This document shows positions 1 through 64,000 of a DNA stretch of 64,000 bases, in pieces. A program made the translations under genes and the position numbers. Positions within the stretch are counted from its first letter, which is position 1. Each line of letters opens with the position of its first letter. The DNA comes from Planctomycetota bacterium (GTDB taxonomy: Bacteria > Planctomycetota > MHYJ01 > JACQXL01): assembly GCA_016235865.1 (NCBI GenBank), contig JACRIK010000019.1, forward strand, positions 1-64,000. Reading direction: 5' to 3'. The notes under the pieces are model-generated. The model was not told where the DNA came from, ran no database searches, and saw only the letters and a list, made by a program, of their open reading frames with translations.

Positions 1-139
1 AAATAACCAGGAAAGTAGTCAGCGGAGAGAGAAAGCTGGCGATTACGACCAACTAAGTGGTTAGGCCGTAAAGTTTCTGTTAGTAAAATCACTGTTTACC
101 GCTTAGTGCGGTTCTGTAAAAGTGTTTTTGGACATGCTC
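1..139. mobile_element. Possible terminal fragment of an insertion sequence
   Basis: The lipoprotein gene to the right loses its repeat pattern abruptly near position 139. The sequence from there to the window edge is unrelated to it. On the plus strand a frame enters from the left edge and stops at 62-64 after about 20 polar codons, which could be the last residues of a transposase. The junction reads TGTCCAAAAACACTTTTACA on the minus strand, which resembles the terminal inverted repeat of several IS families. The other end lies outside the window, so the family cannot be named. This is inference from the broken gene plus the look of the end. Confidence 0.3.
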
Positions 140-859
140 CACATACCTATTGGACCAGATATTGTATCTTGTGCCGTCCGACTGCTCCCAGACCACGAAG
201 GCATTGCCGCTGGCATCAACCGCAATCTGGGGGGAATTGGCATATACGGTTCCGGTTTCAATAGGTCCAGCCGTGGCCCAGCCCGTGCCGGAGACATACC
301 TATTAGCCCAGATATTGGCCGTTGTGCCGTCCCGCCTCCAGACCGCCAGGGCATTGCCATTGGCATCAACCGCAATCTGGGGGCCACCGGCATCACCTGC
401 ATTGTCTGTCTCTACGAGCACTGGTGTGCGCCACGCCTGCCCGGTGGTAAAACTCCAGGTGTAATCAACGGCCAGGGCATTGCCGGCCGAATCCGTTACC
501 CCGGTGGTTATGGTGGCCGTGTAAACAGTTAAATCGGCCAAGGCGGCCGATGGCGTAAAAGTGGCGGCGGCGCCTACGCAGATAACCGTTCCGGCTACCC
601 CGCTGAGCGTAAATGTGCCTGTGGTAACGGTCGTGGCACTCATCGCCTCGCTGAATGTGACGGTAATGACGGTATTGAACGCGATGCCGGTGGCGTTAGC
701 CGCCGGCCCCTTGGATGAGACAGTCGGCGGAGTGGTATCAGGCGCGCTCGAACCGCTGTCCGAACCGCCGCCGCCGCCGCCGCAACCCGCGTAACCCAGC
801 ATCATTACGCCGGCAAACAAGGCCAGGACTATCCCGGCCGTCCATATTCTGTTTCTCAT
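89..859 (-). pseudogene. 3'-truncated lipoprotein with a bacterial Ig-like domain
   Basis: The 256-aa product starts with a lipoprotein signal ending in LGYAGC followed by a run of glycines, so it should be anchored to a membrane by a lipidated cysteine. Residues about 40-140 form a Big_5/SbsA-type Ig-like domain (PPTVSSKGP...ITVTFSEAMS...YTWSFTTG). Residues 145-236 hold two copies of a roughly 50-residue repeat (GPQIAVDANGNALAVW, NIWANRYV) that normally runs in long beta-propeller-like arrays. The second copy breaks after NRYV, and the last 16 residues (EHVQKHFYRTALSGKQ) resemble nothing in the repeat. The gene is therefore probably cut short by an insertion at about 139. The start at 859 follows AGGAGTGTGCT. 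It belongs with the other GY-x-GCGG lipoproteins of this window. Confidence 0.6.
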
Positions 860-946
860 AGCACACTCCTCTGGCGCCGAAGCGCCATGGCGCCCTTATG
901 GCGCCACTTCTTTACCGGTTACCCGGCTTGGTTAATCAATGACGGC

Positions 947-974
947 AGTTTACCACATAACGGTAAAATGTCAA
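947..974 (-). promoter_or_regulatory. Sigma-70-type promoter of the Ig-like lipoprotein
   Basis: On the minus strand TTGACA (969-974) is followed after 16 bases by TAAACT (947-952). It lies about 90 bases upstream of the lipoprotein start at 859. The -35 box is perfect and the -10 box matches four of six positions. Confidence 0.5.
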
Positions 975-1043
975 GAGATGTTACAATATTTTTGCAGCCG
1001 GCAGCCACGACCGCGTCCCTCCGCGGGGGGCCGGGGGTTGTTT

Positions 1044-1104
1044 ACTCGCAGTTAGCGACCCCGCCCGTACGGGCGGGGTAAACTCCGGAGCGTTATCTGC
1101 GAGT
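1044..1104. repeat. Covarying hairpin repeat with nested palindrome
   Basis: Outer arms ACTCGCAG and CTGCGAGT enclose a region beginning TTAG and ending CGTTAT, the same layout as the hairpins at 5009, 7197, 7837 and 26122. A second perfect palindrome (CCCCGCCC-GTAC-GGGCGGGG) sits inside the loop. The piece lies between two divergent lipoprotein genes. Confidence 0.5.
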
Positions 1105-1289
1105 TATCCCGCAACGAAGTGGAGTGGTTATTTCCCTCCAGCCGCTGGCGCAGTTATGCACTTTACTTTAATCTTATATTGCGTATCAGGTCTCCCGCAC
1201 CATCCGGTAAAATATCTCCATTTCTTCTTGATAACAACCGACTAATAATGTATAAATGCAGAAATATTATTAAAGAAAGGACATGCGCT

Positions 1290-2276
1290 ATGAAGGAAAC
1301 CATGAAAATAAAACTCGGCCTGGCCATCATCTTATCCGGGGCCATTATCCTGGGCTATTACGGCTGCGGCGGCAGTTCATCCTCCAGCGACTCCGGCTCC
1401 AGCGCCCCGCTCTATTCCACCGGCGTCCTGGATACCACCTTTGATACAGACGGCGTTGTTACCACCACCATCGGAAGCGGTGGTGATTATGCCCAGGCCA
1501 TAGCCCTGCAAACAGACGGTAAGATTCTGGTAGCCGGATATGCCTTTAATGGTTTAGATAATAATATCGCCCTGGCGCGTTATAACGTCAATGGTTCTTT
1601 GGATACCGCCTTTGACACGGACGGTGTCGTTATCACCGCTATCGGAAGCGACGATGGTTATGCCTCTGCTGTAGCCGTTCAGACCGACGGTAAGATTGTG
1701 GTGGCCGGATATGTTTCTAATGGCGCTAATAATGATTTTGCCTTAGCCCGGTATACTATCACCGGCACATTAGACACCGCCTTTGACACCGACGGCATAG
1801 TCACCACCACTATCGGAAGTAGTAATGATTATGCCTATGCCCTGGCCCTGCAGGCCGATGGTAAGATGGTAGTAGCCGGAAATGCCTGGAATGGCGCTAA
1901 TGATAATTTTACCTTAGCCAGATATAACACCAACGGCTCTCTGGATACCACCTTTGACACCGACGGCATAGTCACCACCACTATCGGAAGTAGTGATTGT
2001 TATGCCCAGGCCATAACCCTGCAGGCAGACGGGAAGATTCTGGTAGCCGGATATGCCTATAACGGCGCTGATAACGACTTTGCCCTGGCCCGCTACACCA
2101 TCACCGGCACGCTTGATACCACATTCGGCATTTCCGGCGTAGTCACCACCACTATCGGAAGTAGTAATGATTATGCCTATGCCCTGGCCCTGCAAGCCGA
2201 TGGCAAGATTGTCGTCGCCGGATATGTTTATAATGGCGTTAACTATGACTTTGCCCTGGCCCGGTATTGGCGTTAA
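1290..2276 (+). CDS. Delta-60 repeat lipoprotein
   Basis: The product is about 328 aa, with a lipoprotein signal peptide (MKIKLGLAIILSGAIIL) and a GYYGCGG lipobox, then a Ser-rich linker. Five tandem repeats of about 57 residues follow, each of the form LDT-x-FDTDG-VVTTTIGS...AQADGKI-VVAG...FALARY, the delta-60 (DUF5122) repeat of surface beta-propeller proteins. Repeats are over 70% alike, which suggests recent internal duplication. I place the start at 1290 because AAAGAAAGGA precedes it and the signal peptide begins just after; ATG at 1302 is also possible. The longer frame from 1119 gives an unlikely N-terminus. A 9-bp perfect stem (2290-2298 with 2314-2322) follows the stop but has no T-run. 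Confidence 0.8.
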   Translation: MKETMKIKLGLAIILSGAIILGYYGCGGSSSSSDSGSSAPLYSTGVLDTTFDTDGVVTTTIGSGGDYAQAIALQTDGKILVAGYAFNGLDNNIALARYNVNGSLDTAFDTDGVVITAIGSDDGYASAVAVQTDGKIVVAGYVSNGANNDFALARYTITGTLDTAFDTDGIVTTTIGSSNDYAYALALQADGKMVVAGNAWNGANDNFTLARYNTNGSLDTTFDTDGIVTTTIGSSDCYAQAITLQADGKILVAGYAYNGADNDFALARYTITGTLDTTFGISGVVTTTIGSSNDYAYALALQADGKIVVAGYVYNGVNYDFALARYWR

Positions 2277-2486
2277 CGCTTAAAATAACCCGGGCGGATT
2301 CGCTTTACTGCGGTCCGCCCGGAAAAATATCAGATTCTGCTTGTCAAACCCTTTTAAGCGGTTATATTATATATGCCGGGGGGCGGAAAAAGTCCCTATC
2401 CCTGTCCCTCCAAAAACCCAATGACTCTGCCCGTCCCCGTCCCCCGGCTTAATCCTTCTCCGCGCCCGGGCGGTGAAAGGTGTTTT

Positions 2487-2899
2487 ATGAAGAAAGAAGA
2501 CATTAAAAAAAGCATTGTCCTGGGCGTGGTGGCTGTCGCCTTACTCTGGGGTGTCTTTGGAATCACCCATATCATAACTCATGGATACCGGCCGGTTACA
2601 AGCATCGACGATATTATACGGACTATAGGGTATGTCGTCATCATCCCGATTTCAATATTAGTCCTATTCAATATCAAACTGCCCCTGGCGCTGGGCAGAC
2701 CGCTGGCCGTCCTTTCCATCCTGATGGCGTTAGGTTATCTGGCATTCTTTCGCTCATTCTTTTCCGAACCCCCCTATCCTTCCCCATCTCTTGGATTTTA
2801 TACCTACTTTGCTGGATTGGTTGCATGGTATTCCTTGTGCCGCCAATCATAACCTTTGCCATCTACGCCATCCGGGTCCTGCGCCCGGCCAAGAAATAA
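2487..2899 (+). pseudogene. Four-helix membrane protein, frameshifted at a C6 run
   Basis: The frame starts at 2487 after GGTGAAAGG and encodes hydrophobic helices (VLGVVAVALLWGVFGI, IGYVVIIPISILVLFNIKL, GRPLAVLSILMALGYLAF). It is a paralogue of the 131-aa protein at 45896-46291: VIIPISILVLFNIKLPLAL here matches VIIPISVLVICNVKLHKAL there. The frame open at the start stops at 2852 with a poor C-terminus. The frame one base back, after CCCCCC at 2769-2774, continues to a stop at 2899 and restores a hydrophobic helix and the tail IRVLRPAKK, which matches IRRALWPAQK in the paralogue. So either a one-base slip inactivated the gene, or the run is slippery, or it is an assembly error. Function unknown. 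Confidence 0.65.
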
Positions 2900-3084
2900 T
2901 TTCTCACCACGAAAACACGAAAGTCCGAAGACACGAAAAGGACTAAAAAACATTTCGTGATTTCCTTATTTCGTGCCTTCGTGGTTGCATCTTCTCCGCG
3001 CCCGGGCGGTTAATCTGTGCCCTCTGTGGTCATCCGCGTCCCATTAGTCCCTCCGCGCCAGACCGACAATTAAGCGCATTTACC
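2900..3084. other. Intergenic stretch with a degenerate direct repeat
   Basis: No gene is visible. The piece TCTCCGCGCCCGGGCGGT occurs at about 2456 and again at about 2994. The two copies bracket the frameshifted membrane gene. Confidence 0.4.
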
Positions 3085-3112
3085 TTGACAAAACCAGGCA
3101 ACATGCTATATA
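3085..3112 (+). promoter_or_regulatory. Sigma-70-type promoter of the 516-aa lipoprotein
   Basis: TTGACA (3085-3090) and TATATA (3107-3112) are separated by 16 bases and end 31 bases before the start codon. The other large lipoprotein at 59403 has a similar promoter (61013-61040). Confidence 0.65.
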
Positions 3113-3143
3113 ACTGGGTAACACTGTAACGTAAGGAAAGGGA

Positions 3144-4694
3144 ATGGTTATGAACAAAAAGAAATTGGCAATCATCACCGGCGCAATTTTATCCGTTGCC
3201 TTGGTAACCGCCTTGACTTATGTCGGCTGCGGCGGCTCCTCCAGCAAGGGCGGCTCCAGCGTTGTAGCCAAACTGGCGGTTAGAGGAACAATCGGGTCCG
3301 GCTATACACCACCGCTGGCTTCCCGCCCGGACAACTTCCTTGACAAATTCTGTTCCATCTTTTCGCCCGCATTTGCCTGGGCGGCCGCCGATATTCCGGT
3401 GAATAAAATCCTGGCCGTGCCTTATGATGGCGGCGCTTTTGAGGATTATTCGGTGCGGAATATCAAGGAGATTCCGATTAATCCGGACGGTACATTTACC
3501 ATGTCATTGGAAAAAGATATGAACTGGCTGCTTATCCTGGTGGATACCACCCAAACCGGACGCGAGAACCAATTCATAAGTTATGTGGCCTTAGACGCGG
3601 GCTCGGGCGAGCGCCTGCTCCAACTGCCGGTCTCCAGCGTCAGCGCCGATTCGCTTGACCTGGGCAACCTGGTCAGGGCTACGGATATGGCCGTGGCCGA
3701 CAATGCCGCGATTACGGCCAGCGCCTTCTCTCTGACCGCGCAGCAATTAACCACCCTGGCCAGAGGCGACGACATGTTAAAAACAGTCAAGAACCTTTTC
3801 GTCAACTACGACAGTGTTACGCGCCAATATTACCTGCTCCGTCCCCAGTATGAATGGCGCGGTGATTATAACTCCCTGGCCCTGGGCGCCTACACCACCG
3901 CCACAGATTATGCTTATCACCATTACCTGCTTATGATGGAGACCAATGACCCGTCGCTTACCCTTAATAGTTTAATCAGCGCCGATGGTCTGGCGCCGGC
4001 CAAGGTCTGCCAGATGATTCCGCCGTCCGATGTTCCCACGGTAAATAACACACCGCCTATTTATTCGGCCTCCAACCCCATATCCAACGCCTATGCCGTG
4101 GCCGCAGACATCATCCCGAACACCAACGGGCCCGGGTTCATGTTGCAATACCCGTCCACCCTGCGTGATTTCCGGGCGCAACAATCTGGCGCCAATATGC
4201 TCTTCGACCTGGGTTCCGCCAACCTGAGCGGCACCGCCCCGGCCGGAATCTGGAATTGGACCATCAACGGCGCGCCGGTCGGTAAATTTGATATCGCCAT
4301 CACCCTGCCGATAACCGGAGACAAACAGGTCAAGGGCTTCGTGCCGGCCATCAAGGTTAACACCGTTACCGATGCCGGGTGTGAAAAAATCACATCCATG
4401 CAGATTAAGTGGTATGTCTATGATGACGGGGCCGCGGGTTATGTGGAAGCGGACAACACGGTGCTCAAATACCTGACCCAATCCTTCATGATAGTTCTAT
4501 CGAATAATTCGCAGGTTACTCCGCGCTTTGAGCAGTTTACAGAATTACCCCTGACCACTTCACTGGTTACGCCCACGCTGGCCACCGGCTGGTATTTGGG
4601 AACCGGGCCTACCGTGGAACAGGAGGCCCGGCGCATCGGGTTCGGCTATAAGTCCGGCGGTGTTGAGTATTTCTTTGCCTGGGATAAACCTTAG
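3144..4694 (+). CDS. Large secreted lipoprotein, paralogue of the 59403-60932 protein
   Basis: The product is 516 aa, with a basic N-terminus, a hydrophobic segment (IITGAILSVALVTALTYV) and a lipobox ending in GCGGSSS. It is collinear with the protein at 59403-60932: both have VAKL...G-x-IG, an FCxIF...AWAA motif near residue 70, a KD-x-NWLLILVDT stretch near 130, a LTLARGDDMLKTVKNL block and a C-terminal VEYFFAWDKP/IGYFFFWNNW end. No catalytic motif is visible. The start is the ATG at 3144 after AAGGAAAGGG; ATG at 3150 would remove only two residues. It is probably an outer-surface or periplasmic structural protein, but that is inference. Confidence 0.75.
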   Translation: MVMNKKKLAIITGAILSVALVTALTYVGCGGSSSKGGSSVVAKLAVRGTIGSGYTPPLASRPDNFLDKFCSIFSPAFAWAAADIPVNKILAVPYDGGAFEDYSVRNIKEIPINPDGTFTMSLEKDMNWLLILVDTTQTGRENQFISYVALDAGSGERLLQLPVSSVSADSLDLGNLVRATDMAVADNAAITASAFSLTAQQLTTLARGDDMLKTVKNLFVNYDSVTRQYYLLRPQYEWRGDYNSLALGAYTTATDYAYHHYLLMMETNDPSLTLNSLISADGLAPAKVCQMIPPSDVPTVNNTPPIYSASNPISNAYAVAADIIPNTNGPGFMLQYPSTLRDFRAQQSGANMLFDLGSANLSGTAPAGIWNWTINGAPVGKFDIAITLPITGDKQVKGFVPAIKVNTVTDAGCEKITSMQIKWYVYDDGAAGYVEADNTVLKYLTQSFMIVLSNNSQVTPRFEQFTELPLTTSLVTPTLATGWYLGTGPTVEQEARRIGFGYKSGGVEYFFAWDKP

Positions 4695-4772
4695 CGACCG
4701 CCAAACGGATTCTACGGCCCTTTGCGCCCCTGTCCCGAATGGCACATAGTTAAGGGGTAGCCATCCCCTTAT

Positions 4773-4844
4773 TGTCATTCTGAGCGGAGCGAAGAATCTC
4801 ATTACGAGCACAAAAAGAGACCCTTCACTTCGTTCAGGGTGACA
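4773..4844. repeat. Dispersed TGTCATTCTGAG...GGGTGACA repeat, copy 1
   Basis: An imperfect palindrome runs from TGTCATTCTGAGCGGAGCGA to TTCGTTCAGGGTGACA. Related copies lie at 6268-6335 and 43932-43995. All three are in spacers between genes. Confidence 0.65.
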
Positions 4845-5008
4845 CCTTGGAGCTTAACTATGTGCCATTCGCTCCTATTCGTCCCATTCGTGTTTGATTA
4901 TCCGGTATCCTGCATCCTGCATCCTGCATCTGTGGTTTCTACACTACATATCCAAGTATGTAGATTACCAGCTCGGTGGAATTGTTTCCAGCCACATAGG
5001 CCTGTCTT

Positions 5009-5041
5009 AGAGCCAGTTAGACTTTAGTCGTTACTGGCTCT
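5009..5041. repeat. Covarying hairpin repeat, AGAGCCAGT type
   Basis: Arms AGAGCCAGT and ACTGGCTCT enclose TAGACTTTAGTCGTT, within which GACT and AGTC can also pair. The same design with different but complementary arms recurs at 7197, 7837 and 26122. A CCCGCC-GCA-GGCGGG palindrome follows it directly. Confidence 0.6.
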
Positions 5042-5067
5042 TAGATCCCGCCGCAGGCGGGGCCACA

Positions 5068-6129
5068 TTAAACAATGTATCCTAGAATATATATCACCAG
5101 TTCAGTAGAGTTATTTCCTGATACATAGGCCTGCCACAACAGCGTCCGGTCAGATGCCACCGGCATCAGGACTGAGCCGCCGTTACTAATCCCCGGGGCA
5201 TTAACCGGCGGAGCCATGACCTGCAAGGCATACTCCGCGCCCAACTGACTGAAGATATATGCCATCATCCCGCCGTTGGCGTAACTCTGGTTGATGACTG
5301 CAATGGACACAATCACGCCCTTGGTGTTGAGTGGAATAATCGCCGATAAATCCACAGTCGCCGGTTGGGTGGTAGCGGTAATCCCGGGGAAATCAAGGGC
5401 CGTAACCGGCGCCGGAAGCATAGTTAGTGTATCCCCGCCGCCCACGCCCGGGGCTAACTTGGCTTGCGTCACTTGCCCGTCACCGATTTCCGCAGTAGCA
5501 ATTGGCGGCGTAAGTGGTCTTGCTACCGGAGTAAATGATAACTTCTCCGGCGTAACAGAGCCGTTAGCGAGTTTTTCCGTAATCACGCTGTTTGATTGCA
5601 GTTCGCCGGAACCGATGGCGTTGTTGGCAATCTTGTTCTGGGTAATGGTGTTGGTGGCAATCTTGGATGCAATGATTGCGCCGTCGGCAATCTTAATAGA
5701 AGTCACCGCGCTGTTGGCAATTTCATCCGTTGACACCGCCGGCGTAATCGGCCGGGCCACCGAGGGCGGCGTAAAAGATAGTTTGGCCTGGGTAATCGCC
5801 CCATCCCGGATTTTGGCCGTGCTGATGGAGTCATCCGCTATCTTGGCATTCGTAACGCTCCCGTCTGCCAGTTTCTCGTTGGTGATGGCCTGGTTGGCAA
5901 TCTTTTCCGCTGTCACGCTGTTTGCTGCCAGCTTGCCGGTTTCAACCGCGCTGGACATCAGCTCATCCGGTCCGATCATCCCGTCGGCAATCTTAGCCCG
6001 GGTAACCGAACTGTCCCGGATATGTTTTTCCTCGATAGCGTCGTTGGCTATCTTATCGCCCGTGACCGATTGCGGGCTTAAGTGCCTGGTTTTGATTTCG
6101 TTGGCCCGGTCGTATAAAGTCCTTGCCAT
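5068..6129 (-). CDS. Tail-fibre-like repeat protein
   Basis: The protein is about 353 aa. Residues 10-235 consist of about 15 short repeats of the pattern (S/A)-(V/I)-T-x-x-KIA-(D/N)-x-(A/S)-I, with variants such as ITQAKL and GSVTPEKLSFTP. Repeats of this type form triple-stranded beta-helical shafts in phage tail fibres and collagen-like surface proteins. The C-terminal 120 residues (DTLTMLPAPVTALDFPGI to the end) look like a globular head. The start at 6129 follows AAAGGAG; the in-frame upstream codons to 6195 overlap another small frame and lack a ribosome site. The neighbouring unknown gene at 6385 points the same way. A phage or phage-like origin is possible but no other phage gene is seen. 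Confidence 0.65.
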   Translation of the reverse strand: MARTLYDRANEIKTRHLSPQSVTGDKIANDAIEEKHIRDSSVTRAKIADGMIGPDELMSSAVETGKLAANSVTAEKIANQAITNEKLADGSVTNAKIADDSISTAKIRDGAITQAKLSFTPPSVARPITPAVSTDEIANSAVTSIKIADGAIIASKIATNTITQNKIANNAIGSGELQSNSVITEKLANGSVTPEKLSFTPVARPLTPPIATAEIGDGQVTQAKLAPGVGGGDTLTMLPAPVTALDFPGITATTQPATVDLSAIIPLNTKGVIVSIAVINQSYANGGMMAYIFSQLGAEYALQVMAPPVNAPGISNGGSVLMPVASDRTLLWQAYVSGNNSTELVIYILGYIV

Positions 6130-6256
6130 AATGTGATACTCCTTTCGCATTGCCGAACCGGTGGTCCGGGCAGACGCGCCAATGGCTTCCTGCATAAAGG
6201 TAGGAAGACCTGTTTTTACAACGTTTCCAGTATTTGGTTAACGCCTCGCATTGCAT
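6053..6256 (-). CDS. Possible small Cys/His zinc-binding protein (overlapping)
   Basis: The first 32 residues contain CEALTKYWKRCKN...VCPDH, a C-x9-C-x14-C-x2-H arrangement often seen in short proteins of the 'CxAxTKxGxRC' type. The frame overlaps the start of the tail-fibre-like gene by 77 bases in another frame, and residues after about 35 look non-coding. It may be the remnant of a small gene truncated by its neighbour, or a chance frame. Confidence 0.3.
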   Translation of the reverse strand: MQCEALTKYWKRCKNRSSYLYAGSHWRVCPDHRFGNAKGVSHYGKDFIRPGQRNQNQALKPAIGHGR

Positions 6257-6267
6257 AACATTCCTCT

Positions 6268-6335
6268 TGTCATTCTGAGCCGGAGGCGAAGAATCTCACA
6301 TTGAAGCGAGACCCTTCGCTCCGCTCAGGGTGACA
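6268..6335. repeat. Dispersed TGTCATTCTGAG...GGGTGACA repeat, copy 2
   Basis: Copy of the 4773 element (TGTCATTCTGAG, GAAGAATCTCA, GAGACCCTTCGCT, CAGGGTGACA). It is followed at 6352-6372 by the CCCCCGAT-ATCGGGGG palindrome. Confidence 0.65.
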
Positions 6336-6351
6336 TTTCAGTCACCTACGC

Positions 6352-6372
6352 CCCCCGATGTGACATCGGGGG
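6352..6372. repeat. CCCCGAT-ATCGGGG palindrome, copy 1
   Basis: Perfect 8-bp arms CCCCCGAT and ATCGGGGG separated by GTGAC. Other copies are at 49151-49174 and, inside the S41 peptidase gene, at 59178-59195. Confidence 0.6.
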
Positions 6373-6384
6373 ACTTCGCTTACG

Positions 6385-7179
6385 CTACGCCGTATATATC
6401 TGCGCCTCCAGTTTGAGTTGGCCGTTATCCACGAACCAGACGCAATAGGACTTGTCCACGGTGCGCGTCGCCACCCAGTTATTTGCCTTGGCTGAGTCCG
6501 AAACGCTGGACAGGAAATCCATAATACGCTGGTTATGGCTGGCCAAAGAAGCCGCATCATAACCGCTGGCCGTTACCAGCACGCCGGTCTGGATAAGCAA
6601 TTGAGCCAATCCAACCCTGAGCGTGGCCTTGAGCCGCCCCTTGGCGATGTCATAAGGACCGCCGCCCGGCAGAATCTCAGAGCCCTCCGGCAGTTGCTCG
6701 GCAATGGTCTGGTTACCGGTCAGCCATTCGCCCATAATGGCCGCGGCCTGCAGACCCCCAACGCGCGAGCCCACCAACCTCAGGACCTTGACTATGCCTT
6801 CCTCCCAGGCCGACTGCTTGGCTTCGACATTATCCTTATACCGCTTGGCAAAGACGCCGTCTATTTCCTCAAATGCCCGGTCCCAGTTGTCGTTATACTT
6901 GTTATAGGCATTGAGCAGATTGGTTCTCTGCTTGGTGCGGATGTCGGATGCGGACAGGTCGCCCTTAGAGATAAAAGAACCGTCCACGAACGGCTCAAAG
7001 TTCTCAGCGGCCGGGGTGGCCATCACCTGGCCAAAGGTCGAGTCATCAGGAATCCGCTCCTTACGGCGGCTATTGATGACCTCGGCGTTATTGACCAGTC
7101 CGTCCCGCCATCTGGTGCCCATCTCCGGCCGGGGCGTAATCGCCGCCAAAACCGGAATGCTCACTTTAGTATGTATCAT
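6385..7179 (-). CDS. Unknown 264-aa protein
   Basis: I do not recognise this protein. It has no signal peptide or membrane segment. The N-terminal third is charged and polar (VNNAEVINSRRKERIPDD), the middle is helical (TKQRTNLLNAYNKYNDNWDRAFEEIDGVFAKRY), and the C-terminus includes GSRVGGLQAAAIMGEWLTG and a helical SLASHNQRIMDFLSSVSDSAK stretch. It lies upstream of the tail-fibre-like gene in the same direction with about 250 bases of repeats between them. A structural role in a particle is a guess from that neighbour only. Confidence 0.6.
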   Translation of the reverse strand: MIHTKVSIPVLAAITPRPEMGTRWRDGLVNNAEVINSRRKERIPDDSTFGQVMATPAAENFEPFVDGSFISKGDLSASDIRTKQRTNLLNAYNKYNDNWDRAFEEIDGVFAKRYKDNVEAKQSAWEEGIVKVLRLVGSRVGGLQAAAIMGEWLTGNQTIAEQLPEGSEILPGGGPYDIAKGRLKATLRVGLAQLLIQTGVLVTASGYDAASLASHNQRIMDFLSSVSDSAKANNWVATRTVDKSYCVWFVDNGQLKLEAQIYTA

Positions 7180-7196
7180 GTTTGTTCGCCTCTCTT

Positions 7197-7229
7197 AGAG
7201 CCAGTTAGACTTCCATCGTTACTGTCTCT
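7197..7229. repeat. Covarying hairpin repeat, one-mismatch copy
   Basis: Arms AGAGCCAGT and ACTGTCTCT (one mismatch) enclose TAGACTTCCATCGTT. Same family as 5009-5041. It lies just upstream of the 6385-7179 gene. Confidence 0.55.
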
Positions 7230-7370
7230 TAGATCCCGATGAGTGTAGCCGATATCGGGAGCGTTCTACAGTTAGCGCCACGCTCTGTTAAAAATTGGCC
7301 CGCCTATCCGCGCCGGTGAGAAGCACGGATACTCACCTGGCAGGCCAATCTCTTTTTTCACTACGAGAAT

Positions 7371-7442
7371 CCCCTCTTGAGAGGGGTGTCCCGAAGGGAC
7401 GGGGTGTGTTACACACCCCTAAATCCCCTCTTAATAGAGGGG
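7371..7442. repeat. CCCCTCTT...AAGAGGGG palindromic repeat cluster
   Basis: Three nested or adjacent palindromes: CCCCTCTTGAGAGGGG, GTCCCGAAGGGAC, and GGGGTGTGTTACACACCCC, followed by CCCCTCTTAATAGAGGGG. Related pieces occur at 16559-16588 and 17413-17465. No gene is seen in this spacer. Confidence 0.55.
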
Positions 7443-7492
7443 ACTTTTTACATTCTTTGTGCCGGCGCCTGTCCCGTCGAATGACGGGATGG

Positions 7493-7819
7493 TTAATCTT
7501 TAACGGTCGCATATCCCGCGCCGACCAGGGGTCGCTTGGGCAATCTAGCCAATACCCCAGCGCAATTGTCGTCCTCGTCGACATTGCCCTGTTCGCGGTC
7601 TATCTTATCAATGATATCATCGGTCCATTGCCTGGACTCCTGCCACTGGCTGGCATCCAAGAGCCACTCGTCGCCCATTCGGATGGACGAGGGCAGGGGG
7701 TGCCGGCGGTCGCGATGGGTCTTGTCGTAGCAATGCTTGCACAGGCAATCCGTCTCGCGGTCGAAGGGTGGGCCGATTTCACCGCCGCAGATGTCGCACT
7801 TGCCAAATTCGTTTTCCAT
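7493..7819 (-). CDS. Small zinc-finger protein, unknown role
   Basis: The 108-aa product opens with CDICGGEIG...CLCKHCYDK, two CxxC pairs 17 residues apart that should bind one zinc. The remainder is acidic and helical (DASQWQESRQWTDDIIDKIDREQGNVDEDD). It has a good ribosome site (AAAAGGAG, 8 bases before ATG). It sits between the trypsin-like protease and the 264-aa unknown protein on the same strand. No family is recognised. Confidence 0.6.
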   Translation of the reverse strand: MENEFGKCDICGGEIGPPFDRETDCLCKHCYDKTHRDRRHPLPSSIRMGDEWLLDASQWQESRQWTDDIIDKIDREQGNVDEDDNCAGVLARLPKRPLVGAGYATVKD

Positions 7820-7836
7820 AAAATGCTCCTTTTCTT

Positions 7837-7869
7837 ACTCGCTGTTAAACTTCAGTTGTTACAGCGAGT
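7837..7869. repeat. Covarying hairpin repeat, ACTCGCTGT type
   Basis: Arms ACTCGCTGT and ACAGCGAGT enclose TAAACTTCAGTTGTT. Both the outer arms and the inner pair (AACT with AGTT) differ from the 5009 copy yet remain complementary. A GCCCCGCAATTCTGCGGGGT-like palindrome follows. Confidence 0.6.
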
Positions 7870-7892
7870 TAGACCCCGCAGAATTGCGGGGC

Positions 7893-8567
7893 TTACCTTA
7901 TGTTATTCTGCTCCAAAAATTTATAAATTTCTCCTATCGGGACAACACCGGCCATAGTTGTAACCAGTTGCCCATTGTAAACCTTCACCCAAACCGCGAT
8001 TCCTATTACCTCATAGGTCTGCGCATCGTAAACGGGTCCTCCCGAGTTACCGGGCAAAACCGGTGCAGTCATTTCCCAATGGTCTGACTCAACCACAGAA
8101 ATGATTCCATTGGATGGTCTGGGATTTAAACCCAAAGAGCAGCCAACTACATATACCGGCGTAAAAACATAGGCGGTATAATCCTTCTGCGCCAGCCGGG
8201 CTTTATATGTAAGTGATTGTGACGGCCTGAGCAAGGCCAGGTCTTTTAGGGTATCGGTGATAACCACGGTCGCGGTCAAAACCCGGTCATTGGTTTCAAT
8301 CGTTACCGTGCTTTCGTCTTCTACGACATGCGCAGCCGTCAGGATGTAATCATCAATCGCAACGCCCGTTCCAGTAGACCACCCGGCTGATATTTTTACA
8401 GCCGGATATAGAAGTTTTTCATACTCAGTTTGGTATGGATTACGGTTCTTATCCGGCGCTTTGACTATTACTATTTCCGTGGTGTCATCTACCCTATACG
8501 CTCCACGCTCTACGCTCAACGCTAAGGCAATCGCCAGCAACCCATAAACAACCAATCTCTTTATCAT
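7893..8567 (-). CDS. Trypsin-like (S1C-type) secreted serine protease
   Basis: The protein is 224 aa from the ATG at 8567, which follows GAGGTGG. Residues 1-20 form a signal peptide (MIKRLVVYGLLAIALAL), so it should act outside the cytoplasm. The triad is visible: His80 in LTAAHVVED, Asp109 in LKDLALLR and Ser175 in LPGNSGGPVY. There is no PDZ domain, unlike the HtrA protein at 61054. Residues about 18-26 (SVERGAYRV) are encoded by a copy of the ACGCTCCACGCTCTACGC repeat that recurs at 17472, 20345 and 22853, so a repeat appears to have inserted in frame just after the signal peptide. Confidence 0.85.
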   Translation of the reverse strand: MIKRLVVYGLLAIALALSVERGAYRVDDTTEIVIVKAPDKNRNPYQTEYEKLLYPAVKISAGWSTGTGVAIDDYILTAAHVVEDESTVTIETNDRVLTATVVITDTLKDLALLRPSQSLTYKARLAQKDYTAYVFTPVYVVGCSLGLNPRPSNGIISVVESDHWEMTAPVLPGNSGGPVYDAQTYEVIGIAVWVKVYNGQLVTTMAGVVPIGEIYKFLEQNNIR

Positions 8568-8846
8568 AAACCACCTCGTTGAAGCATTAACCGGCACACC
8601 GGCCAACAGGTTAACTGGCCGACTGCCTGCTCTCTCCTACCTATATGTGCTAACCGTAAATTTAGGGGCGTTTTTGAGGGATGGTGAAACGGGTGATTTT
8701 TGATAACTGCTTGGCAGGCAAGGAAATAAAAAATCCGATATTTTTTGGTTCACCGTAAACTTTAGGGTTAGACGGTGGGGGGTGGGGTATGGTAGTGGGG
8801 GGTTTAATCCAGGGCCGTGTCGCTTCTTATGGTCAATAGCGCCCCT

Positions 8847-9154
8847 GCAGTGATTAGATAGCCACCAGGCAAATATTAGATGGCCACCCCGTAAATATTG
8901 GATAGTAACCATCTAATGATTTGATGGCCACCCCGTAAAGATTGGATGGTGACGATGCAGAGGATTGATGGTAACGACGTAAAAATTAGGTGGTAATGAT
9001 ATAAATGTTAGATGGTGACGATGTAAGAATTTGATGGCCACCCCGTAAAGATTGGATGGTGATGATATAGAAGTTTGATGGTAACGATGTAAAAATTAGG
9101 TGGTAACGATATAAATGTTAGATGGTGACGATGTCAGGATTGGATAGTAACGAT
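8847..9154. repeat. Fourteen 22-bp tandem repeats
   Basis: Fourteen contiguous units of exactly 22 bp, consensus about RTAAADATTRGATGGTRACGAT, fill this spacer with no gaps. Units 5-9 (8935-9044) and 10-14 (9045-9154) form a near-duplicate 110-bp block, so the array grew by five-unit duplication. A few units end in GGCCACCCC instead of GGTRACGAT. There is no spacer between units, so this is not CRISPR. It lies at the 3' edge of the AT-rich defence island and upstream of the protease gene. Confidence 0.85.
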
Positions 9155-9304
9155 GTAAAGAATGGAATGTATGCACTCTGGGGCCAAGAACAAAAAAGCG
9201 GCCTGCCCGCCTCTGGCTGGGGTTTTAAGAAAACGTGGCCTGGTAAGGCAGGTAGATTAAGAGAAAGAAGGAATTAAATGTACCCCAGGAGAAAGGAGAA
9301 GAAA

Positions 9305-10045
9305 TTAAGAATTTTTAAATGTCTTGAGATACTCTTTTAAATCAATTGCAGGAGCTGTTCCTAATCTTTGAAGCTCATCTAATAAATTAATGAAAAAGAA
9401 AATCAAAGATTCTTCCTGTGAACTTTTTTCAAATTTATACTTGTTTTTACCTTTATTTTTATACCAGAATGAGACGCAAGTAAGAGAACAACCAAAATGT
9501 AAGAACTTCTCTTTGGGTAATTTGAAAAGGTTTGCTTTTAAAGGTACTGTATATTTACTATCAATTGTTAAAATTCCAGCCAGAATATTAAAAGGCTTTT
9601 TAGGGTTATTAATTACACCTCCAGCATGATAAATCGGAGCCGAAGTGCGTTTCAGCTTGCGTACAGAGGCCGCTTTTTCAGAAGCATATTTAATATTGCT
9701 TCCATTTAAGGTTGGCTTAACTTCAATCACAGCATAGATGCTTTCTGCTGGTATGTAAAGTGTATTATCTTGATTAAACAGAAAGGGAGAATAGTGTTGG
9801 TCAAAAATTACAATATCAATCTGATCACTTAATTTACCCTTAGAATCTAAAACAAAAGCTTTATTCGCAACCTGATAACGTTTGGGTAAATAAGTTCTCA
9901 ACATATTTGCCCACCTATACTCAGTAGCATCACCTTTAGTTACGGGATGAAATATGATTTTCCTGTTGAGCAAAAAGCGACTTTCCATTTCTTCCTGTAA
10001 CCCCAAAAAAGCTTTTCGTAAATCAATCGTTTTGTTTTTACTCAT
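9305..10045 (-). CDS. DUF6602-like putative PD-(D/E)xK nuclease
   Basis: The protein is 246 aa. The core reads ATEYRWANMLRTYLPKRY, then SDQIDIVIFDQ and, 30 residues on, YAVIEVKPTLNG. The D...ExK spacing and the flanking strands match the restriction-endonuclease-like fold, and the overall layout resembles the DUF6602 family as I remember it. It would cut nucleic acid in the cytoplasm. It is the last gene of the Shedu/MfnB-like/CD-NTase operon and starts 9 bases after the CD-NTase stop, so it is a plausible effector of a nucleotide signal. The ribosome site is weak, which suggests translational coupling. Composition is AT-rich like the rest of the island. Confidence 0.7.
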   Translation of the reverse strand: MSKNKTIDLRKAFLGLQEEMESRFLLNRKIIFHPVTKGDATEYRWANMLRTYLPKRYQVANKAFVLDSKGKLSDQIDIVIFDQHYSPFLFNQDNTLYIPAESIYAVIEVKPTLNGSNIKYASEKAASVRKLKRTSAPIYHAGGVINNPKKPFNILAGILTIDSKYTVPLKANLFKLPKEKFLHFGCSLTCVSFWYKNKGKNKYKFEKSSQEESLIFFFINLLDELQRLGTAPAIDLKEYLKTFKNS

Positions 10046-10054
10046 AATGGTTTC

Positions 10055-10819
10055 TTAATAAATAATTCTACCCCAATTAGCACTCAAAAGGCTATTACCT
10101 GCTGCATTTGAAATTTTTAATTTTTCTAACAATGTTAAATCGTCAGAAATTATATTGGCACTATTTGCAGGATCAACCACTTGAGTACCAGTTAAGTCAT
10201 CTTTAAGATATTGTAATACAGTAAGAAAATTATTAGCTATTTGGCCTATATTTTTATTATAAAGAGCATTTAGCACTGATAACTCCAAATAAAACGAGGG
10301 GAAATCTAGTCCATTTAAATTACGCCAAATTTTTGTCGCTACTATCTCATCAATTCTATCAGAATTTTTAACTTTATCAATATGTCGCTGAATATTTGTT
10401 TGCGTCCATGTCTTTTTCTTATTTTTCCATAGACTATGGTTATTTGTATTACCTGATTGCTTCCTTGCAGGAATCAAATCAACTGAAAGAGTAGAATGTT
10501 TAATGCCAATAGAAACATTCTGGCGACGAGGAGAATACCGCTTTCCCTCTAGATAATCATATAAATTATCGTAAATATCTTTTAATGTCCCTGGTGTATT
10601 CGAACTGAGAGAGATAAATAAATCAACGTCAGTTGAACCTTTAACGGCAGTTCCTTTGGCGCAAGATCCGGAAAGAGAAATATCCAGTAAATATACACCT
10701 CCCCACTCACGAATCATGGGAGAAATTAATTGTCGCACATTAGATGCTACTAATGAACTAACTAATGGAATCATTTTATATTTAGATATAATAGATCCAA
10801 CATATTCATCTGCGGTCAT
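10055..10819 (-). CDS. CD-NTase-like nucleotidyltransferase 1
   Basis: The 254-aa product has the polymerase-beta nucleotidyltransferase signature GSCAKGTAVKGSTDVDLFIS (the GS motif and the DxD pair) and a third carboxylate in SVDLIPARK. The C-terminal half has the helical core and the VDPANSANIISDDLT motif that OAS-like and CD-NTase enzymes share. Such enzymes make cyclic or linear oligonucleotide signals in anti-phage systems. Its start overlaps the MfnB-like gene by 14 bases (AGAGGA ribosome site inside that gene), so the two are coupled. The nuclease at 9305 follows at once. It could instead be a tRNA- or protein-modifying nucleotidyltransferase; the product cannot be read from sequence. 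Confidence 0.8.
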   Translation of the reverse strand: MTADEYVGSIISKYKMIPLVSSLVASNVRQLISPMIREWGGVYLLDISLSGSCAKGTAVKGSTDVDLFISLSSNTPGTLKDIYDNLYDYLEGKRYSPRRQNVSIGIKHSTLSVDLIPARKQSGNTNNHSLWKNKKKTWTQTNIQRHIDKVKNSDRIDEIVATKIWRNLNGLDFPSFYLELSVLNALYNKNIGQIANNFLTVLQYLKDDLTGTQVVDPANSANIISDDLTLLEKLKISNAAGNSLLSANWGRIIY

Positions 10820-11543
10820 TTTTATCCTCTTTCACAACAATTAATAATTCCCTTACAATATTTGCTTTAACATTCCCAAAGCGTCCCTTACCTTTTTGTT
10901 CACAAGCGGCACCGCGAATACATATTACGTCTACACCTGTTTGCCAAAGATTTGGAAGTTGTTCTTTGGTAATAGAACCAGCTAGCCAGGCTTCTATTTT
11001 ATTCTTATGACAATGAGATACAAACCTCTTAATATCTTCTAAAGTTAAATAATTTAAAAGTCCCTTGCCACACTCTTTATCAAAAGTATCTATTAATATC
11101 CCATCTGCTTTAATTTCTTTTGCTAATTTAGGGCCGCCTTTAATAGGGTCAAATATCTTGCGTAACTTTGTGTCTGCAAATATTGCAGGTATAACCTGTT
11201 TCCTTGGAAACCAATGCTTTACTGTTCGCACTATATTACCACCTAAATAACACGCATCTTTATACTTAAGGTTTGCTAACCCGGCCTTTATAATATCTGC
11301 TCCGCTGGATGCAACGCCTAATGCCGCCTGACAAGCCGTGCTTCTATTTAATTGTCTTTCTCCTATATTTGTAGAAACTAACATCTTTCTAGGCAGTGCT
11401 TTTCGTACCGTCATTATATTTAAAGGATAAGGTGTTCCAAGAGCAGAGGCAGGAAATTCTACATCAGCAATATGCGCACCTCCCTTACACGCTTCTACTG
11501 CTTCATTTCTTCCACGAACACTAATTAATAGTCTTTGTTTCAT
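10806..11543 (-). CDS. MfnB-like TIM-barrel protein (DUF556 family)
   Basis: The 245-aa sequence aligns along its length with MfnB, which joins two glyceraldehyde-3-phosphates into a furan phosphate for methanofuran synthesis. Matching blocks: LISVRGRNEAVEACKGGAHI, LVSTNIGE, GADIIKAGL, ILIDTFDKE, AWLAGSITKEQLP and DVICIRGAAC. The family's DVK motif, with the Schiff-base lysine (Lys27 in the archaeal enzyme, from memory), reads DVE here, while the later lysines in IKAGL and DTFDK are kept. The active site is therefore altered. It overlaps the Shedu gene by 23 bases and the CD-NTase gene by 14, an unusual place for a cofactor enzyme. No other methanofuran gene is nearby. Confidence 0.75.
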   Translation of the reverse strand: MKQRLLISVRGRNEAVEACKGGAHIADVEFPASALGTPYPLNIMTVRKALPRKMLVSTNIGERQLNRSTACQAALGVASSGADIIKAGLANLKYKDACYLGGNIVRTVKHWFPRKQVIPAIFADTKLRKIFDPIKGGPKLAKEIKADGILIDTFDKECGKGLLNYLTLEDIKRFVSHCHKNKIEAWLAGSITKEQLPNLWQTGVDVICIRGAACEQKGKGRFGNVKANIVRELLIVVKEDKNDRR

Positions 11544-12732
11544 CTGTTATTCTATCCCCTCTTAAACGTTTAAGGAGATTCTTTAAGTTATTGAGAAAAT
11601 CGTCATATAAAATAATTTCTATATTTTTTAGTGAGCCATTAAGCATTTGGAAATCATCTCTCTTCTCTGAACCGATTAGCTGAGAATTTGTACCGGCTAT
11701 AATATAACCCCGAGGTTTTATAACCCTTATGTTTACGCCTGTTTTATCTCTAACATTATTTATGAGAACATTTTTATTTTCTTGAATTTCTTCAATATAG
11801 TTCTCAACCTGAGAAATTGCCTTGGCAATCTCCGGGGTCCAATAATAATTATTACGGCTTTTATCTAAGCTTAATAGTGGCGTATTGGGTCTTTTAATTT
11901 CATATATATCTAAATAACCATAAACATTAATAAGCAAGAAATCAGGATAATCACCTTTTAGCGAAATATTCTTTTTCGGCAGAACTCCAACATAATTAGT
12001 ATTAAACAGTAAAATATAATCCCTCAGAAATTCTTGCCATTTGTGTTCATCTTGAGTTTGAGCATTTAGTTTCTGTTCAAATTCTTTAATAATATCGTTC
12101 AAGTAGACGGATTCTTCTCTATTTTTAGTTTGTTTCGTAATAATCAATCGTTTAATTCTACTTAGTTTTAAACGGTTACTCTCCCAAAATCTAGGATAAA
12201 AATCGGCCAGTTCTTCCACGTCTGATTTAGATAGATTTTTAAGAACACTTTTCTTCTTTAAAATCCCTGAAAGTTGGTCTTCTTTATAAGATGAATCATA
12301 TTTTATTTCAGACTCTTTAAAGTATCGCGGGAAATATGAATATAAATAAGATTGAATTAAGTCGTTTGAACTTTTATTCTTGCTTCTATTGAACAGGCGT
12401 AATTGTTTCGCAATAGATGACAATTCATTATACCCAAGAAATATTTTTACTTTAGTAACAAGGTGTTTTAGATAAGTTTTATCTTCTCTTAAAATATGAA
12501 ATTCAACCTTTTTCCCAAGTTTATTTATAATCTTAAATAAAACCTTCCCTACAAAATACCCTATAAAACCTTCTTTATTAAAACCAGATGGTAATTTCTT
12601 AAAATCATCTAAATATACTCTTTTGATAAAATTAGATAGTTTCATTTTACTGTTTATATTGAATCTAATTTTATTAGTCATTATTTCATAAGGAATATAT
12701 CGTTGCCTTCTTCTTCGCTTTTGTTTCGGCAT
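11521..12732 (-). CDS. Shedu-type anti-phage nuclease (DUF4263)
   Basis: The protein is 403 aa. Residues about 225-400 form the Shedu/DUF4263 nuclease domain: DEHKWQEFLRDYILLF, then YPDFLLINVYGYLDIYEIKRP (PD...ExK core), then QVENYIEEI (the conserved Q) and a final strand IEIILYDDFLNNL. The N-terminal 220 residues are lysine-rich and helical and may sense phage or DNA ends. Single-gene Shedu systems protect against phage. Here the gene is the first of a four-gene overlapping set with an MfnB-like protein, a CD-NTase and a DUF6602-like nuclease. The start has a clear GGAAAG site; the ATG for MTNKIRF 17 codons in is an alternative. AT-rich. Confidence 0.85.
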   Translation of the reverse strand: MPKQKRRRRQRYIPYEIMTNKIRFNINSKMKLSNFIKRVYLDDFKKLPSGFNKEGFIGYFVGKVLFKIINKLGKKVEFHILREDKTYLKHLVTKVKIFLGYNELSSIAKQLRLFNRSKNKSSNDLIQSYLYSYFPRYFKESEIKYDSSYKEDQLSGILKKKSVLKNLSKSDVEELADFYPRFWESNRLKLSRIKRLIITKQTKNREESVYLNDIIKEFEQKLNAQTQDEHKWQEFLRDYILLFNTNYVGVLPKKNISLKGDYPDFLLINVYGYLDIYEIKRPNTPLLSLDKSRNNYYWTPEIAKAISQVENYIEEIQENKNVLINNVRDKTGVNIRVIKPRGYIIAGTNSQLIGSEKRDDFQMLNGSLKNIEIILYDDFLNNLKNLLKRLRGDRITDETKTIN

Positions 12733-12886
12733 TTTCTTTCCTTTCGCTATGGAATCACTGGGGTATCTTGTCGCAAATCCGCCTCAAGAGGATTCGATTC
12801 AATAATTCGGTACGTCCTCCCCCCAAATTACCTCATTTTAATTGATATAAATATTTTTCAAAGGGGATAGTAAAATCGTCATTTTA
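12733..12886. other. Spacer splitting the defence island into two transcription units
   Basis: This 154-bp spacer is less AT-rich in its first 80 bases than the genes beside it. It holds CCGCCTCAAGAGGATTCG, partly palindromic. No gene or convincing promoter is seen, but a promoter for the Shedu operon would be expected here. Confidence 0.3.
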
Positions 12887-13642
12887 CTACCAAACAATAT
12901 CTTCCCAGCGAGTTTTCTCAAGACTCGCATTGGCGTTATTTTTCATGGTCAATTTATCCGATGATGTTATTAAATCAGATACAATATTATTACTGTTTGC
13001 CGGGTCAATCAGTTTTACCAATTCAACATTTTCTTTAGTATATCTCAAAGCCTGCAGCATTAGTTCCCCATAATCTTCGGTGCGGGAATTATCAAGGGCT
13101 TTTATGATTAAAAGTTCTAAAGCGAACGATTTAAAGTGTATCGAATGACGGTATTTCCAGATTTTCATTAGTTTAATAATAGGCCTACATTTTGCTTTGC
13201 TTACATAATCCTTATGCAATTCAATATTAGTTTTAATTGAACTGCCCGTAGTGGTAACAAAAAGATTTGCGTCCGCAGAATTATTTGATATCTCCCGCGC
13301 CGGAACAATATCAACGCTTTCCTTATCATTGGAAATTCTAATTGAGACAATTTGTTTGCGTGGGTTTAGACTGCGTAGACTTGCAAATACTTGATTGTAC
13401 ATATCCTGTAATGTATAAAAAGCATCGCCTTTAAAATAAACACATAAATCCACATCATATTTTAAATTAATTGCTGTTCCTTTAGCATAAGAACCAGAGT
13501 AATATACTCTGCTAATTTTTGAACCATAGCTATACCTTAACAGATCTTCTATTTCTTTTCTTCGTTTCTGGATTCCGCTAATGTCATTTTCAGTAAGATT
13601 ATACTTTGCCAGTATTTCCTCTAAATATTGTTGAGAAGTCAT
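12887..13642 (-). CDS. CD-NTase-like nucleotidyltransferase 2
   Basis: The 251-aa product carries GSYAKGTAINLKYDVDLCVY, the GS and DVD catalytic motifs, and the third Asp in SVDIVPAREIS. The C-terminus has LIDPANSNNIVSDL, as in nucleotidyltransferase 1 (VDPANSANIISDD). The two differ widely elsewhere, so they are old paralogues or separately acquired. It starts 20 bases after the stop of the 13663 gene, with an AAAGGA site, and so shares its transcript. Its role is likely nucleotide second-messenger synthesis in phage defence, by family and context only. Confidence 0.8.
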   Translation of the reverse strand: MTSQQYLEEILAKYNLTENDISGIQKRRKEIEDLLRYSYGSKISRVYYSGSYAKGTAINLKYDVDLCVYFKGDAFYTLQDMYNQVFASLRSLNPRKQIVSIRISNDKESVDIVPAREISNNSADANLFVTTTGSSIKTNIELHKDYVSKAKCRPIIKLMKIWKYRHSIHFKSFALELLIIKALDNSRTEDYGELMLQALRYTKENVELVKLIDPANSNNIVSDLITSSDKLTMKNNANASLEKTRWEDIVW

Positions 13643-13662
13643 ATTAATTATCCTTTCTTATT

Positions 13663-14598
13663 TTATCTGACTGGAAAAGATGACCCAAATATTGCTCGCC
13701 ACCACATTCTTGCCAATAGTAATCTCCCTTTTTCTTCTGCTTTAAGAGCCCAAAGTGATTGTTTATAAGCCTTATTGCATTTAATCAGTATTCTTTGTTT
13801 ATCAAACATTGTGAGGTCTTTTGTTACATTATTGGTTGGATTAACAGGATCTATAATCATTATTGGAGATTTTGCTACTCGTACTTGCGATAATAAGAAA
13901 TTATCATTAAACCATACAATATCATTTAATTTGCTTTCGCAAACATAGCGCATGACATTGGAAAAATTAAGACCAAAATGTGCGGATGTAGAAAACTTAT
14001 CTAGTGCCTTCACGCAAAGTAGCTCCAATGCAAACCCTTTTAGCGGAACCGCTCTTACTTTTTTCCACCATTTGAGTAAACGTATTGTTTTACCGTAGGG
14101 TCTGTATGAAAGGTCTCTTTTCTTAAAAAACTCTACGTGCATTGGTATCGATGTTTTTATCCATTTTTTAGCGTCGCGGTCAGGTATATTGGAAAGATAT
14201 TTATCATTACCGTCCCAAAATACCGGAACAATTTCAACATCACAATCCGTGAAACGAATTCCTATGGATCTTCTTTGCCTTCTAACCGGTAGTTGTGGAA
14301 ATGTTTGCTTAAAGCGGGTAAAAAATTTACCTAAAACAATTCCGGGCATATAAAATTCGCCGTTCGGTTTTTTGCATATCGCTAAATCATAATGTGGGGA
14401 TAAATCTACGTCTTTAAGCGGAGATATACAGGTATCTTTTGCATACGAACCAGAATAAAAGAATTTTTTCGGAGAAAGATCGGGGTCGTTATTTAGTATC
14501 TGTTTAATATAATCACAGTGTTGCCTCGCCGTTTCCAATATACTTTCGGATGGAATTAGACCAGAAATAAGACTTTGAAATGATTCATTTATATCCAT
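13663..14598 (-). CDS. CD-NTase-like nucleotidyltransferase 3
   Basis: The product is 311 aa, longer than the other two. It has GSYAKDTCISPLKDVDLSPH (GS and DVD motifs, with Asp where the family usually has Gly), a third acidic site in DCDVEIVPVF, a helical core GFALELLCVKALDKF and the IIDPVNPTNNVTKDLT motif. A conserved Arg-rich QRRSIGIRF strand precedes the third Asp. It is the first gene of the minus-strand pair. All key acidic residues are present, so it should be active. It could be an oligoadenylate- or cyclic nucleotide-synthase. Confidence 0.78.
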   Translation of the reverse strand: MDINESFQSLISGLIPSESILETARQHCDYIKQILNNDPDLSPKKFFYSGSYAKDTCISPLKDVDLSPHYDLAICKKPNGEFYMPGIVLGKFFTRFKQTFPQLPVRRQRRSIGIRFTDCDVEIVPVFWDGNDKYLSNIPDRDAKKWIKTSIPMHVEFFKKRDLSYRPYGKTIRLLKWWKKVRAVPLKGFALELLCVKALDKFSTSAHFGLNFSNVMRYVCESKLNDIVWFNDNFLLSQVRVAKSPIMIIDPVNPTNNVTKDLTMFDKQRILIKCNKAYKQSLWALKAEEKGRLLLARMWWRAIFGSSFPVR

Positions 14599-14612
14599 AT
14601 TTTCCCTCTTCT

Positions 14613-15392
14613 CTATTCCGGTGGTTTACACACCTTACAAGGTTCGTATCCTTTTGCCTTGGCGTCTTTTAGTTTTATGGGAATCTTTGACTTCGCTAGA
14701 TGCTGACACTCAGACCGATGGTATTTGCTCCCAGTCCTGGTTATATACACTGTTACTTCTTCCGTGTCACCTTTTTTCGTGCCGGAATCGTCCTTTGCCT
14801 CCGGCGGTTTGGTTGCCGGCGGGGTATCGGCATTCTTTGTCAGATATTCTTCCGAGTGTTCCCTGTGCTTGAAATAGTTTGCCTCATATTGTTTGACCAG
14901 GTCCGGATGGTCTTTGATTATCAGCAGGTTTTCGGCATTGTTCTCCTCGGCGTTCTTGCTGAAATTAAAACTGCCCGTGATTATCACCTTGCTGTCCAGA
15001 AGTATTATTTTATTGTGGGCTATGGCGTGCCTGGCATCAATCAGGGTCGAGATATTGGCCTGGTAAACCATATTCGCCTGGGAGTATCTTTCAGACCTCT
15101 GGCTTTTGTCCAGGATAACCTCTACCAGAACCCCTCGTCTGGTCGCATCTACCAGGGCCTGGGCGATGGGTTCAGAAGTGAATGAATACGCCTGGACACA
15201 GATGATTTCCTTGGCGGCATTAATTTCCTTGACTATCGCCTCGGTGCATCCGCCTTTGGGTGAGAAATAGATCTGAATATCCTTTGCAGTATGTTTAGCC
15301 ACATCCTGCTGTTCGCCCGGATATAGGGACATCAAGCCCCCGAAACCAAGCAACCCCACCAATCCCAAAACCAATAACCATTTAAGTTTCAT
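14613..15392 (-). CDS. Secreted PLD-family nuclease with C-terminal Cys/His domain
   Basis: From the ATG at 15392 (GAGGAG site 9 bases before) the protein is 259 aa. It has a signal anchor (WLLVLGLVGLLGFGGLMSL), a phospholipase D domain with one HxK motif (IAHNKIILLDSKVIITGSFNFS) as in the Nuc/thermonuclease-like endonucleases, a Pro/Lys linker and a C-terminal CQHL...YEPCKVCKPPE segment similar to the Ada-like metal-binding module. A single HKD motif means it should dimerise. It probably degrades DNA outside the cytoplasm. It lies just upstream of the nucleotidyltransferase gene but is less AT-rich, so it may not belong to the island. Confidence 0.8.
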   Translation of the reverse strand: MKLKWLLVLGLVGLLGFGGLMSLYPGEQQDVAKHTAKDIQIYFSPKGGCTEAIVKEINAAKEIICVQAYSFTSEPIAQALVDATRRGVLVEVILDKSQRSERYSQANMVYQANISTLIDARHAIAHNKIILLDSKVIITGSFNFSKNAEENNAENLLIIKDHPDLVKQYEANYFKHREHSEEYLTKNADTPPATKPPEAKDDSGTKKGDTEEVTVYITRTGSKYHRSECQHLAKSKIPIKLKDAKAKGYEPCKVCKPPE

Positions 15393-15405
15393 ATTGCAAA
15401 TCTCC

Positions 15406-15831
15406 TCATTTTTGCTTGCCTGTTTGACCGAAGAGATAACCAACCACTGTTCCTAGAAGCGTTCCAACTACATAGTTGTCAATCAGTTTTTGATAACCTA
15501 AAATTCCGATAGTACCAAAAGTTATTGCTGACAATATTAACGTAAAACTCCAACGCCAGAAAAAGTATTTTTTGGTTGTCTGGTTCTCTTGCTCTTTAAC
15601 GATTTTTTCTATTTCCAGTTGCTTATTTTTGTAAGTGAAATATTGATTACTGACTGCTTGGGCACCCGCACTATTTAGTAAACCACCAAATGCATCTACT
15701 GTGTCAGCTATACCGGTGTCTCCTGCTTCTTCAGATTCGCTATGATGTTCCATAGGCTTGCCACACTTGAGACAAAAATCTGCCTTGTCCGATATGTCTT
15801 GTCCGCATTCATTACATTTTATCAGTGCCAT
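15406..15831 (-). CDS. Zinc-ribbon membrane protein
   Basis: The 141-aa protein begins with a zinc ribbon (CNECGQDI...FCLKCGKPM), followed by an acidic linker, a coiled-coil stretch (KNKQLEIEKIVKEQENQTTKK) and two membrane segments (FFWRWSFTLILSAITFGTIGIL and VVGTLLGTVVGYLFGQ). The stop lies 13 bases before the PLD nuclease start, so the two share a transcript. The function is unknown. Confidence 0.7.
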   Translation of the reverse strand: MALIKCNECGQDISDKADFCLKCGKPMEHHSESEEAGDTGIADTVDAFGGLLNSAGAQAVSNQYFTYKNKQLEIEKIVKEQENQTTKKYFFWRWSFTLILSAITFGTIGILGYQKLIDNYVVGTLLGTVVGYLFGQTGKQK

Positions 15832-15855
15832 ATAGTATATCTCCTTTTAGTGGAA

Positions 15856-15888
15856 GGGGCATTTTTGATATTAATCAAAATATGCCCC
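15856..15888. other. Long inverted repeat between two small genes
   Basis: GGGGCATTTTTGAT pairs with ATCAAAATATGCCCC around an ATTA loop. It lies just after the 58-aa gene on the minus strand. There is no T-run after it in that direction, so it is a weak terminator or an mRNA-stabilising hairpin. Confidence 0.5.
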
Positions 15889-15899
15889 CTCCATTTACC

Positions 15900-16076
15900 T
15901 TATTTGCTGCAAGTTCCGTTTCTTTCTTTTCCCAAGCATTCATTATCAAGTTCTCCAGAACTTGGACGTTTCCCATCGGGTGGGGTTGTCTCTTCATAGT
16001 CTGATGTTGGCCAATTGGAACAATTCTTGCACCAATGCCATGTGTCGCTACCTTTTTTTCTACGATAAGTTGCCAT
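15900..16076 (-). CDS. 58-aa cysteine-motif protein
   Basis: This frame starts at 16076 after GAAAGGGGGTGATAACGA and encodes 58 residues, beginning MATYRRKKGSDTWHW and including CKNCSNWPTSDYEE, a PSSGELDNEC motif and a last Cys in NGTCSK. The spacing of the Cys residues (CxxC plus two single Cys) suggests a small metal-binding fold. I recall near-identical short proteins in many unrelated bacteria, annotated as hypothetical. An overlapping 73-codon frame in the same strand is the shadow. The function is unknown. Confidence 0.7.
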   Translation of the reverse strand: MATYRRKKGSDTWHWCKNCSNWPTSDYEETTPPDGKRPSSGELDNECLGKERNGTCSK

Positions 16077-16133
16077 TCGTTATCACCCCCTTTCATTATT
16101 TACAGTTATCTGTGCAATCAGTGTAATCTGTGG

Positions 16134-16481
16134 TTACCTTTTCTTATCCTTCCGTTCAGAGCGTTCTTTGATGCCCAGCGCATCGCGGATGGCCTTTTCT
16201 CGCTGTTCCAGGTGGCTGACTGAACAGCCCATGATAATCGCCACCCGCCCCATATCTTCCAGCGCGCCGTAGAGCACCACAAAGAGCGCGTCCTCAAGCG
16301 TGAACCGGCCCAATATCACCTTCTTGCCGGCCAGGGCCTTTAATGATGCCTGGGCAAAGGTCTTGAAGGTCAGTTGCTCACCGGAATAGTCACGGGTCAG
16401 ATGGTATTTGCCCGCGGCGATGACCTTCTCTATAAAAGAAAGCTTCTCTAATTTTTCGTCGTCATAATCTCTGGAAAACAT
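16134..16481 (-). CDS. Unknown 115-aa helical protein
   Basis: I do not recognise the family. The protein is soluble and mostly helical, with a central hydrophobic block (RFTLEDALFVVLYGALEDMGRVAIIMGCSVSHLEQ) and a basic tail (KERSERKDKKR). The SHLEQREKAIRDAL segment could be a recognition helix but no clear helix-turn-helix was found. There is no strong ribosome site. It is followed on the same strand by the 58-aa gene. Confidence 0.5.
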   Translation of the reverse strand: MFSRDYDDEKLEKLSFIEKVIAAGKYHLTRDYSGEQLTFKTFAQASLKALAGKKVILGRFTLEDALFVVLYGALEDMGRVAIIMGCSVSHLEQREKAIRDALGIKERSERKDKKR

Positions 16482-16625
16482 AATTTATAAACACGAATCA
16501 CACGAATAATAAATTCCTGGATTCCGCATCAAGTGCGGAATGACAAGCGAAAGGGAAACACACCCCGACCCCTCTTAATAGAGGGGATTAATTAGTGTCA
16601 TTCGCTCCCATTCGTCTTATTCGTG

Positions 16626-17066
16626 TTACTCTTTTATCCACGGCACACTGCCTTTGAGGATGACCTCCAGGTATTTTTGCCGCTCCTTTGGGCTCATCTC
16701 TTCCAGAGAGCGGGCCAGTTTCAGGGTAATGATGTTCTTATGGAGCCAGGGGTCGGACCAGCCGGCCAGGGTATAAGGCGTGCCGGCCTGAGAACGCGGC
16801 ACAGAGCGCAGGTAGGTGAATCCGCTCCGGGCCAGTTTCTCGGTCATCTCCAGGGTCTTGGGTGTCAAGCCGACAAAGACGCCCTTGAGTTCGCGATAGA
16901 CCACACAGCCCAGCCAGAGGTCGCGCAGTTCGTCCTTGAGCGTCCGGGAACGGAAGTAATAGCCGAAGGTGGCCTGGTCTTTGGTCCGGGTCAGGACCTG
17001 ACGGACCGGCTTCCAGCCCAATGCCGGAAGGATTATCTTGCTCTCCTCAACGATGAGTTTGGACAT
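16626..17066 (-). CDS. Unknown 146-aa protein
   Basis: No family is recognised. The product (MSKLIVEESKIILPALGWKP...) is soluble, basic, with aromatic-rich C-terminal half (YTLAGWSDPWLHKNIITLKL, VPWIKE). The ATG at 17066 and the one at 17072 share the AAGGA site just upstream. It lies between repeat-rich spacers and has the same orientation as its neighbours. Confidence 0.5.
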   Translation of the reverse strand: MSKLIVEESKIILPALGWKPVRQVLTRTKDQATFGYYFRSRTLKDELRDLWLGCVVYRELKGVFVGLTPKTLEMTEKLARSGFTYLRSVPRSQAGTPYTLAGWSDPWLHKNIITLKLARSLEEMSPKERQKYLEVILKGSVPWIKE

Positions 17067-17106
17067 AATCAAATTTCCTTAAAAAGTAATTCAATACTAA
17101 CCGAAA

Positions 17107-17403
17107 AGGGTATGTACAATTTGTACCCACCCTTTGCCCTGCTTGATACAACCGGTGACAATTTGTCACCACTTCACCTCTTTCCGTCCTTTTCCCCGGT
17201 GACACCCTCATGTTCCGAGGTTGCAAATAGGGAATTACCCAACAAACATCAAAAATACCCGGTTTGTTGGGTAACTGCGCTTAATTCAATCCGTTCAATT
17301 CCTTTCCCTGGGTCAATCAATATTTTACAACGGGATTTAACTGATTAAACCGATTAAAATAAATATCCGTTAAATCCGTTTAATCCCGTTGTTAAAGTCC
17401 TGT
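17107..17403. other. Four successive perfect inverted repeats in one spacer
   Basis: The 425-bp spacer has no gene. It holds GTACAATTTGTAC (17114-17126), GGTGACAATTTGTCACC (17154-17170), ACCCAACAAAC with GTTTGTTGGGT (17237-17272) and ACAACGGGATT with AATCCCGTTGT (17327-17392). The first two share an ACAATTTGT core with different complementary flanks. Confidence 0.6.
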
Positions 17404-17497
17404 TCTCTTTACACACCCCTTACCCCTCCCCGTATCAAGTACGGGGCAGGCTTTAATAGAGGGGATTAATTACGCTATACGCTCTACGCTCCACGCT

Positions 17498-20400
17498 CTA
17501 CTGCTTTCCCTCCAGCATTTCCCGAATCGTCTTAAACAGTTCATTGAGTTTATAGGGTTTCTGGATAAAGGGCAGATTGCGCGCGCGTATCTGCTCGCTG
17601 TAGGCGCCCCGGCTGGCATAGCCGCTGCTTAACAGCACGCAGACGTTCTTGTTTTTGGCGGACAGCTCGTCGCACAGTTCCACCCCGTTGGTGTCCGGCA
17701 GGACCACGTCGCTCAGGATAAAGTGGAACACGCCTTTTTCCTTTTCAAAGAGCGTGCGGGCCTCAGCGCCGCTGGCCGCGGTAAAGACCTGGTAGTTCAT
17801 CTTGGCCAGGGCGTTGGTAACCAGGTTGCGGATGCCCTCGTCGTCCTCGACGACCAGGACCTTTTCGGACTTGCCCCGGAGCTGGTTGACTGGAATAACC
17901 CTGGTATCGCTCTTGGCCTGCGGTTTTTCAGCCGAGACCGGCAGGTAGATTTTGAAGACGCTGCCCTGGCCCGGTTCGCTGTTTGCAATCCCTTTGGGTT
18001 TGCCATACGCGGTCCCTGCGGGTTCCGAATAGACATTGAGCCAGCCGTTGTGTTTCTTGACGATGCCGTAAACCACCGACAGACCCAGTCCGGTGCCTTT
18101 GCCCTGGGGCTTGGTGGTGAAGAACGGCTCAAACATATGGCTCAGGACCTCCTTGGACATTCCGGAGCCGGTGTCGGAGACGGTAAGAATGACAAAATCG
18201 CCGCAACGGGATTCGATATTGAGTTGGCAGTATTTTTCATCCACGGCCACGTTCTCGGTCTTGATGGTAATCTTACCGCCGGTGGGCATGGCGTCCCGGG
18301 CATTGACCACCAGGTTGAGCAGGACCTGTTCGATATTGCCGGCGTCGGCCTTGACGGCCGCGGCGTCAAGCGCCAGTTTGGTTTCTATCTTAATGTCCTC
18401 GCCGATTAACCGGTTGAGCATCTTGAGCATATTGGCGACTGTCTCGTTGAGGTTGAGGGACTGGAGTTCGGAGCTGTGGCCCCGGCTGAAGATAAGGAGT
18501 TGCCGGGTGAGAACGCCGGCCCGGTCTGTTGCCGTGACGATGTGCCTGAGGTATTCACCCAGCCCCTGCTGCATCTTGGGCGTCAATTCGGGTAAGCAGG
18601 GGCTGGGTTCATGGACCGGATTGGATTTCTCGGTGCCTGCCTGTGCCGTGTTCGGCACGGCAGACAGGTCCATCAGGGAGAGTTCGGCATAGCCCTTGAT
18701 GGCGCCGATCATGTTGTTGAAGTCGTGGGCGATGCCGCCGGCCAGGGTGCCGACTGATTCCAGTTTCTGGGCCTGGAATAACTGGGACTGGGTTTTCTTT
18801 TGCTCGGTGACGTCGCGGCCATAGACAATAACATAGTTATCTTCTGAGACAGGCGTTAATACGAAAGAAAAAACGCGGTTACCAAGTTCCATCTCAAACT
18901 CCCTGCCGGCCTTTGATTCAAACACCGCATTAACCCAGTCGCGCCATTTATCGGACACCATTTTACCTACCTGGCTTTTTGCAGACAATATTGAATCGCC
19001 GGCCTGGTTCGCATAAAGTAGAATTCCGTTAAAATCAACGCACATAATCGGGTTGGGATTCCCGGAGGGAATTTTAGACACGAATAACATTTCTTTCTCA
19101 ACCCGTTTCTTTTCCTGGAGGTCGCGCAGGGTGGTGATGCCGTGGCCCAGGTCCAGGGCCATCTCGGACAGGAGTTTGACCTCGGGTTCGTCAAAGACCT
19201 CCGGCTCGGAAGAATAGATATTAAGCATTCCGAATACCTTGGCTTGGGCAATCAAGGGCAGAGAAATCGCCGAGGCATAGCCGCGCTTGAGCGCCTCGGG
19301 CCGCCAGGCGACATATTCCGAGATATGGCCGATATCCCGGGTAATCACCGGCCGGCCGGTCTGGAACGCGTTATAGGACGGGCAGTGCCGGGTTTCCGCA
19401 TCATCCCAGCAGCGCTGGATAATTTCCATGAAGCCATCTTCATAACCGGCGCTGGCAACCGGATTTAATTTCTGTTGTCCGTTGTTTTGGGCATAGCCGA
19501 CCCAGGCCATCCGGTAGCCGCCCAGCTCCACAACGGTCCGGCAGATGTCACGGGTGAATTGCTGTTCGTCAGTGGCCATGACCAGGGTCTGGTTGCATTT
19601 GCTCAGGGTGGCCAGGGTGCGGTTGAGCCGCCGGAGTTCCGCGGTGCGCTGCTGGACCTTGATTTCCAGTATGTCGTGCGATGCCTGGAGTTCATCCTTT
19701 GCGGACTGACGCTCGGCATCGGCTTTATGGAGCGCCTTGGAGATGACATAGAGGAAGACCACAAAGATGATGATGTCGGCCACAAGCCGGATGGAGGTGC
19801 CGAATTCACCGGGGTATAGGCCGGAGCGCTGGCCCCAGAGCCGGAGCCAGCCGGTGATGAAGAGGATAAAGACCGCAACGGGCATAATCCAGCGGGCCAT
19901 CTTGCCGCCCAAACTGTCGCTGGTGAAGATGGACATCAGGCCCAGGTCCGGCCGGGCAAAGAGGACGCCGAAACAGATGAGGACGAAGAGTATCATCGTA
20001 TTGAGCGCCATCCTGGTATATGAGGCCAGGCCGGTGAATTCGCTGACGTTATAGGAGTAGCCGATGAGGGCCAGGAGGGCGATTATTCCTTCAGCCGCAA
20101 TAAGAAACTGGGTCGGCCGGTAGCCGCGCCGGGTTTCCACGTCCAGGAGCAACAGGGCCAGCCCGATGAGGATGAAGTTGAGCGCGGTATTGGGCGCCAT
20201 CCGGCCCGGGTGCACGGTGCCGACTGCGCCGGCCGGCTCAACCACCAGGAGCTGGTCAATGCCCAGGTTCACGCTGAAGAGGTATTCGCCCAGACTGAGC
20301 AGGCCGATGCAGGTGATGAGGAAGGCACAGATAAAGGCGATGCGTTTAGCGTAGAGTGTGGAGCGTAGAGTCCCGCCAAGGGCGGGATAAACTCTGTCCC

Positions 20401-20617
20401 GGCCCAGGAGGTAGAGCGCGATGCCGATAAGCAGGAAGCATAGCGCGGTGTTGGCCTTCATCGTGATGAGGGACGGATGGGGCGATTTCAGGACCGGGAT
20501 GTCAAGGAACCAGCCGATGAGCACCAGGCATCCGGATAAGGCCACGATGGCGCCGATGATGCGGGAAACAAGCCGGAGCCGGTTGACCAGGCGCAGGTCA
20601 GATTCGTTGTTGTTCAT
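17498..20617 (-). CDS. Membrane hybrid histidine kinase with GAF, PAS and receiver domains
   Basis: The protein is 1039 aa. Residues 15-295 hold about eight membrane helices, then a short coiled coil, a GAF domain (about 340-490, [12 protein letters not shown]), a PAS domain (505-615), a histidine kinase dimerisation segment ([17 protein letters not shown], about 630), an ATPase domain ([30 protein letters not shown]) and a receiver ([28 protein letters not shown], about 905-1035). It phosphorylates itself and passes phosphate to the receiver. The HD-GYP regulator lies 24 bases upstream in the same direction. Repeat insertions lengthen the protein: about residue 335 before the kinase end none, but 650-660 ([11 protein letters not shown]), about 861-876 and about 75-91 are repeat-encoded. 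Confidence 0.9.
18636..18668. repeat. CCTGCCTGTGCCGT palindrome inside the kinase gene
   Basis: CCTGCCTGTGCCGTG and the near-complementary CACGGCAGACAGG, with loop TTCGG, sit between the HisKA and ATPase coding parts. The second copy lies in a spacer at 23342-23371. The frame is kept and the repeat is translated. Confidence 0.75.
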
Positions 20618-20641
20618 AGAACTCTCCTTTGTTGTCGCTCT

Positions 20642-21700
20642 CTACTGGCATTGGTCGCAGACCGCCTGAAATTTATCAGCTATATTAATAAAGGTCTTTA
20701 AGACCTCGGGGTCAAAGTGTGTTGGGTCGGTCCGGCCGTCGCCCTGGGTGATGATGCGCACGGTCTTGGCGTGGTCAAAGGGCGGCTTGTAGGGCCGTCT
20801 GCTGCGCAGGGCGTCATACTGGTCGCAGATATTGGTAATGCGGGCTTCTATGGGAATCTTATCCCCTTTTAGTCCCTGGGGATATCCACCGCCACTAAAT
20901 CTTTCATGGTGATGCCGGGCAATTGCAGACGACATCTTTAAAATAGGATGGTCTGAATTGGCAAAGATATTAAAACCGATATTAGGATGCTCGGTCATAA
21001 TCTCAAATTCGTCCTTGGTCAGCGAACCTTCTTTCAAGAGGATATAATCCGGGATGCCGACCTTGCCGATATCGTGCATCATAGAAGTGAGTGAAATCGT
21101 CTCCACAAACTCAGCCGGCATATCCATAGCCCGGGCCATAACCTCGGCATAGGCGGAGATTCTTTTGATGTGCAGCCCGGTATGCTCATCCCGGTATTCG
21201 GCAATCATGGCCAGGCGCTGAATCATGTCGCGGTTGGCGCCTTTAAGTTGTTTGAGCGCCAAAAATAATTCCGCGGTGCGCTGCTGAACCGTGTTTTCAA
21301 GCGATGCCTTATAATCATTTTCCATCCTGAACAGGCGGTGATATTCCAGGGCCTTATAGATGGTATAATAAAGGTATTCGGCGGCAAAGGGCTTAATCAG
21401 GAAATCGAAGGCGCCCTTGCGGATGGCTTCTATGGCGTACTGGAGTTCGGCTGAGCCGGTCATCATTATCACCGGCAGGTCGGGTTTGAGTTTCTTGATT
21501 TCGCCCAGCAGGGCCAGGCCGGACATGCCGGGCATGGAGATATCGCTCAAGACCAGTTCAAAACTATTTTCCTTGATTTTATTCAGGGCGTCCTCGCCGT
21601 TAGCGCAGGCCGTAACCAGATACCCCTTGGGTTTGAGGATTGACGAAATGGCGTCCAGCATTATGGAATCGTCGTCCACGACCAGTATTTTATGGTTCAT
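20642..21700 (-). CDS. Response regulator with HD-GYP-type phosphodiesterase domain
   Basis: The 352-aa protein has an N-terminal receiver (ILVVDDDSIM, LVLSDISMPGMSG with the phospho-acceptor Asp near 53, FLIKPF) and a C-terminal HD-GYP domain (residues about 165-345): HTGLHIKRIS, MMHDIGKVGIPD, HHHERFSGGGYPQGLKG and RITNICDQYDALR. HD-GYP enzymes break down cyclic di-GMP. The usual HHE-x2-DG-x-GYP motif has Ser in place of Asp here. Its gene stop is 24 bases before the hybrid kinase start, so the kinase is the likely partner. Confidence 0.88.
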   Translation of the reverse strand: MNHKILVVDDDSIMLDAISSILKPKGYLVTACANGEDALNKIKENSFELVLSDISMPGMSGLALLGEIKKLKPDLPVIMMTGSAELQYAIEAIRKGAFDFLIKPFAAEYLYYTIYKALEYHRLFRMENDYKASLENTVQQRTAELFLALKQLKGANRDMIQRLAMIAEYRDEHTGLHIKRISAYAEVMARAMDMPAEFVETISLTSMMHDIGKVGIPDYILLKEGSLTKDEFEIMTEHPNIGFNIFANSDHPILKMSSAIARHHHERFSGGGYPQGLKGDKIPIEARITNICDQYDALRSRRPYKPPFDHAKTVRIITQGDGRTDPTHFDPEVLKTFINIADKFQAVCDQCQ

Positions 21701-21778
21701 AAATCTATTCCCTATCCATAAAACGATGCGCGATTGGCCACTACTATGTTAAATAACATAACCGCCCTATGTAAAAAA

Positions 21779-22039
21779 TCAAGCCGAATATTTTATAAAG
21801 CCGATAATCTTAATTGCCAGGACCCAGGCCGAATAGGCCATCAGGGCCATTATCACAACCGTGCCGGCCCAGTAGATTAACGTGACCCATTTTTCCGCCC
21901 GGTCGGCGCCGCGCTTAAAAGTATCAATGTCTTCCGGCAGCCGGCTGATAATCTCACGGCACCAATAGAATCCGCCGACCAGGATGATTACGTGAATCAG
22001 CCAGACACTTCCGCGTCCGTAAAAACCATGTATCCCCAT
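21779..22039 (-). CDS. Two-helix membrane protein
   Basis: From the ATG at 22039 (AAAAGGA site) the protein is 86 aa, with two helices (WLIHVIILVGGFYWC and WVTLIYWAGTVVIMALMAYSAWVLAI) joined by a charged 25-residue loop. No family is recognised. It lies in a run of small membrane genes on the minus strand. Confidence 0.55.
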   Translation of the reverse strand: MGIHGFYGRGSVWLIHVIILVGGFYWCREIISRLPEDIDTFKRGADRAEKWVTLIYWAGTVVIMALMAYSAWVLAIKIIGFIKYSA

Positions 22040-22134
22040 CAATATTCCTTTTTTACAACTGTACTCCGGGGACACCTTACCGAATTATTTAATTCAGTAT
22101 GCTGTCCCCCGAACCGTTACGCCTGCCTCATGTT

Positions 22135-22560
22135 TCACTTTTTACGGTCGATGAGCACCAGCCGTTGGCCGGCGCCGGATTCCTCGAGCGCCAGCTTGAG
22201 GATGGTCCATTGACCGGCTGACTTGACGGCCTCGACATAGAGCCAGCCGGATTTAGCGCCGCACTGGACCGGGATGGCCAGTTCGGCGTTGCCGCTTGAG
22301 CCGGAGACATGGATGTTCCCGCTCAGATACCAGCCGGGTTCGATTTTGCCGCCGAAGAGTTTTACCGCCGCCTCATTTTCCCGCGCATAGCTCAGGGACA
22401 TCTTGTAGGCGTCCGAGCTTTTCATCACCGCGAAGATGGAGTAAACAAATCCGAATATGGCCAGCCCGGCGATGATTGCCGCCGCCAGCGCCATGACCGG
22501 CACGAACCATTTCCAGTTACCGGACCACCAGCTTGGTTTCTTGTTCACTGTTTCATTCAT
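22135..22560 (-). CDS. Coa1-like membrane-anchored protein
   Basis: The 141-aa product from the ATG at 22560 starts KPSWWSGNWKWFVPVMALAAAIIAGLAIFGFVYSIF, the tryptophan-rich anchor and first helix typical of proteins named 'cytochrome oxidase complex assembly protein 1' (Coa1, PF08695). The periplasmic part contains SGNIHVSGSSGNAELAIPVQ and WTILKLALEESG, as in that family, where the bacterial role is not established. An AAAGGCGG ribosome site precedes it. The 33-aa zinc-ribbon peptide lies 19 bases upstream, so the two are likely coupled. Confidence 0.75.
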   Translation of the reverse strand: MNETVNKKPSWWSGNWKWFVPVMALAAAIIAGLAIFGFVYSIFAVMKSSDAYKMSLSYARENEAAVKLFGGKIEPGWYLSGNIHVSGSSGNAELAIPVQCGAKSGWLYVEAVKSAGQWTILKLALEESGAGQRLVLIDRKK

Positions 22561-22579
22561 AATAAAACCGCCTTTCTTT

Positions 22580-22681
22580 TTACGCGCCGGCAACCGCTTT
22601 ATCCCGGGCCGGCCCTCCGGGTTTGAGGCGCTTGGCGATAATTTCGCTGTTGCATTTGGGGCAACTGAATTTCAAGGCCAT
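22580..22681 (-). CDS. 33-aa zinc-ribbon-like peptide
   Basis: A frame too short for most callers starts at 22681 after CCGGAG and encodes MALKFSCPKCNSEIIAKRLK plus 13 more residues. CPKC followed by EII-x-KRLKPGG is the first half of an MJ0042-type zinc ribbon; the second CxxC is missing. It could be a truncated gene or a small protein that dimerises. Confidence 0.4.
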   Translation of the reverse strand: MALKFSCPKCNSEIIAKRLKPGGPARDKAVAGA

Positions 22682-22821
22682 ATAATACTCCGGCAAGGGT
22701 TTCTGGTGCGGTCTCTATGCCTGCTTAATCTGCCCCGCACCCCGAATGCTTTCGGGGCGGGAGTGAACCCGTTTACCGGTTTTATTCTATCAATCCGTTC
22801 GCTGGAGTCAATCAATTCCAA

Positions 22822-22849
22822 CCCCCAGACCAATACATTGGTGCGGGGG
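22822..22849. repeat. CCCCCACACCAAT palindrome, diverged copy
   Basis: CCCCCAGACCAAT and ATTGGTGCGGGGG, a two-base variant of the palindrome found at 30778, 31447 and 46327. Confidence 0.65.
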
Positions 22850-22853
22850 CATG

Positions 22854-23288
22854 CTATACGCTCTCCGCTCCGGCGGCCCAGCCGCTGTATTGGGAGGGCC
22901 GGCCACGCGCCGGCGCGGCTTTCCTTAGTTCGGTTTCGTAGGCCTGGAGGACCTTCTGGGTAATCAGGCTGTGGAATTCTTTGTTAACCGGAAAGGCGAT
23001 TTCGGTAAAGAGCTCCGGCCGGCCGCGGGCATCCGCCGTTACGCTCCGGTTCGGCAGTTTGCACCCGCATGCGGAGCAGAATTGCGCGAAGACCGGGTTG
23101 TGGCCCCGGCATTCGGGACACGGGACCATAATCATCCGGCTGGGCATGGCCACACACAGGCCTTGGGAGCCCAGCATCACCTTCAGGTCGCGGATAATAA
23201 AGCCGTTGTCCAGGACGATGTTGCAGAATGCCTTTAGGCTGTCGCCCGGCTTGTCCATCAATTTAACAACCACCTCGGTTATTTTCAT
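22854..23288 (-). CDS. SpoVG-family protein with inserted zinc ribbon
   Basis: Residues 1-55 follow the SpoVG pattern (MKITEVVVKLMDKPGDSLKA, DNGFIIRDLKVMLGSQGLCVAMPSRM). Residues 95-120 give the second half (TEIAFPVNKEFHSLITQKVLQAYE). Between them lies a complete zinc ribbon, C57-x2-C60 and C71-x2-C74, where ordinary SpoVG has a short loop. SpoVG proteins bind nucleic acid and regulate gene expression or division. The zinc ribbon likely adds a binding surface. The final residues (PSQYSGWAAGAESV) run into an ACGCTC-type repeat at 22853. Confidence 0.85.
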   Translation of the reverse strand: MKITEVVVKLMDKPGDSLKAFCNIVLDNGFIIRDLKVMLGSQGLCVAMPSRMIMVPCPECRGHNPVFAQFCSACGCKLPNRSVTADARGRPELFTEIAFPVNKEFHSLITQKVLQAYETELRKAAPARGRPSQYSGWAAGAESV

Positions 23289-23341
23289 AAATATGCTCCT
23301 TTAAGGACAATAGTCGGTAAACAGTAGCCAGTAACAACCCC

Positions 23342-23371
23342 CCTGCCTGTGCCGTTGGCACGGCAGACAGG
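23342..23371. repeat. CCTGCCTGTGCCGT palindrome, intergenic copy
   Basis: CCTGCCTGTGCCGT and ACGGCAGACAGG around TGGC. Its sibling is inside the hybrid kinase gene at 18636-18668. Confidence 0.75.
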
Positions 23372-23405
23372 CTGGCCCCCTTTAATAATGGGGAATCGCG
23401 GTCAC

Positions 23406-23864
23406 TTAGCGCGCCTCTTTTCCGTTGTCGAGATACTTGATGAAGGTAAGTTTATTCCCCGGGGGCGTGTAAATCACTTCATCGCAGCATTTGCGGATCA
23501 GGGCCAATCCTAAGCCGCCGGGCGAGCCGAATTTCATGGTTTTCTCTATCAGCTTGGGCGCCTGGAACTGCTCCAGCGGCGTATCCAGGTGTTTCTGGTA
23601 TTCGAATCCGGCGCCTTCGTCAGACACCATAAAGATGATGCTCTTGGGCTGGCAGAGGTATTCCACTTCTATATATTTTTCGGTCGAGAATTTGTTGCCG
23701 TGGATGACCGCGTTGTCTATGGCCTCGCCGACGGCCAGCATGAACCGGTCCCGGTTAGACTCGTTCAGATTGACGGTCTTGAGGATGTGGCTGAGCATCT
23801 GGAACACGGCCCGGGTCAGCTCAGCCGAGGTGGAAAAGCGAAGGGAGACGGTATGAGAATTCAT
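23406..23864 (-). CDS. RsbW-like anti-sigma factor / ATP-binding regulator
   Basis: The 152-aa protein is a single HATPase_c_2 domain: AVGEAIDNAVIHGN (N box), VSDEGAGFEYQ (G1) and GLGLALIRKCCDEVIY (G2), with a C-terminal strand. This is the RsbW/SpoIIAB group of serine kinases that hold sigma factors or act on anti-anti-sigma proteins. No anti-anti-sigma gene is adjacent. The start at 23864 follows GAAAGG. It lies between SpoVG and a hybrid kinase. Confidence 0.85.
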   Translation of the reverse strand: MNSHTVSLRFSTSAELTRAVFQMLSHILKTVNLNESNRDRFMLAVGEAIDNAVIHGNKFSTEKYIEVEYLCQPKSIIFMVSDEGAGFEYQKHLDTPLEQFQAPKLIEKTMKFGSPGGLGLALIRKCCDEVIYTPPGNKLTFIKYLDNGKEAR

Positions 23865-23911
23865 AGTAGTAACCTTTCTTCCTAAAATGACCACTGTCTA
23901 ACTGCAATTAG

Positions 23912-24017
23912 ACAACCCCCTTTATCCCCCTTTATTAAGGGGGAATAATTCGCCCCACTCCCCCTTAGAAAAGGGGACCGGTCCCTCTGACGGGATCCCG
24001 TTGAGGGAGGGGTTGTT
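23912..24017. repeat. ACAACCCCC...GGGGTTGTT MITE-like repeat, copy 1
   Basis: The unit runs from ACAACCCCC through CCCCCTTTATTAAGGGGG and CTCCCCCTTAGAAAAGGGG to GGGGTTGTT. Copies of the same design are at 26673, 29574, 30056 and 31908. Confidence 0.7.
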
Positions 24018-24041
24018 CCTTAGTGTCTTGGTGCCTTGTGG

Positions 24042-26102
24042 CTATCCTTCTTTCATCACTTCATTTATGGTTTTAACCAGGGCATCGATGCCGAACGGTT
24101 TATGGAGCAGTTTATAGCCCTTGGCGTTGATTATCTGCCATCTGGATTTGTCGTCCACATAGCCGGATGAGAGTATCACCCTGGTTTTGGACTGGCCGGT
24201 CAATAATTCCCCGGCCAGTTCGATGCCGTTTTTGTCGGGCAGTCCGATGTCTATCAGGGCGAGGTGGAATTTATCCGGCGTTTTCTTAAAGGCGCTCAGG
24301 GCATCGGCGGCGTTGCCGGCCTCGGACACGGTGAATCCGCAGCGCTGTAAACTCTGGCTGATGAATGAGCAGACGTCTTTTTCGTCGTCCACCACCAGGG
24401 CGTATTTGGGCGTTCCGGCCACCAGGGCCGGTATGCTCCGGGTCTCGGATTTTCTGGTCAGGCCGGCTGAGACCGGCAGGTAGATGTTGATATTGGTGCC
24501 CTGACCCGTCTCGGAATAGAGATTAACCCAGCCGTTGTGTTTCTTGACGATGCCGTAGACCGTAGACAGTCCCAGGCCGGTGCCCTGGCCTTCCTTTTTG
24601 GTGGTGAAGAACGGCTCAAAGGCATGGGCCATGACCTCCGGGCTCATGCCGGCGCCGGTGTCGTTGACCGAGACGCAGATAAAATCGCCGGCCTTGGCCT
24701 CGGGATTGAATCTGAGGTATTCCGGGCTGACGGTAATCTGATGGGTCTTGATGGTAATCCGGCCCAGCTGGGGCGTCTGGCTGCTTTTGACGGCGTCCCG
24801 GGCGTTGACCACCAGGTTCATCAGGACCTGCTCGAACTGGCCGGTGTCGGCCAGGACCATGGCCGGAACCGGGTCCAGGTCCAGGACCAGGATGACATCC
24901 TCGCCGATGATGCGCTTGAGCATCTTCTGCATATTGGAGATGGCGTCGTTGAGATTAATCAGTTTGGCCTCGACTGATTTCTGGCGGCTGAAGGCGAGCA
25001 GTTGGCCGGTCAGGTCGGCGGCCCGCTTGCCGGCCCGGTTGATTTCCTGGAGTTCGGAATATGACGGGCTGTCCTTGGGCATGTCAATCAGGAGCATGTC
25101 GCTGTAGCCGATAATGACCTGGACGATGTTGTTGAAGTCGTGGGCCACGCCGCCGACTAAGCGGCCCATGGCCTCCATCTTCTGGATATGGGTGAGCTGT
25201 TCCTGCATCTTCTTGACCTCGGCCTCGGTCTTTTTGCGCCCGGTGATGTCGGTGCTGATGACGGTAACGGCTACGATGGCGTCCCTTTCCCGGATGGGAC
25301 TCAGGCGGCTTTCATACCAGGCCAGGGCGCCATCAGGCCCTTTGCCGGATGCCTCGTAATAGGCGGGGATGCCGGTGTTGAAGACCTGCTGGACCGCGCC
25401 CCGGACGATTTTGTAGAATTCCGGCGAGATATATTCGTAGATAGAGGTGTTTAGCACCCGGTCTTTATCAAGGCCGGGCTGGGTCCGGTTGATGAAGAGG
25501 ATTTTGGCGTCCCGGTTGATGATAATGACGAAATCGGCCGTGTTGTCAATGAGCGACCGGAAGTATTCCTCAATCTTGAGCCGGCCGGCGCATTGGGATG
25601 AGATTTCCTCGGTCAGGTAACTGACCGAAATCGAGGTGCCAAAGAAGAACAGCGGCCGGGTGGTGAATTCGGCCAGGGTCAGATTGCCGTGGTTGAGCGA
25701 GATGAAGATATAGAATGCGCTGACCAGGAGGGTGATGACGACGGAGGCCTTGACGTTTTTGGCAATGGCGGCAATGGCAATGACCGCGAAGTAGGTAATG
25801 AAGAGCTGGTCGGTCTTGATGCCCAGGATGTAGATGAGCAGGCTGATGAGGATGGCGTCGAAGATGAAAATCCAGGCCAGGATGCGCTGGATGAAGAAGT
25901 AGGTCTTGTGCTCGAAGAGGTAGACAATCTGGGAGGCCAGGAATACGGCGCTGACCGGCCAGAAGAGCCAGGGCAGGTTTTTGGCGCCCCGCTCCTGGAA
26001 GATTATCAGGTAGATGATAGCGAAGACAATCAGCCGGAGAGTGATGATGACGGTCTTGCGGTTGTTCAGGAGAGCCGGTGTGGCATCTATGTAGGTCTTC
26101 AT
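24042..26102 (-). CDS. Membrane hybrid histidine kinase with PAS domain
   Basis: The 686-aa protein has five or six membrane helices (residues about 15-170), a PAS domain (190-290, DNTADFVIIINRDAKILFIN), a kinase dimerisation region (GGVAHDFNNIVQVIIGY, about 318), an ATPase domain ([29 protein letters not shown], 425-545) and a receiver (ALVVDDEKD, LALIDIGLPDKNG, LHKPFGID, 560-680). It resembles the 17498 kinase in its C-terminal half. No regulator gene is adjacent, so its own receiver or a distant partner takes the phosphate. Confidence 0.9.
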   Translation of the reverse strand: MKTYIDATPALLNNRKTVIITLRLIVFAIIYLIIFQERGAKNLPWLFWPVSAVFLASQIVYLFEHKTYFFIQRILAWIFIFDAILISLLIYILGIKTDQLFITYFAVIAIAAIAKNVKASVVITLLVSAFYIFISLNHGNLTLAEFTTRPLFFFGTSISVSYLTEEISSQCAGRLKIEEYFRSLIDNTADFVIIINRDAKILFINRTQPGLDKDRVLNTSIYEYISPEFYKIVRGAVQQVFNTGIPAYYEASGKGPDGALAWYESRLSPIRERDAIVAVTVISTDITGRKKTEAEVKKMQEQLTHIQKMEAMGRLVGGVAHDFNNIVQVIIGYSDMLLIDMPKDSPSYSELQEINRAGKRAADLTGQLLAFSRQKSVEAKLINLNDAISNMQKMLKRIIGEDVILVLDLDPVPAMVLADTGQFEQVLMNLVVNARDAVKSSQTPQLGRITIKTHQITVSPEYLRFNPEAKAGDFICVSVNDTGAGMSPEVMAHAFEPFFTTKKEGQGTGLGLSTVYGIVKKHNGWVNLYSETGQGTNINIYLPVSAGLTRKSETRSIPALVAGTPKYALVVDDEKDVCSFISQSLQRCGFTVSEAGNAADALSAFKKTPDKFHLALIDIGLPDKNGIELAGELLTGQSKTRVILSSGYVDDKSRWQIINAKGYKLLHKPFGIDALVKTINEVMKEG

Positions 26103-26121
26103 CTTTTGGCTCTTTCTTTTT

Positions 26122-26154
26122 AGAGGCTGTTAGACCTTAGTCGTTACAGCCTCT
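26122..26154. repeat. Covarying hairpin repeat, AGAGGCTGT type
   Basis: Arms AGAGGCTGT and ACAGCCTCT enclose TAGACCTTAGTCGTT. It sits 20 bases upstream of the 26102 kinase start. Confidence 0.6.
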
Positions 26155-26194
26155 TATCCCGGCAGTTTTTGCCGGGACTTCTGGTTATGGTTTC

Positions 26195-26241
26195 CCCCTC
26201 ACCCAACCTCTCCCCTTTGGGGAGAGGAGAACGGTGAGGGG
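26195..26241. repeat. CCCCTCACC-CTCTCCCC palindrome, intergenic copy
   Basis: CCCCTCACC, CCTCTCCCC, TTT, GGGGAGAGG and GGTGAGGGG form a double-stem palindrome. Copies lie inside the radical SAM gene (30596-30641) and the solute-binding protein gene (32650-32710). Confidence 0.7.
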
Positions 26242-26503
26242 CAACAGGCGTAATTCGGGCCTGAATTATCATGCAGCGATAATCCTCCTACTGCATTGGC
26301 AGTATAAACTTCTTGATATACGCCTGATGAGGTCAATAGAGCAATTAGCGTGCCAGTTCGGGCCGAAATCGGTTATTGATATCGGATATGCGGTGATGTG
26401 CGCCATAACATGCAACAATAAAGGAGTTAGGTGTAATGATATTTTATAATATTTTTTGAGGCGTTGGGCGCTAAAAAAGAGCTTTGGCGAGGGGGGTACC
26501 CAC

Positions 26504-26525
26504 TTTGCACAAGTTCTTGTGCAAA
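26504..26525. promoter_or_regulatory. TTTGCACAAG-TT-CTTGTGCAAA palindrome
   Basis: Perfect 10-bp arms with a two-base spacer, flanked further out by ACCCA and TGGGT. The same GCACAAG-N2-CTTGTGC core is at 26611-26626 and at 33768-33789. It could be a regulator site or a repeat; nothing else in the region 26242-26670 looks like a gene. Confidence 0.5.
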
Positions 26526-26610
26526 AAATGGGTCAAAAAAGGGGCTTTTTTTGGCTTATCGTGATACAGAATAATGAGTTATCTAAAAAAACGAGGGGGT
26601 AGGCGGGTTT

Positions 26611-26626
26611 GCACAAGTTCTTGTGC
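26611..26626. promoter_or_regulatory. GCACAAG-TT-CTTGTGC palindrome, second copy
   Basis: Identical core to 26504-26525, about 100 bases away, in the spacer between the NtrC-type regulator and the 26102 kinase. Confidence 0.5.
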
Positions 26627-26672
26627 ATGCACTTATCATAACCCATTTACTTTGCCAAAAAAGGCAGGAAAT

Positions 26673-26792
26673 AACAACCTCCTTAATCCCCCTTTACTAA
26701 GGGGGACTGAGAGGGATATTCCACCTTTACTGGCGCCATTAGGAGGAGTGATTAGTAAATTCCCCCTTGATAAAGGGGGTTAGGGGGTTATT
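26673..26792. repeat. AACAACCTCC...GGGGGTTATT MITE-like repeat, copy 2
   Basis: Begins AACAACCTCCTTAATCCCCC and ends AAGGGGGTTAGGGGGTTATT. Internally it has an unrelated 40-bp piece, so it is a longer variant of the family. Confidence 0.6.
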
Positions 26793-26826
26793 ACTCCGGG
26801 TGGTTGTCAATGATATTTTGGGTCAA

Positions 26827-28254
26827 TCAGGCGGGTGATGCGTCTTCCTGAGCCGGCGCCGACTCATCCGGAATCGGTGGTTTTTCGTCCTCCGGAATGG
26901 TAATGCCCAGGGCCTTCATGCGGTTGGTGAGGGTATTTCGGTGCACGCCCAGCGCGTCGGCGGCCACGTTGCGGTTATTGTTTGCCTTGGACAGGGCATT
27001 TCTGATGTAGTTTTTTTCAAAGCGGGTCATGGCCTCATCGTAGGAAACGCCGTCTTCGAGAATATAATATTTGGAATCGCCCTGCTTGGTGATTTCCACC
27101 GGCAGGTCGCTTACCGAGATGGTATTATTCTTGGCAACTACCAGGAGGCGTTGGATGACGTTTTCCAGTTCCCGGACATTACCCCGCCAGTCATAGGTAT
27201 GGAAGAAGTTGAGCACCTCCATGGGGATTTCTTTTACCCGGCGGTGGAGTTCGTGGTTATAGATATTCAGGAAATACTTGGCCAGGAGCGGGATGTCGTG
27301 CCGGCGCTCCCTGAGGGGCGGCACGGAGAGCAGAATGATATTCAGCCGGTAAAACAGGTCTTCCCGGAATTTGCCGCTCTTGACCATCTCACCCAGGTCC
27401 AGGTTGGTGGCGGCGATGACCCGGACGTCGATGGGGATTTGTTTCATTCCGCCGACCCGTTCGACGGTTCGTTCCTGGAGGACGCGCAGGAGCTTGACCT
27501 GGAGGGTGAGCGGCATGGCGCTGATTTCGTCCAGGAAGATGGTGCCGTGGTTGGCCAGTTCGAATTTTCCGGTACGATGGTAAGAGGCGCTGGTAAAAGC
27601 GCCCTTTTCGTGGCCGAACAGCTCGCTTTCCATGAGTTCGGCCGGAATGGCGCCGCAGTTGACCGGGACAAAGGGGCGGTCTTTGCGCTCGCTCTGGCGC
27701 CAGATTTCCCGGGCCACAATTTCCTTGCCGGTGCCGCTTTCGCCGGTAATCAGCACGGTGGCGTTGTTCTCGGCCACCTTCTTTATCAGGTTGGCCAGTT
27801 CCAGCATTGACCGGCTCTGGCCGATGAGTTTGCGCTCCTTTTCAACGCTGATGGAACGGTGATAGCGGACCTCGTGCCTGAGCCCTGATTTTTCGACGGC
27901 ATTTTTCACGACCAGTCCGAGCTTTTCCACGTCAAAGGGCTTGACCAGGTAGTCACAGGCGCCCAGTTTCATGGCCTCGATGCCGCTTTCCAGCGAGCTG
28001 TTGCCGGTCAGGACGATGACTTCCATGTCCGGATTCGCCTCTTTTACCTTCTTGAGGAGTTCCAGTCCGTTCATATCCGGCAGGCCCAGGTCCAGGATAA
28101 CCAGGAGGATTCTTTCGCTATTCAGGACGGCCAGGCATTCGGCGGCGTTGGAGGCGGTGTGGAGTTTGTAGTCGCCTTCCAGCGCGGCGCCCAGGCTCCT
28201 GAGCACCATCGGGTCGTCATCGACAGCCAGAAGTTCAGGCATATTTGTTTTCAT
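26827..28254 (-). CDS. NtrC-type sigma-54-dependent response regulator
   Basis: The 475-aa product has a receiver (LLAVDDDPMV, LVILDLGLPDMNG, YLVKPFD; residues 1-120), an AAA+ domain (GESGTGKEIVAREIW Walker A, GTIFLDEISAMPL Walker B, arginine-finger region FREDLFYRLN; about 145-375) and a Fis-type DNA-binding helix-turn-helix (NNRNVAADALGVHRNTLTNRM). The sigma-54 contact loop reads GAFTSA rather than GAFTGA. It starts 4 bases after the 28259 sensor kinase stop, so that kinase is its partner. Confidence 0.92.
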   Translation of the reverse strand: MKTNMPELLAVDDDPMVLRSLGAALEGDYKLHTASNAAECLAVLNSERILLVILDLGLPDMNGLELLKKVKEANPDMEVIVLTGNSSLESGIEAMKLGACDYLVKPFDVEKLGLVVKNAVEKSGLRHEVRYHRSISVEKERKLIGQSRSMLELANLIKKVAENNATVLITGESGTGKEIVAREIWRQSERKDRPFVPVNCGAIPAELMESELFGHEKGAFTSASYHRTGKFELANHGTIFLDEISAMPLTLQVKLLRVLQERTVERVGGMKQIPIDVRVIAATNLDLGEMVKSGKFREDLFYRLNIILLSVPPLRERRHDIPLLAKYFLNIYNHELHRRVKEIPMEVLNFFHTYDWRGNVRELENVIQRLLVVAKNNTISVSDLPVEITKQGDSKYYILEDGVSYDEAMTRFEKNYIRNALSKANNNRNVAADALGVHRNTLTNRMKALGITIPEDEKPPIPDESAPAQEDASPA

Positions 28255-28258
28255 ATGG

Positions 28259-30034
28259 TCAAATCATTATATCAGTTTGCGGTTCAGTCGGCAATTTAAT
28301 AGTGAATTCCGTGCCCTGATTCTTTTGGCTGGTAACCGATATGGCGCCCTGGTGCTGTTCGATGATTTCCTTGCAGATGGTCAGGCCCAGTCCCAGGCCG
28401 GCCTTTTTGGAGGTCTGGAACGGCTCAAAGAGCGTGGCCAACTGGGCCGCATCCATGCCGGTGCCGGTGTCGCCGACCTTGATTATCATCCCGCTACCAT
28501 TCAGTCCGGCCGAGATGCGCAATGCGCCGCCCGGGGCCATGGCCTGCAGGGCGTTCTGAATCAGGTTGATTAATACCTGCTTGAGCTTATCCGGATCGGC
28601 ATTTAAGAAGAGCTGGTCGGATTTGATGTCGATATCGGACTTGATGTTGTCCCTGAACATCTGCTCCCGGAACAGGGTTAGCGTCTCGTTAATCAGCCCG
28701 GCCAGGTTAATCCGGTTGACATTCAGCCGCCGGATGGCCGAGAAGTCGCTTAAGGCGCCCATCATCTTTTCCAGCCGGACCATTTCATGCGGCACGGTGT
28801 CGTTGAACTGGGCGATGAACTTGGGGTCCTGGTAGCGCTTGGGCAGAAGCTGGACAAAGGTCTTGACGCCGACTAAGGGGTTCCTGATTTCGTGGGCAAT
28901 CTTGGAGGTGGCCGTGCCGATGGCCGAGAGTTTTTCCAGCCGCTTGGCCTGGCGCAGCCGGGTAATCATGTTATCGAAGGCATTGAGCAGCCCGCCCATT
29001 TCGTCGGTCCGGGCTGATTTGATGACTTGGTCCAGGTTGCCGGCGCCGACCTGGTCGGTGGCGTCAATCAGGGTCTTTACGGGCCGGGTGACTTTATTGG
29101 CAATCATCAGCCCGACCACAATGGCCGTCAGGATAGCCAGCCCGATAATAAGAACCGCCTTGGCCTGCATCCGGTTGGAGAAGGCATAGGCGTCCTTGAC
29201 CGGCTGGCGGATAATCAGGCCCCAGCCAAAGGCGCTGATGGGCGCATAGGCGCTCAGCCAGCCGCTGGTCAAGTCCTCGCGGCTGCCATTCTGCCCGCCC
29301 AGCACGGCCTGAACCACCGGCGTCCCTTTGAGGTTCTCGGACTGATAGACCTTACGCTCCTCCTTGTGGACCAGGACATAGCCCTGTTCGTCCACAATCA
29401 GAATCTGGCCCTGGCCCAGTTTTATCTTCCCGATGATTCCCCAGATGCTGTTTAATTTGACCTCGGCCATCAGCATGCCGGATAGACCTTGGGGCGTATT
29501 TATCGGCGCGGTGATGGTGACATAAGGCAAATGTTCGGCAGAGAAATAGACCTGGGAGATGGATGAGGAATTTAACAACCCCCTATCCCCCTTTATTAAG
29601 GGGGAATTTACTAACCACTCCCCCTTAGCAAAGGGGGGCAGGGGGGTTGTTCCCTGGGATTTTATATCCGAAGAAATTATTTCCTTCCCATCCGCGGACA
29701 CAATAGCCACCCGCTCAAAGAGATGCGGGTAATCCGTGACCATCCGGTATAACAGCAATTTCTGGGTCTCGGAATCTCTTATTCCTGTGGCGCCCAGGAT
29801 GCCGGCGGTATTAACCAGCAGCGCCTGAGGCTTATCTATGAAGTCGTTGAGTTGTTGGGCCGTATTGCGGCAGATTTCCTGGTAGTCTCTCAAGACCGAA
29901 TCCCGGACCGCCGCCCGGCTGGCCGTGATTAACAGCCCGCCCAGCGCCATCAGTGAAATCAGCATCAACAGTCCAAAGGCCAGGCCAATCTGTTGCCAGA
30001 GCCGGCGCGGGGTCAACTTCTCAATAAAATTCAT
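28259..30034 (-). CDS. Sensor histidine kinase with extracytoplasmic Cache-like domain
   Basis: The 591-aa protein has a first membrane helix (IGLAFGLLMLISLMALGGLLI), a periplasmic Cache-type sensor (about 40-290; LFERVAIVSADGKEII, YAPISAFGWGLIIRQP), a second helix (VLIIGLAILTAIVVGLMI), HAMP, HisKA (KIAHEIRNPLVGVKTFVQ) and ATPase (NLIQNALQAMAPGG, GLGLGLTICKEIIEQHQG) domains. The two-component pair with the NtrC-type regulator is certain from spacing. A 78-bp AACAACCCCC repeat is inserted in frame and adds about 26 residues (PLPPFAKGEW...SPLIKGDRG) to the sensor domain. Confidence 0.92.
   Translation of the reverse strand: MNFIEKLTPRRLWQQIGLAFGLLMLISLMALGGLLITASRAAVRDSVLRDYQEICRNTAQQLNDFIDKPQALLVNTAGILGATGIRDSETQKLLLYRMVTDYPHLFERVAIVSADGKEIISSDIKSQGTTPLPPFAKGEWLVNSPLIKGDRGLLNSSSISQVYFSAEHLPYVTITAPINTPQGLSGMLMAEVKLNSIWGIIGKIKLGQGQILIVDEQGYVLVHKEERKVYQSENLKGTPVVQAVLGGQNGSREDLTSGWLSAYAPISAFGWGLIIRQPVKDAYAFSNRMQAKAVLIIGLAILTAIVVGLMIANKVTRPVKTLIDATDQVGAGNLDQVIKSARTDEMGGLLNAFDNMITRLRQAKRLEKLSAIGTATSKIAHEIRNPLVGVKTFVQLLPKRYQDPKFIAQFNDTVPHEMVRLEKMMGALSDFSAIRRLNVNRINLAGLINETLTLFREQMFRDNIKSDIDIKSDQLFLNADPDKLKQVLINLIQNALQAMAPGGALRISAGLNGSGMIIKVGDTGTGMDAAQLATLFEPFQTSKKAGLGLGLTICKEIIEQHQGAISVTSQKNQGTEFTIKLPTEPQTDIMI
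29574..29651. repeat. AACAACCCCC MITE-like repeat inside the sensor kinase gene
   Basis: Starts AACAACCCCC and ends GGGGGTTGTT, 78 bp (26 codons), with CCCCCTTTATTAAGGGGG and CTCCCCCTTAGCAAAGGGGG inside. It keeps the frame and lies in the periplasmic domain. Confidence 0.8.
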
Positions 30035-30055
30035 ATAATAATTGGCACAAAGAAT

Positions 30056-30128
30056 AACAACCCCCTTAATCCCCCTTTAATAAGGGGGAATATTACTCCC
30101 CCTTAACAAAGGGGGCCGGGGGGTTGTT
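30056..30128. repeat. AACAACCCCC MITE-like repeat, copy at the radical SAM 3' end
   Basis: Complete 73-bp unit, AACAACCCCC to GGGGGTTGTT. Its end abuts the stop codon of the radical SAM gene (TAA at 30128-30130). Confidence 0.8.
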
Positions 30129-31564
30129 TACAACGCCCCTCTTTCATAATCCATCTTAAGCAGCTGGGGAAATATCTTTTCGTAGTATTCCTTATCGCAG
30201 GCCGGTTTGGTATAGTCCGAGTGCTTGAGCTGGGCGATATAGCGGCACCCGCCGCCGCACATCGGCACATAGGCGCAATCCCCACACTCCTTCCACGGCT
30301 TCAAGGCCAGGAACTCCGCATAGCGGTGATTGAACCGCCTCTCCCGGACATTGCCGATGCAGAACTGCTCCCGGCCCACGAAGGCCTCGCATTTATAGAT
30401 GTCGCCCGCGGGGTCAATCACCAGCATAGAATCATCCATGGTCATCGGGCAGGCATTGACCTTGACCGATGACGGCGTCCGGTATCCGCGCTGAATCAAT
30501 TCCTTTTCTAATTTGATGCCCTCCTCGGCCAGTTCGCCGGAAAGTTTGTGGCAACCCACCGGCTCAACGGTTATCCCTCTCACCCTGTCCGCTCCCCCCT
30601 CACCCTTCCCTCTCCCCTCTGGGGAGAGGATAGGTGAGGGGCCCAGGCGCGAGACCACCGGCGCAAAGAGCACTCTGGCAATGCGCTTATTTAAGCCCTT
30701 TTGCTCTAAGTAGTCAAGCAATCGGTGCAGTCCGGCGATGTTGGCCCGGTCAAAATTGGCGCCCAGTTCGACCTTTACCCCCACACCAATGGAATTGGTG
30801 TGGGGGTGAACTTCCATACCTGTAATAGACATAATATTAGCCATTATCGTCTCAAACGAGCCGCGGCCGTCTAAATACGGGCGTCTCCGGTCGTGTACCT
30901 CTTTGTCGCCGTCTAATGTTATGCGGATGCTGGTCAGTCCGAGCGGCGTGAGTCGCTCAATAATATCCTTCCTGACCAGCGAGCCGTTGGTTATCATCCC
31001 GAAGGAGAATTTGATGCCCTTTTCCGCAGTCCATTGCTGGAGCGCCGAGGCAATCTTGATTATGGCGGCCGGATTCATCAGCGGCTCGCCGCCGTAGAAC
31101 ATCAGCCGGATTTTGGGCGACTGCTTCTCCTCGGCCTTATGCTTAAGATAGGCGATGACCTGGTCCGCGGTCTGGTCGTCCATGGTCTGTTGCTCTTTAA
31201 CCCCCTCCTCAAAGCAATAGGTGCAGGCAAAGTTGCATTTGAAGGTAGTTAAAATCGTGGCGTGCAAAGGCCGCGGCCGGAACTTTATTTCATCAAACCA
31301 ACTCTCTAAGACCTTGTCCTCGTCTGTTTCTTTATCAACGATAATGCCGGAGTCCTTGAGTGTGTTGAGGCACTGTTGCTCTTCCGGCGACAAAGAAACG
31401 CCGTTGCTGATAATCTTCCCGATAAAATCCCTGACCTCTTTATTTACCCCCACACCAATTCCATTGGTGTGGGGGTGAATCCTGAGCACGCCCTGGGTCC
31501 GGGTATTGTAGACCAGCGAATCGCCATTATTCCCATAGAAAACGGTGTATTTAGATAATTTCAT
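30128..31564 (-). CDS. Radical SAM/SPASM peptide maturase
   Basis: The 478-aa protein has the SAM cluster motif C110-x3-C114-x2-C117 (CNFACTYCFEEG), the MFYGGEPLMNP strand, and a SPASM domain with many cysteines (VNACPMTMDD, IYKCEAFVG, CGDCAYVPMCGGGCRY, KPACDKEYYEK). This layout belongs to enzymes that modify ribosomal peptides, and the N-terminus (FYGNNGDSLVYNTRTQGVLRI) resembles geopeptide-type maturases. A small Cys-Cys peptide gene lies just upstream (31632-31736). Three palindromic repeats sit in frame: PHTNGIGVGVN at residues 31-41, about 251-262 (HPHTNSIGVGVK), and 305-328 (PSPILSPEGRGKGEGG). Confidence 0.9.
   Translation of the reverse strand: MKLSKYTVFYGNNGDSLVYNTRTQGVLRIHPHTNGIGVGVNKEVRDFIGKIISNGVSLSPEEQQCLNTLKDSGIIVDKETDEDKVLESWFDEIKFRPRPLHATILTTFKCNFACTYCFEEGVKEQQTMDDQTADQVIAYLKHKAEEKQSPKIRLMFYGGEPLMNPAAIIKIASALQQWTAEKGIKFSFGMITNGSLVRKDIIERLTPLGLTSIRITLDGDKEVHDRRRPYLDGRGSFETIMANIMSITGMEVHPHTNSIGVGVKVELGANFDRANIAGLHRLLDYLEQKGLNKRIARVLFAPVVSRLGPSPILSPEGRGKGEGGADRVRGITVEPVGCHKLSGELAEEGIKLEKELIQRGYRTPSSVKVNACPMTMDDSMLVIDPAGDIYKCEAFVGREQFCIGNVRERRFNHRYAEFLALKPWKECGDCAYVPMCGGGCRYIAQLKHSDYTKPACDKEYYEKIFPQLLKMDYERGAL
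30596..30641. repeat. CCCCTCACC-CTCTCCCC palindrome inside the radical SAM gene
   Basis: CCCCTCACCCTTCCCTCTCC, then TCT-GGGGAGAGG-ATA-GGTGAGGGG. It is translated as ILSPEGRGKGEGG on the minus strand. Confidence 0.8.
30778..30806. repeat. CCCCCACACCAAT palindrome inside the radical SAM gene
   Basis: Perfect 13-bp arms (CCCCCACACCAAT, ATTGGTGTGGGGG) with loop GGA. Translated as PHTNSIGVGV. Confidence 0.85.
31447..31475. repeat. CCCCCACACCAAT palindrome, second copy in the radical SAM gene
   Basis: Perfect 13-bp arms with loop TCC, translated as PHTNGIGVGV near the N-terminus (residues 31-40). Confidence 0.85.
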
Positions 31565-31631
31565 ATTTTAAGTTCGCCCCAGACCGGGGAAGCCGGTCCC
31601 CCGATAATTGGTCAGGGGACCGGATTAATTC

Positions 31632-31736
31632 TTATTCATCACTGCCCAAACTGGAAAAGGTAAATTTCGGGCAACATCCCAGGTTCTCGGTTGATTCCTG
31701 GCCTTTACGGATTACTTCTATCTTCAATTGGCTCAC
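31632..31736 (-). CDS. Candidate RiPP precursor peptide
   Basis: An unannotated small frame lies 68 bases before the radical SAM start, on the same strand. It reads MSQLKIEVIRKGQESTEN, then LGCCPKFTFSSLGSDE, and stops at 31632. It has a charged leader-like half and a Cys-Cys core with aromatic and Ser residues, as in small radical SAM substrates. GAGGGG precedes it: spacing suits a TTG start at 31727 (31 aa), while GTG at 31736 (34 aa) directly follows the site. Such a position and composition suit a substrate of the SPASM enzyme, but no homologue could be checked. Confidence 0.55.
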   Translation of the reverse strand: MSQLKIEVIRKGQESTENLGCCPKFTFSSLGSDE

Positions 31737-31759
31737 CCCCTCTTACTCGCTGTTAGCCC

Positions 31760-31821
31760 GTAAGTGTCGGATAAATCCGACCGCTACAGAATATTGTAGC
31801 GGTGCGATTCATCGCACTTAC
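31760..31821. repeat. Cloverleaf-like palindromic repeat
   Basis: Outer stem GTAAGTG / CACTTAC encloses three perfect hairpins: GTCGGAT-AA-ATCCGAC, CCGCTACA-GAATAT-TGTAGCGG and GTGCGAT-TC-ATCGCAC. The whole sits inside ACTCG...CGAGT about 25 bases upstream of the peptide gene. It has no tRNA consensus. Confidence 0.65.
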
Positions 31822-31907
31822 CCTTACGAGCCGAGTTACAATTCGTCCACCCCCCTGCAGGAGGGATGAACCCATGGGTGAGCCGCGCGGCTTTGTTATT
31901 TAGTTGT

Positions 31908-32011
31908 AACAACCCCCTTAATCCCCCTTTGTTAAGGGGGAATTTCCTATTTACTCCCCCTTAGAAAAGGGGGCCGGTCCCTCTGACGGGATCCCGTTGA
32001 GGGAGGGGTTG
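31908..32011. repeat. AACAACCCCC MITE-like repeat overlapping a gene 3' end
   Basis: Runs from AACAACCCCC through CCCCCTTTGTTAAGGGGG and GGTCCCTCTGACGGGATCCC to GGGGTTGTG. The stop codon of the solute-binding protein gene (31951) lies inside it, so the last residues (APFSKGE) are repeat-encoded. Confidence 0.7.
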
Positions 32012-32649
32012 TGTCCTTTGCTAATCTTCCATTCCTTTATCGTATAAAACGGCATTGCCGCCGAGAAGAATCTGTCCGTATTGCTAAACCGCCGGCTGAT
32101 GGCGCATAGATTCGGCAGGCAATACAGGAATGTCCCGGACTGCTCTTCATATACCAGCCGGTGCAGGCGATGATAGAGTTCCTTCCTCTGGTCTATGTCC
32201 TGAATAGTATTGGCCTGCTCAAAGAGTTTATCTATCGCGGGGTTTGTGTATGGCCAGAGTTTGCCGTCCCGTTGTTGTTTGTTTGAGTGCCAATTCGGCT
32301 CTAATTCGGCAGATATCTTAATGCTGATAACAGCCGCGCCGGCCTGCTGAACCAATTCCTTGTCCTGATTGCTGTGGTCGTATGTTTTTATGTCGCATCG
32401 GATGCCGATTTTGTATAAATCCTGATAGATGATTTTGGCGATGGTCCCGGTGACGCGCTCCTTGGGGTCAACTAACAGCGTAAAACGGAACTGGACGCCG
32501 TCTTTTTCTAATACCCTATCATCTCTCATCTCCCATCTCTCATCTTTTAGTATTTTGAGCGCCAGGGCTGGGTTATATTCCAGCGGCTTGACATCGGGAT
32601 TTGAGAACCAGGCGCCCGGCAGGAACGGCCCGGTGGATTGATAGACATT

Positions 32650-32710
32650 CCCCTCGCCCCTCACCCTGCCTTTTTCCCCCTAACCCTGCCCTCTCCCCTC
32701 TGGGGAGAGG
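32650..32710. repeat. CTCTCCCC palindrome carrying the amber codon
   Basis: CCCCTCGCCCCTCACCCTGC, then CTCTCCCCTCTGGGGAGAG. It differs from the copy in the radical SAM gene by carrying an in-frame TAG. Confidence 0.75.
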
Positions 32711-32986
32711 GAAAACCCTTCCACCTTATTGATAATCTCCGGGATGTTGATGGCGTGCGCCAAAGCCCGGCGCACCTGCTTATCCTTAAAGAGCGGATGC
32801 TCCGGGTTGTAGTCAATCATATAGGTATAGATGGACGGGAAGTTGTAGACCCGGAATGCCGGGTCTCTGGCGATGGTCTGATACTGCTCGGTGTTGAGGA
32901 ACTGAATCATATCAATCTCGCCCTTCATAAAGGCGGAGAAGTATTCAGGGAAGGTGTCGTAGCCGCGTGCCTCTATTCTATTTACT

Positions 32987-33016
32987 CCGCATTCCGCATT
33001 CTGCATTCCGCATTCG
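32987..33016. repeat. CCGCATT simple repeat inside the solute-binding gene
   Basis: CCGCATT, CCGCATT, CTGCATT, CCGCATT; translated as ECGMQNAECGVN. A related GGAATGTGGAGTGCGGAATG lies at about 50325. Confidence 0.6.
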
Positions 33017-33108
33017 TAATAGTCCGGGTTGGCTTCTAAAATGATGCTGATAGTGTCATCCTTGGTCCGCTCGACAAACCGAAAAGGCCCGGTGCCGACG
33101 GGGTTTAC

Positions 33109-33135
33109 CCCCGCCCCGGATGCTTTCGGGGTGGG
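33109..33135. repeat. CCCGCCCCG-CGGGGTGGG palindrome inside the solute-binding gene
   Basis: CCCGCCCCG, GATGCTTT, CGGGGTGGG. Translated as HPTPKASGAGVN. Relatives with the same ATGCTTTCGGGG lie at about 22740 and 39145. Confidence 0.65.
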
Positions 33136-33767
33136 ATGTATCGGGAAGTTCATAAGATTTATAAACGATGCCTGGGTTTCGTTCAGGGTTACGGTGAAGG
33201 TATATCTGTCTTGGGCCTTGACTGTTTTTATCATAGTATAATTCTCCCGCCAGGGGGAGTTGTTAGCCGGGTTTAGGACTGCATTATAGGTAAACGCGCA
33301 GTCCTGGGCCGTGAGTTCCACATTGTCGTGGAACCTGACCCCTTTTCTCAGATAGAATGTATAGGTCAAACCATCGTCAGAGACCGACCAGCGCTCGGCT
33401 AAGTCCGGCTCCGGCATCATCCGTTCGTTGATGCGGACCAGGGCGCTAAAGACCAGGTCAGCCAGATTGACCGAAATCGTGCTGTTGCTGATAATCTGGT
33501 TGATGGGTCCGGGTGGGCCGCCCAGTCCGCCGATTCGTAAGGTTCTCTCACCTCCGGTTTCTGTCTTGCCGCATCCGATTAGGATAAGCGGCAAGAAACA
33601 TATAAGCAAGTAGCGTGCCAGTTGGCTGATAATTGGGCGAGAATATTTTCGGTTCATATAATTCTTATTATAACTTGTTACCGGGCGTGTAATAAGGAAA
33701 ATAAGAAAATATTATGGTTTTATGGGGTAAATCTGGCCCGAAAATGAGGATGTGTTCTGAGAAGGGT

Positions 33768-33789
33768 GATGCACAAGAACTTGTGCATC
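33768..33789. promoter_or_regulatory. GATGCACAAG-AA-CTTGTGCATC palindrome
   Basis: Perfect 10-bp arms in the 233-bp region upstream of the solute-binding protein gene. The core equals that of the two sites at 26504 and 26611, which lie at the other end of the same operon. Confidence 0.5.
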
Positions 33790-33850
33790 CTAAAACGCGT
33801 CAAAGATAGTAAAAAGTCGTCAGGAGTGGTCAAGAGTTGTTTTACGACTT

Positions 33851-33890
33851 CTTGACTATTCTTGACAATCCTTGACCATTCTTGACGAAT
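33851..33890. repeat. Four 10-bp direct repeats CTTGACNATY
   Basis: CTTGACTATT, CTTGACAATC, CTTGACCATT and CTTGACGAAT follow without gaps, one per helical turn. Inverted GGTCAAGAG and GTCAGGAG lie at about 33818-33836, and AAGTCGT (33814) pairs with ACGACTT (33844). The array ends at the TonB receptor stop codon and lies upstream of the solute-binding protein gene. Confidence 0.7.
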
Positions 33891-35780
33891 TTAGAATTCG
33901 TATTTTACCCCGAATTCGACGGTCCGGCCGGGCATAGGCAGGAGTTCGTGATACCAGTAGTCGCGGTCAAAGATGTTATAAACGCCGAGGAATATAGATG
34001 AAGGCATTGTCCTATTATCGGAGCCGGCCGGGATATTGTAATTAACCAGCATATCATAGATGAACCTGCGGTCATTGGGGTTGCTTGAGGCCGGCTCGTT
34101 CCAGAATCTGTAATTGCCATTGAGGGTCAGATTAAGGTTCTTCTGGTATTGATAGTTGAAGCCGAGGTTATAGGTAAGTTTGGCCACACCACCGCCCTGG
34201 ACAATTCCGTCGGTCTGGCGGTCCTGGACCCGGTTCAGGGCAGAGCCCATCTGGGCCTGAAGCCCTTCTGCAACATTATATTTTGCTTCTGCCTCCACAC
34301 CCTGCCGGCGCACGGCCGAAATATTCTTCATCATATTGGATGGGAAATCATAGACCACCAGGTCATTGACCTCGGCCCGGTAATAGGCGAATTTAAGGAA
34401 CAGGTCTTTTGCGGGTTTGGTATCCAACGAGGTTTCATAGACGGCCGGGGCCCGCTCGGCCTTCAAGTCCGGATTGGGCGAGATGACATTGATGTATTTG
34501 TAAATCAGAGGCGGTGCGTTGAACGCCTTGGAATACAAAACGCGCAGGTATGAGTCAAGCGGCATCTGATAAACCACGCCGGCCGAAGGGCTGAATTGGG
34601 AGCCGTAGGCCTGGTTGTCGTCATAGCGCGCGCCGAGATTGACTGATAATTTATCTCCGGCTATGCCGGTCTGCAGATAATTGGCATAATAACCCTGGCG
34701 GCTGAATCTTTCCTTGCCGGGCATCAGGTCTGATTCCAGCGAATCCCAACCCAGGTCAGCGCCTGAAGAAAGGGTCTGGCTGTCGTTCATCTTTATCGTG
34801 GACTGCAGGTCCAAGCCGGTAAAGATATTCTGGCTGGCTACCCTGGCCAGCAGCGCCGAACCCGGAATGGCAAAGTCCTCGACCTTGCTGTCCTGGTTGG
34901 AGGCCTTGACCGTGGCGCTGAATTCCCATGCTTTGTCCGGGACAATAAAGAATTTAAGCGAGCCGTATCTGGCGAAATAGGTCAAGTCCTCGCTGTAGCC
35001 CATGGTCGGAAATTCAAAACCGCCCATATCCGAGCCGGTATAATGCAGAGCGGCCTCCAGATAGGCGTCGTCTGAGAGCGCGTAATTAACTTTGGATGAG
35101 AATTTCTGGCTGGCGATGGCGCTATTGGCCCGGAACTCGCTATTGCTGTCCAGGCCGCTCATCCAGACCAGATAGGAAAACTTATCTGACTTACCTGACA
35201 GCTCCAAATTTTCCCGCTGGAAATTGTAGGCGCCGCCGGCCGCGGCCAGCGAAAAAACGGCCTGGAATGGTTTGACTGTAGAGGGCTGTTTGGTGATGAT
35301 ATTGACCACGCCGCCTAAGGACGAACCCCAGACCGAGGAGCCAGAGCCCTTGATTATTTCTATGCGCTCCACGTTCTCAATGGGAATCTGGGACGGGTCG
35401 GCAAAGGCCATGCCCTGGGAATTCATCAGGACGCCGTCCACCATCACCCGGACGTGGCCGGCCGAAGAGCCCTGGATGCTCAAGGAAGACGGCTGGCCGA
35501 CCGGGCCTCTTAACTGGATGTCAATGCCGTTCACGAAATTAAGGGCCTCGGCTAAATTATGCGCCGGCAGGTTGGCTAATTCCTTTGACGACAGGACGGT
35601 GATATTCATCGGCAGGTGCAGGGAACTGTCGCCGGTCCGGCGGGCGGTGACTACTATCTCATCGGTCCGGGTGGACGCTCGGCTGAGCTCAGTCGAAGCC
35701 ATGGGCGTTTCCGGATATGACAGGGAAATCGATGACCAGACGACAACTAAAGCAATTATATAATATCTCGCAAGAAGCAT
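33891..35780 (-). CDS. TonB-dependent outer-membrane receptor, BtuB-like
   Basis: The 629-aa protein has a signal sequence, a TonB box region (TDEIVVTARR), a plug domain (LAEALNFVNGIDIQLRGPVG, VMVDGVLMN, IENVERIEIIKGSGSSVWGSSLGGVVNIITK; residues 45-170) and a 22-stranded barrel ending in the aromatic VEFGVKYEF. It takes up a ligand such as a cobalamin, metal chelate or peptide; the ligand is not readable. The start of the mature part (MASTELSRASTRTDE) overlaps a GCTCGGCTGAGCTCAG repeat. It lies 6 bases after the double receiver gene. Confidence 0.9.
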   Translation of the reverse strand: MLLARYYIIALVVVWSSISLSYPETPMASTELSRASTRTDEIVVTARRTGDSSLHLPMNITVLSSKELANLPAHNLAEALNFVNGIDIQLRGPVGQPSSLSIQGSSAGHVRVMVDGVLMNSQGMAFADPSQIPIENVERIEIIKGSGSSVWGSSLGGVVNIITKQPSTVKPFQAVFSLAAAGGAYNFQRENLELSGKSDKFSYLVWMSGLDSNSEFRANSAIASQKFSSKVNYALSDDAYLEAALHYTGSDMGGFEFPTMGYSEDLTYFARYGSLKFFIVPDKAWEFSATVKASNQDSKVEDFAIPGSALLARVASQNIFTGLDLQSTIKMNDSQTLSSGADLGWDSLESDLMPGKERFSRQGYYANYLQTGIAGDKLSVNLGARYDDNQAYGSQFSPSAGVVYQMPLDSYLRVLYSKAFNAPPLIYKYINVISPNPDLKAERAPAVYETSLDTKPAKDLFLKFAYYRAEVNDLVVYDFPSNMMKNISAVRRQGVEAEAKYNVAEGLQAQMGSALNRVQDRQTDGIVQGGGVAKLTYNLGFNYQYQKNLNLTLNGNYRFWNEPASSNPNDRRFIYDMLVNYNIPAGSDNRTMPSSIFLGVYNIFDRDYWYHELLPMPGRTVEFGVKYEF

Positions 35781-35786
35781 TTAATT

Positions 35787-36590
35787 TTATTCAGCCAGAA
35801 GTATCTTGGTCATGACCACCATATCCAGGTATTCCATATTAAACGGCTTCATGATATAGTCGTAGGCGCCCAAACGCATGGCCTCACGGGTGATGCTTTC
35901 ATCATTGATGCCGCTGATCATCAATACGCTGATTTTCTTGTCCAGTTCTTTTATTTTCTTCAGGGCCATTAATCCATCCATACCGCCCAGTTTAATGTCC
36001 AGCAGGACAATCAAAGGCAGACTTTTGCTTTCGGATTTTTTCGCAGTGACGGCCGAGTATTTGCTTAACCGGTCCAGGGCTTCTTCGCCGCTGCTGGCCG
36101 TGCTCACCTGATAGCCCTGGCGGGTGAAGAACTTTTCCAGCATGAACCTGATTTCCGAGTCGTCGTCCACCACCAGGATATCGCCTTTGGATTTGACTTC
36201 CGGGCCGGACTGCTTGCTTTTGCGCTTGTCCAGCACGTAATTGACGGATTTGAGGAATAGTTCCACGCCCACGCCTTTTCTCAGGATTTCGGAAATACCC
36301 AGCTTGCGGGCCTGGGTTTCCAAATCGTCTATATTGGTGCCGGTCAGGAGAATGGTTTCGATTTTGGGGTCAATCCGGCGCATCTGGACAAAGGTTTCCA
36401 GCCCGTTCATGCCCGGCATCATCAGGTCCAGGATAACCAGGTCCGGACTTTCCTTGGCCATCATATCCAGGGCCTCCCGGCCATTAGGCGCGGTAATGAC
36501 TTTGTAATTTTGCCGGGTCAAAACCGTGTAGAGTAAATCGCGCATGACCATTTCATCATCCACAACCATGACTTTTTCTGCGGTGCTCAT
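35787..36590 (-). CDS. Double receiver-domain protein
   Basis: The 267-aa protein has two complete receivers and no output domain: VMVVDDEMVM, LVILDLMMPGMNG, LRKGVG (1-125) and ILVVDDDSEI, IVLLDIKLGGMDG, IMKPFN (140-267). Both phospho-acceptor Asp residues are kept. In the first, the usual KP dipeptide after Lys is KG. It could serve as a phosphate sink or relay for the several kinases here. It is cotranscribed with the TonB receptor. Confidence 0.88.
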   Translation of the reverse strand: MSTAEKVMVVDDEMVMRDLLYTVLTRQNYKVITAPNGREALDMMAKESPDLVILDLMMPGMNGLETFVQMRRIDPKIETILLTGTNIDDLETQARKLGISEILRKGVGVELFLKSVNYVLDKRKSKQSGPEVKSKGDILVVDDDSEIRFMLEKFFTRQGYQVSTASSGEEALDRLSKYSAVTAKKSESKSLPLIVLLDIKLGGMDGLMALKKIKELDKKISVLMISGINDESITREAMRLGAYDYIMKPFNMEYLDMVVMTKILLAE

Positions 36591-36729
36591 AGATCTGCTC
36601 TCTTATCGCATTAATGGTTATAAACAATTATTCTTCGCCGGGCAATGCGATACTACAATCGCTACATTATAACCGAGATTTATTAAATAGCAAGTAAAAT
36701 ATTTTATTAACTGATTAATCCCGGAGGCG

Positions 36730-38085
36730 TTATGCCCCGGCGCCCCGGCCCAAAGGCTTAACCACAGAGATGGCGTGGTGTTTAGGATTGAGATGTTCTT
36801 TGAGGCGTTTTTGGATATCGGAGGTGGTTATCTTTTTAATCAGGCCGGACATCTCATAGACCTCCTGCCCGGGCTCGGGATTCTTAAATATCCGGCTGAA
36901 GTAATAACCGGCAAAGAGCGAAGCTACAGCCATGGGCGAATTGAAGACCCAGGTGAATTTGCCGATCATCTTGCGCTTCTGCTCTTCCAGTTCCCGCCGG
37001 GAACATATCTTATTCCGGGCCAGTTTATCCAGTTCGGACATAATCCGCTGGTAGAGCACCTCGGGACGGTCGGTCTCGGCTGAAATTATCGTGAAGCCGT
37101 AGGTCTGGTGCGAACTGTAGCCGCAGCCGAACCGGTCGTCGATCATCTTGGCTTCATAAAGCTTGGAATATAATTTAGAACTCTTGCTGAAAATCAGGTC
37201 CAGCAGCATATCGCTCAGAATATTCTGTTTGAGCAGCGGTATGCCTTCCAGTCCGGTCCGAGTTTCCTTATAGCCGATTAAAAGACTCGAGGTGCTGGTG
37301 GACATCTTTTCTTCCTTGGAATGGCTGTTTATTTCAGCCGGTTCGTCCGGCATATTGCGGATAATCCCGGTTTCGTCGGCCCGGCCCTGGAGATACGGGC
37401 TTTGGTTAAGCGCCTGGATAATCTTATCAATATCCGCTTCCGGGTCGCCCCTACGGGACTCCGTAAAGTCGCCGCAGATGACCAGAACCATATTGGCCGG
37501 CTGGTAGAATGTTTGGTAGCATTTGGCCAGCAGTTCCGGGGTGATGGTCCGGACACTGGCGACCGTGCCGCCGATGGAAATCCGGACCGGGTGGTATTTG
37601 TAGAGATTGCTCATCAGGTTGTCATAGACCTTGAAACCCGGCATGTCATTATACATGCGGAGTTCCTGCTCGATGATGGATTTTTCCTTGGCCACGTTCT
37701 CGGGATTGAAATATGAGGTCATCACCACCTTCAAAAGGATATTCAGGTTATCCAGGAAATTATCCGCGCTCTGGAAGTAGTAGGTGGTCGAGGTATTACC
37801 GGTCCCGGCGTTGTAGGAAGCGCCGAAACGGGCGAATTCCATGCTGACATCTCCGGATTCCTTCTTGAATTGCTGGTGCTCCAGAAAATGGGCAATGCCT
37901 TCGGGCACGGTTATGGAACCGGTCTCATTAGACCGGCACCAGGAGTTATCGATGGACCCGTAGTTAACGGCCAGCGCCGCGACCTTTTCGTTAATACCAC
38001 TCTTGGGAATGATAAAGACCGGCAGCGCGCCGATCCGGGTAAAGAAATACTTCTCGTTCAGGTGTTTATTAAAGACCTTATGCAT
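36730..38085 (-). CDS. M16 family metallopeptidase, YmfH-like
   Basis: From ATG 38085 the protein is 451 aa. It has the inverted zinc motif H66-FLE-H70 (IAHFLEHQQF) and the distal Glu in KSIIEQELRMY. The DVSMEFARFGASYNAGTGNTSTTYYF strand resembles the YmfH peptidases of Gram-positives. M16 peptidases often act as pairs; no partner gene is seen. The C-terminal half ends in HLNPKHHAISVVKPLG. It probably degrades small peptides, so a link to the peptide cluster is possible but not shown. Confidence 0.85.
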   Translation of the reverse strand: MHKVFNKHLNEKYFFTRIGALPVFIIPKSGINEKVAALAVNYGSIDNSWCRSNETGSITVPEGIAHFLEHQQFKKESGDVSMEFARFGASYNAGTGNTSTTYYFQSADNFLDNLNILLKVVMTSYFNPENVAKEKSIIEQELRMYNDMPGFKVYDNLMSNLYKYHPVRISIGGTVASVRTITPELLAKCYQTFYQPANMVLVICGDFTESRRGDPEADIDKIIQALNQSPYLQGRADETGIIRNMPDEPAEINSHSKEEKMSTSTSSLLIGYKETRTGLEGIPLLKQNILSDMLLDLIFSKSSKLYSKLYEAKMIDDRFGCGYSSHQTYGFTIISAETDRPEVLYQRIMSELDKLARNKICSRRELEEQKRKMIGKFTWVFNSPMAVASLFAGYYFSRIFKNPEPGQEVYEMSGLIKKITTSDIQKRLKEHLNPKHHAISVVKPLGRGAGA

Positions 38086-38220
38086 AAAAATACAGAACAC
38101 GAATCACACGAATATTACGAATAATACGAATAATTATTCCCATTCGTCTAATTCGCCATTTATTCCTCCTATTCGTGTTTAATATATTGTATTTTGTATT
38201 CTAAAATATATAATATTACC

Positions 38221-39129
38221 ATGAATTCATCAATAATTTCCGGCATTGAGCAGCTGAAGAAAGAGCGCCGGTCCGTTATCCTGGCCCATAATTACCAGCA
38301 TCCGGATGTCCAGGATATCGCCGATTACGTGGGTGACTCCCTGGGCCTGGCTCAGACCGCCGCCCAGACCGATGCCAAGGTCATCGTCTTCTGCGGCGTG
38401 CATTTCATGGCTGAAACCGCGGCCATCCTCTGCCCAGATAAAATTGTTCTGATGCCTGACCCGCAGGCCGGCTGCCCGATGGCTAATATGATTACAACCC
38501 GGGAACTGCGCGAACTTAAGAAGCAATATCCGGACGCCGTCGTGGTTACTTATGTCAACAGCAGCGCGGCTATCAAGGCCGAGAGCGATTACTGCTGCAC
38601 CTCATCCAACGCGGTCAAGGTGGTAGAAAGTATTCCCAAAAACAAACGGATTATCTTTATCCCGGACCAGCACCTGGGCCACTATGTCCAGACCCAGACC
38701 AAACGCGATATGATTCTCTGGCGCGGATATTGCCCGACCCACCGCAGAATCCTGGCTGAAGATATCATCAGGAAAAAAGAACTTTACCCGGATGCCCTGG
38801 TGGTGGTCCATCCGGAATGCGCCACCGAGGTAGTGAATCTGGCTGACCAGGTCGCCTCGACCAGCGGAATATTGGGATATTGCCGCGAGTCAAAGGCAAA
38901 GACGTTCATCATCGGAACGGAAATCGGGCTGATTCACCGGCTCAAGAAAGAAAGTCCGGATAAAATATTTATGGCCGCATCGGATTTGGCGGACTGCCCG
39001 AACATGAAACTCAACACGCCGGAAAAGATTCTCTGGTCGCTGGAAGACATGACATATCAGATAACAGTCCAGGAAAAGATTACCCACCTGGCGATCAAAT
39101 CAATTCAAAGAATGCTCTCCGTAGTGTAA
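38221..39129 (+). CDS. nadA: Quinolinate synthase NadA
   Basis: The 302-aa protein matches NadA throughout: ILAHNYQHPDVQDIADYVGDS, FCGVHFMAETAAIL, and the three cluster cysteines in AGCPMAN, VVHPECATEV and LADCPNMK. It condenses iminoaspartate with dihydroxyacetone phosphate to form quinolinate for NAD synthesis, using a 4Fe-4S cluster. The start at 38221 gives the normal family length. No nadB or nadC is adjacent. Confidence 0.95.
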   Translation: MNSSIISGIEQLKKERRSVILAHNYQHPDVQDIADYVGDSLGLAQTAAQTDAKVIVFCGVHFMAETAAILCPDKIVLMPDPQAGCPMANMITTRELRELKKQYPDAVVVTYVNSSAAIKAESDYCCTSSNAVKVVESIPKNKRIIFIPDQHLGHYVQTQTKRDMILWRGYCPTHRRILAEDIIRKKELYPDALVVVHPECATEVVNLADQVASTSGILGYCRESKAKTFIIGTEIGLIHRLKKESPDKIFMAASDLADCPNMKLNTPEKILWSLEDMTYQITVQEKITHLAIKSIQRMLSVV

Positions 39130-39166
39130 ATCACGACAGGCCCTCCCCGAATGCTTTCGGGGTGGT

Positions 39167-41392
39167 TCAGGGCAGGGTCCTGAAGGAAAGTATGGCGCCA
39201 TAGGTCGTGCCGGACGCATTAGTGGCATAAACCTGGAATTCATAAAGGGTATTAGGAATAAGCGCCGGCTCTAATGATTGACCGGTCCAGACAAGCCAAT
39301 CGCCGGTGCCGCTGCCATTATCCAGAGGTGGCGACTGAATATTCCAGGGGCCCTGAGGAGATGCAGTTCTATACCGGAAATAAACCGTCGTGCCCAATCC
39401 GTTGGAATTAACCGTGCCATTTAATTGCGCATTGGTCCTGGTGATATTGGTGGCCGGATTAGTGACCACGCTGGGCGCGCCGGCCAGCGGGGTGGTAAAC
39501 GACTGCTGCGCCCCATAGGAATACTGTCCAAATGAATTATATGCCACCACCCTGAAGTAATAGGTCACGCCCGGGGTGGAACTTGTAAATCCCTGCGTGA
39601 CAGTAATCGGGGTCCTGCCATTTCCGATGGGTTGAGATGAAGTATTGCCGTAGTTGTACCAGTAAGAGTAAATCCCATATTGGAAATAAACCGTGGTGGT
39701 TGAACCATTGGGATTTACCGTAGCATTAAACGTAAACCCGGATGATGAAGTTACATTACTGGCCGGCAGGCTAACCGCCGTGGGCGGCTGGGCTGAGGTG
39801 TTAAATTGCAGGCGGTTTCCGTATGTCGTGCCATTGCCGTTAACAGCCACAATTCTGAAGTAATAGGTCGTGCTTGATGTCAAACCGGTTATTGCCCTCT
39901 GAATGCTAACCGGCCCGGTGCCGCTGCCGATAGCAGTCGGAGTCGTAGAACTGCCATAAGTTATGGTTGTTCCGTATTCAAAATAAACCGTGGTGGCCCC
40001 GCCATTGGGATTGACCGAGGCATTCAGGGTGGCGGTAAAGGCAGCAATTCCTGTGGCCGCAATAGTGGTCGCGCTGGGCGGCGGCACCAAGGTGGTAAAT
40101 ATCTGGTTAAAACCATTGGTCGTGCCGCTGGAGTTGGTGGCCACGACCCGATAATTATAGTTGGTATTGCCGAGCAATCCGGTTATGGTCGCGGTAACGC
40201 TCACATCAGTAATGCCGCTGCCGATAGCTTGTATCGAGGTGGTATTTCCGTAAAAAATGCTCGTCCCCCACTGGAAATAAACCGTGGTGGCCAACCCATT
40301 GGGATTGACCGAGGCAGTAAGCGTAGCCACGCTATAATTAACATTGGTCACCGGCGTGGTTGCGGCGCTGGGCGGCGGCGGCGGAGTGGTAAACGACACC
40401 TGGGTTCCATAACTTTCTCCGGCCGGGTTTCTGGCCGTCAGACGGTAATAATAAGTCGTGTTGGCTGCCAGGCCGGTCAGGCTGGCACTGACGTTGACAT
40501 TGCCGCTGCCGGACGGGATAATCTGGGATGAGGTGGTATTGCCGTAGGTGGTGACCGGCCCCCACTGGAAATTAATGGTGGTATCCTGCCCATTGGGATT
40601 AACCACGCCGTTGATAATGGCAGAATTATAATTGATGCTTGAAGCCGAACCCGTAGTCGCCACCGGTTGCGGCGGGCCTGAATTGAACGTCCGGTTATTC
40701 CCGTAAACCGTGCCTTCAATATTTACGGCCACCACCCGGTAGGAATAATTCGTATAAGCGCTCAGCCCGGTGATATTACTGGCCACAAAAACGCCGACCA
40801 CACCGCTGCCGATGGATTGGTCGGCAGTCCGGTTACCGTATGAAGAACTTAAGCCCCACTGAAAATAAATCGTGGTGGCCAGGCCATTGGGATTAACCGT
40901 GGCATTCAAGGTTGCGGAAAGAGACGAAATATTGGTGGCAATCTCGGTGGTGCAAGACGGACGACCAAACGTGGTGAACGACTGCGTTTCGGTATAGGTT
41001 AAATCATTGCCTCTCAAGACTGCCAGGCGGTAATAATAAGTGGTATTGGGCAGCAGGCTCGTCACGGTCTCGGTCACCGTGATATCGTATCTCCCGTTGC
41101 CGAGCGTCCTGGGCGTGGTCACATTCCAGCCGTAAGTCGAGCCCCATTCAAAATAGACCTCGGTATCAACCCCGTTGGGATTAATCGTGGCCGACAAAGT
41201 TTCGCTGTATGTGGCGCTGATTACCCCGGTATTGACACTGCTGCCGGTCGTCCACTCGTACGGGTAAAACGTGTATTGTTTCTCGCCTATCGAACCGCAC
41301 TGCCAGCCGTAGGTGATTATGCTGACCAGCCCGATCAGGATAAATAATCCGACCCGGAGTGAGCGCCGTAACCCGATTTTCTTGGTATTCAT
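39167..41392 (-). CDS. Secreted Fn3-like repeat protein
   Basis: The 741-aa product has a basic N-terminus and signal peptide (VGLFILIGLVSIITYGWQC; the cysteine could be lipidated although the box is atypical). Seven repeats of about 90 residues follow, each with A-x-L-N-A-x-V-NPNG-x-x-TTVYFQWG, YGN...IGSG and TYYYRVVA-x-N-x-GT-x-YG-x-x-x-x-FTT, a fibronectin-III-like fold common in surface proteins. It is probably an adhesin or cell-surface structural protein. The start has no strong ribosome site. Confidence 0.8.
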   Translation of the reverse strand: MNTKKIGLRRSLRVGLFILIGLVSIITYGWQCGSIGEKQYTFYPYEWTTGSSVNTGVISATYSETLSATINPNGVDTEVYFEWGSTYGWNVTTPRTLGNGRYDITVTETVTSLLPNTTYYYRLAVLRGNDLTYTETQSFTTFGRPSCTTEIATNISSLSATLNATVNPNGLATTIYFQWGLSSSYGNRTADQSIGSGVVGVFVASNITGLSAYTNYSYRVVAVNIEGTVYGNNRTFNSGPPQPVATTGSASSINYNSAIINGVVNPNGQDTTINFQWGPVTTYGNTTSSQIIPSGSGNVNVSASLTGLAANTTYYYRLTARNPAGESYGTQVSFTTPPPPPSAATTPVTNVNYSVATLTASVNPNGLATTVYFQWGTSIFYGNTTSIQAIGSGITDVSVTATITGLLGNTNYNYRVVATNSSGTTNGFNQIFTTLVPPPSATTIAATGIAAFTATLNASVNPNGGATTVYFEYGTTITYGSSTTPTAIGSGTGPVSIQRAITGLTSSTTYYFRIVAVNGNGTTYGNRLQFNTSAQPPTAVSLPASNVTSSSGFTFNATVNPNGSTTTVYFQYGIYSYWYNYGNTSSQPIGNGRTPITVTQGFTSSTPGVTYYFRVVAYNSFGQYSYGAQQSFTTPLAGAPSVVTNPATNITRTNAQLNGTVNSNGLGTTVYFRYRTASPQGPWNIQSPPLDNGSGTGDWLVWTGQSLEPALIPNTLYEFQVYATNASGTTYGAILSFRTLP

Positions 41393-41504
41393 ATTCTCGC
41401 AATATTATACCCGCCCGGCCCGGTTAAGTTGCCGAAATACCATATAAAATATATCCGCCTTAAATATCAAAGTCAAGTAAAAAATAATAAATTCTCTCTT
41501 ATTA

Positions 41505-41545
41505 TTGACAAGAAATTATAATTATTATAATTTCTTATCTATAAT
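41505..41545 (+). promoter_or_regulatory. Promoter with 12-bp palindromic operator
   Basis: TTGACA (41505-41510) is followed after 17 bases by TAATTT, and a second -10-like TATAAT lies at 41540-41545. Between them, AGAAATTATAAT-T-ATTATAATTTCT (41511-41535) is a perfect 12-bp inverted repeat that overlaps the first -10. The layout suits a repressor-controlled promoter. Confidence 0.6.
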
Positions 41546-41641
41546 CAAGGTATCATGGCGCTTGGGAAGCGCCGCCTAATGGCCCCGAAAACGTCCGCCG
41601 GACACCCACTGGGCCTTCGGGAACCATAAGAGGAGTAAACT
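41546..41641 (+). other. Structured 5' leader of the small-basic-protein operon
   Basis: The roughly 95-base leader can form GGCGCTT-GGG-AAGCGCC, a GGCCC...GGGCC pair and a GTCCGCCGGAC hairpin, then AAGAGGAG, the ribosome site for the gene at 41642. It may be an attenuator or autoregulatory element, but no known riboswitch was recognised. Confidence 0.45.
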
Positions 41642-42370
41642 ATGTTTACCAATAAGGACAAGCCGGAACTCTACGAACTCCTGAAGATGAACCGGTCGAA
41701 ACTGGGCAAGACGCCGGCCCAGGAAAAAGACGAGCCAGCCGTCAGCGCCCCAGTAGTAACGACTTCTGATTCAGAGCCGATTCCTTATACCGCCCCGCCG
41801 TCCTCAACAACCCGGCCGTATCCCAAACTGAGAATGCCATTCCCGACCCTTAAACCCAAGGAACCGGCCGGCGTATTCAAGAAACCCAAACCCATCCGGC
41901 CGAAAACCAGGGAAGAAGGAAAGCCCCTGAATTATCCCAAAATCATCATCATCGGCGGAATAATTATTGCCATCATTGTCATCATTTATCTGGCATTGAC
42001 CCTGCCCCAGGCAACCCCATCAACACCGGGCAGAACAACGTCGCCATCGGTTCAGGCGCCTGAAATACCGGCCATGATGCCGGCAACCACCGGACGCACC
42101 TGGGCCATCCGACTGATTTATTATAATAATGACGCTGATGGTTCCCGGGCAATTATCACTATGTGCCAGATGCTCAGAAATAAAAACATTAAAGTCGTAA
42201 CTAAGAGTGAAATGATTCATGGCATTTCATCCAATTCGATTTATCTCGAAAGCAAATATTCATCGCAGGAGCAGGCGCAAAAAGAACTGAAAAATGAACT
42301 GCCTAAATTAAAAAACGTCCATTATAAACTTAAGAATGCATCGGTTGTAAAATTAGAAGAAGGAAGATAA
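41642..42370 (+). CDS. Single-pass membrane protein with Pro-rich N-terminus
   Basis: The 242-aa product has a charged, Pro-rich cytoplasmic part (residues 1-100), one membrane helix (IIIIGGIIIAIIVIIYLAL) and a folded outer domain (TWAIRLIYYNNDADGSRAI to the end) whose beta-alpha-beta look resembles SPOR-type peptidoglycan-binding domains. An AAGAGGAG site lies just before the ATG. It ends 4 bases before the small basic protein, so the two are cotranscribed. Family not identified. Confidence 0.65.
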   Translation: MFTNKDKPELYELLKMNRSKLGKTPAQEKDEPAVSAPVVTTSDSEPIPYTAPPSSTTRPYPKLRMPFPTLKPKEPAGVFKKPKPIRPKTREEGKPLNYPKIIIIGGIIIAIIVIIYLALTLPQATPSTPGRTTSPSVQAPEIPAMMPATTGRTWAIRLIYYNNDADGSRAIITMCQMLRNKNIKVVTKSEMIHGISSNSIYLESKYSSQEQAQKELKNELPKLKNVHYKLKNASVVKLEEGR

Positions 42371-42374
42371 AACT

Positions 42375-42752
42375 ATGTCAATCCATCGAAGTTTAGCCGT
42401 CATCGGGAAACTCAGGCGGCACCGCAACGTCCTCAAGAAAAGCGAACGCTTAGAGCGTCTCTTATCAGACGGCAAGCCGGAAGGCGAAATCGCCATCTTC
42501 GGGCTGCCCAAACTGCGTAATATCATGCTCAAGGCCAAGCCCAAACCCAAGAAGGAAGCCGCGGCTGAAGGCGCGGCACCGGCTGAAGGCGCGGTTGCTG
42601 GAGCACCGGCTGCTGCTGGCGCCAAAGGCGTCACTCCGAGCGCCAAGGCACCGGCCGCTGCTGCCGGCGCTAAAACCGCCGCTCCGGCTGCTGCTGGCGC
42701 CAAAGGCGCCACCGCCAAGGCCGAGGCACCCAAGACAGGTAAGAAAACTTAA
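42375..42752 (+). CDS. PVC small basic protein with Ala/Pro/Lys-rich tail
   Basis: Residues 1-55 (MSIHRSLAVIGKLRRHRNVL, then KKSERLERLLSDGKPEGEI and FGLPKLRNIMLK) match the Chlamydia/Verrucomicrobia/Planctomycetes small basic protein family, usually about 55-60 aa and absent elsewhere. It probably binds RNA or the ribosome. Here residues 56-125 add a low-complexity tail of AAGAKG, APAAAG and KAPAAAAGAK units, like the flexible tails of H1-type or HU-like DNA-binding proteins. This places the window in the PVC group. Confidence 0.9.
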   Translation: MSIHRSLAVIGKLRRHRNVLKKSERLERLLSDGKPEGEIAIFGLPKLRNIMLKAKPKPKKEAAAEGAAPAEGAVAGAPAAAGAKGVTPSAKAPAAAAGAKTAAPAAAGAKGATAKAEAPKTGKKT

Positions 42753-42824
42753 CGTTATGCGTTATGCGTTGTGCGTTGTGTGTTAGACGCAAGACGCCTG
42801 ACGCAAGACGCCTGACGCATTGTT

Positions 42825-43850
42825 ATGAAAGCCGCTGTATTTTACGGGCCTAAACAGCCCCTCAAAGTTGAGGAATACCCCAAGCCGCAAATCAATCATG
42901 ACGAGGTCCTGATTAAGGTGGCGGCCTGCGGCGTCTGCCACACCGACCTGCACTACATCGACCACGGCGTGCCGACCGTCAAGAAACCGCCCTTTGTGCT
43001 CGGGCACGAAATCTCCGGCACGGTGGCCGAAATCGGCGCTAATGTCAAGAACCTCAAGGTCAGCGACCGGGTGCTCCTGCCGGCGGTCCTGACCTGCGGC
43101 ACCTGCGAATTCTGCCGGATCGGCCGGGAAAACATCTGCAAAACCATGGTCATGTTCGGCAATCATATTGAAGGCGGCTACGCCGAATTCGTCAAGGCGC
43201 CGGCTAAGGACGTCTTCATCCTGCCCAACGAAATCCAGCTCGAAGAAGGCTGCATCATCGCCGACGCCATTTCCACACCATATCACGCGGTCAAAAACCG
43301 CGGCCAGGTCCGGCCCGGAGACACGGTAGCCATCTTCGGCTGCGGCGGCGTAGGCGTGAATCTGGTCCAGTTATGCGCCGCCTCAGGCGCCACGGTCATT
43401 GCCGTTGACATCATTGAAAAGAAACTCGACTGGGCCAAGCAGTTCGGCGCTACCTATGCCCTCAATTCATCCAAAACACCGGACGTCACCAAGGACATCC
43501 GCAAGATGACCAATGGCGGCGTGGACATCGCCTTTGAAGCCATCGGCAATCCGGCCACCATGACCGCGGCGTATAATTCCCTCAAGAAAGGCGGACGACT
43601 GTGCATCGTCGGCTATACCGACAAGGAATTCCCGCTTTCAGCCGCCAAGACCATGTTCTTTGAGATGGAGGTGGTCGGCTCGCTCGGTTGCCGGCCGGTG
43701 GATTATCCGCGACTGATAGAAATGGCCCGGATCGGCAAAATCAAGGTAGCGCCGCTGGTCACCCATAGATTCCCGCTGGATAAAATCAACGACGCCTTTG
43801 ATACCCTCCGAAAAGGCGAATCACTGCGCTCTATTGTGGTGATGAGTTAA
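42825..43850 (+). CDS. Zinc-dependent alcohol dehydrogenase
   Basis: The 341-aa protein is a medium-chain dehydrogenase: catalytic zinc site CGVCHTDLH and GHEISG, a structural zinc site (CGTCEFC...C), a Rossmann nucleotide-binding strand (VAIFGCGGVGVNLVQLC) and the NGGVDIAFEAIG segment. It oxidises or reduces an alcohol/aldehyde pair with NAD(P). The upstream spacer (42753-42824) consists of ATGCGTT and GACGCAAGACGCC simple repeats. Confidence 0.9.
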   Translation: MKAAVFYGPKQPLKVEEYPKPQINHDEVLIKVAACGVCHTDLHYIDHGVPTVKKPPFVLGHEISGTVAEIGANVKNLKVSDRVLLPAVLTCGTCEFCRIGRENICKTMVMFGNHIEGGYAEFVKAPAKDVFILPNEIQLEEGCIIADAISTPYHAVKNRGQVRPGDTVAIFGCGGVGVNLVQLCAASGATVIAVDIIEKKLDWAKQFGATYALNSSKTPDVTKDIRKMTNGGVDIAFEAIGNPATMTAAYNSLKKGGRLCIVGYTDKEFPLSAAKTMFFEMEVVGSLGCRPVDYPRLIEMARIGKIKVAPLVTHRFPLDKINDAFDTLRKGESLRSIVVMS

Positions 43851-43931
43851 AACTTAAGGAAAATTCGTTGCCACTGGCGCCGAAGCGCCATGGCGCCCTT
43901 ATGGCGCTCAAAAGGCACGAAGACACCAAGC

Positions 43932-43995
43932 TGTCATTTTGAACGAAGCGAAGAATCTCTTCGAAATGAGACCCCTCACTTCATTCAGGGTGACA
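43932..43995. repeat. Dispersed TGTCATTCTGAG-type repeat, copy 3
   Basis: TGTCATTTTGAACGAAGCGA, GAAGAATCTC, GAGACCCCTCACTTC and CAGGGTGACA; two bases differ from the consensus start. It lies 33 bases before the oxidoreductase start. Confidence 0.65.
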
Positions 43996-44027
43996 ATAGT
44001 CACTTAGTGGCTGATATTCTGTTCCCT

Positions 44028-45353
44028 ATGAAAATAGTCATCATCGGCAGCGGCGGCGCCGGAATCTCGGCCATCCAAACCATCATGGAAAACGACCCAG
44101 ACAAGGAAATCCACATCACCCTGATTTCATCCGAACGCGAGCTGGCCTATTCGCCCTGCGCCCTACCCTACGTGATTTCGGACAGTATCCCCTACAAGCG
44201 GCTGGCCCGGCTGGACAGCAATTTCTACAAGAAGAACAAAATCCAAACCTCTTGGGGCAGTCCGGTCTGTAAGATTGACTTAGGTAGGAAATCCATCGCC
44301 CTCAAGAACGGCAAGACCTTTTTCTACGACAAGTTATTAATCGCCACCGGCTCGGTTCCGATTAAGCCGGCCATACCCGGCATCGACAAAACCGGGGTAT
44401 TCTTTGTCGACACCCTCAAGAACACCCGCCGAATCAAGGACTATATCCGGAAAGAGAAAATAGCCAAGCTCGGCAAGAAAGTGGCCGTTATCGGCGCCGG
44501 ATTCACCGGCATAGAAACGGCTCTCGCCCTGCGCCAGCAAGGCATCAACGTCATCGTCATCGAAATGCTGGACCGGATTCTGGCCAAGGTCCTGGACGAC
44601 GACTTCGCCAAGATTGCCCACTCAAAACTCACCTCGCTACCCTCTTCCAACGGGGAAAAAGAGATTGAATTCAAGCTCTCATCAGCCGTGACCGAAATCA
44701 AGGGCAAGACCAAGGTCAAATCCGTACACCTGCACAACGGCAGAAATATCCCGGTCGATATGGTTATCGTCTCCATCGGTGTCAGGCCCAATATCGACTT
44801 TCTTAAAGACAGCGGTATCACGCTCAGCAAAGGCATCATGGTTAATGACCGGATGCAGACCAATGAACCGGACATCTATGCGGCCGGTGACGCAGTAGAA
44901 ACCACGGACTACATCACGGGCGAATCGGTAATTTCAGCCATCTGGCCCAATGCCATAGAACAGGGCAAGGTGGCCGGGTTAAATATGATAAGCAAAGATA
45001 CGCGCTATCCGGGCTCTTACAGCATCAATGTCCTCAGCCTGGAAGGCCTGCCCATCATCTCGATGGGCAAAATATTTAACGGAAAAACCAAGCCACATAC
45101 AACGCACCTGAACGGTTCATACACTTATCGGAACGAAAACTCCATACGCCGGCTGTTCTTTAATCACAACAGTCAAAACGAGGACAAAAGCAACATCACC
45201 CTGGCCGGATTTGAGGCCATCGGCGAATTCCGCAACGCCGGCCACCTCTGGTCGCTCATCCGGAAAAGAACCCCGGTAAAGGAAATGGACCACGATATCC
45301 TGATGGACAATACCGCCCCATACTATTCCGACCCGGAGAGTAAAAAGAAATAG
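44028..45353 (+). CDS. FAD-dependent disulfide oxidoreductase (NADH oxidase / CoA-disulfide reductase type)
   Basis: The protein is 441 aa from ATG 44028. It has the FAD motif MKIVIIGSGGAGISAIQ, the active-site Cys44 in YSPCALPYVIS, a central NAD(P) motif (VAVIGAGFTGIETALALRQ), IYAAGDAVETTD and a C-terminal dimerisation part that is shorter than usual. The single redox Cys fits CoA-disulfide reductase or NADH oxidase rather than a thioredoxin-like pair. Longer upstream codons (from 43890) run through the dispersed repeat and are not coding. Confidence 0.88.
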   Translation: MKIVIIGSGGAGISAIQTIMENDPDKEIHITLISSERELAYSPCALPYVISDSIPYKRLARLDSNFYKKNKIQTSWGSPVCKIDLGRKSIALKNGKTFFYDKLLIATGSVPIKPAIPGIDKTGVFFVDTLKNTRRIKDYIRKEKIAKLGKKVAVIGAGFTGIETALALRQQGINVIVIEMLDRILAKVLDDDFAKIAHSKLTSLPSSNGEKEIEFKLSSAVTEIKGKTKVKSVHLHNGRNIPVDMVIVSIGVRPNIDFLKDSGITLSKGIMVNDRMQTNEPDIYAAGDAVETTDYITGESVISAIWPNAIEQGKVAGLNMISKDTRYPGSYSINVLSLEGLPIISMGKIFNGKTKPHTTHLNGSYTYRNENSIRRLFFNHNSQNEDKSNITLAGFEAIGEFRNAGHLWSLIRKRTPVKEMDHDILMDNTAPYYSDPESKKK

Positions 45354-45363
45354 GCCGGCTGGC

Positions 45364-45651
45364 TTGCCCAGCATCGTGCCGGGTTATATCGACCTGGCCG
45401 AACTGAACCGGGATATGCAGGCCCGGCGGGACCTGATACCGCGCCTGAGGCGGGCCACATCCATCATGGAAAGCATGGACGACACGGCCCTGCTCTTAGG
45501 GTCGGATGTGTTTACCAACTGTCTGGCCTTCTACAAAGCGGTCAAGGCCGCGGCTCAGGCCAATGTGCCGGGTTCCACCTCGGTCTATCAGGACTTGGCC
45601 GCCCAATTCCCGGGCCGGCCCAGGTCAATCCCAACCCCGCCTAACCCCTAA
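45364..45651 (+). CDS. Unknown 95-aa protein
   Basis: The frame opens 11 bases after the oxidoreductase stop and encodes a helical protein (ELNRDMQARRDLIPRLRRATSI, NCLAFYKAVKAAAQA) with a Pro-rich end. The start is uncertain: TTG at 45364, or GTG at 45376. The 21-bp repeat array begins just after it. I recall no family. Confidence 0.45.
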   Translation: MPSIVPGYIDLAELNRDMQARRDLIPRLRRATSIMESMDDTALLLGSDVFTNCLAFYKAVKAAAQANVPGSTSVYQDLAAQFPGRPRSIPTPPNP

Positions 45652-45663
45652 ACCACTCCTGGG

Positions 45664-45876
45664 GTAGAAAAAACCACTTCGGAGGGGGATAAAACCCCCT
45701 CTGAGGTGGTAAAAACCACCTCTGAACCTATAACAACCACCTCGGAACCTGTAAAAACCACTTCCGAACCTATAAAAACCACTTCCGAACCTGTAAAAAG
45801 CACTTCTGGACCTATAAAAGGTGGTTCCGGACGTGTAAATATACGTTCTGGACCTATAAAAGGTGGTTCCGAAGTG
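45664..45876. repeat. Ten-unit 21-bp tandem repeat array
   Basis: After two irregular units (25 and 20 bp), eight exact 21-bp units follow (45709-45876). They begin alternately GTAAA and ATAAA and carry ACCACTTCCGAACCT or its partial reverse complement AGGTGGTTCCG. One frame encodes TTSEPVK repeats, but no start or ribosome site supports a gene. Confidence 0.8.
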
Positions 45877-45895
45877 GTTATTAGAATGAGCGTCC

Positions 45896-46291
45896 CTACT
45901 TTTGGGCCGGCCACAGCGCCCGGCGGATGTAGGTGAGCAGGGTGATCATAACCGCAGTAAGTCCCAGACAGTAGATAATGAATAAGAAAAACAATTCCGG
46001 TCTGTCGATGGGTTTATAAATAAGGCCAACAAATGCCGTCACGACAAACAGTGCACCCAGGATGGAAATAATTACGAGTGGAATCCTTAATGCCTTATGT
46101 AGTTTGACATTGCATATGACCAGCACTGAAATCGGAATAATCACCAGGGCCGTGATAAGTACTACAAAAAAGTTTGTTTTTCCTCTGATAGGATTTTCCA
46201 GGAGTAGTGCGCCTATAGGCAGGATTACAATCATGATGCTGGCAAGGATTATGGCGATAACAGCCGAGGCGATAACGATGGCCTTTTTCAT
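45896..46291 (-). CDS. Four-helix membrane protein, intact paralogue of 2487-2899
   Basis: From ATG 46291 the product is 131 aa with four hydrophobic helices (AIVIASAVIAIILASIMIVI, FFVVLITALVIIPISVLVIC, LVIISILGALFVVTAFVGLIY, LFFLFIIYCLGLTAVMITLLTYI) and a basic tail. It matches the frameshifted gene at 2487 in helices 2-4. The function is unknown. Confidence 0.65.
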   Translation of the reverse strand: MKKAIVIASAVIAIILASIMIVILPIGALLLENPIRGKTNFFVVLITALVIIPISVLVICNVKLHKALRIPLVIISILGALFVVTAFVGLIYKPIDRPELFFLFIIYCLGLTAVMITLLTYIRRALWPAQK

Positions 46292-46326
46292 ATTATAATC
46301 TATTAAATCTGTCTTATCCGTGTTTA

Positions 46327-46354
46327 CCCCCACACCAATACATTGGTGTGGGGG
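46327..46354. repeat. CCCCCACACCAAT palindrome, intergenic copy
   Basis: Perfect 13-bp arms with loop AC, upstream of the minus-strand membrane gene and of recG. Confidence 0.85.
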
Positions 46355-46434
46355 TTTATCTATTTACGCAATTATCTTTCTACCAAATCCAGCTGAGAAT
46401 GTCAAGCGGAATGATTTATACTGCGCTATTTTCC

Positions 46435-46462
46435 TTGCCCAATTTCGCCCGCCGGGTATAAT
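46435..46462 (+). promoter_or_regulatory. recG promoter giving a leaderless transcript
   Basis: TTGCCC (46435-46440), 16 bases, then a perfect TATAAT (46457-46462). The start codon is only 10 bases further on, so transcription should begin at or next to the ATG. The -10 lies in the 7-bp-arm palindrome CGGGTAT-A-ATACCCG (46453-46467). No ribosome site is visible. Confidence 0.6.
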
Positions 46463-46471
46463 ACCCGCCAA

Positions 46472-48580
46472 ATGCGCTCGCTTGATGACTCGGTCCAGTT
46501 CCTAAAAGGCGTCGGGCCCCAGAGGTCCAAACTCTTCCTGCGCCTGGGCATCAATACCGTCTCCGACCTGCTGGCCTACATCCCCCGCAAATATTTAGAC
46601 CGCTCGCAAATCAAGTCCATCAAGGAATCGCTGGCCTCGATTAACCCGGACGAAGAAGTCACCCTCAAGGGCACGATTACCGCAGTCAGATTACATCTGC
46701 CTAAATACCATAAGACTATCTTTGAAGTGGTCTTGAGCGATTCTACCGGACATATCTCGGCCACCTGGTTTAACCAGCCGTACCTGCAGACGGTCTTTGC
46801 CAAGGGCCAGGAGGTAATTCTTTCGGGTAAGATAAAGTTCTACAAGTATCCGCAGTTGTCTTCGCCGGAATATGAGTTTATCAGCGGTGATAATTTTGCA
46901 CCCCTGCATTCTCAGGGTATTATCCCCTGCTATCCCTTAACCGAAGGCCTGACCCAGAAATTCCTCCGGCGCATCATCAGGTATTGTTTGGATAATTACA
47001 TTTCACTGGTTCAGGATAACTTAGGCTCAGCGCTTAAGGTAAAACACAATCTATTGGAGTTACCAGAGGCAATAAGACAGATTCATTATCCGGATTCAGC
47101 CGAGCAGATGGCTAAGGCACGGGTCCGGTTGGTCTATGATGAACTGTTACTCTTCCAACTGTCCCTGGGCTTAAGAAGACAACAAATCAAGCAGACCGCG
47201 GTAAAATATCCCATCGCCATCTCCGAACAATTAGAGGAACGCATCCGTAAGAGAATCCCCTTCCAACTCACCCGCGCCCAAGAAAAGGTGATTGCCGAGA
47301 TAAGGCAGGACATCACCAGAAATTATCCGATGAACCGGCTACTGCAGGGCGATGTGGGCTCAGGCAAGACCATCGTTGCCATCTATGCCATCCTGGCGAC
47401 TATCGGGAACGGATTGCAGACGGCATTTATGGCGCCGACTGAAATACTGGCTGAACAACACTTCCGCAACCTCTCGCATCTCTTAGCCGATTCCCAGGTA
47501 CGAATGGTGTTGTTAAAGAGCGGGCTTGGCACGGCCGAGCGCCGGAAGATACGCGGGCTGATTGAGGCAGGCGAGGTGGATTTGGTTATCGGCACGCATG
47601 CCTTAATCCAAAAGGACGTGGTATTCCGAAAACTGGGTTTATTGGTGATTGACGAACAGCACAAGTTCGGGGTAATGCAGCGGGCTGATTTGCGCGAGAA
47701 GGGCGAGAATCCCCATACCCTGATTATGACCGCAACCCCGATTCCGAGGACCCTGGCCCTGACTGCATTCGGAGACCTGGACATCTCCACGATTGACGAA
47801 CTGCCGCCAGGCCGTCAGCCCATCAGGACGGTTCTGAGGCCATCAAACAAGATGCCGGACGCGTTTGGTTTTATCCGGGAGAAAATCCGGGCCGGACGGC
47901 AGGTATATTTCGTCTATCCGCTGATAGAGGATATTGAAGAGATTGATAGCAAGACCGCCCAGAGGCAGTTATACAAGGTCAATCTAAAATCCGCCACAAC
48001 AATGGCCAAATATCTGAAAGAGCAGGTGTTCCCTGAATGCACGGTGGCGCTGTTGCACGGAGATATGAAGGATGCCCGTAAGGAGAAGATAATGGCGGAT
48101 TTCCGGGCCGGCAAGACAGATATCCTAGTCTCGACTGTGGTGATAGAGGTGGGCATAGACGTGGCCAATGCCTCGGTGATGGTGATAGAGCACGCTGAAC
48201 GCTACGGCCTAGCCCAGTTGCACCAGTTGCGGGGCCGGATTGGACGCGGGGCGCACCAGTCATACTGCCTGCTCTTCGGTGATTTTACCACGCCTGAGGC
48301 CGAACAGCGGCTGAAGATTATGGAGGAGACCTCGGACGGATTCAGGATTGCGGAGGAGGATTTGAGGATTCGCGGGCCGGGCGAGTTCCTAGGCACCAGG
48401 CAAAGCGGACTGCCGGAATTCCGGGTGGCCAACCTGGCCACGGATTTCGGGGTGCTGAAACTGACCCAAACGGATGCCAAAGAGATACTGGACCGGGACC
48501 CATTCCTGGACCAACCCGACAACCGCAGATGGCGGCAGGAGATAAAGAACCATTTCAGTAATATAGTAACCATGCCGTAA
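46472..48580 (+). CDS. recG: ATP-dependent DNA helicase RecG
   Basis: The 702-aa protein is full length. It has the N-terminal wedge/OB domain (FLKGVGPQRSKLFLRLGI, LKGTITAVRLH), the helicase motor (LLQGDVGSGKTIVAIYAIL Walker A, VIDEQHKFGV in place of DEAD, MTATPIPRTLALT) and the C-terminal helicase part (QLRGRIGRGAHQSYCLL, GPGEFLGTRQSGLPEF). RecG unwinds branched DNA during replication-fork restart and repair. Its start is the first ATG after the -10 box described above. Confidence 0.96.
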   Translation: MRSLDDSVQFLKGVGPQRSKLFLRLGINTVSDLLAYIPRKYLDRSQIKSIKESLASINPDEEVTLKGTITAVRLHLPKYHKTIFEVVLSDSTGHISATWFNQPYLQTVFAKGQEVILSGKIKFYKYPQLSSPEYEFISGDNFAPLHSQGIIPCYPLTEGLTQKFLRRIIRYCLDNYISLVQDNLGSALKVKHNLLELPEAIRQIHYPDSAEQMAKARVRLVYDELLLFQLSLGLRRQQIKQTAVKYPIAISEQLEERIRKRIPFQLTRAQEKVIAEIRQDITRNYPMNRLLQGDVGSGKTIVAIYAILATIGNGLQTAFMAPTEILAEQHFRNLSHLLADSQVRMVLLKSGLGTAERRKIRGLIEAGEVDLVIGTHALIQKDVVFRKLGLLVIDEQHKFGVMQRADLREKGENPHTLIMTATPIPRTLALTAFGDLDISTIDELPPGRQPIRTVLRPSNKMPDAFGFIREKIRAGRQVYFVYPLIEDIEEIDSKTAQRQLYKVNLKSATTMAKYLKEQVFPECTVALLHGDMKDARKEKIMADFRAGKTDILVSTVVIEVGIDVANASVMVIEHAERYGLAQLHQLRGRIGRGAHQSYCLLFGDFTTPEAEQRLKIMEETSDGFRIAEEDLRIRGPGEFLGTRQSGLPEFRVANLATDFGVLKLTQTDAKEILDRDPFLDQPDNRRWRQEIKNHFSNIVTMP

Positions 48581-48664
48581 AGGAACTGTAAAAATAATTT
48601 TATCATTTACTTGACAAGGAGTTAAATTAGGATATTTATTGAGTCTCATAAGGAAGCCTATTCT

Positions 48665-49054
48665 ATGCCAGATGAATTTGAAGAAATCATTCCGGCGGCT
48701 GAAGAGCCCGCAGAGCCGGTGCTTGACGCGGCTGATACCATGGCCGGCGACGACCTGGCGCCGGTAGATGGAGCCGTGGACGTCTCGGATACCATGGCCG
48801 AATCCTCATTTGCTTCAGGCCAGGGGGAAGTCCCGGGCGGCGCGCCGATGATGCCCGGCGCCGGACCGGCAACCTTCACCATTACCAAACCGAGAAGCAA
48901 TATCTTCACCCTGCTGTTAATTCTGGCTTTTCTTTGCATCGGGCTGGCTATTTATTTCCTGGCACACGAATTAAATAATTACTACGGCGTAACCTTTGGA
49001 GGGATATTGTCACCGCCGAATAAAACCGCTGGAGCGACCGGGACCGAAAAATAA
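48665..49054 (+). CDS. Acidic single-pass membrane protein
   Basis: The 129-aa product has an acidic, Ala/Pro-rich N-terminus (70 residues), then one helix (IFTLLLILAFLCIGLAIYFLA) and a short outer tail. A TTGACA at 48611 with a weak -10 near 48634 may drive it. It lies between recG and mreB. No family is recognised. Confidence 0.55.
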   Translation: MPDEFEEIIPAAEEPAEPVLDAADTMAGDDLAPVDGAVDVSDTMAESSFASGQGEVPGGAPMMPGAGPATFTITKPRSNIFTLLLILAFLCIGLAIYFLAHELNNYYGVTFGGILSPPNKTAGATGTEK

Positions 49055-49251
49055 CCCGGGGATGTCATTATTTACCCTCAAGTTTACCCGTTAAATATCC
49101 GATAAAATCACTTAAGGGAAAGAAATATACCCTAATATATTTTGTATCTGGTCCCCCGATGGACATCGGGGGACATAAGAAACTGTCCCTAACGGGACTC
49201 TCTTCGGTCGTAACCGACCAGGGGATTAACAGTTTCTAATGGAGTATTAAA
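49055..49251. other. Hairpin-rich leader of mreB
   Basis: The spacer holds GTCCCCCGAT-ATCGGGGGAC (49151-49174) and the pair AGAAACTGT (about 49168) with ACAGTTTCT (about 49229), which would form a long stem ending 15 bases before the mreB start. Confidence 0.45.
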
Positions 49252-50316
49252 ATGGCTAATTTTTTAGATGATGTGATGGGCATGCTCTCAACCGATATCG
49301 GCATTGATTTAGGCACCTGCAACACCCTGGTCTGCGTCAAGGGCGAAGGCATTATCCTGTCCGAGCCGTCGGTGGTGGCGGTGCACAAAGGGACCAACAA
49401 AGTCCTGCTCAACGGCCAGGCGGTCGGCAACGTGGCCAAGGAAATGTTGGGCAAGACCCCGGGCGGCATCTCGGCGGTCCGGCCCCTAAAGAACGGTGTC
49501 ATCTCAGATTTCGACCTGGCCGAGGCATTGATTCGTTATTTTATCCAGAAGGTCCGGACTTATAAGGGCTGGAAATTGATTAAACCCCGGGTGGCCATCT
49601 CCATCCCTTCGGGCATATCAACCGTGGAAAAACGGGCGGTGATAAATTCGGCCGAACGGGCCGGAGCCCGGCGGATATTCCTGGTGGTGGAGCCGATTGC
49701 CGCGGCCATCGGCGTGGGCCTACCCATCCAGGAACCGGTGGCCAATATGATTGTTGATATCGGCGGCGGCACGACCGAGGTGGCCGTAATTTCACTGGGC
49801 GGCATCGTCACCTTCAAGAGCATCCGGGTGGCCGGCGACGAGATGGATGACGCGATTGTCCAGCATATGAAGAGCACGTATAATCTCCTGATCGGCGAGC
49901 AGATGGCCGAGCGAATCAAGGTTACCCTGGGGTCCGGTTCCCCGCTGGAAAAAGAATTGACCATGGAGGTGGGCGGACGCGATATGGTGGCGGCCCGACC
50001 CCGTAAGGTAATTGTCAATTCCGAGGAAATCAGAGAAGCATTAAAGAAACCTCTGGATGCCATCCTGGGTGCCATCCGGGAAACCCTGGAAAAGACGCCG
50101 CCGGAATTGTCAGCCGACCTGATAAACTACGGGCTGACCATGGTGGGCGGCGGTTCGCTCCTGCGCGGGATTGACAAGGCCATCTCCAAGGAAATCCAGA
50201 TACCGGTCCGGGTGGACGAAGACCCGTTAACCGCTGTAGCCAAGGGCACCGGTATTGTCCTGGAGAACCTAGACCTGGTCCATGAAAGTCTGGAAAGCGG
50301 CGAGGACCTCATGTAA
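49252..50316 (+). CDS. mreB: Rod shape-determining protein MreB
   Basis: The 354-aa actin homologue has GIDLGTCNTLVCVKG (phosphate 1), VDIGGGTTEVAVISLGG (phosphate 2), GARRIFLVVEPIAAAIG and MVGGGSLLRGID (adenosine). It forms filaments under the membrane that guide peptidoglycan synthesis. An N-terminal extension (MANFLDDVMGMLST) is typical. It heads an mreB-mreC-mreD operon. Confidence 0.96.
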   Translation: MANFLDDVMGMLSTDIGIDLGTCNTLVCVKGEGIILSEPSVVAVHKGTNKVLLNGQAVGNVAKEMLGKTPGGISAVRPLKNGVISDFDLAEALIRYFIQKVRTYKGWKLIKPRVAISIPSGISTVEKRAVINSAERAGARRIFLVVEPIAAAIGVGLPIQEPVANMIVDIGGGTTEVAVISLGGIVTFKSIRVAGDEMDDAIVQHMKSTYNLLIGEQMAERIKVTLGSGSPLEKELTMEVGGRDMVAARPRKVIVNSEEIREALKKPLDAILGAIRETLEKTPPELSADLINYGLTMVGGGSLLRGIDKAISKEIQIPVRVDEDPLTAVAKGTGIVLENLDLVHESLESGEDLM

Positions 50317-50388
50317 TTAACTTCGGAATGTGGAGTGCGGAATGCGGAATAATTCCACGTTTATCATTCCCCTTTCCGCATTTACACA

Positions 50389-51288
50389 ATGAAATTCTCT
50401 CCTGTGATTCTTTTGGTTATCACCATCATCATTATCATCGCGCCAATCCAATGCCTGAATAAGACGGAATTGACCCTGTTAACCCTGGCCCGGCCGTTCA
50501 CCTATTTCTACGCCAAGACGCCTTCGGATGACACCATCACGCCCGAGATTTACCAGTCACTCAAACCCAATGACAGGAACAAGTTCCTGGAACAGCAGGT
50601 GGCTGAACTCAGAAGCCAGATTGTCCTGCTTAAGAATGAGAATTCCGCGCTGGCGAGCAAGCTGAAAACCATCAGCGATTTCCGCGAGATTGCCGCATCC
50701 GGAATGAATATCAAGCAGTATTACAATATCGTGCTGGCTGATGTGGTGATTAAAGCCGATGTCTCGGCCTGGCGCAGGAGTTTCCTGATTAACCGCGGGG
50801 CGAACGACGGGCTGCAGACCGGCTTTACCGTGGTCTCGGGCAAATACCTGATCGGCAAGGTCTCGGAAGTAAACGCGTCCAACAGCCGGGTACAGCTGAT
50901 TACCGACCCGGCCTTCCGTTCCCAGGTGATGATTCTGCCGCCGCCGGAAGAGGCCGTGACGCCGACTGAGCCGGCGCCGGTGGCCAATCCGCCGGGCAAG
51001 AAAGCGGACAAGAAAACCACACCGGACCAGCCCCAAACCGGATTCGGGGTCCTGCTCGGGATTTCCTTTAACCGCTCGCTGGTTAAATGGGTCTCGCGGG
51101 AGCTGAAGGTCGGCAATAACTGGAATGTCTTTTCCGCCCCTGACCCCAGCGCCATAACGCCTTCGGGTTTGATTGTCGGGACCGTGGACAGCTTTTCCGT
51201 GGACGGCTATTTTTATACCTTAAATGTCAAGCCGGCCATCGACGCCTATAACCTGAGCAGCGTCCTGATACTGGTACCGAAGAAATAG
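50389..51288 (+). CDS. mreC: Rod shape-determining protein MreC
   Basis: The 299-aa protein has one N-terminal helix (VILLVITIIIIIAPIQC), a coiled coil (residues 60-100, LEQQVAELRSQIVLLKNEN) and the beta-barrel domain (RRSFLINRGANDGLQTGFTV, GLIVGTVDSF, LSSVLILVPKK). A Pro-rich insert (EAVTPTEPAPVANPPGKK) lies in the middle. It links MreB to the periplasmic wall-synthesis enzymes. Confidence 0.9.
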   Translation: MKFSPVILLVITIIIIIAPIQCLNKTELTLLTLARPFTYFYAKTPSDDTITPEIYQSLKPNDRNKFLEQQVAELRSQIVLLKNENSALASKLKTISDFREIAASGMNIKQYYNIVLADVVIKADVSAWRRSFLINRGANDGLQTGFTVVSGKYLIGKVSEVNASNSRVQLITDPAFRSQVMILPPPEEAVTPTEPAPVANPPGKKADKKTTPDQPQTGFGVLLGISFNRSLVKWVSRELKVGNNWNVFSAPDPSAITPSGLIVGTVDSFSVDGYFYTLNVKPAIDAYNLSSVLILVPKK

Positions 51289-51391
51289 TGTTATTATTCC
51301 CCTCTTTGAAAAAGAGGGGTTAGGGGAGATTTAAATCCCCCTTTATCCCCCTTTTCCAAAGGAGGATATCCTGCAAGGTAACAGCATTAAA
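51289..51391. repeat. CCCCTCTT / CCCCCTTT palindromic repeat within the mre operon
   Basis: CCCCTCTTTGAAAAAGAGGGG (about 51300-51320) and CCCCCTTTATCCCCCTTTTC fill the space between mreC and mreD. GGAGG within it lies 29 bases before the mreD start, so it is too far to be its ribosome site. Confidence 0.5.
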
Positions 51392-51895
51392 ATGAAAAAC
51401 AGCATTTTCATCATCCTGGCGCTGGCGCTTATCTTCCTGGAAGCCCTGTTTTTCTATAAACTGGAAATCAGGGGGGTCAGGCCGGATTTTCTGCTTGTCC
51501 TGATATTCTTCATTGCCTTTAATACGCCGCTGGAAAAGGCCATCATCCCGGTCTGGCTGATCGGATTCTTCAAAGACATCGTCTCCCAAAGCGGACTGGG
51601 AACCACCGCCCTGCTTTATCTGGTGAGCGTGCTGGTTATTTCTCTCCTGAAAGAAGTGATTTTCAAGGATGATACCGGAATCCAGGTAGTGGTTTTATTC
51701 CTGAGCGTCTGGCTCTGCCATTTTCTTAATGGGCTGGGGCTGTTCCTTTTCTACTTCGCCGGCATGCCGCCTTTGGGCTATATCATGCTAAAATCACTGG
51801 CCACGTCGATTTATACCGTTCTGGTAGGCGGGCTATTACTCATCGCGGTTTATAAAATCCAATGGCATATCAGGTGGCGCGCCAGTCAGCCCTGA
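51392..51895 (+). CDS. mreD: Rod shape-determining protein MreD
   Basis: The 167-aa protein has five or six membrane helices (FIILALALIFLEALFFYKL, FLLVLIFFIAFN, ALLYLVSVLVISLLK, VVVLFLSVWLCHFLNG, VLVGGLLLIAVYKI) and the family's GFFKDIVSQSGLGT motif after helix 3. The gene follows mreC; no PBP2 or RodA gene follows. Confidence 0.88.
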   Translation: MKNSIFIILALALIFLEALFFYKLEIRGVRPDFLLVLIFFIAFNTPLEKAIIPVWLIGFFKDIVSQSGLGTTALLYLVSVLVISLLKEVIFKDDTGIQVVVLFLSVWLCHFLNGLGLFLFYFAGMPPLGYIMLKSLATSIYTVLVGGLLLIAVYKIQWHIRWRASQP

Positions 51896-51900
51896 TTATC

Positions 51901-53100
51901 TCAACCATTTCTTAATACGATCGCCTTCAGGATATCCATAATTTTCTCGTCAATGATCTTGTTTTTGACGTCGCCGTTAAGTATCCGGAGGGCTTCGGGA
52001 ATCGGTATTTTCCTGCGGTAAGGGCGGTCTTCGGTCAGGGCCGTGAAACGGTCTGCTACTGCGATAATCCGCGCGCCCTGCGGGATATTGTCCGCATCCA
52101 CTTCCAGGGGATACCCTTTCCCGTCCAACCGTTCGTGGTGATAGATTGCCCACTGGGCCACCTCGTCAAAACCAGGTATGGAACTTAATGTCAGATAGGT
52201 AAAATAAGGATGCATTTTAATGATATCGTATTCGTTCGGGGTAAGCGCGGCCGGTTTTTCCAGGATTTCATCCGGAATGGCCAATTTCCCGAGGTCGTGC
52301 AGCAATCCGGCAATCAGGAGATATTTCAATTCGGTTTTGGACCATCCCATGGATTTGCCGATTTTAATCGCTGTTTCCGCCACCTGAACCGAATGAAGCC
52401 TGGTAAAGTGGCTTTTATAATCAACCACCTGGGCAAAGATATAGGCCATGTCCACCATATTGTCAACGGTCATTTTCCGGTCGTCCTGGGGCGAGAATTC
52501 ATTAAGGATGTCGTCCACGAATTCCGGCATCAGCCCTATCCAGAATATCTTGGAAGCGGTTATTTCCTGAAGCGATTCCACCAATTTGGAATTGAACCAG
52601 GTTCCCTGGCCCTGAGCAATTTTATTGATGATCTGGCTGGATTGGGGCAGTATATCCTTATCATCCTTGATGAGGACCTCAAACCGGTCCGAGATATGGA
52701 TTATCTGGCTCAATAACGGGATTTCGTCTTGAGACAGACCTGAAGGATTGGGGCCAAAGTATTTATCGTGATGAAAGCGAATGGAGTCGGCAATCGGGCG
52801 CATCAATTCGCTTTTCTGGAGTATCTGGAAACCGGATTCGCAGTGCTGATAACAATTGGGGCAGTCAAACTCCATAATCTCCAATTTGTCCTTGGCTGAA
52901 AACGCCCCGATATCGTGCAGGAGTCCGGCATAAAACAAGGTGGTGGTATCTTCAGTGCTTAAATCGAGGTCCCGGGCCAGATTGAGGCAGATATGAGTGA
53001 CCCGTTGGTGGTGCTTGCCGATGCGCCGATTAATCAGCCCGAGCGCATGCGATAACGACATGATAAATGTCTTGACAAAAGGCGCCGGACCGTCTGACAT
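51901..53100 (-). CDS. Tandem HD / HD-GYP phosphodiesterase-like protein
   Basis: The 399-aa product has two HD domains. The first (residues 25-200) reads HHQRVTHICLNLA, GLLHDIGAF and FHHDKYFGPN, and has extra Cys residues (CPNCYQHC). The second (235-399) is HD-GYP-like: HSVQVAETAIKIG, GLLHDLGKLAIPDEIL, YHHERLDGKGYPLEV, IIAVADRFTALTEDRPYR. The intact HHE...DGKGYP motif suggests cyclic di-GMP hydrolysis by the second domain. It lies 2 bases from glmM and ends 5 bases from mreD. Confidence 0.85.
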   Translation of the reverse strand: MSDGPAPFVKTFIMSLSHALGLINRRIGKHHQRVTHICLNLARDLDLSTEDTTTLFYAGLLHDIGAFSAKDKLEIMEFDCPNCYQHCESGFQILQKSELMRPIADSIRFHHDKYFGPNPSGLSQDEIPLLSQIIHISDRFEVLIKDDKDILPQSSQIINKIAQGQGTWFNSKLVESLQEITASKIFWIGLMPEFVDDILNEFSPQDDRKMTVDNMVDMAYIFAQVVDYKSHFTRLHSVQVAETAIKIGKSMGWSKTELKYLLIAGLLHDLGKLAIPDEILEKPAALTPNEYDIIKMHPYFTYLTLSSIPGFDEVAQWAIYHHERLDGKGYPLEVDADNIPQGARIIAVADRFTALTEDRPYRRKIPIPEALRILNGDVKNKIIDEKIMDILKAIVLRNG

Positions 53101-53102
53101 AG

Positions 53103-54455
53103 TTATCCTATTTCTTTCTTTATTATTACTGCGAGTTTGTCAGCCAACGCTTTTATATACGGGAAATTCCGGCCTTCTATCATTACCCGGCAAAGATTTT
53201 CGGTGCCTGAATATCTCAAGACCAGCCGGCCCTGATTACGCAGCAGTTTATGAATCCGGTCCGCCTCCTGCTTAACGGACTTGATATCTTCCAAAGTCGG
53301 TTTGGAGGCCACCGGCACATTAACGATAATCTGGGGGTATTGAGTAAAACCTTTTGAGAGCTGCCAAAGCGTCTTGCCTTCATCGGCCATTATTTTGAGC
53401 ATCATCAAAGCCGTAATTACCCCATCGCCGTTTTTAGAGTAGTCCCTGAAGATAATATGGCCGGACGGCTCTCCGCCGACAGAAAATCCGTTTTTGAGCA
53501 TCTCGTCCAGGACATATTTATCGCCCACCCGGGTACGCACCAATCTGACACCTTGCTTGCCGAGGGTGCTTTCCAACGCGCTGTTGGTCATTATGGTGCC
53601 GACCACGGTATTATTCCTCAAGAACCCCCTTTTCTTCAGGTAACCGGCTGCGATATAGAGGACGAAATCGCCGTCGCGGATATCGCCTTTTTCATCAACC
53701 ATAATCACCCGGTCGCCGTCACCGTCAAATGAGAATCCGATATGCGCCTTGGCCGCCAGGACTTTACGCCTGAGGGTTTGGGGATGGAGCGAACCACAAC
53801 GACTGTTAATATTTTCGCCGTCCGCCCGGTGATTAATGGGAATAATTGTCGCGCCGGTCCGGCTGAATATCGCCGGCGCAATCTCAGCCAGCGCACCATT
53901 GGCGCAATCCAAGACTATTTTGGTGCGGGGCGAAAGAATACTGACTTTAGAGCTCAGGATAATCCGGGGGATATCATTTATATATCGCTGCGTCAACTCC
54001 GGCTTGACCATAGCCGAAAACACGCCCGGCTTGACGATCCGCTTTTTAAGACCGGAACGAATCTGTTGTTCCATTTTCTCCTCTGTTGAATTAGTTATCT
54101 TAAGTCCATTGGCGGAGAACAATTTTAGACCATTGTAACTGGAAGGATTATGAGAAGCGGAAATCATTATACCAACCGCATATTCCCCGCATTTGGCCAG
54201 ATAAGCCAGACCGGGAGTTGAGATGACCCCGGCGCTGTCAACATTTACGCCCACCGACGCAAGCGCGTCGGAGAGTATTTTTTCTATTTTTGCCCCTGAC
54301 GGTCGCGTATCACGGCCGATGATTACCTTTGACGCCCGGCGCCCGGCAGGGATATTCGACCCGATAACCCGGCCCAATTTATCCAGAAATGCCGGTTTAA
54401 GGAATCCATGATTCACAATATCCCTGATGCCATCCGTGCCGAATATTTTTCCCAT
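53103..54455 (-). CDS. glmM: Phosphoglucosamine mutase GlmM
   Basis: The 450-aa protein has the phosphoserine loop MISASHNPSSYNG (Ser101), the metal loop FDGDGDRVIMVD, the sugar loop GGEPSGHI and the C-terminal phosphate loop RYSGTENLCRVMIEG. GlmM turns glucosamine-6-P into glucosamine-1-P for cell-wall precursor synthesis. The GEPSGHI loop and length fit GlmM rather than PgcA. It sits with the mre genes, which fits a wall-synthesis neighbourhood. Confidence 0.93.
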   Translation of the reverse strand: MGKIFGTDGIRDIVNHGFLKPAFLDKLGRVIGSNIPAGRRASKVIIGRDTRPSGAKIEKILSDALASVGVNVDSAGVISTPGLAYLAKCGEYAVGIMISASHNPSSYNGLKLFSANGLKITNSTEEKMEQQIRSGLKKRIVKPGVFSAMVKPELTQRYINDIPRIILSSKVSILSPRTKIVLDCANGALAEIAPAIFSRTGATIIPINHRADGENINSRCGSLHPQTLRRKVLAAKAHIGFSFDGDGDRVIMVDEKGDIRDGDFVLYIAAGYLKKRGFLRNNTVVGTIMTNSALESTLGKQGVRLVRTRVGDKYVLDEMLKNGFSVGGEPSGHIIFRDYSKNGDGVITALMMLKIMADEGKTLWQLSKGFTQYPQIIVNVPVASKPTLEDIKSVKQEADRIHKLLRNQGRLVLRYSGTENLCRVMIEGRNFPYIKALADKLAVIIKKEIG

Positions 54456-54637
54456 AAATCAACTTTCTTCTTGTATTATAATCCACCCGAGATATAATAT
54501 ATTATAAAAATATAGCGGTTTCAGCAAATTCTTGTATTAAAATATTTATCCCGTTAGAAGATTCTGCAATCATGGCTATAACAATGATATAAGTTTGTTA
54601 CTCAATTACAGGTCTTTCTAACGGGGCTGACACAACT
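54456..54637. other. Divergent promoter region of glmM and the FHA protein
   Basis: An AT-rich spacer with TATAATATATTATAA-like palindromes (about 54493-54510). No gene. It must hold promoters in both directions but I cannot assign boxes with confidence. Confidence 0.4.
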
Positions 54638-56995
54638 ATGCATCTATATATAAAGTCTGATTTACCGCCATCCTCCGCGCCGCAACGCCATTTTGACCTT
54701 GTTAAATTCTTTGACCAGAGTAAAGGCCCGGTTAAATTCTGGATTGGCCGGGATGACGACTGCCAACTCAAGATTGCCGACGAGAAGATTTCACGCCATC
54801 ATTGCTACATAGAAAGAACCAAGGAAGGATCCATAAAACTGGTTGACAATAACAGCACCAACGGATTTACGGTCAACGGCATCAAGGTAGCAGAAACAAT
54901 TCTCACCGATAATGATGCCATCTGCATCCGGCATTACGAAATGGCGTTAAAAAAAGAGTTGGTTGCCGGCAACGCTGCGGACAAGCCGCATGCGATCTTA
55001 TCAACACCGCAGTTTAAGATGCCGGAACACGCGATAAGAAAACATAAGAAACATGCCGAGGATAACTCTTTCCGGTTATTAGTTACGGTCTTTTTCCTGG
55101 TGATTGGGATTGTGCTTTTGGCAATCCTCTTCTCTGAAAACAAAACAGACGAAGCCAGAAAAGGTGACTGGCAAGCGACCGAGAAGGCAAAGAAGAACCA
55201 GTCGCCCGGTGCTTCTTCCGGTGGACAGACCGAAGCCAAAAAAACCGACATCCCCAAACAAAGCCGGCCGTCATCCACAACCACAACTATATCAGGCGGA
55301 GACAGCCCGGCGCGCAAGACCGACGAGGAGTTCGAGCGTCAGCAAAAAATAATCAAGGAACAACGGGACCGGCAGGACGCCGAACGCCAGGCAAAACTGA
55401 AAGCCGCTACGGAAAAGCAGACTACCTCGAAACAGCGCCAGGAGGAACAGCGCCTGATGGCTATGGAACAAGCCAGATGGACTGAAGTCAAGGCAACCGC
55501 CGCGCAGGAAATCGCCAAATACCAGTATACCGGCGCGATTAAATGCGTGGCGGAATTCATTAACACGGCTAAAACCGCTTCCATAGAAGAAGACGCCCGG
55601 GATCATCTGGACAATATCAAAGGCGAATCCTCGCTTTTTGCCGGCCTGGTAAAGAGTTTGACCGGTGGATCCAGCCGCAAGAAGATTGTATTGGACACTT
55701 CATATGAAGTCTGGATAACAAAGGCAACTGAGATCGGGTTTGAGGGTAACGTGGCCGGTTTGGGCGACAGCGTTTATTACCGGCAGTGGAAAGATACGCC
55801 GACTGCGGCGATTTTGAATTTATTCCCGCGCGACCTGGGGAAATTAGAGCGTTTCTACTCCGCCACTTTCTGCTATAACCATAATCTTACTTCGGACGGC
55901 GAACGAATATTAATCTACTGCTTCAGGGCCTACCCCGACCAAAAAGACCGATTCAGCCAGTTTCTGGCCCGTTATAAAAATATTCCACTGCCGGACGGCG
56001 GATTTGCCGAATACCAGGGGCAGCTGGTTACGGCTGAGGATAAATCCTACCTGGAAAAAGGTTATGTTAAATACAACGACAGGTGGATGCCTTATGATGA
56101 CATGATGACTGCCAAAGGACTGGTCAAATTCCAGGGTAAGTGGGTAACTCCTGATGAAAAGGCAAAGATAGAGGCGCGGTTGGCGGCCCTGACTTCCCTA
56201 AAAAAACAATTGGCGCCTAAAGGGATGATTGACAAGACCGGCGCTGACAAAGAACAATTACCCTGGGATAAAGCACGCATCAAAGAAACGGAACATTATA
56301 TCATCAAGGCAAATATCAGCCAGGAGTCCATCGATGACCTTTGCTTTTTGATGGAGTGTTTCTATTTTGAAGCCAAGAAAATATTTAAGGTCACCCGCGA
56401 CCCGGGCACTAAACTTAAGATTTTCGTCTTTAAGAATGACAAGGAATATTATGCTAACGGAGGTTCTTCAGGATCCAGGGGCATTTTCAGGGACACGGGC
56501 AGTGATAAGCAGATAATGACATTTTACCAGCCGCCCTTAACCACTTCGGTACTGCTGCATGAAGGCACTCACCAATTTGTTAACATTGCCTGTTCAAATG
56601 TGCCCATCTGGATTAATGAGGGATTAGCTACATATTACGAATCAAGCAAGTTTGAAGGCACGGCGCTTAAAACAAATATCGTCAACAACAACCGATTACA
56701 GTTAATCAGGGACTTAATCCTCAAGAAAGACGTGCCGCGGCTTGAGGACATCATAAATATCCGGCAGGCGAATTTTACCATTTATGAATATGCCCACTGC
56801 TGGAGTTTAGTTTATTTCTTTATGAATTACAGTCAGGGCCAGTATGCAGACGAGCTGGAGGCATACTTTGAAGCGATAAAAAGAAAGGGATTCGAGAACC
56901 GCCCGCAGCATAAGCAACTCTTCGAAAATATCTTTAAGGTGAAGTTCGAGGTGCTGGAAAAGCAGTGGGAGGATTATATCCTGAAGTTAAGATAA
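54638..56995 (+). CDS. FHA-domain membrane-anchored metallopeptidase (planctomycete type)
   Basis: The 785-aa protein has an N-terminal FHA domain (residues 20-100, FWIGRDDDCQLKI, KISRHHCYIE, NNSTNGFTVNG) that binds phosphothreonine, a membrane helix (FRLLVTVFFLVIGIVLLAILF, about 148-168), a charged low-complexity linker, a central domain (about 300-530) and a C-terminal peptidase-like domain (545-785) with H641-EGT-H645 in VLLHEGTHQF and INEGLATYYE nearby as third ligand. The C-terminal domain resembles DUF1570, common in Planctomycetes. It may link phospho-signalling to proteolysis outside the cell. Its targets are unknown. Confidence 0.8.
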   Translation: MHLYIKSDLPPSSAPQRHFDLVKFFDQSKGPVKFWIGRDDDCQLKIADEKISRHHCYIERTKEGSIKLVDNNSTNGFTVNGIKVAETILTDNDAICIRHYEMALKKELVAGNAADKPHAILSTPQFKMPEHAIRKHKKHAEDNSFRLLVTVFFLVIGIVLLAILFSENKTDEARKGDWQATEKAKKNQSPGASSGGQTEAKKTDIPKQSRPSSTTTTISGGDSPARKTDEEFERQQKIIKEQRDRQDAERQAKLKAATEKQTTSKQRQEEQRLMAMEQARWTEVKATAAQEIAKYQYTGAIKCVAEFINTAKTASIEEDARDHLDNIKGESSLFAGLVKSLTGGSSRKKIVLDTSYEVWITKATEIGFEGNVAGLGDSVYYRQWKDTPTAAILNLFPRDLGKLERFYSATFCYNHNLTSDGERILIYCFRAYPDQKDRFSQFLARYKNIPLPDGGFAEYQGQLVTAEDKSYLEKGYVKYNDRWMPYDDMMTAKGLVKFQGKWVTPDEKAKIEARLAALTSLKKQLAPKGMIDKTGADKEQLPWDKARIKETEHYIIKANISQESIDDLCFLMECFYFEAKKIFKVTRDPGTKLKIFVFKNDKEYYANGGSSGSRGIFRDTGSDKQIMTFYQPPLTTSVLLHEGTHQFVNIACSNVPIWINEGLATYYESSKFEGTALKTNIVNNNRLQLIRDLILKKDVPRLEDIINIRQANFTIYEYAHCWSLVYFFMNYSQGQYADELEAYFEAIKRKGFENRPQHKQLFENIFKVKFEVLEKQWEDYILKLR

Positions 56996-57045
56996 CCCCC
57001 GCGGATTTGCATCCCCGCCTGACCTTGGCCGTCAGTTCGAGCAGG

Positions 57046-59259
57046 CTATTTCACCAAACTTTCCTTGTCCTTGTCGCTGTCAAACTTATGGGAAAATTTC
57101 TTATAAGCCGGAATAGTATCCGGATTGATATTCACCTGGGCGGACCGACAGGCCTCGATAATCGCACGTTGCAAGACCATATCCGTCTGAACATCCACAA
57201 TAAATTCCTTCTGGCGGTCGTCCGCTACTTTCCGTCTAATATGTCCCCTTAACGCCTGGCGCACCTCGTCTTTTTCCAGACGCTCCTTGCACCGGCTGTA
57301 GAACTTCTCAAAATCAGGATAGTTCGCATAGTTCTCTCCGTCATCCTCGGCCAAGGTCTGGAACAACAGTTTATTATTCTCGTAATATTCATTTGTATAC
57401 TTATCCAGCTCGCCTGATTCAATAAGTTTATTAAATTCCGATGCCTTGCCGAAATCCTGTTCCGGCGCAATCGCCTTAATATCCGGCTCAACCCCGCCCT
57501 TGCCTTCCTTATTTTTCTCGACCGACCGGCCTGACGGCAGGTAATATTTGGCGATGGTCATTTTTAATGCGGTTGCGCCATCGGTGGTGGACAGGTCTAT
57601 GGGCTGCTGAACACTGCCTTTGCCATAGCTGGTTGAACCGACAATAACGGCCTTATGGTAATCCTGCATTACGCCGGAGAATATCTCTGAGGCGCTGGCG
57701 CTTCCCCCGTCAATCAGAATATACATCGGCACGTCTATTTTATCATCATTCTGTGTTCTATATTCCGCGACAATGCCTTTTCTGTCCCGGGTCGTGACAA
57801 TGACCTTATCCTTTTCTATAAACAAATCTATCATCTCATTCACTGTTCTGAGCAGACCGCCCGGATTCCCCCTGATATCAATGATAATCGCCTTGACCGA
57901 CTGATATTTCATCTCCTGCAGGCATTTACTTGCTTCCTTGGCCGTATCGGTGGCAAAATTGACGGTAAGTTGAAGATATCCGATATTACCCGGCAGGATA
58001 TGATAGGATGCGGTGGAGACATTAACAATAGCACGAGTTAGAGTGTATTCCCGTTCCTTAGGCCAGCCGCGGCGATAGACCTTGATTTTAACCGGCGTAC
58101 CCGGGTCGCCTTTCAAACTCTTAACCAATTTATTAATATCCTTACCGCGGGTTGTTTCACCCTCTACCTCAATGATTCGGTCTAAGGAACGAAGCCCGGC
58201 CTTATCGGCCGGCGCGCCATATATCGGCCGTTCAATGGTCAGGTAATCATCTCGCATACTCACATGGGCGCCAATCCCGCCGTATTTCTTGGAGATGTCC
58301 TCATTGGCTCTTTTCTTATCTTCTTCATCCTCGTATTCTGAAAATCGGTCTAAACTGCCGGCGATACCCTTGGCCGCAGCAGTCATCAGTTTCTTGATAT
58401 CAAACTGATTGGGATCAACATACCGTTCCTTAATCAGCCCTAAAACCTCATCCAAAAGGGTGTAATCAATCTCTGATTTCTTGGACGATTTTGAGGTCTT
58501 GCGGCTATATGAATCCTGGTCTTCTTTATACTTCAGAAATAACCTGGCCAATCGGCCGGTCGGAGTCGGGTCTAAGGATAATTGTTTTAACACGTCCTTG
58601 CTTCTCTCAAAATCATTCATTGATGCCAGAACCAATGCGGCTGACAATCTGATATCCGGGTCTTTGAGAGTGGAGATTTCCCTTACCTCCTTAACAGCTA
58701 ATGATGACCGGTCCACTTCATACCATAGTTTTGCCAGCCAGAGCCGGCGGCTTGCCTCAAGCGTTCCATCCAGAATGGACTGGACCTTCTTGGCCAGTTC
58801 GCCCCGGTCGATATCGCTTCCGCCCCCATCACTGGCGATAAGATTAGCCAATACCTCTGCGGCCGCGGAAAAAACCTGTTTATCAATCTGCTGGGCCGGC
58901 AAGGCCAATACCGCAATGAGGACCTTTACGGCCTCCTCGCGATAACCCACCTGATACATGGCCCGGGCGCAACCAACCCGCACCTTGATGTCGGAATTCT
59001 CTAAGCCAAGAGCTAACTTAGCCAACCCATCTTTGCCAACGGCTTCTATCTCTGCCACGGCCTTCCAGAAACTATCCGTGGTAATATCCTGCTTGGCTAA
59101 CCCTGAAATAAGGTCGCCAATATTAGCCGCGGGCTGTTTTACCGGAGGCGGCAGTGTTCCGGTTGCGGCTGGCGGCTCCCCGATAGACATCGGGGTAAAA
59201 CTCATCAGCGAAACCAAGATAACGGCGTAAAGCAAAGTCGTGATAATCTTCTTAGGCAT
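57046..59259 (-). CDS. S41 family C-terminal processing protease with HEAT-like N-terminus
   Basis: From ATG 59259 the protein is 737 aa, with a signal peptide (IITTLLYAVILVSLMSF), a helical HEAT-like region (residues 50-280), a PDZ domain (about 330-410, YGGIGAHVSMRDDYL...DRIIEVEG) and the S41 peptidase core: DIRGNPGGLLRTVNEM, nucleophile Ser in DGGSASASEIFSG and Lys in SYGKGSVQQP. CtpA-type enzymes trim periplasmic proteins. The CCCCGAT-ATCGGGG repeat (59178-59195) is translated near the N-terminus as TPMSIGEPP. The C-terminal 130 residues are an extra helical part. Confidence 0.9.
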   Translation of the reverse strand: MPKKIITTLLYAVILVSLMSFTPMSIGEPPAATGTLPPPVKQPAANIGDLISGLAKQDITTDSFWKAVAEIEAVGKDGLAKLALGLENSDIKVRVGCARAMYQVGYREEAVKVLIAVLALPAQQIDKQVFSAAAEVLANLIASDGGGSDIDRGELAKKVQSILDGTLEASRRLWLAKLWYEVDRSSLAVKEVREISTLKDPDIRLSAALVLASMNDFERSKDVLKQLSLDPTPTGRLARLFLKYKEDQDSYSRKTSKSSKKSEIDYTLLDEVLGLIKERYVDPNQFDIKKLMTAAAKGIAGSLDRFSEYEDEEDKKRANEDISKKYGGIGAHVSMRDDYLTIERPIYGAPADKAGLRSLDRIIEVEGETTRGKDINKLVKSLKGDPGTPVKIKVYRRGWPKEREYTLTRAIVNVSTASYHILPGNIGYLQLTVNFATDTAKEASKCLQEMKYQSVKAIIIDIRGNPGGLLRTVNEMIDLFIEKDKVIVTTRDRKGIVAEYRTQNDDKIDVPMYILIDGGSASASEIFSGVMQDYHKAVIVGSTSYGKGSVQQPIDLSTTDGATALKMTIAKYYLPSGRSVEKNKEGKGGVEPDIKAIAPEQDFGKASEFNKLIESGELDKYTNEYYENNKLLFQTLAEDDGENYANYPDFEKFYSRCKERLEKDEVRQALRGHIRRKVADDRQKEFIVDVQTDMVLQRAIIEACRSAQVNINPDTIPAYKKFSHKFDSDKDKESLVK
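59178..59195. repeat. CCCCGAT-ATCGGGG palindrome inside the S41 peptidase gene
   Basis: CCCCGAT and ATCGGGG around AGAC. Translated in frame just after the signal peptide. Confidence 0.7.
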
Positions 59260-59306
59260 ATCTATTCCTTTCGCAATCAACAGTAACTTAAGATTCTAGG
59301 ATTTGT

Positions 59307-59335
59307 ATATTATCAATTATTTTCAAGACAGTCAA
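59307..59335 (-). promoter_or_regulatory. Sigma-70-type promoter of the S41 peptidase
   Basis: On the minus strand TTGACT (59330-59335), 17 bases and TAATAT (59307-59312), about 45 bases before the start codon. Confidence 0.6.
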
Positions 59336-59349
59336 GTATAAACCAAAAA

Positions 59350-59383
59350 GGGGATACCCAGCCTGTCCAAGCTGAATATCCCC
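59350..59383 (-). terminator. Intrinsic terminator after the 509-aa lipoprotein
   Basis: GGGGATA and TATCCCC pair, with CAGC/GCTG further in. On the minus strand a TTTTTGG tract follows the stem, so it ends the lipoprotein transcript. Confidence 0.75.
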
Positions 59384-59402
59384 TGTCTTCACCAAAAATT
59401 AA

Positions 59403-60932
59403 TTACCACTGCCAGTTGTTCCAGAAGAAGAAATAACCAATACCGCCGCAGGAATAGAATACCCCAATCATCTCGGCGCGTTGTGCTTCAGTCACTTCTC
59501 CAAAATTACCGTAATACCACGGCGTCCCTGCAGGAATCCCTTGCGGAACTACACTGGCAACCGAAACATCATGCCCGCTGCTTTCGTATCTCCGTGTTCC
59601 ACCTGTGGTATTGTCAAACATAAAATCAAAACTACCCACCAGAGATTTTAGGGCGCTGGTATCCGTAACCTCAACATAAGCCGCACCGTCCCAGGCATAC
59701 CACTTAACATCAACCGAAGTTATCCTTTTGCTCCCATCAACATTAACCTTAATTGAAGGAACAAAACCCTTGATAACTGTTCCGGAAATAGGCGAGGCCA
59801 CCGCCACATCAAATTCAGCGCTGGAAAGTAAGGTTGATGTGCCAGTGTTGGTAACTCCAAACTTCCAGAATCCGACTGGAATTGTCCCGGTAAGCGAACC
59901 TGTTGAGTAAGATATATTACCGTATCTTTCTCCAGCAAAGAAGTCATTCGCCCAGGCCTCCCATTCACCACCGACGGTCGGCCCACCGGTAGTATTATTC
60001 AGATTAGATATCGGGGTTGAAGTATCATAGATAAAACCGCTATCTTTCGCTTCCACACTGGCAGGCGGATACAATTCCAACAATGCCTTGGGTGTTCCGG
60101 TCGGAGGACCTATAAACTGCTGAACAGTGATTCCCATAAAATTGCTATCCAGTTGGAAGTTATAGCCACCGCTGAACGTGAAAGTGCTTGGGTTGGGGAA
60201 ACCGGTACCGCTGATGGCTGAATAATCCCCGCTCCAATTATAATCAGGCCTAAGATTCCAATATACGCCGCCCTGATAATTAAAATACAGATTCTTAACA
60301 ATCTTGAGCAGGTCGTCGTTCTTGGCTAAATCAAGCAATTGGGACTGGCTCAAGGAAAAAGCGGTTGTGGTTACCGTATTTTCGGTCAGGGCAACATCGC
60401 TGTCGGTAATACTTTGCTCAATCGTTCCCAGATCAAGCGAGGAAGCAGTAGCCGAACTTACCGGAGCCAGGAGCATACTGTCTGTTGTATTCATCTTCAA
60501 GGCAACATAACCCACGAATTTCTCCCGGCCGGTTACGCTACTATCTACCAGAATCAAAAGCCAATTCCTGTCCTTCTCTAATGATAAATTAAAGGTGCCG
60601 TCTACGTTTATAACCGCCTCTTTTATCCCCTGGAGACAATATTCGCCCAAGTATCCGCTGTCATATGGCATTGCAATAACCTTATCCACCGTGCCATCAG
60701 AATACGCCGCCCAGGCCTTCTGGGGTTGGAAAATAGTGCAGAACCTATCAAGGATATTTGATGGCGCTGCAGCAACAATATAACTGGTACCGATTTTACC
60801 GCTTAGCGTCAGTTTGGCTACGCTGCTGCTGCCGCTGGAACTACTACTACCTCCGCAGCCGTTATAACCGATAACTATCACGGCTATCAATACTGCAACC
60901 AGCCCCAGCTTCATCCAAAGTCCTCTGTTCAT
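59403..60932 (-). CDS. Large secreted lipoprotein, paralogue of the 3144-4694 protein
   Basis: The 509-aa product has the same plan as the 516-aa protein at 3144: lipoprotein signal with GYNGCGGSSS, VAKLTLSGKIGTSY, ILDRFCTIFQPQKAWAA, KDRNWLLILVDSS, LLDLAKNDDLLKIVKNL and a C-terminal IGYFFFWNNW. The two share clear blocks but only about a third of residues. A strong promoter and a terminator bracket it, so it is transcribed alone. No enzyme motif is seen. Confidence 0.78.
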   Translation of the reverse strand: MNRGLWMKLGLVAVLIAVIVIGYNGCGGSSSSSGSSSVAKLTLSGKIGTSYIVAAAPSNILDRFCTIFQPQKAWAAYSDGTVDKVIAMPYDSGYLGEYCLQGIKEAVINVDGTFNLSLEKDRNWLLILVDSSVTGREKFVGYVALKMNTTDSMLLAPVSSATASSLDLGTIEQSITDSDVALTENTVTTTAFSLSQSQLLDLAKNDDLLKIVKNLYFNYQGGVYWNLRPDYNWSGDYSAISGTGFPNPSTFTFSGGYNFQLDSNFMGITVQQFIGPPTGTPKALLELYPPASVEAKDSGFIYDTSTPISNLNNTTGGPTVGGEWEAWANDFFAGERYGNISYSTGSLTGTIPVGFWKFGVTNTGTSTLLSSAEFDVAVASPISGTVIKGFVPSIKVNVDGSKRITSVDVKWYAWDGAAYVEVTDTSALKSLVGSFDFMFDNTTGGTRRYESSGHDVSVASVVPQGIPAGTPWYYGNFGEVTEAQRAEMIGVFYSCGGIGYFFFWNNWQW

Positions 60933-61012
60933 ACACGCTCCTATCTTTTAGCTGCGGGTTATTTTGCTTATTATATAATCACTACAACAACCCTGAATAG
61001 CAATTATATATT

Positions 61013-61040
61013 AATATAACCACTTACATTAATTTGTCAA
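61013..61040 (-). promoter_or_regulatory. Sigma-70-type promoter of the 509-aa lipoprotein
   Basis: Minus strand TTGACA (61035-61040), 16 bases, TATATT (61013-61018). The surrounding sequence is AT-rich and the site lies about 80 bases before the start codon. Confidence 0.65.
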
Positions 61041-61053
61041 GTGGAATCTTGGA

Positions 61054-63045
61054 TTATTTCGATGCCGATTCAATATTGCGCAGTACGCCTTTGTAGGCAT
61101 TCAGAAATGCTTTTACGGACTTGTCGTCAAAGCCGGTGGTGGTGACCACCAGTCCGTCGGCCTGAACCGATTCGCCGGTATAATTGGCCTTCTTGGCCAT
61201 CATAACCGCGGAATACTCTTCAGCCGTGGTTATTTTCTTGGAGATAAATCTCTCGTCGGCATTGATTAGTATCACCGATGCGCCGCCAATGGCGCCGATG
61301 GCCTTTTTATTGTCCAGGCAATACTTGATGGCCGAGATAACGCCTTTGTCATTGACACTTTCACCACCCATCAAAATAACGCCGTCAATTCCGGATAACG
61401 AATCAGGATTAACAACCTGGTCTTTCGCAGCATTTACAACGACAAATTCCGCGCCATTGGTCATAAGAAATCTCATAATTATCCCCAAGTATTCAGTATC
61501 TGAAGAAGAAGACCAAACCAATACCTTCTTTCTGGCCTTGCCGGCCGGCGCCAGGTCATAGAACGGCTTCAATGCCGTCCGGATTACGGTGTTCCCGCGC
61601 TGGATGACCAGGGAAATAAATTTCTTCCGCTCGGTTAATGACTTCTCTATTTCCGTCTGGAAATCATCAATGGTATTGACAGCGACATTGTTTATATTGG
61701 TAATCATATCGCGTATCTGGAGATCGGCCCGGGCGGATGAGGAATTGGGCTGAACCCTGGTCACCCGCACGCCCTTCCGGTGCGGCAGTCCATAAATATA
61801 TTGGGTCAGGGCGGTTATTCGCTTTACCCCCAGGCCCAAGTCATCGTATCTCAGCTCCTTGATTTCACCCAACTGGTAGGCGTATTCCACGGCCGGCTCG
61901 TCTTCCACCATCTTGGTTTCAATAATACACTCACTATGTTTGTCCGACGGCCTGATAACCTTCAATTTGATGGGACTGCCTATTTCACGGCAGACAATAT
62001 TCCAATTGACATCATTGGCCTCGGCCGGCGTGCGGGCTGAAATCGCCTTGTCATCAATCTCAACGATAACATCGCCGGTCCGCAACCCGGCTCGGTAAAT
62101 ATATGAATCCTCTTCCACAAAACTGACCAGCAACCCTTTGGCTACACCCAATGCCTGGGCCAGGTTGTCATCCAGCTGATTGCTGAAAATGAACGGGATA
62201 TCAGCCCGTTTGAATCTCCCGTATTTCAGGAAATGCTCTTTTAACACCTTGACCACATTAATCGGTATGGCAAAACCGATGCCCTCTTGGCCTCCGCCGT
62301 AGGTATTCATCCCGATGACATTGCCCTTTTCATTGAGCAGCGGCCCGCCGCTGTTGCCCGGATTTATCGGCGCATCGGTCTGGAATACCTTGGTAAATGT
62401 CACCAAATCAGTCCGTTCAATGTTGCTTAAAATACCGGCGGTCAGGGTGCGTTTCAGCCCGCCCGGCGAACCGTAGGCATAGACCCGCTGTCCGGCCTGG
62501 ACCGAATCGGAATCGCCTAATTCTATCGGAACCAGCGGATTCTCCGGCTCAATCTTGACCAGCGCCACATCCGGGTCCAGGCAATGCCCGATTACCTTTC
62601 CCTTATAACTCTTCTCATCGGACAATACCACGCTGATAAGCTTGGCAATCTCCCTGGGGTCCTCGCTGTCCCGTTCCATGGTCGAAACCACATGCCCGTT
62701 GGTCAGGATATAACCGTCCGAACTGATGATATAACCGCTGCCCAAGCCCAGTTCGTGCTGAATCGTCACTACCGACGGGTCGATCTTCTTCAGGAGCGAT
62801 GACCCGGCCTCGTCCAGTTCCCCGGGCTTGGCGTCGGTATCGCCCGGCTGGCCTTCCCGACTTCCTTGCTCGGCCGGCGCAGGTTCCTGCACACCCGAAG
62901 GCGCTGTCCCGCCCGCGGCGGGAGTCCCTTTGGGTTCGCTATCGCGGTCACTGCTGTGTTCGCTACTATCCTGGCTTAATGTAATAGAAGAATCTGCTGT
63001 TGCCAAAATCGCAACCAGAACCATCAGATATATTAAATACTTCAC
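61054..63045 (-). CDS. HtrA-type serine protease fused to a DJ-1/PfpI-like domain
   Basis: The 663-aa protein starts at a GTG (63045) after AAAGGAGGGG. It has a signal peptide, a low-complexity linker, a protease domain with His118 (LTNGHVV), Asp159 (DPDVALVK) and Ser232 (NPGNSGGPL), two PDZ domains (about 285-385 and 415-490), and a C-terminal domain (about 505-655) that reads KVLVWSSSSDTEYLGIIMRF, VDGVILMGGESVN-like strands and AIGAIGGASVILINAD, as in the DJ-1/PfpI class. The nucleophile elbow has GGAS where DJ-1 has Cys, so that domain may bind rather than catalyse. It acts in the periplasm on misfolded proteins. Confidence 0.88.
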   Translation of the reverse strand: MKYLIYLMVLVAILATADSSITLSQDSSEHSSDRDSEPKGTPAAGGTAPSGVQEPAPAEQGSREGQPGDTDAKPGELDEAGSSLLKKIDPSVVTIQHELGLGSGYIISSDGYILTNGHVVSTMERDSEDPREIAKLISVVLSDEKSYKGKVIGHCLDPDVALVKIEPENPLVPIELGDSDSVQAGQRVYAYGSPGGLKRTLTAGILSNIERTDLVTFTKVFQTDAPINPGNSGGPLLNEKGNVIGMNTYGGGQEGIGFAIPINVVKVLKEHFLKYGRFKRADIPFIFSNQLDDNLAQALGVAKGLLVSFVEEDSYIYRAGLRTGDVIVEIDDKAISARTPAEANDVNWNIVCREIGSPIKLKVIRPSDKHSECIIETKMVEDEPAVEYAYQLGEIKELRYDDLGLGVKRITALTQYIYGLPHRKGVRVTRVQPNSSSARADLQIRDMITNINNVAVNTIDDFQTEIEKSLTERKKFISLVIQRGNTVIRTALKPFYDLAPAGKARKKVLVWSSSSDTEYLGIIMRFLMTNGAEFVVVNAAKDQVVNPDSLSGIDGVILMGGESVNDKGVISAIKYCLDNKKAIGAIGGASVILINADERFISKKITTAEEYSAVMMAKKANYTGESVQADGLVVTTTGFDDKSVKAFLNAYKGVLRNIESASK

Positions 63046-63349
63046 CCAGCCCCTCCTTTCATTCCGCCCATAAGTTATGCGCTTAATGTTTCTTTAAGTC
63101 GTGTTTTTAGTTTCTGTAAACTACTGCCGTATTGTTTTAGGTGTTTTTCCCGCTCATAGGCATCTGATTTTGAGATATATGTTTCATAATATATTAAACT
63201 AACTGGAAGATATTTACCGGTAGAATATGATTTACCTAAATTATGTTCTTCCAACCTCTTTTTTAGGTCTGAGGTACAACCGACATAAAACCAATTGCTT
63301 TTTTGGCTTTTTAGCAGATAAACATAATACATCTTAGGAGGGGCTGGGT
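63044..63349. mobile_element. GIY-YIG cassette bounded by 14-bp inverted repeats
   Basis: ACCCAGCCCCTCCT (63044-63057) and its exact reverse complement AGGAGGGGCTGGGT (63336-63349) flank the 86-codon GIY-YIG gene. The left repeat includes the ribosome site of the HtrA gene. The cassette lies between two genes that probably belong together. No target duplication is clear. Confidence 0.45.
63075..63332 (-). CDS. Small GIY-YIG nuclease domain protein
   Basis: The 85-aa protein (MYYVYLLKSQKSNWFYVGCT at the start) holds the GIY-YIG fold's YVYLL...YVG motif, RLEEHN and SKSDAYEREKHLKQY with the catalytic Glu. It is the UPF0213/YhbQ-like stand-alone class. A longer start at 63353 would overlap the previous stop (ATGA). 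Gene lies inside inverted repeats and may be a mobile cassette. Confidence 0.8.
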   Translation of the reverse strand: MYYVYLLKSQKSNWFYVGCTSDLKKRLEEHNLGKSYSTGKYLPVSLIYYETYISKSDAYEREKHLKQYGSSLQKLKTRLKETLSA

Positions 63350-64000
63350 TCATTTTTTGCCCTTCAGGTTAAGCGCCGTAAAGGAGGTGGAAATCCCGTT
63401 GGAGGTCTTCACCAGGACAATGGCCACCTTATCACGCCTGATGGCCTCCACGGCCTTGATAAAATCGTCTACGTTCTTAATCGGGGTTTTATTTAATTCT
63501 ATGATAACGTCGTCCCGGTTAATCAGATAGCTGCGTCCCGATATCGTCCCGGCCGGACTGCCCGGCAGGATATTATCAACTATCACGCCTTCCCGGATAA
63601 AAAGCCCTCTTTCGTAATAATCCACATCCGTAATATCCTGAACCGCCACGCCGATATCATCAGCCCGGAACTCCTTGGATTCGGGCTTCTTGGCGAACTT
63701 CACCTTGACCGGAATCACATCAGCCCCTCTTAATACCTTCAGATTTGCCTCCTTGCCCACCTCAGGGTCAAGGTATTTGACGAACTGCGATTCCAGGGCC
63801 TTGGCGCCCACCTTGGTCAGCGGCTTGTTATCAACCTCGATAATCAAATCGCCCTCTTTTATCCCGGCCTGTTCCATCGGGCTGTTCTTGACCGTGTATT
63901 TAACGATAATTCCCTTTTTGGGCAGGCCAATCATCTCGGCGTAATCCTCGTTAATCGGCGCCCAGCCGAATCCCAGCCAGGGCTTGCCTTTATCTTTTTC
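63350..64000 (-). CDS. PDZ-domain protein, probable HtrA partner (partial)
   Basis: The frame is open to the right edge of the window, so the N-terminus is missing; the internal ATG at 63934 is not the real start. The visible 216 residues include PWLGFGWAPINEDYAEMIGL, a PDZ domain (KNSPMEQAGIKEGDLIIEVDNKPL), a linker, and a second PDZ (VDNILPGSPAGTISGRSYLI) ending in STSFTALNLKGKK. It resembles the C-terminal part of an HtrA or S1C-like protein. It precedes the HtrA gene on the same strand. Confidence 0.75.
   Translation of the reverse strand, partial: EKDKGKPWLGFGWAPINEDYAEMIGLPKKGIIVKYTVKNSPMEQAGIKEGDLIIEVDNKPLTKVGAKALESQFVKYLDPEVGKEANLKVLRGADVIPVKVKFAKKPESKEFRADDIGVAVQDITDVDYYERGLFIREGVIVDNILPGSPAGTISGRSYLINRDDVIIELNKTPIKNVDDFIKAVEAIRRDKVAIVLVKTSNGISTSFTALNLKGKK

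Follow-up and report, generated by a model that had tools for sequence, protein, structure and literature searches.

A Cys-Cys peptide encoded upstream of a SPASM radical SAM enzyme in Planctomycetota: a probable RiPP precursor in a sister branch of the geopeptides

Does a short reading frame just upstream of a SPASM radical SAM enzyme encode the substrate of that enzyme, and what might become of the product? The question is raised by a 64,000-nucleotide stretch of planctomycete DNA (hereafter the window), for which the original prediction proposed a Cys-Cys peptide on the minus strand as the precursor of a new RiPP. Re-reading of 31632-31736 on that strand bore out the predicted frame, strand, sequence and spacing. 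The frame reads GTG MSQLKIEVIRKGQESTENLGCCPKFTFSSLGSDE, encodes 34 aa from the GTG at 31736, and is separated by 67 bases from the maturase ATG at 31564. By homology, the gene starts at the TTG at 31727, since the GTG sits within the Shine-Dalgarno stretch and the ATG of the relatives falls at approximately the aligned position. The minus strand of the window carries, in order, a TonB receptor, a family-5 lipoprotein, the peptide, the maturase, a dCache kinase and an NtrC-type regulator:

33891-35780, minus strand: TonB-dependent receptor; a receptor adjoins geopeptides in most loci
31951-33657, minus strand: family-5 solute-binding lipoprotein (PF00496); directly precedes the peptide in 3/3 planctomycete loci
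31632-31727, minus strand: precursor peptide gene, 31 aa from TTG, MKIEVIRKGQESTENLGCCPKFTFSSLGSDE; leader approximately residues 1-17, core from Cys18-Cys19
30128-31564, minus strand: 478-aa radical SAM/SPASM maturase, in a branch sister to TIGR04280; N-terminal beta3-alpha3 arrangement in the model, CteB-like overall
28259-30034, minus strand: dCache-HAMP sensor histidine kinase, downstream of the maturase; a homologue is likewise placed in genome G005, another kinase in G003
26827-28254, minus strand: NtrC-type response regulator; a homologue is likewise placed in G005 and G003

The identity of the enzyme as a SPASM radical SAM protein holds. It contains a PF04055 domain, its best NCBIfam model is TIGR04280 (311.9 bits, 7e-93), and the CxxxCxYC motif together with eight further cysteines is conserved in 14 relatives (invariant C110, C114, C117, C338, C372, C392, C427, C430, C436, C440 and C456). 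In the structure model (pLDDT 80), residues 7-95 form three strands followed by three helices, a pattern that resembles leader-binding RREs. The best PDB match of the model is CteB, over most of its length. CteB has an N-terminal leader-binding domain.

Among 59 related genomes, homologues of the maturase were found in three, each from the order of the window genome, with identities to the window copy of 57% (G005), 49% (G003) and about 50% (G008). The G003 contig stops approximately 300 bases upstream of the maturase, and the peptide comparison therefore covers G005 and G008 only. In both, a peptide is encoded upstream of the maturase (G005, MKVIKKGEERLSEKNQVCCPAFAFPYNGYDEEE; G008, MKLEIIRKAASEENVGCCPPMLFPGISFDE). 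Lack of conservation beside homologous maturases, named beforehand as an argument against the prediction, was thus checked, and the frame is present in 2/2 readable relatives. A profile built from the G005 and G008 peptides alone recovered the window frame blind in the 2.67 Mb genome (E = 1.6e-8; next match 1.4), and phmmer searches with each relative's peptide against 1835 window frames ranked it first (E 7.6e-7 and 1.5e-4; next 2.1). In the five genomes of the same order that lack the maturase, the peptide was not found (best profile match E 1.97). Invariant across the three genera are Ile6, Lys8, Ser12 and Asn15 of the leader and Cys18-Cys19-Pro20, Phe24, Asp30 and Glu31 of the core, which gives a common core CCP...F......DE; codon alignment shows 5-8 synonymous differences per pair alongside these conserved residues. 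The order binding protein-peptide-maturase is kept in three genera, with the TonB receptor upstream where the contig reaches. At the level of sequence the frame at 31632-31736 (minus strand) is confirmed as a real gene, far beyond chance as judged from the relatives' peptides and the profile searches. Its proposed role as precursor for the adjacent SPASM maturase, and hence modification of the 31-residue peptide by the neighbouring radical SAM enzyme, is strongly supported by conservation beside homologous enzymes and blind genome-wide recovery.

We compared the planctomycete system with the geopeptide family, defined in NCBIfam by models for the peptide (TIGR04229) and the maturase (TIGR04280). 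TIGR04280 is the best NCBIfam model for 4/4 planctomycete maturases, 80-110 bits above the next, and all four score below its 400-bit cut-off (324, 305 and 269 for the relatives). For the peptides, TIGR04229 gave no match at E 1 with the window sequence and none at E 10 with that of G005, and no NCBIfam or Pfam model matched over cut-off. Peptides beside maturases that do pass the TIGR04280 cut-off likewise match TIGR04229 weakly or not at all. A maturase-alignment scan of genome contigs revealed homologues in Nitrospirota, Geobacteraceae and Desulfobulbaceae; a short Cys-Cys peptide is encoded upstream of almost every one. The TIGR04280 cut-off was passed in 9/11 distant genomes tested and, in the class to which the Geobacter-type genome G392 belongs, in 101 of the 277 genomes sampled. 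A CC peptide lies just upstream in 35 of the 38 loci over cut-off that were read; the locus search required CC, so that the informative figure is 35/38 and not the presence of CC within the 35. The geopeptide alignment has the consensus (I/V)xVL(D/E)xGx...CC, after which comes a short tail that varies.

In the maturase tree the planctomycete and geopeptide clades are each supported at 100/100, and both are joined with two Acidobacteria rows at 95/92. Comparison of the two peptide profiles by hhalign gave a probability of 84% (E 7.7e-6) over the leader and CC. Single-sequence support was uneven: shuffles reached the real score against the geopeptide profile in 1/300 cases for the window peptide, 34/300 for G005 and 269/300 for G008. 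Given separate clades, profiles that align and uneven single-sequence support, the planctomycete maturase and peptide appear to lie beside the curated family as a sister branch and not within it. Novelty in the original sense thus applies in part: the family is already named geopeptide in NCBIfam, whereas the planctomycete branch is divergent and falls below both cut-offs. Our search of the open-access literature found no paper on geopeptides.

The two branches share a short peptide just upstream of the maturase, a leader that appears to follow the form (I/V)xV(L/I)xxG, and the Cys-Cys pair; loci of both include a TonB receptor together with a solute-binding protein and a kinase, to which a response regulator is often added. 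They differ in the core, which is CCP...F......DE with an acidic end in the window branch but CC followed by Gly/Ser/Thr-rich sequence, often with a basic end, in geopeptides. They differ also in the binding protein (PF00496 versus PF04392) and in the 5'UTR, which is conserved and strongly folded in the planctomycetes, with none such seen upstream of geopeptide genes.

Several further observations were made while reading these loci. A second geopeptide-like frame (EKIIILDEGIDDPIGTDGIGCCFVMYLPFRSM) in L015 (5522-5704) follows the maturase gene, so that a single enzyme may act on two precursors; no other frame scored higher against TIGR04229. Two to four geopeptide maturases are encoded in each of several Geobacter-type genomes. 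In L181 (7614-12162, genome G658) two are near neighbours, a truncated copy among them, and the gene between them resembles, as judged by eye, a REP-associated transposase. In the Acidobacteria relatives L014 and L018, a CC peptide beside the maturase was not found. In L014 (5701-10832) the genes for a regulator, a maturase, a family-5 binding protein and a dCache kinase follow one another; the precursor for this maturase may be of another kind or be encoded at another site.

Gene neighbourhood offers a clue to function. G005 carries binding protein, peptide, maturase, kinase and regulator in the window's order. The G008 locus runs from the end of a TonB receptor (recognized by eye from its C-terminal sequence) through a short inserted gene to the binding protein, peptide and maturase, and the G003 locus comprises maturase, kinase and regulator. 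The NtrC-type regulator is the likely partner of the dCache-HAMP kinase. At geopeptide loci a TonB receptor, co-directional or divergent, is present in 26/29 short flanks and 10/10 wider loci, and the ten wider loci include a PF04392 binding protein in at least eight and a kinase in at least eight. That this linkage outlasts shifts in gene orientation and the exchange of one binding-protein family for another points to a functional module, and the neighbourhood suggests that TonB receptor, binding protein and kinase may take up and sense the product. Neither an exporter nor a dedicated leader peptidase belongs to the core conserved among the loci examined.

Regulation of the peptide gene may involve RNA structure, for which three minus-strand features are relevant:

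31876-31891, minus strand: GCCGCGCGGCTCACC(C), a conserved element of the 5'UTR and a complement of the Shine-Dalgarno stretch; the peptide genes of G005 and G008 have it upstream too
31730-31743, minus strand: Shine-Dalgarno stretch GAGGGGGTGAGCC, the 3' arm of a proposed sequestering helix
31593-31623, minus strand: strong 12 bp hairpin between the peptide and maturase genes

The 5'UTR element (GCCGYG..CGGCUCAYC) is found in 3/3 planctomycete loci, approximately 120-160 bases upstream of the start, and occurs once per genome in the three genomes, always upstream of the peptide. Its 3' part can pair with the Shine-Dalgarno sequence GGUGAGYC and its 5' part with the same CGGC, alternative pairings of the kind seen in two-state switches. 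As a lead from sequence comparison, the arm CGGCUCAC would be the partner of the Shine-Dalgarno arm in a putative switch. An 8-mer complementary to the Shine-Dalgarno stretch and common to all three loci arose in 1/400 shuffles, and no 9-mer passes the same test; the comparison involves three sequences only, with one-sided changes, and the intergenic DNA of the window genome is palindrome-rich. We rejected the folding z-score alone as evidence for the element because strong structure is common in upstream stretches of the window (mean z of 38 control genes -2.2, lowest -9.8), and set aside helix length alone, which is only mildly unusual. Rfam searches of the peptide upstream regions returned no credible match. 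Different but comparable hairpins separate the peptide and maturase genes in both relatives; all three hairpins are possible attenuators or mRNA stabilisers, which would suit unequal expression of the two genes.

As to chemistry, the closest solved relative of the window maturase by both sequence and model fold is CteB, the SCIFF maturase (PDB 5WGG, 5WHY; TIGR03974), which similarly has radical SAM and SPASM clusters. The structural alignment has only about 20% identity, and SCIFF peptides carry six Cys in 45 residues in contrast to the single Cys pair of the window peptide. The CefB (Cys-every-fifth, NF038107) and Clo7bot (TIGR04334) models, which carry the names of enzymes that mature short Cys-containing peptides, come among those ranked next in NCBIfam; they score 225 and 164 against cut-offs of 600, and unlike the substrates of these enzymes the window precursor is neither Cys-every-fifth nor Cys-rich. 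PapB (NF047865, ranthipeptide) is likewise a radical SAM/SPASM enzyme acting on Cys peptides, and its model gives the window maturase 160 bits (cut-off 340). PapB-type motif spacing is much shorter than the Cys19 to Asp30 distance of the window peptide.

Overall, we suggest that the frame is probably a geopeptide-type RiPP precursor, with crosslinking, uptake or sensing of the product and 5'UTR gating as proposed below. The leader (approximately residues 1-17) would likely dock on the RRE-like N-terminal domain of the maturase, whose SAM cluster and SPASM auxiliary clusters likely make a radical crosslink involving the Cys pair. This would most likely be a thioether to a residue of the PxxxF...DE tail, a chemistry favoured by the nearest families, CefB, Clo7bot, PapB and CteB. 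PapB forms its crosslinks between Cys and Asp or Glu (PMC9413430), so that the invariant Asp-Glu in the planctomycete core becomes a candidate for the acceptor role; a further candidate is Phe24. The residues originally put forward for crosslinking were the Cys pair, Phe and Lys, and they fare differently: the Cys pair is present in 3/3 planctomycete peptides and at 35/38 geopeptide loci and one Phe is invariant, whereas the position of Lys 21 holds K, A and P in the three peptides, which makes a Lys-based link unlikely. The trimmed product may leave the cytoplasm and be imported through the TonB receptor, perhaps carrying a metal, and may then be sensed through the binding protein and kinase, providing feedback control. 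Pairing of the 5'UTR element with the Shine-Dalgarno site might in addition gate translation of the precursor.

Other accounts of the locus deserve consideration. One holds that the ORF is due to chance, or is an upstream leader ORF with no connection to the maturase; small frames are common, and the intergenic DNA here contains many palindromes. Against it stand conservation of the protein in three genera beside the same enzyme, the blind genome-wide E-value given above, a good Shine-Dalgarno site and synonymous codon changes, and we regard it as very improbable. If the frame is a precursor, its modification could instead consist of carbon-carbon crosslinks of the cyclophane type on Phe, with the Cys pair acting as a metal ligand or disulfide. 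Domain-level relatives among the SPASM enzymes make such products (the window maturase matches the YhhB and FxsB models weakly), and the invariance of Phe24 in the planctomycete peptides would fit. However, the better-matching families CefB, Clo7bot and PapB are thioether or Cys-peptide maturases, the best structural match, CteB, is a thioether enzyme, and geopeptides outside the planctomycetes often have no Phe after CC while nearly all retain CC itself. Cyclophane formation thus seems distinctly unlikely, and a thioether involving the Cys pair is preferred.

The fate of the product can also be read differently. The peptide might never be secreted and serve as a modified cofactor or regulator of the receptor, binding-protein and kinase module, in the cytoplasm or periplasm. 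The exporter is missing from the conserved core while sensory genes are nearly always there, as this account would have it, but the genome may encode exporters or proteases at other sites, and TonB-dependent receptors import external ligands. We consider an unsecreted role unlikely and favour release of the trimmed product followed by TonB-dependent uptake.

A broader scheme can be drawn from these elements, though it is speculative and, taken as a whole, rather doubtful: the geopeptide branch might make a Cys-Cys peptide that is recovered by TonB receptors in the manner of a metallophore or autoinducer, its uptake being reported by a dedicated binding protein and a two-component system, with translation in the planctomycetes gated by a new cis-regulatory RNA. 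If true, this would tie a RiPP class to TonB sensing in metal-reducing and in anaerobic bacteria. Geopeptides have so far been database family names; their range now extends to Planctomycetota with a different core, and the co-occurrence of TonB receptor, binding protein and kinase across phyla yields a testable transport/sensing hypothesis for an orphan peptide family. The family is common in Geobacter-type organisms, and since these include cultivable, genetically tractable members, the transport/sensing question can be addressed directly.

Finally, the locus is marked by repeats. Relative to its homologues, the window maturase carries three in-frame repeat insertions (approximately residues 33-44, 251-262 and 308-332) that leave the frame intact, and most low-confidence parts of the model (33-40, 252-258 and 307-340) coincide with them. 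The window binding-protein gene consists of two same-frame pieces with an in-frame TAG inside an inserted palindromic repeat; its homologues in G005 and G008 are intact. Short palindromic repeats lie in frame inside coding genes at 30774-30810, 31443-31480, 30609-30660 and 32664-32710, and the kinase at 28259-30034 seems to carry one as well (TPLPPFAKGEWLVNSPLIKGDRGLL). These in-frame repeats recall the palindromic elements found inside Rickettsia genes.
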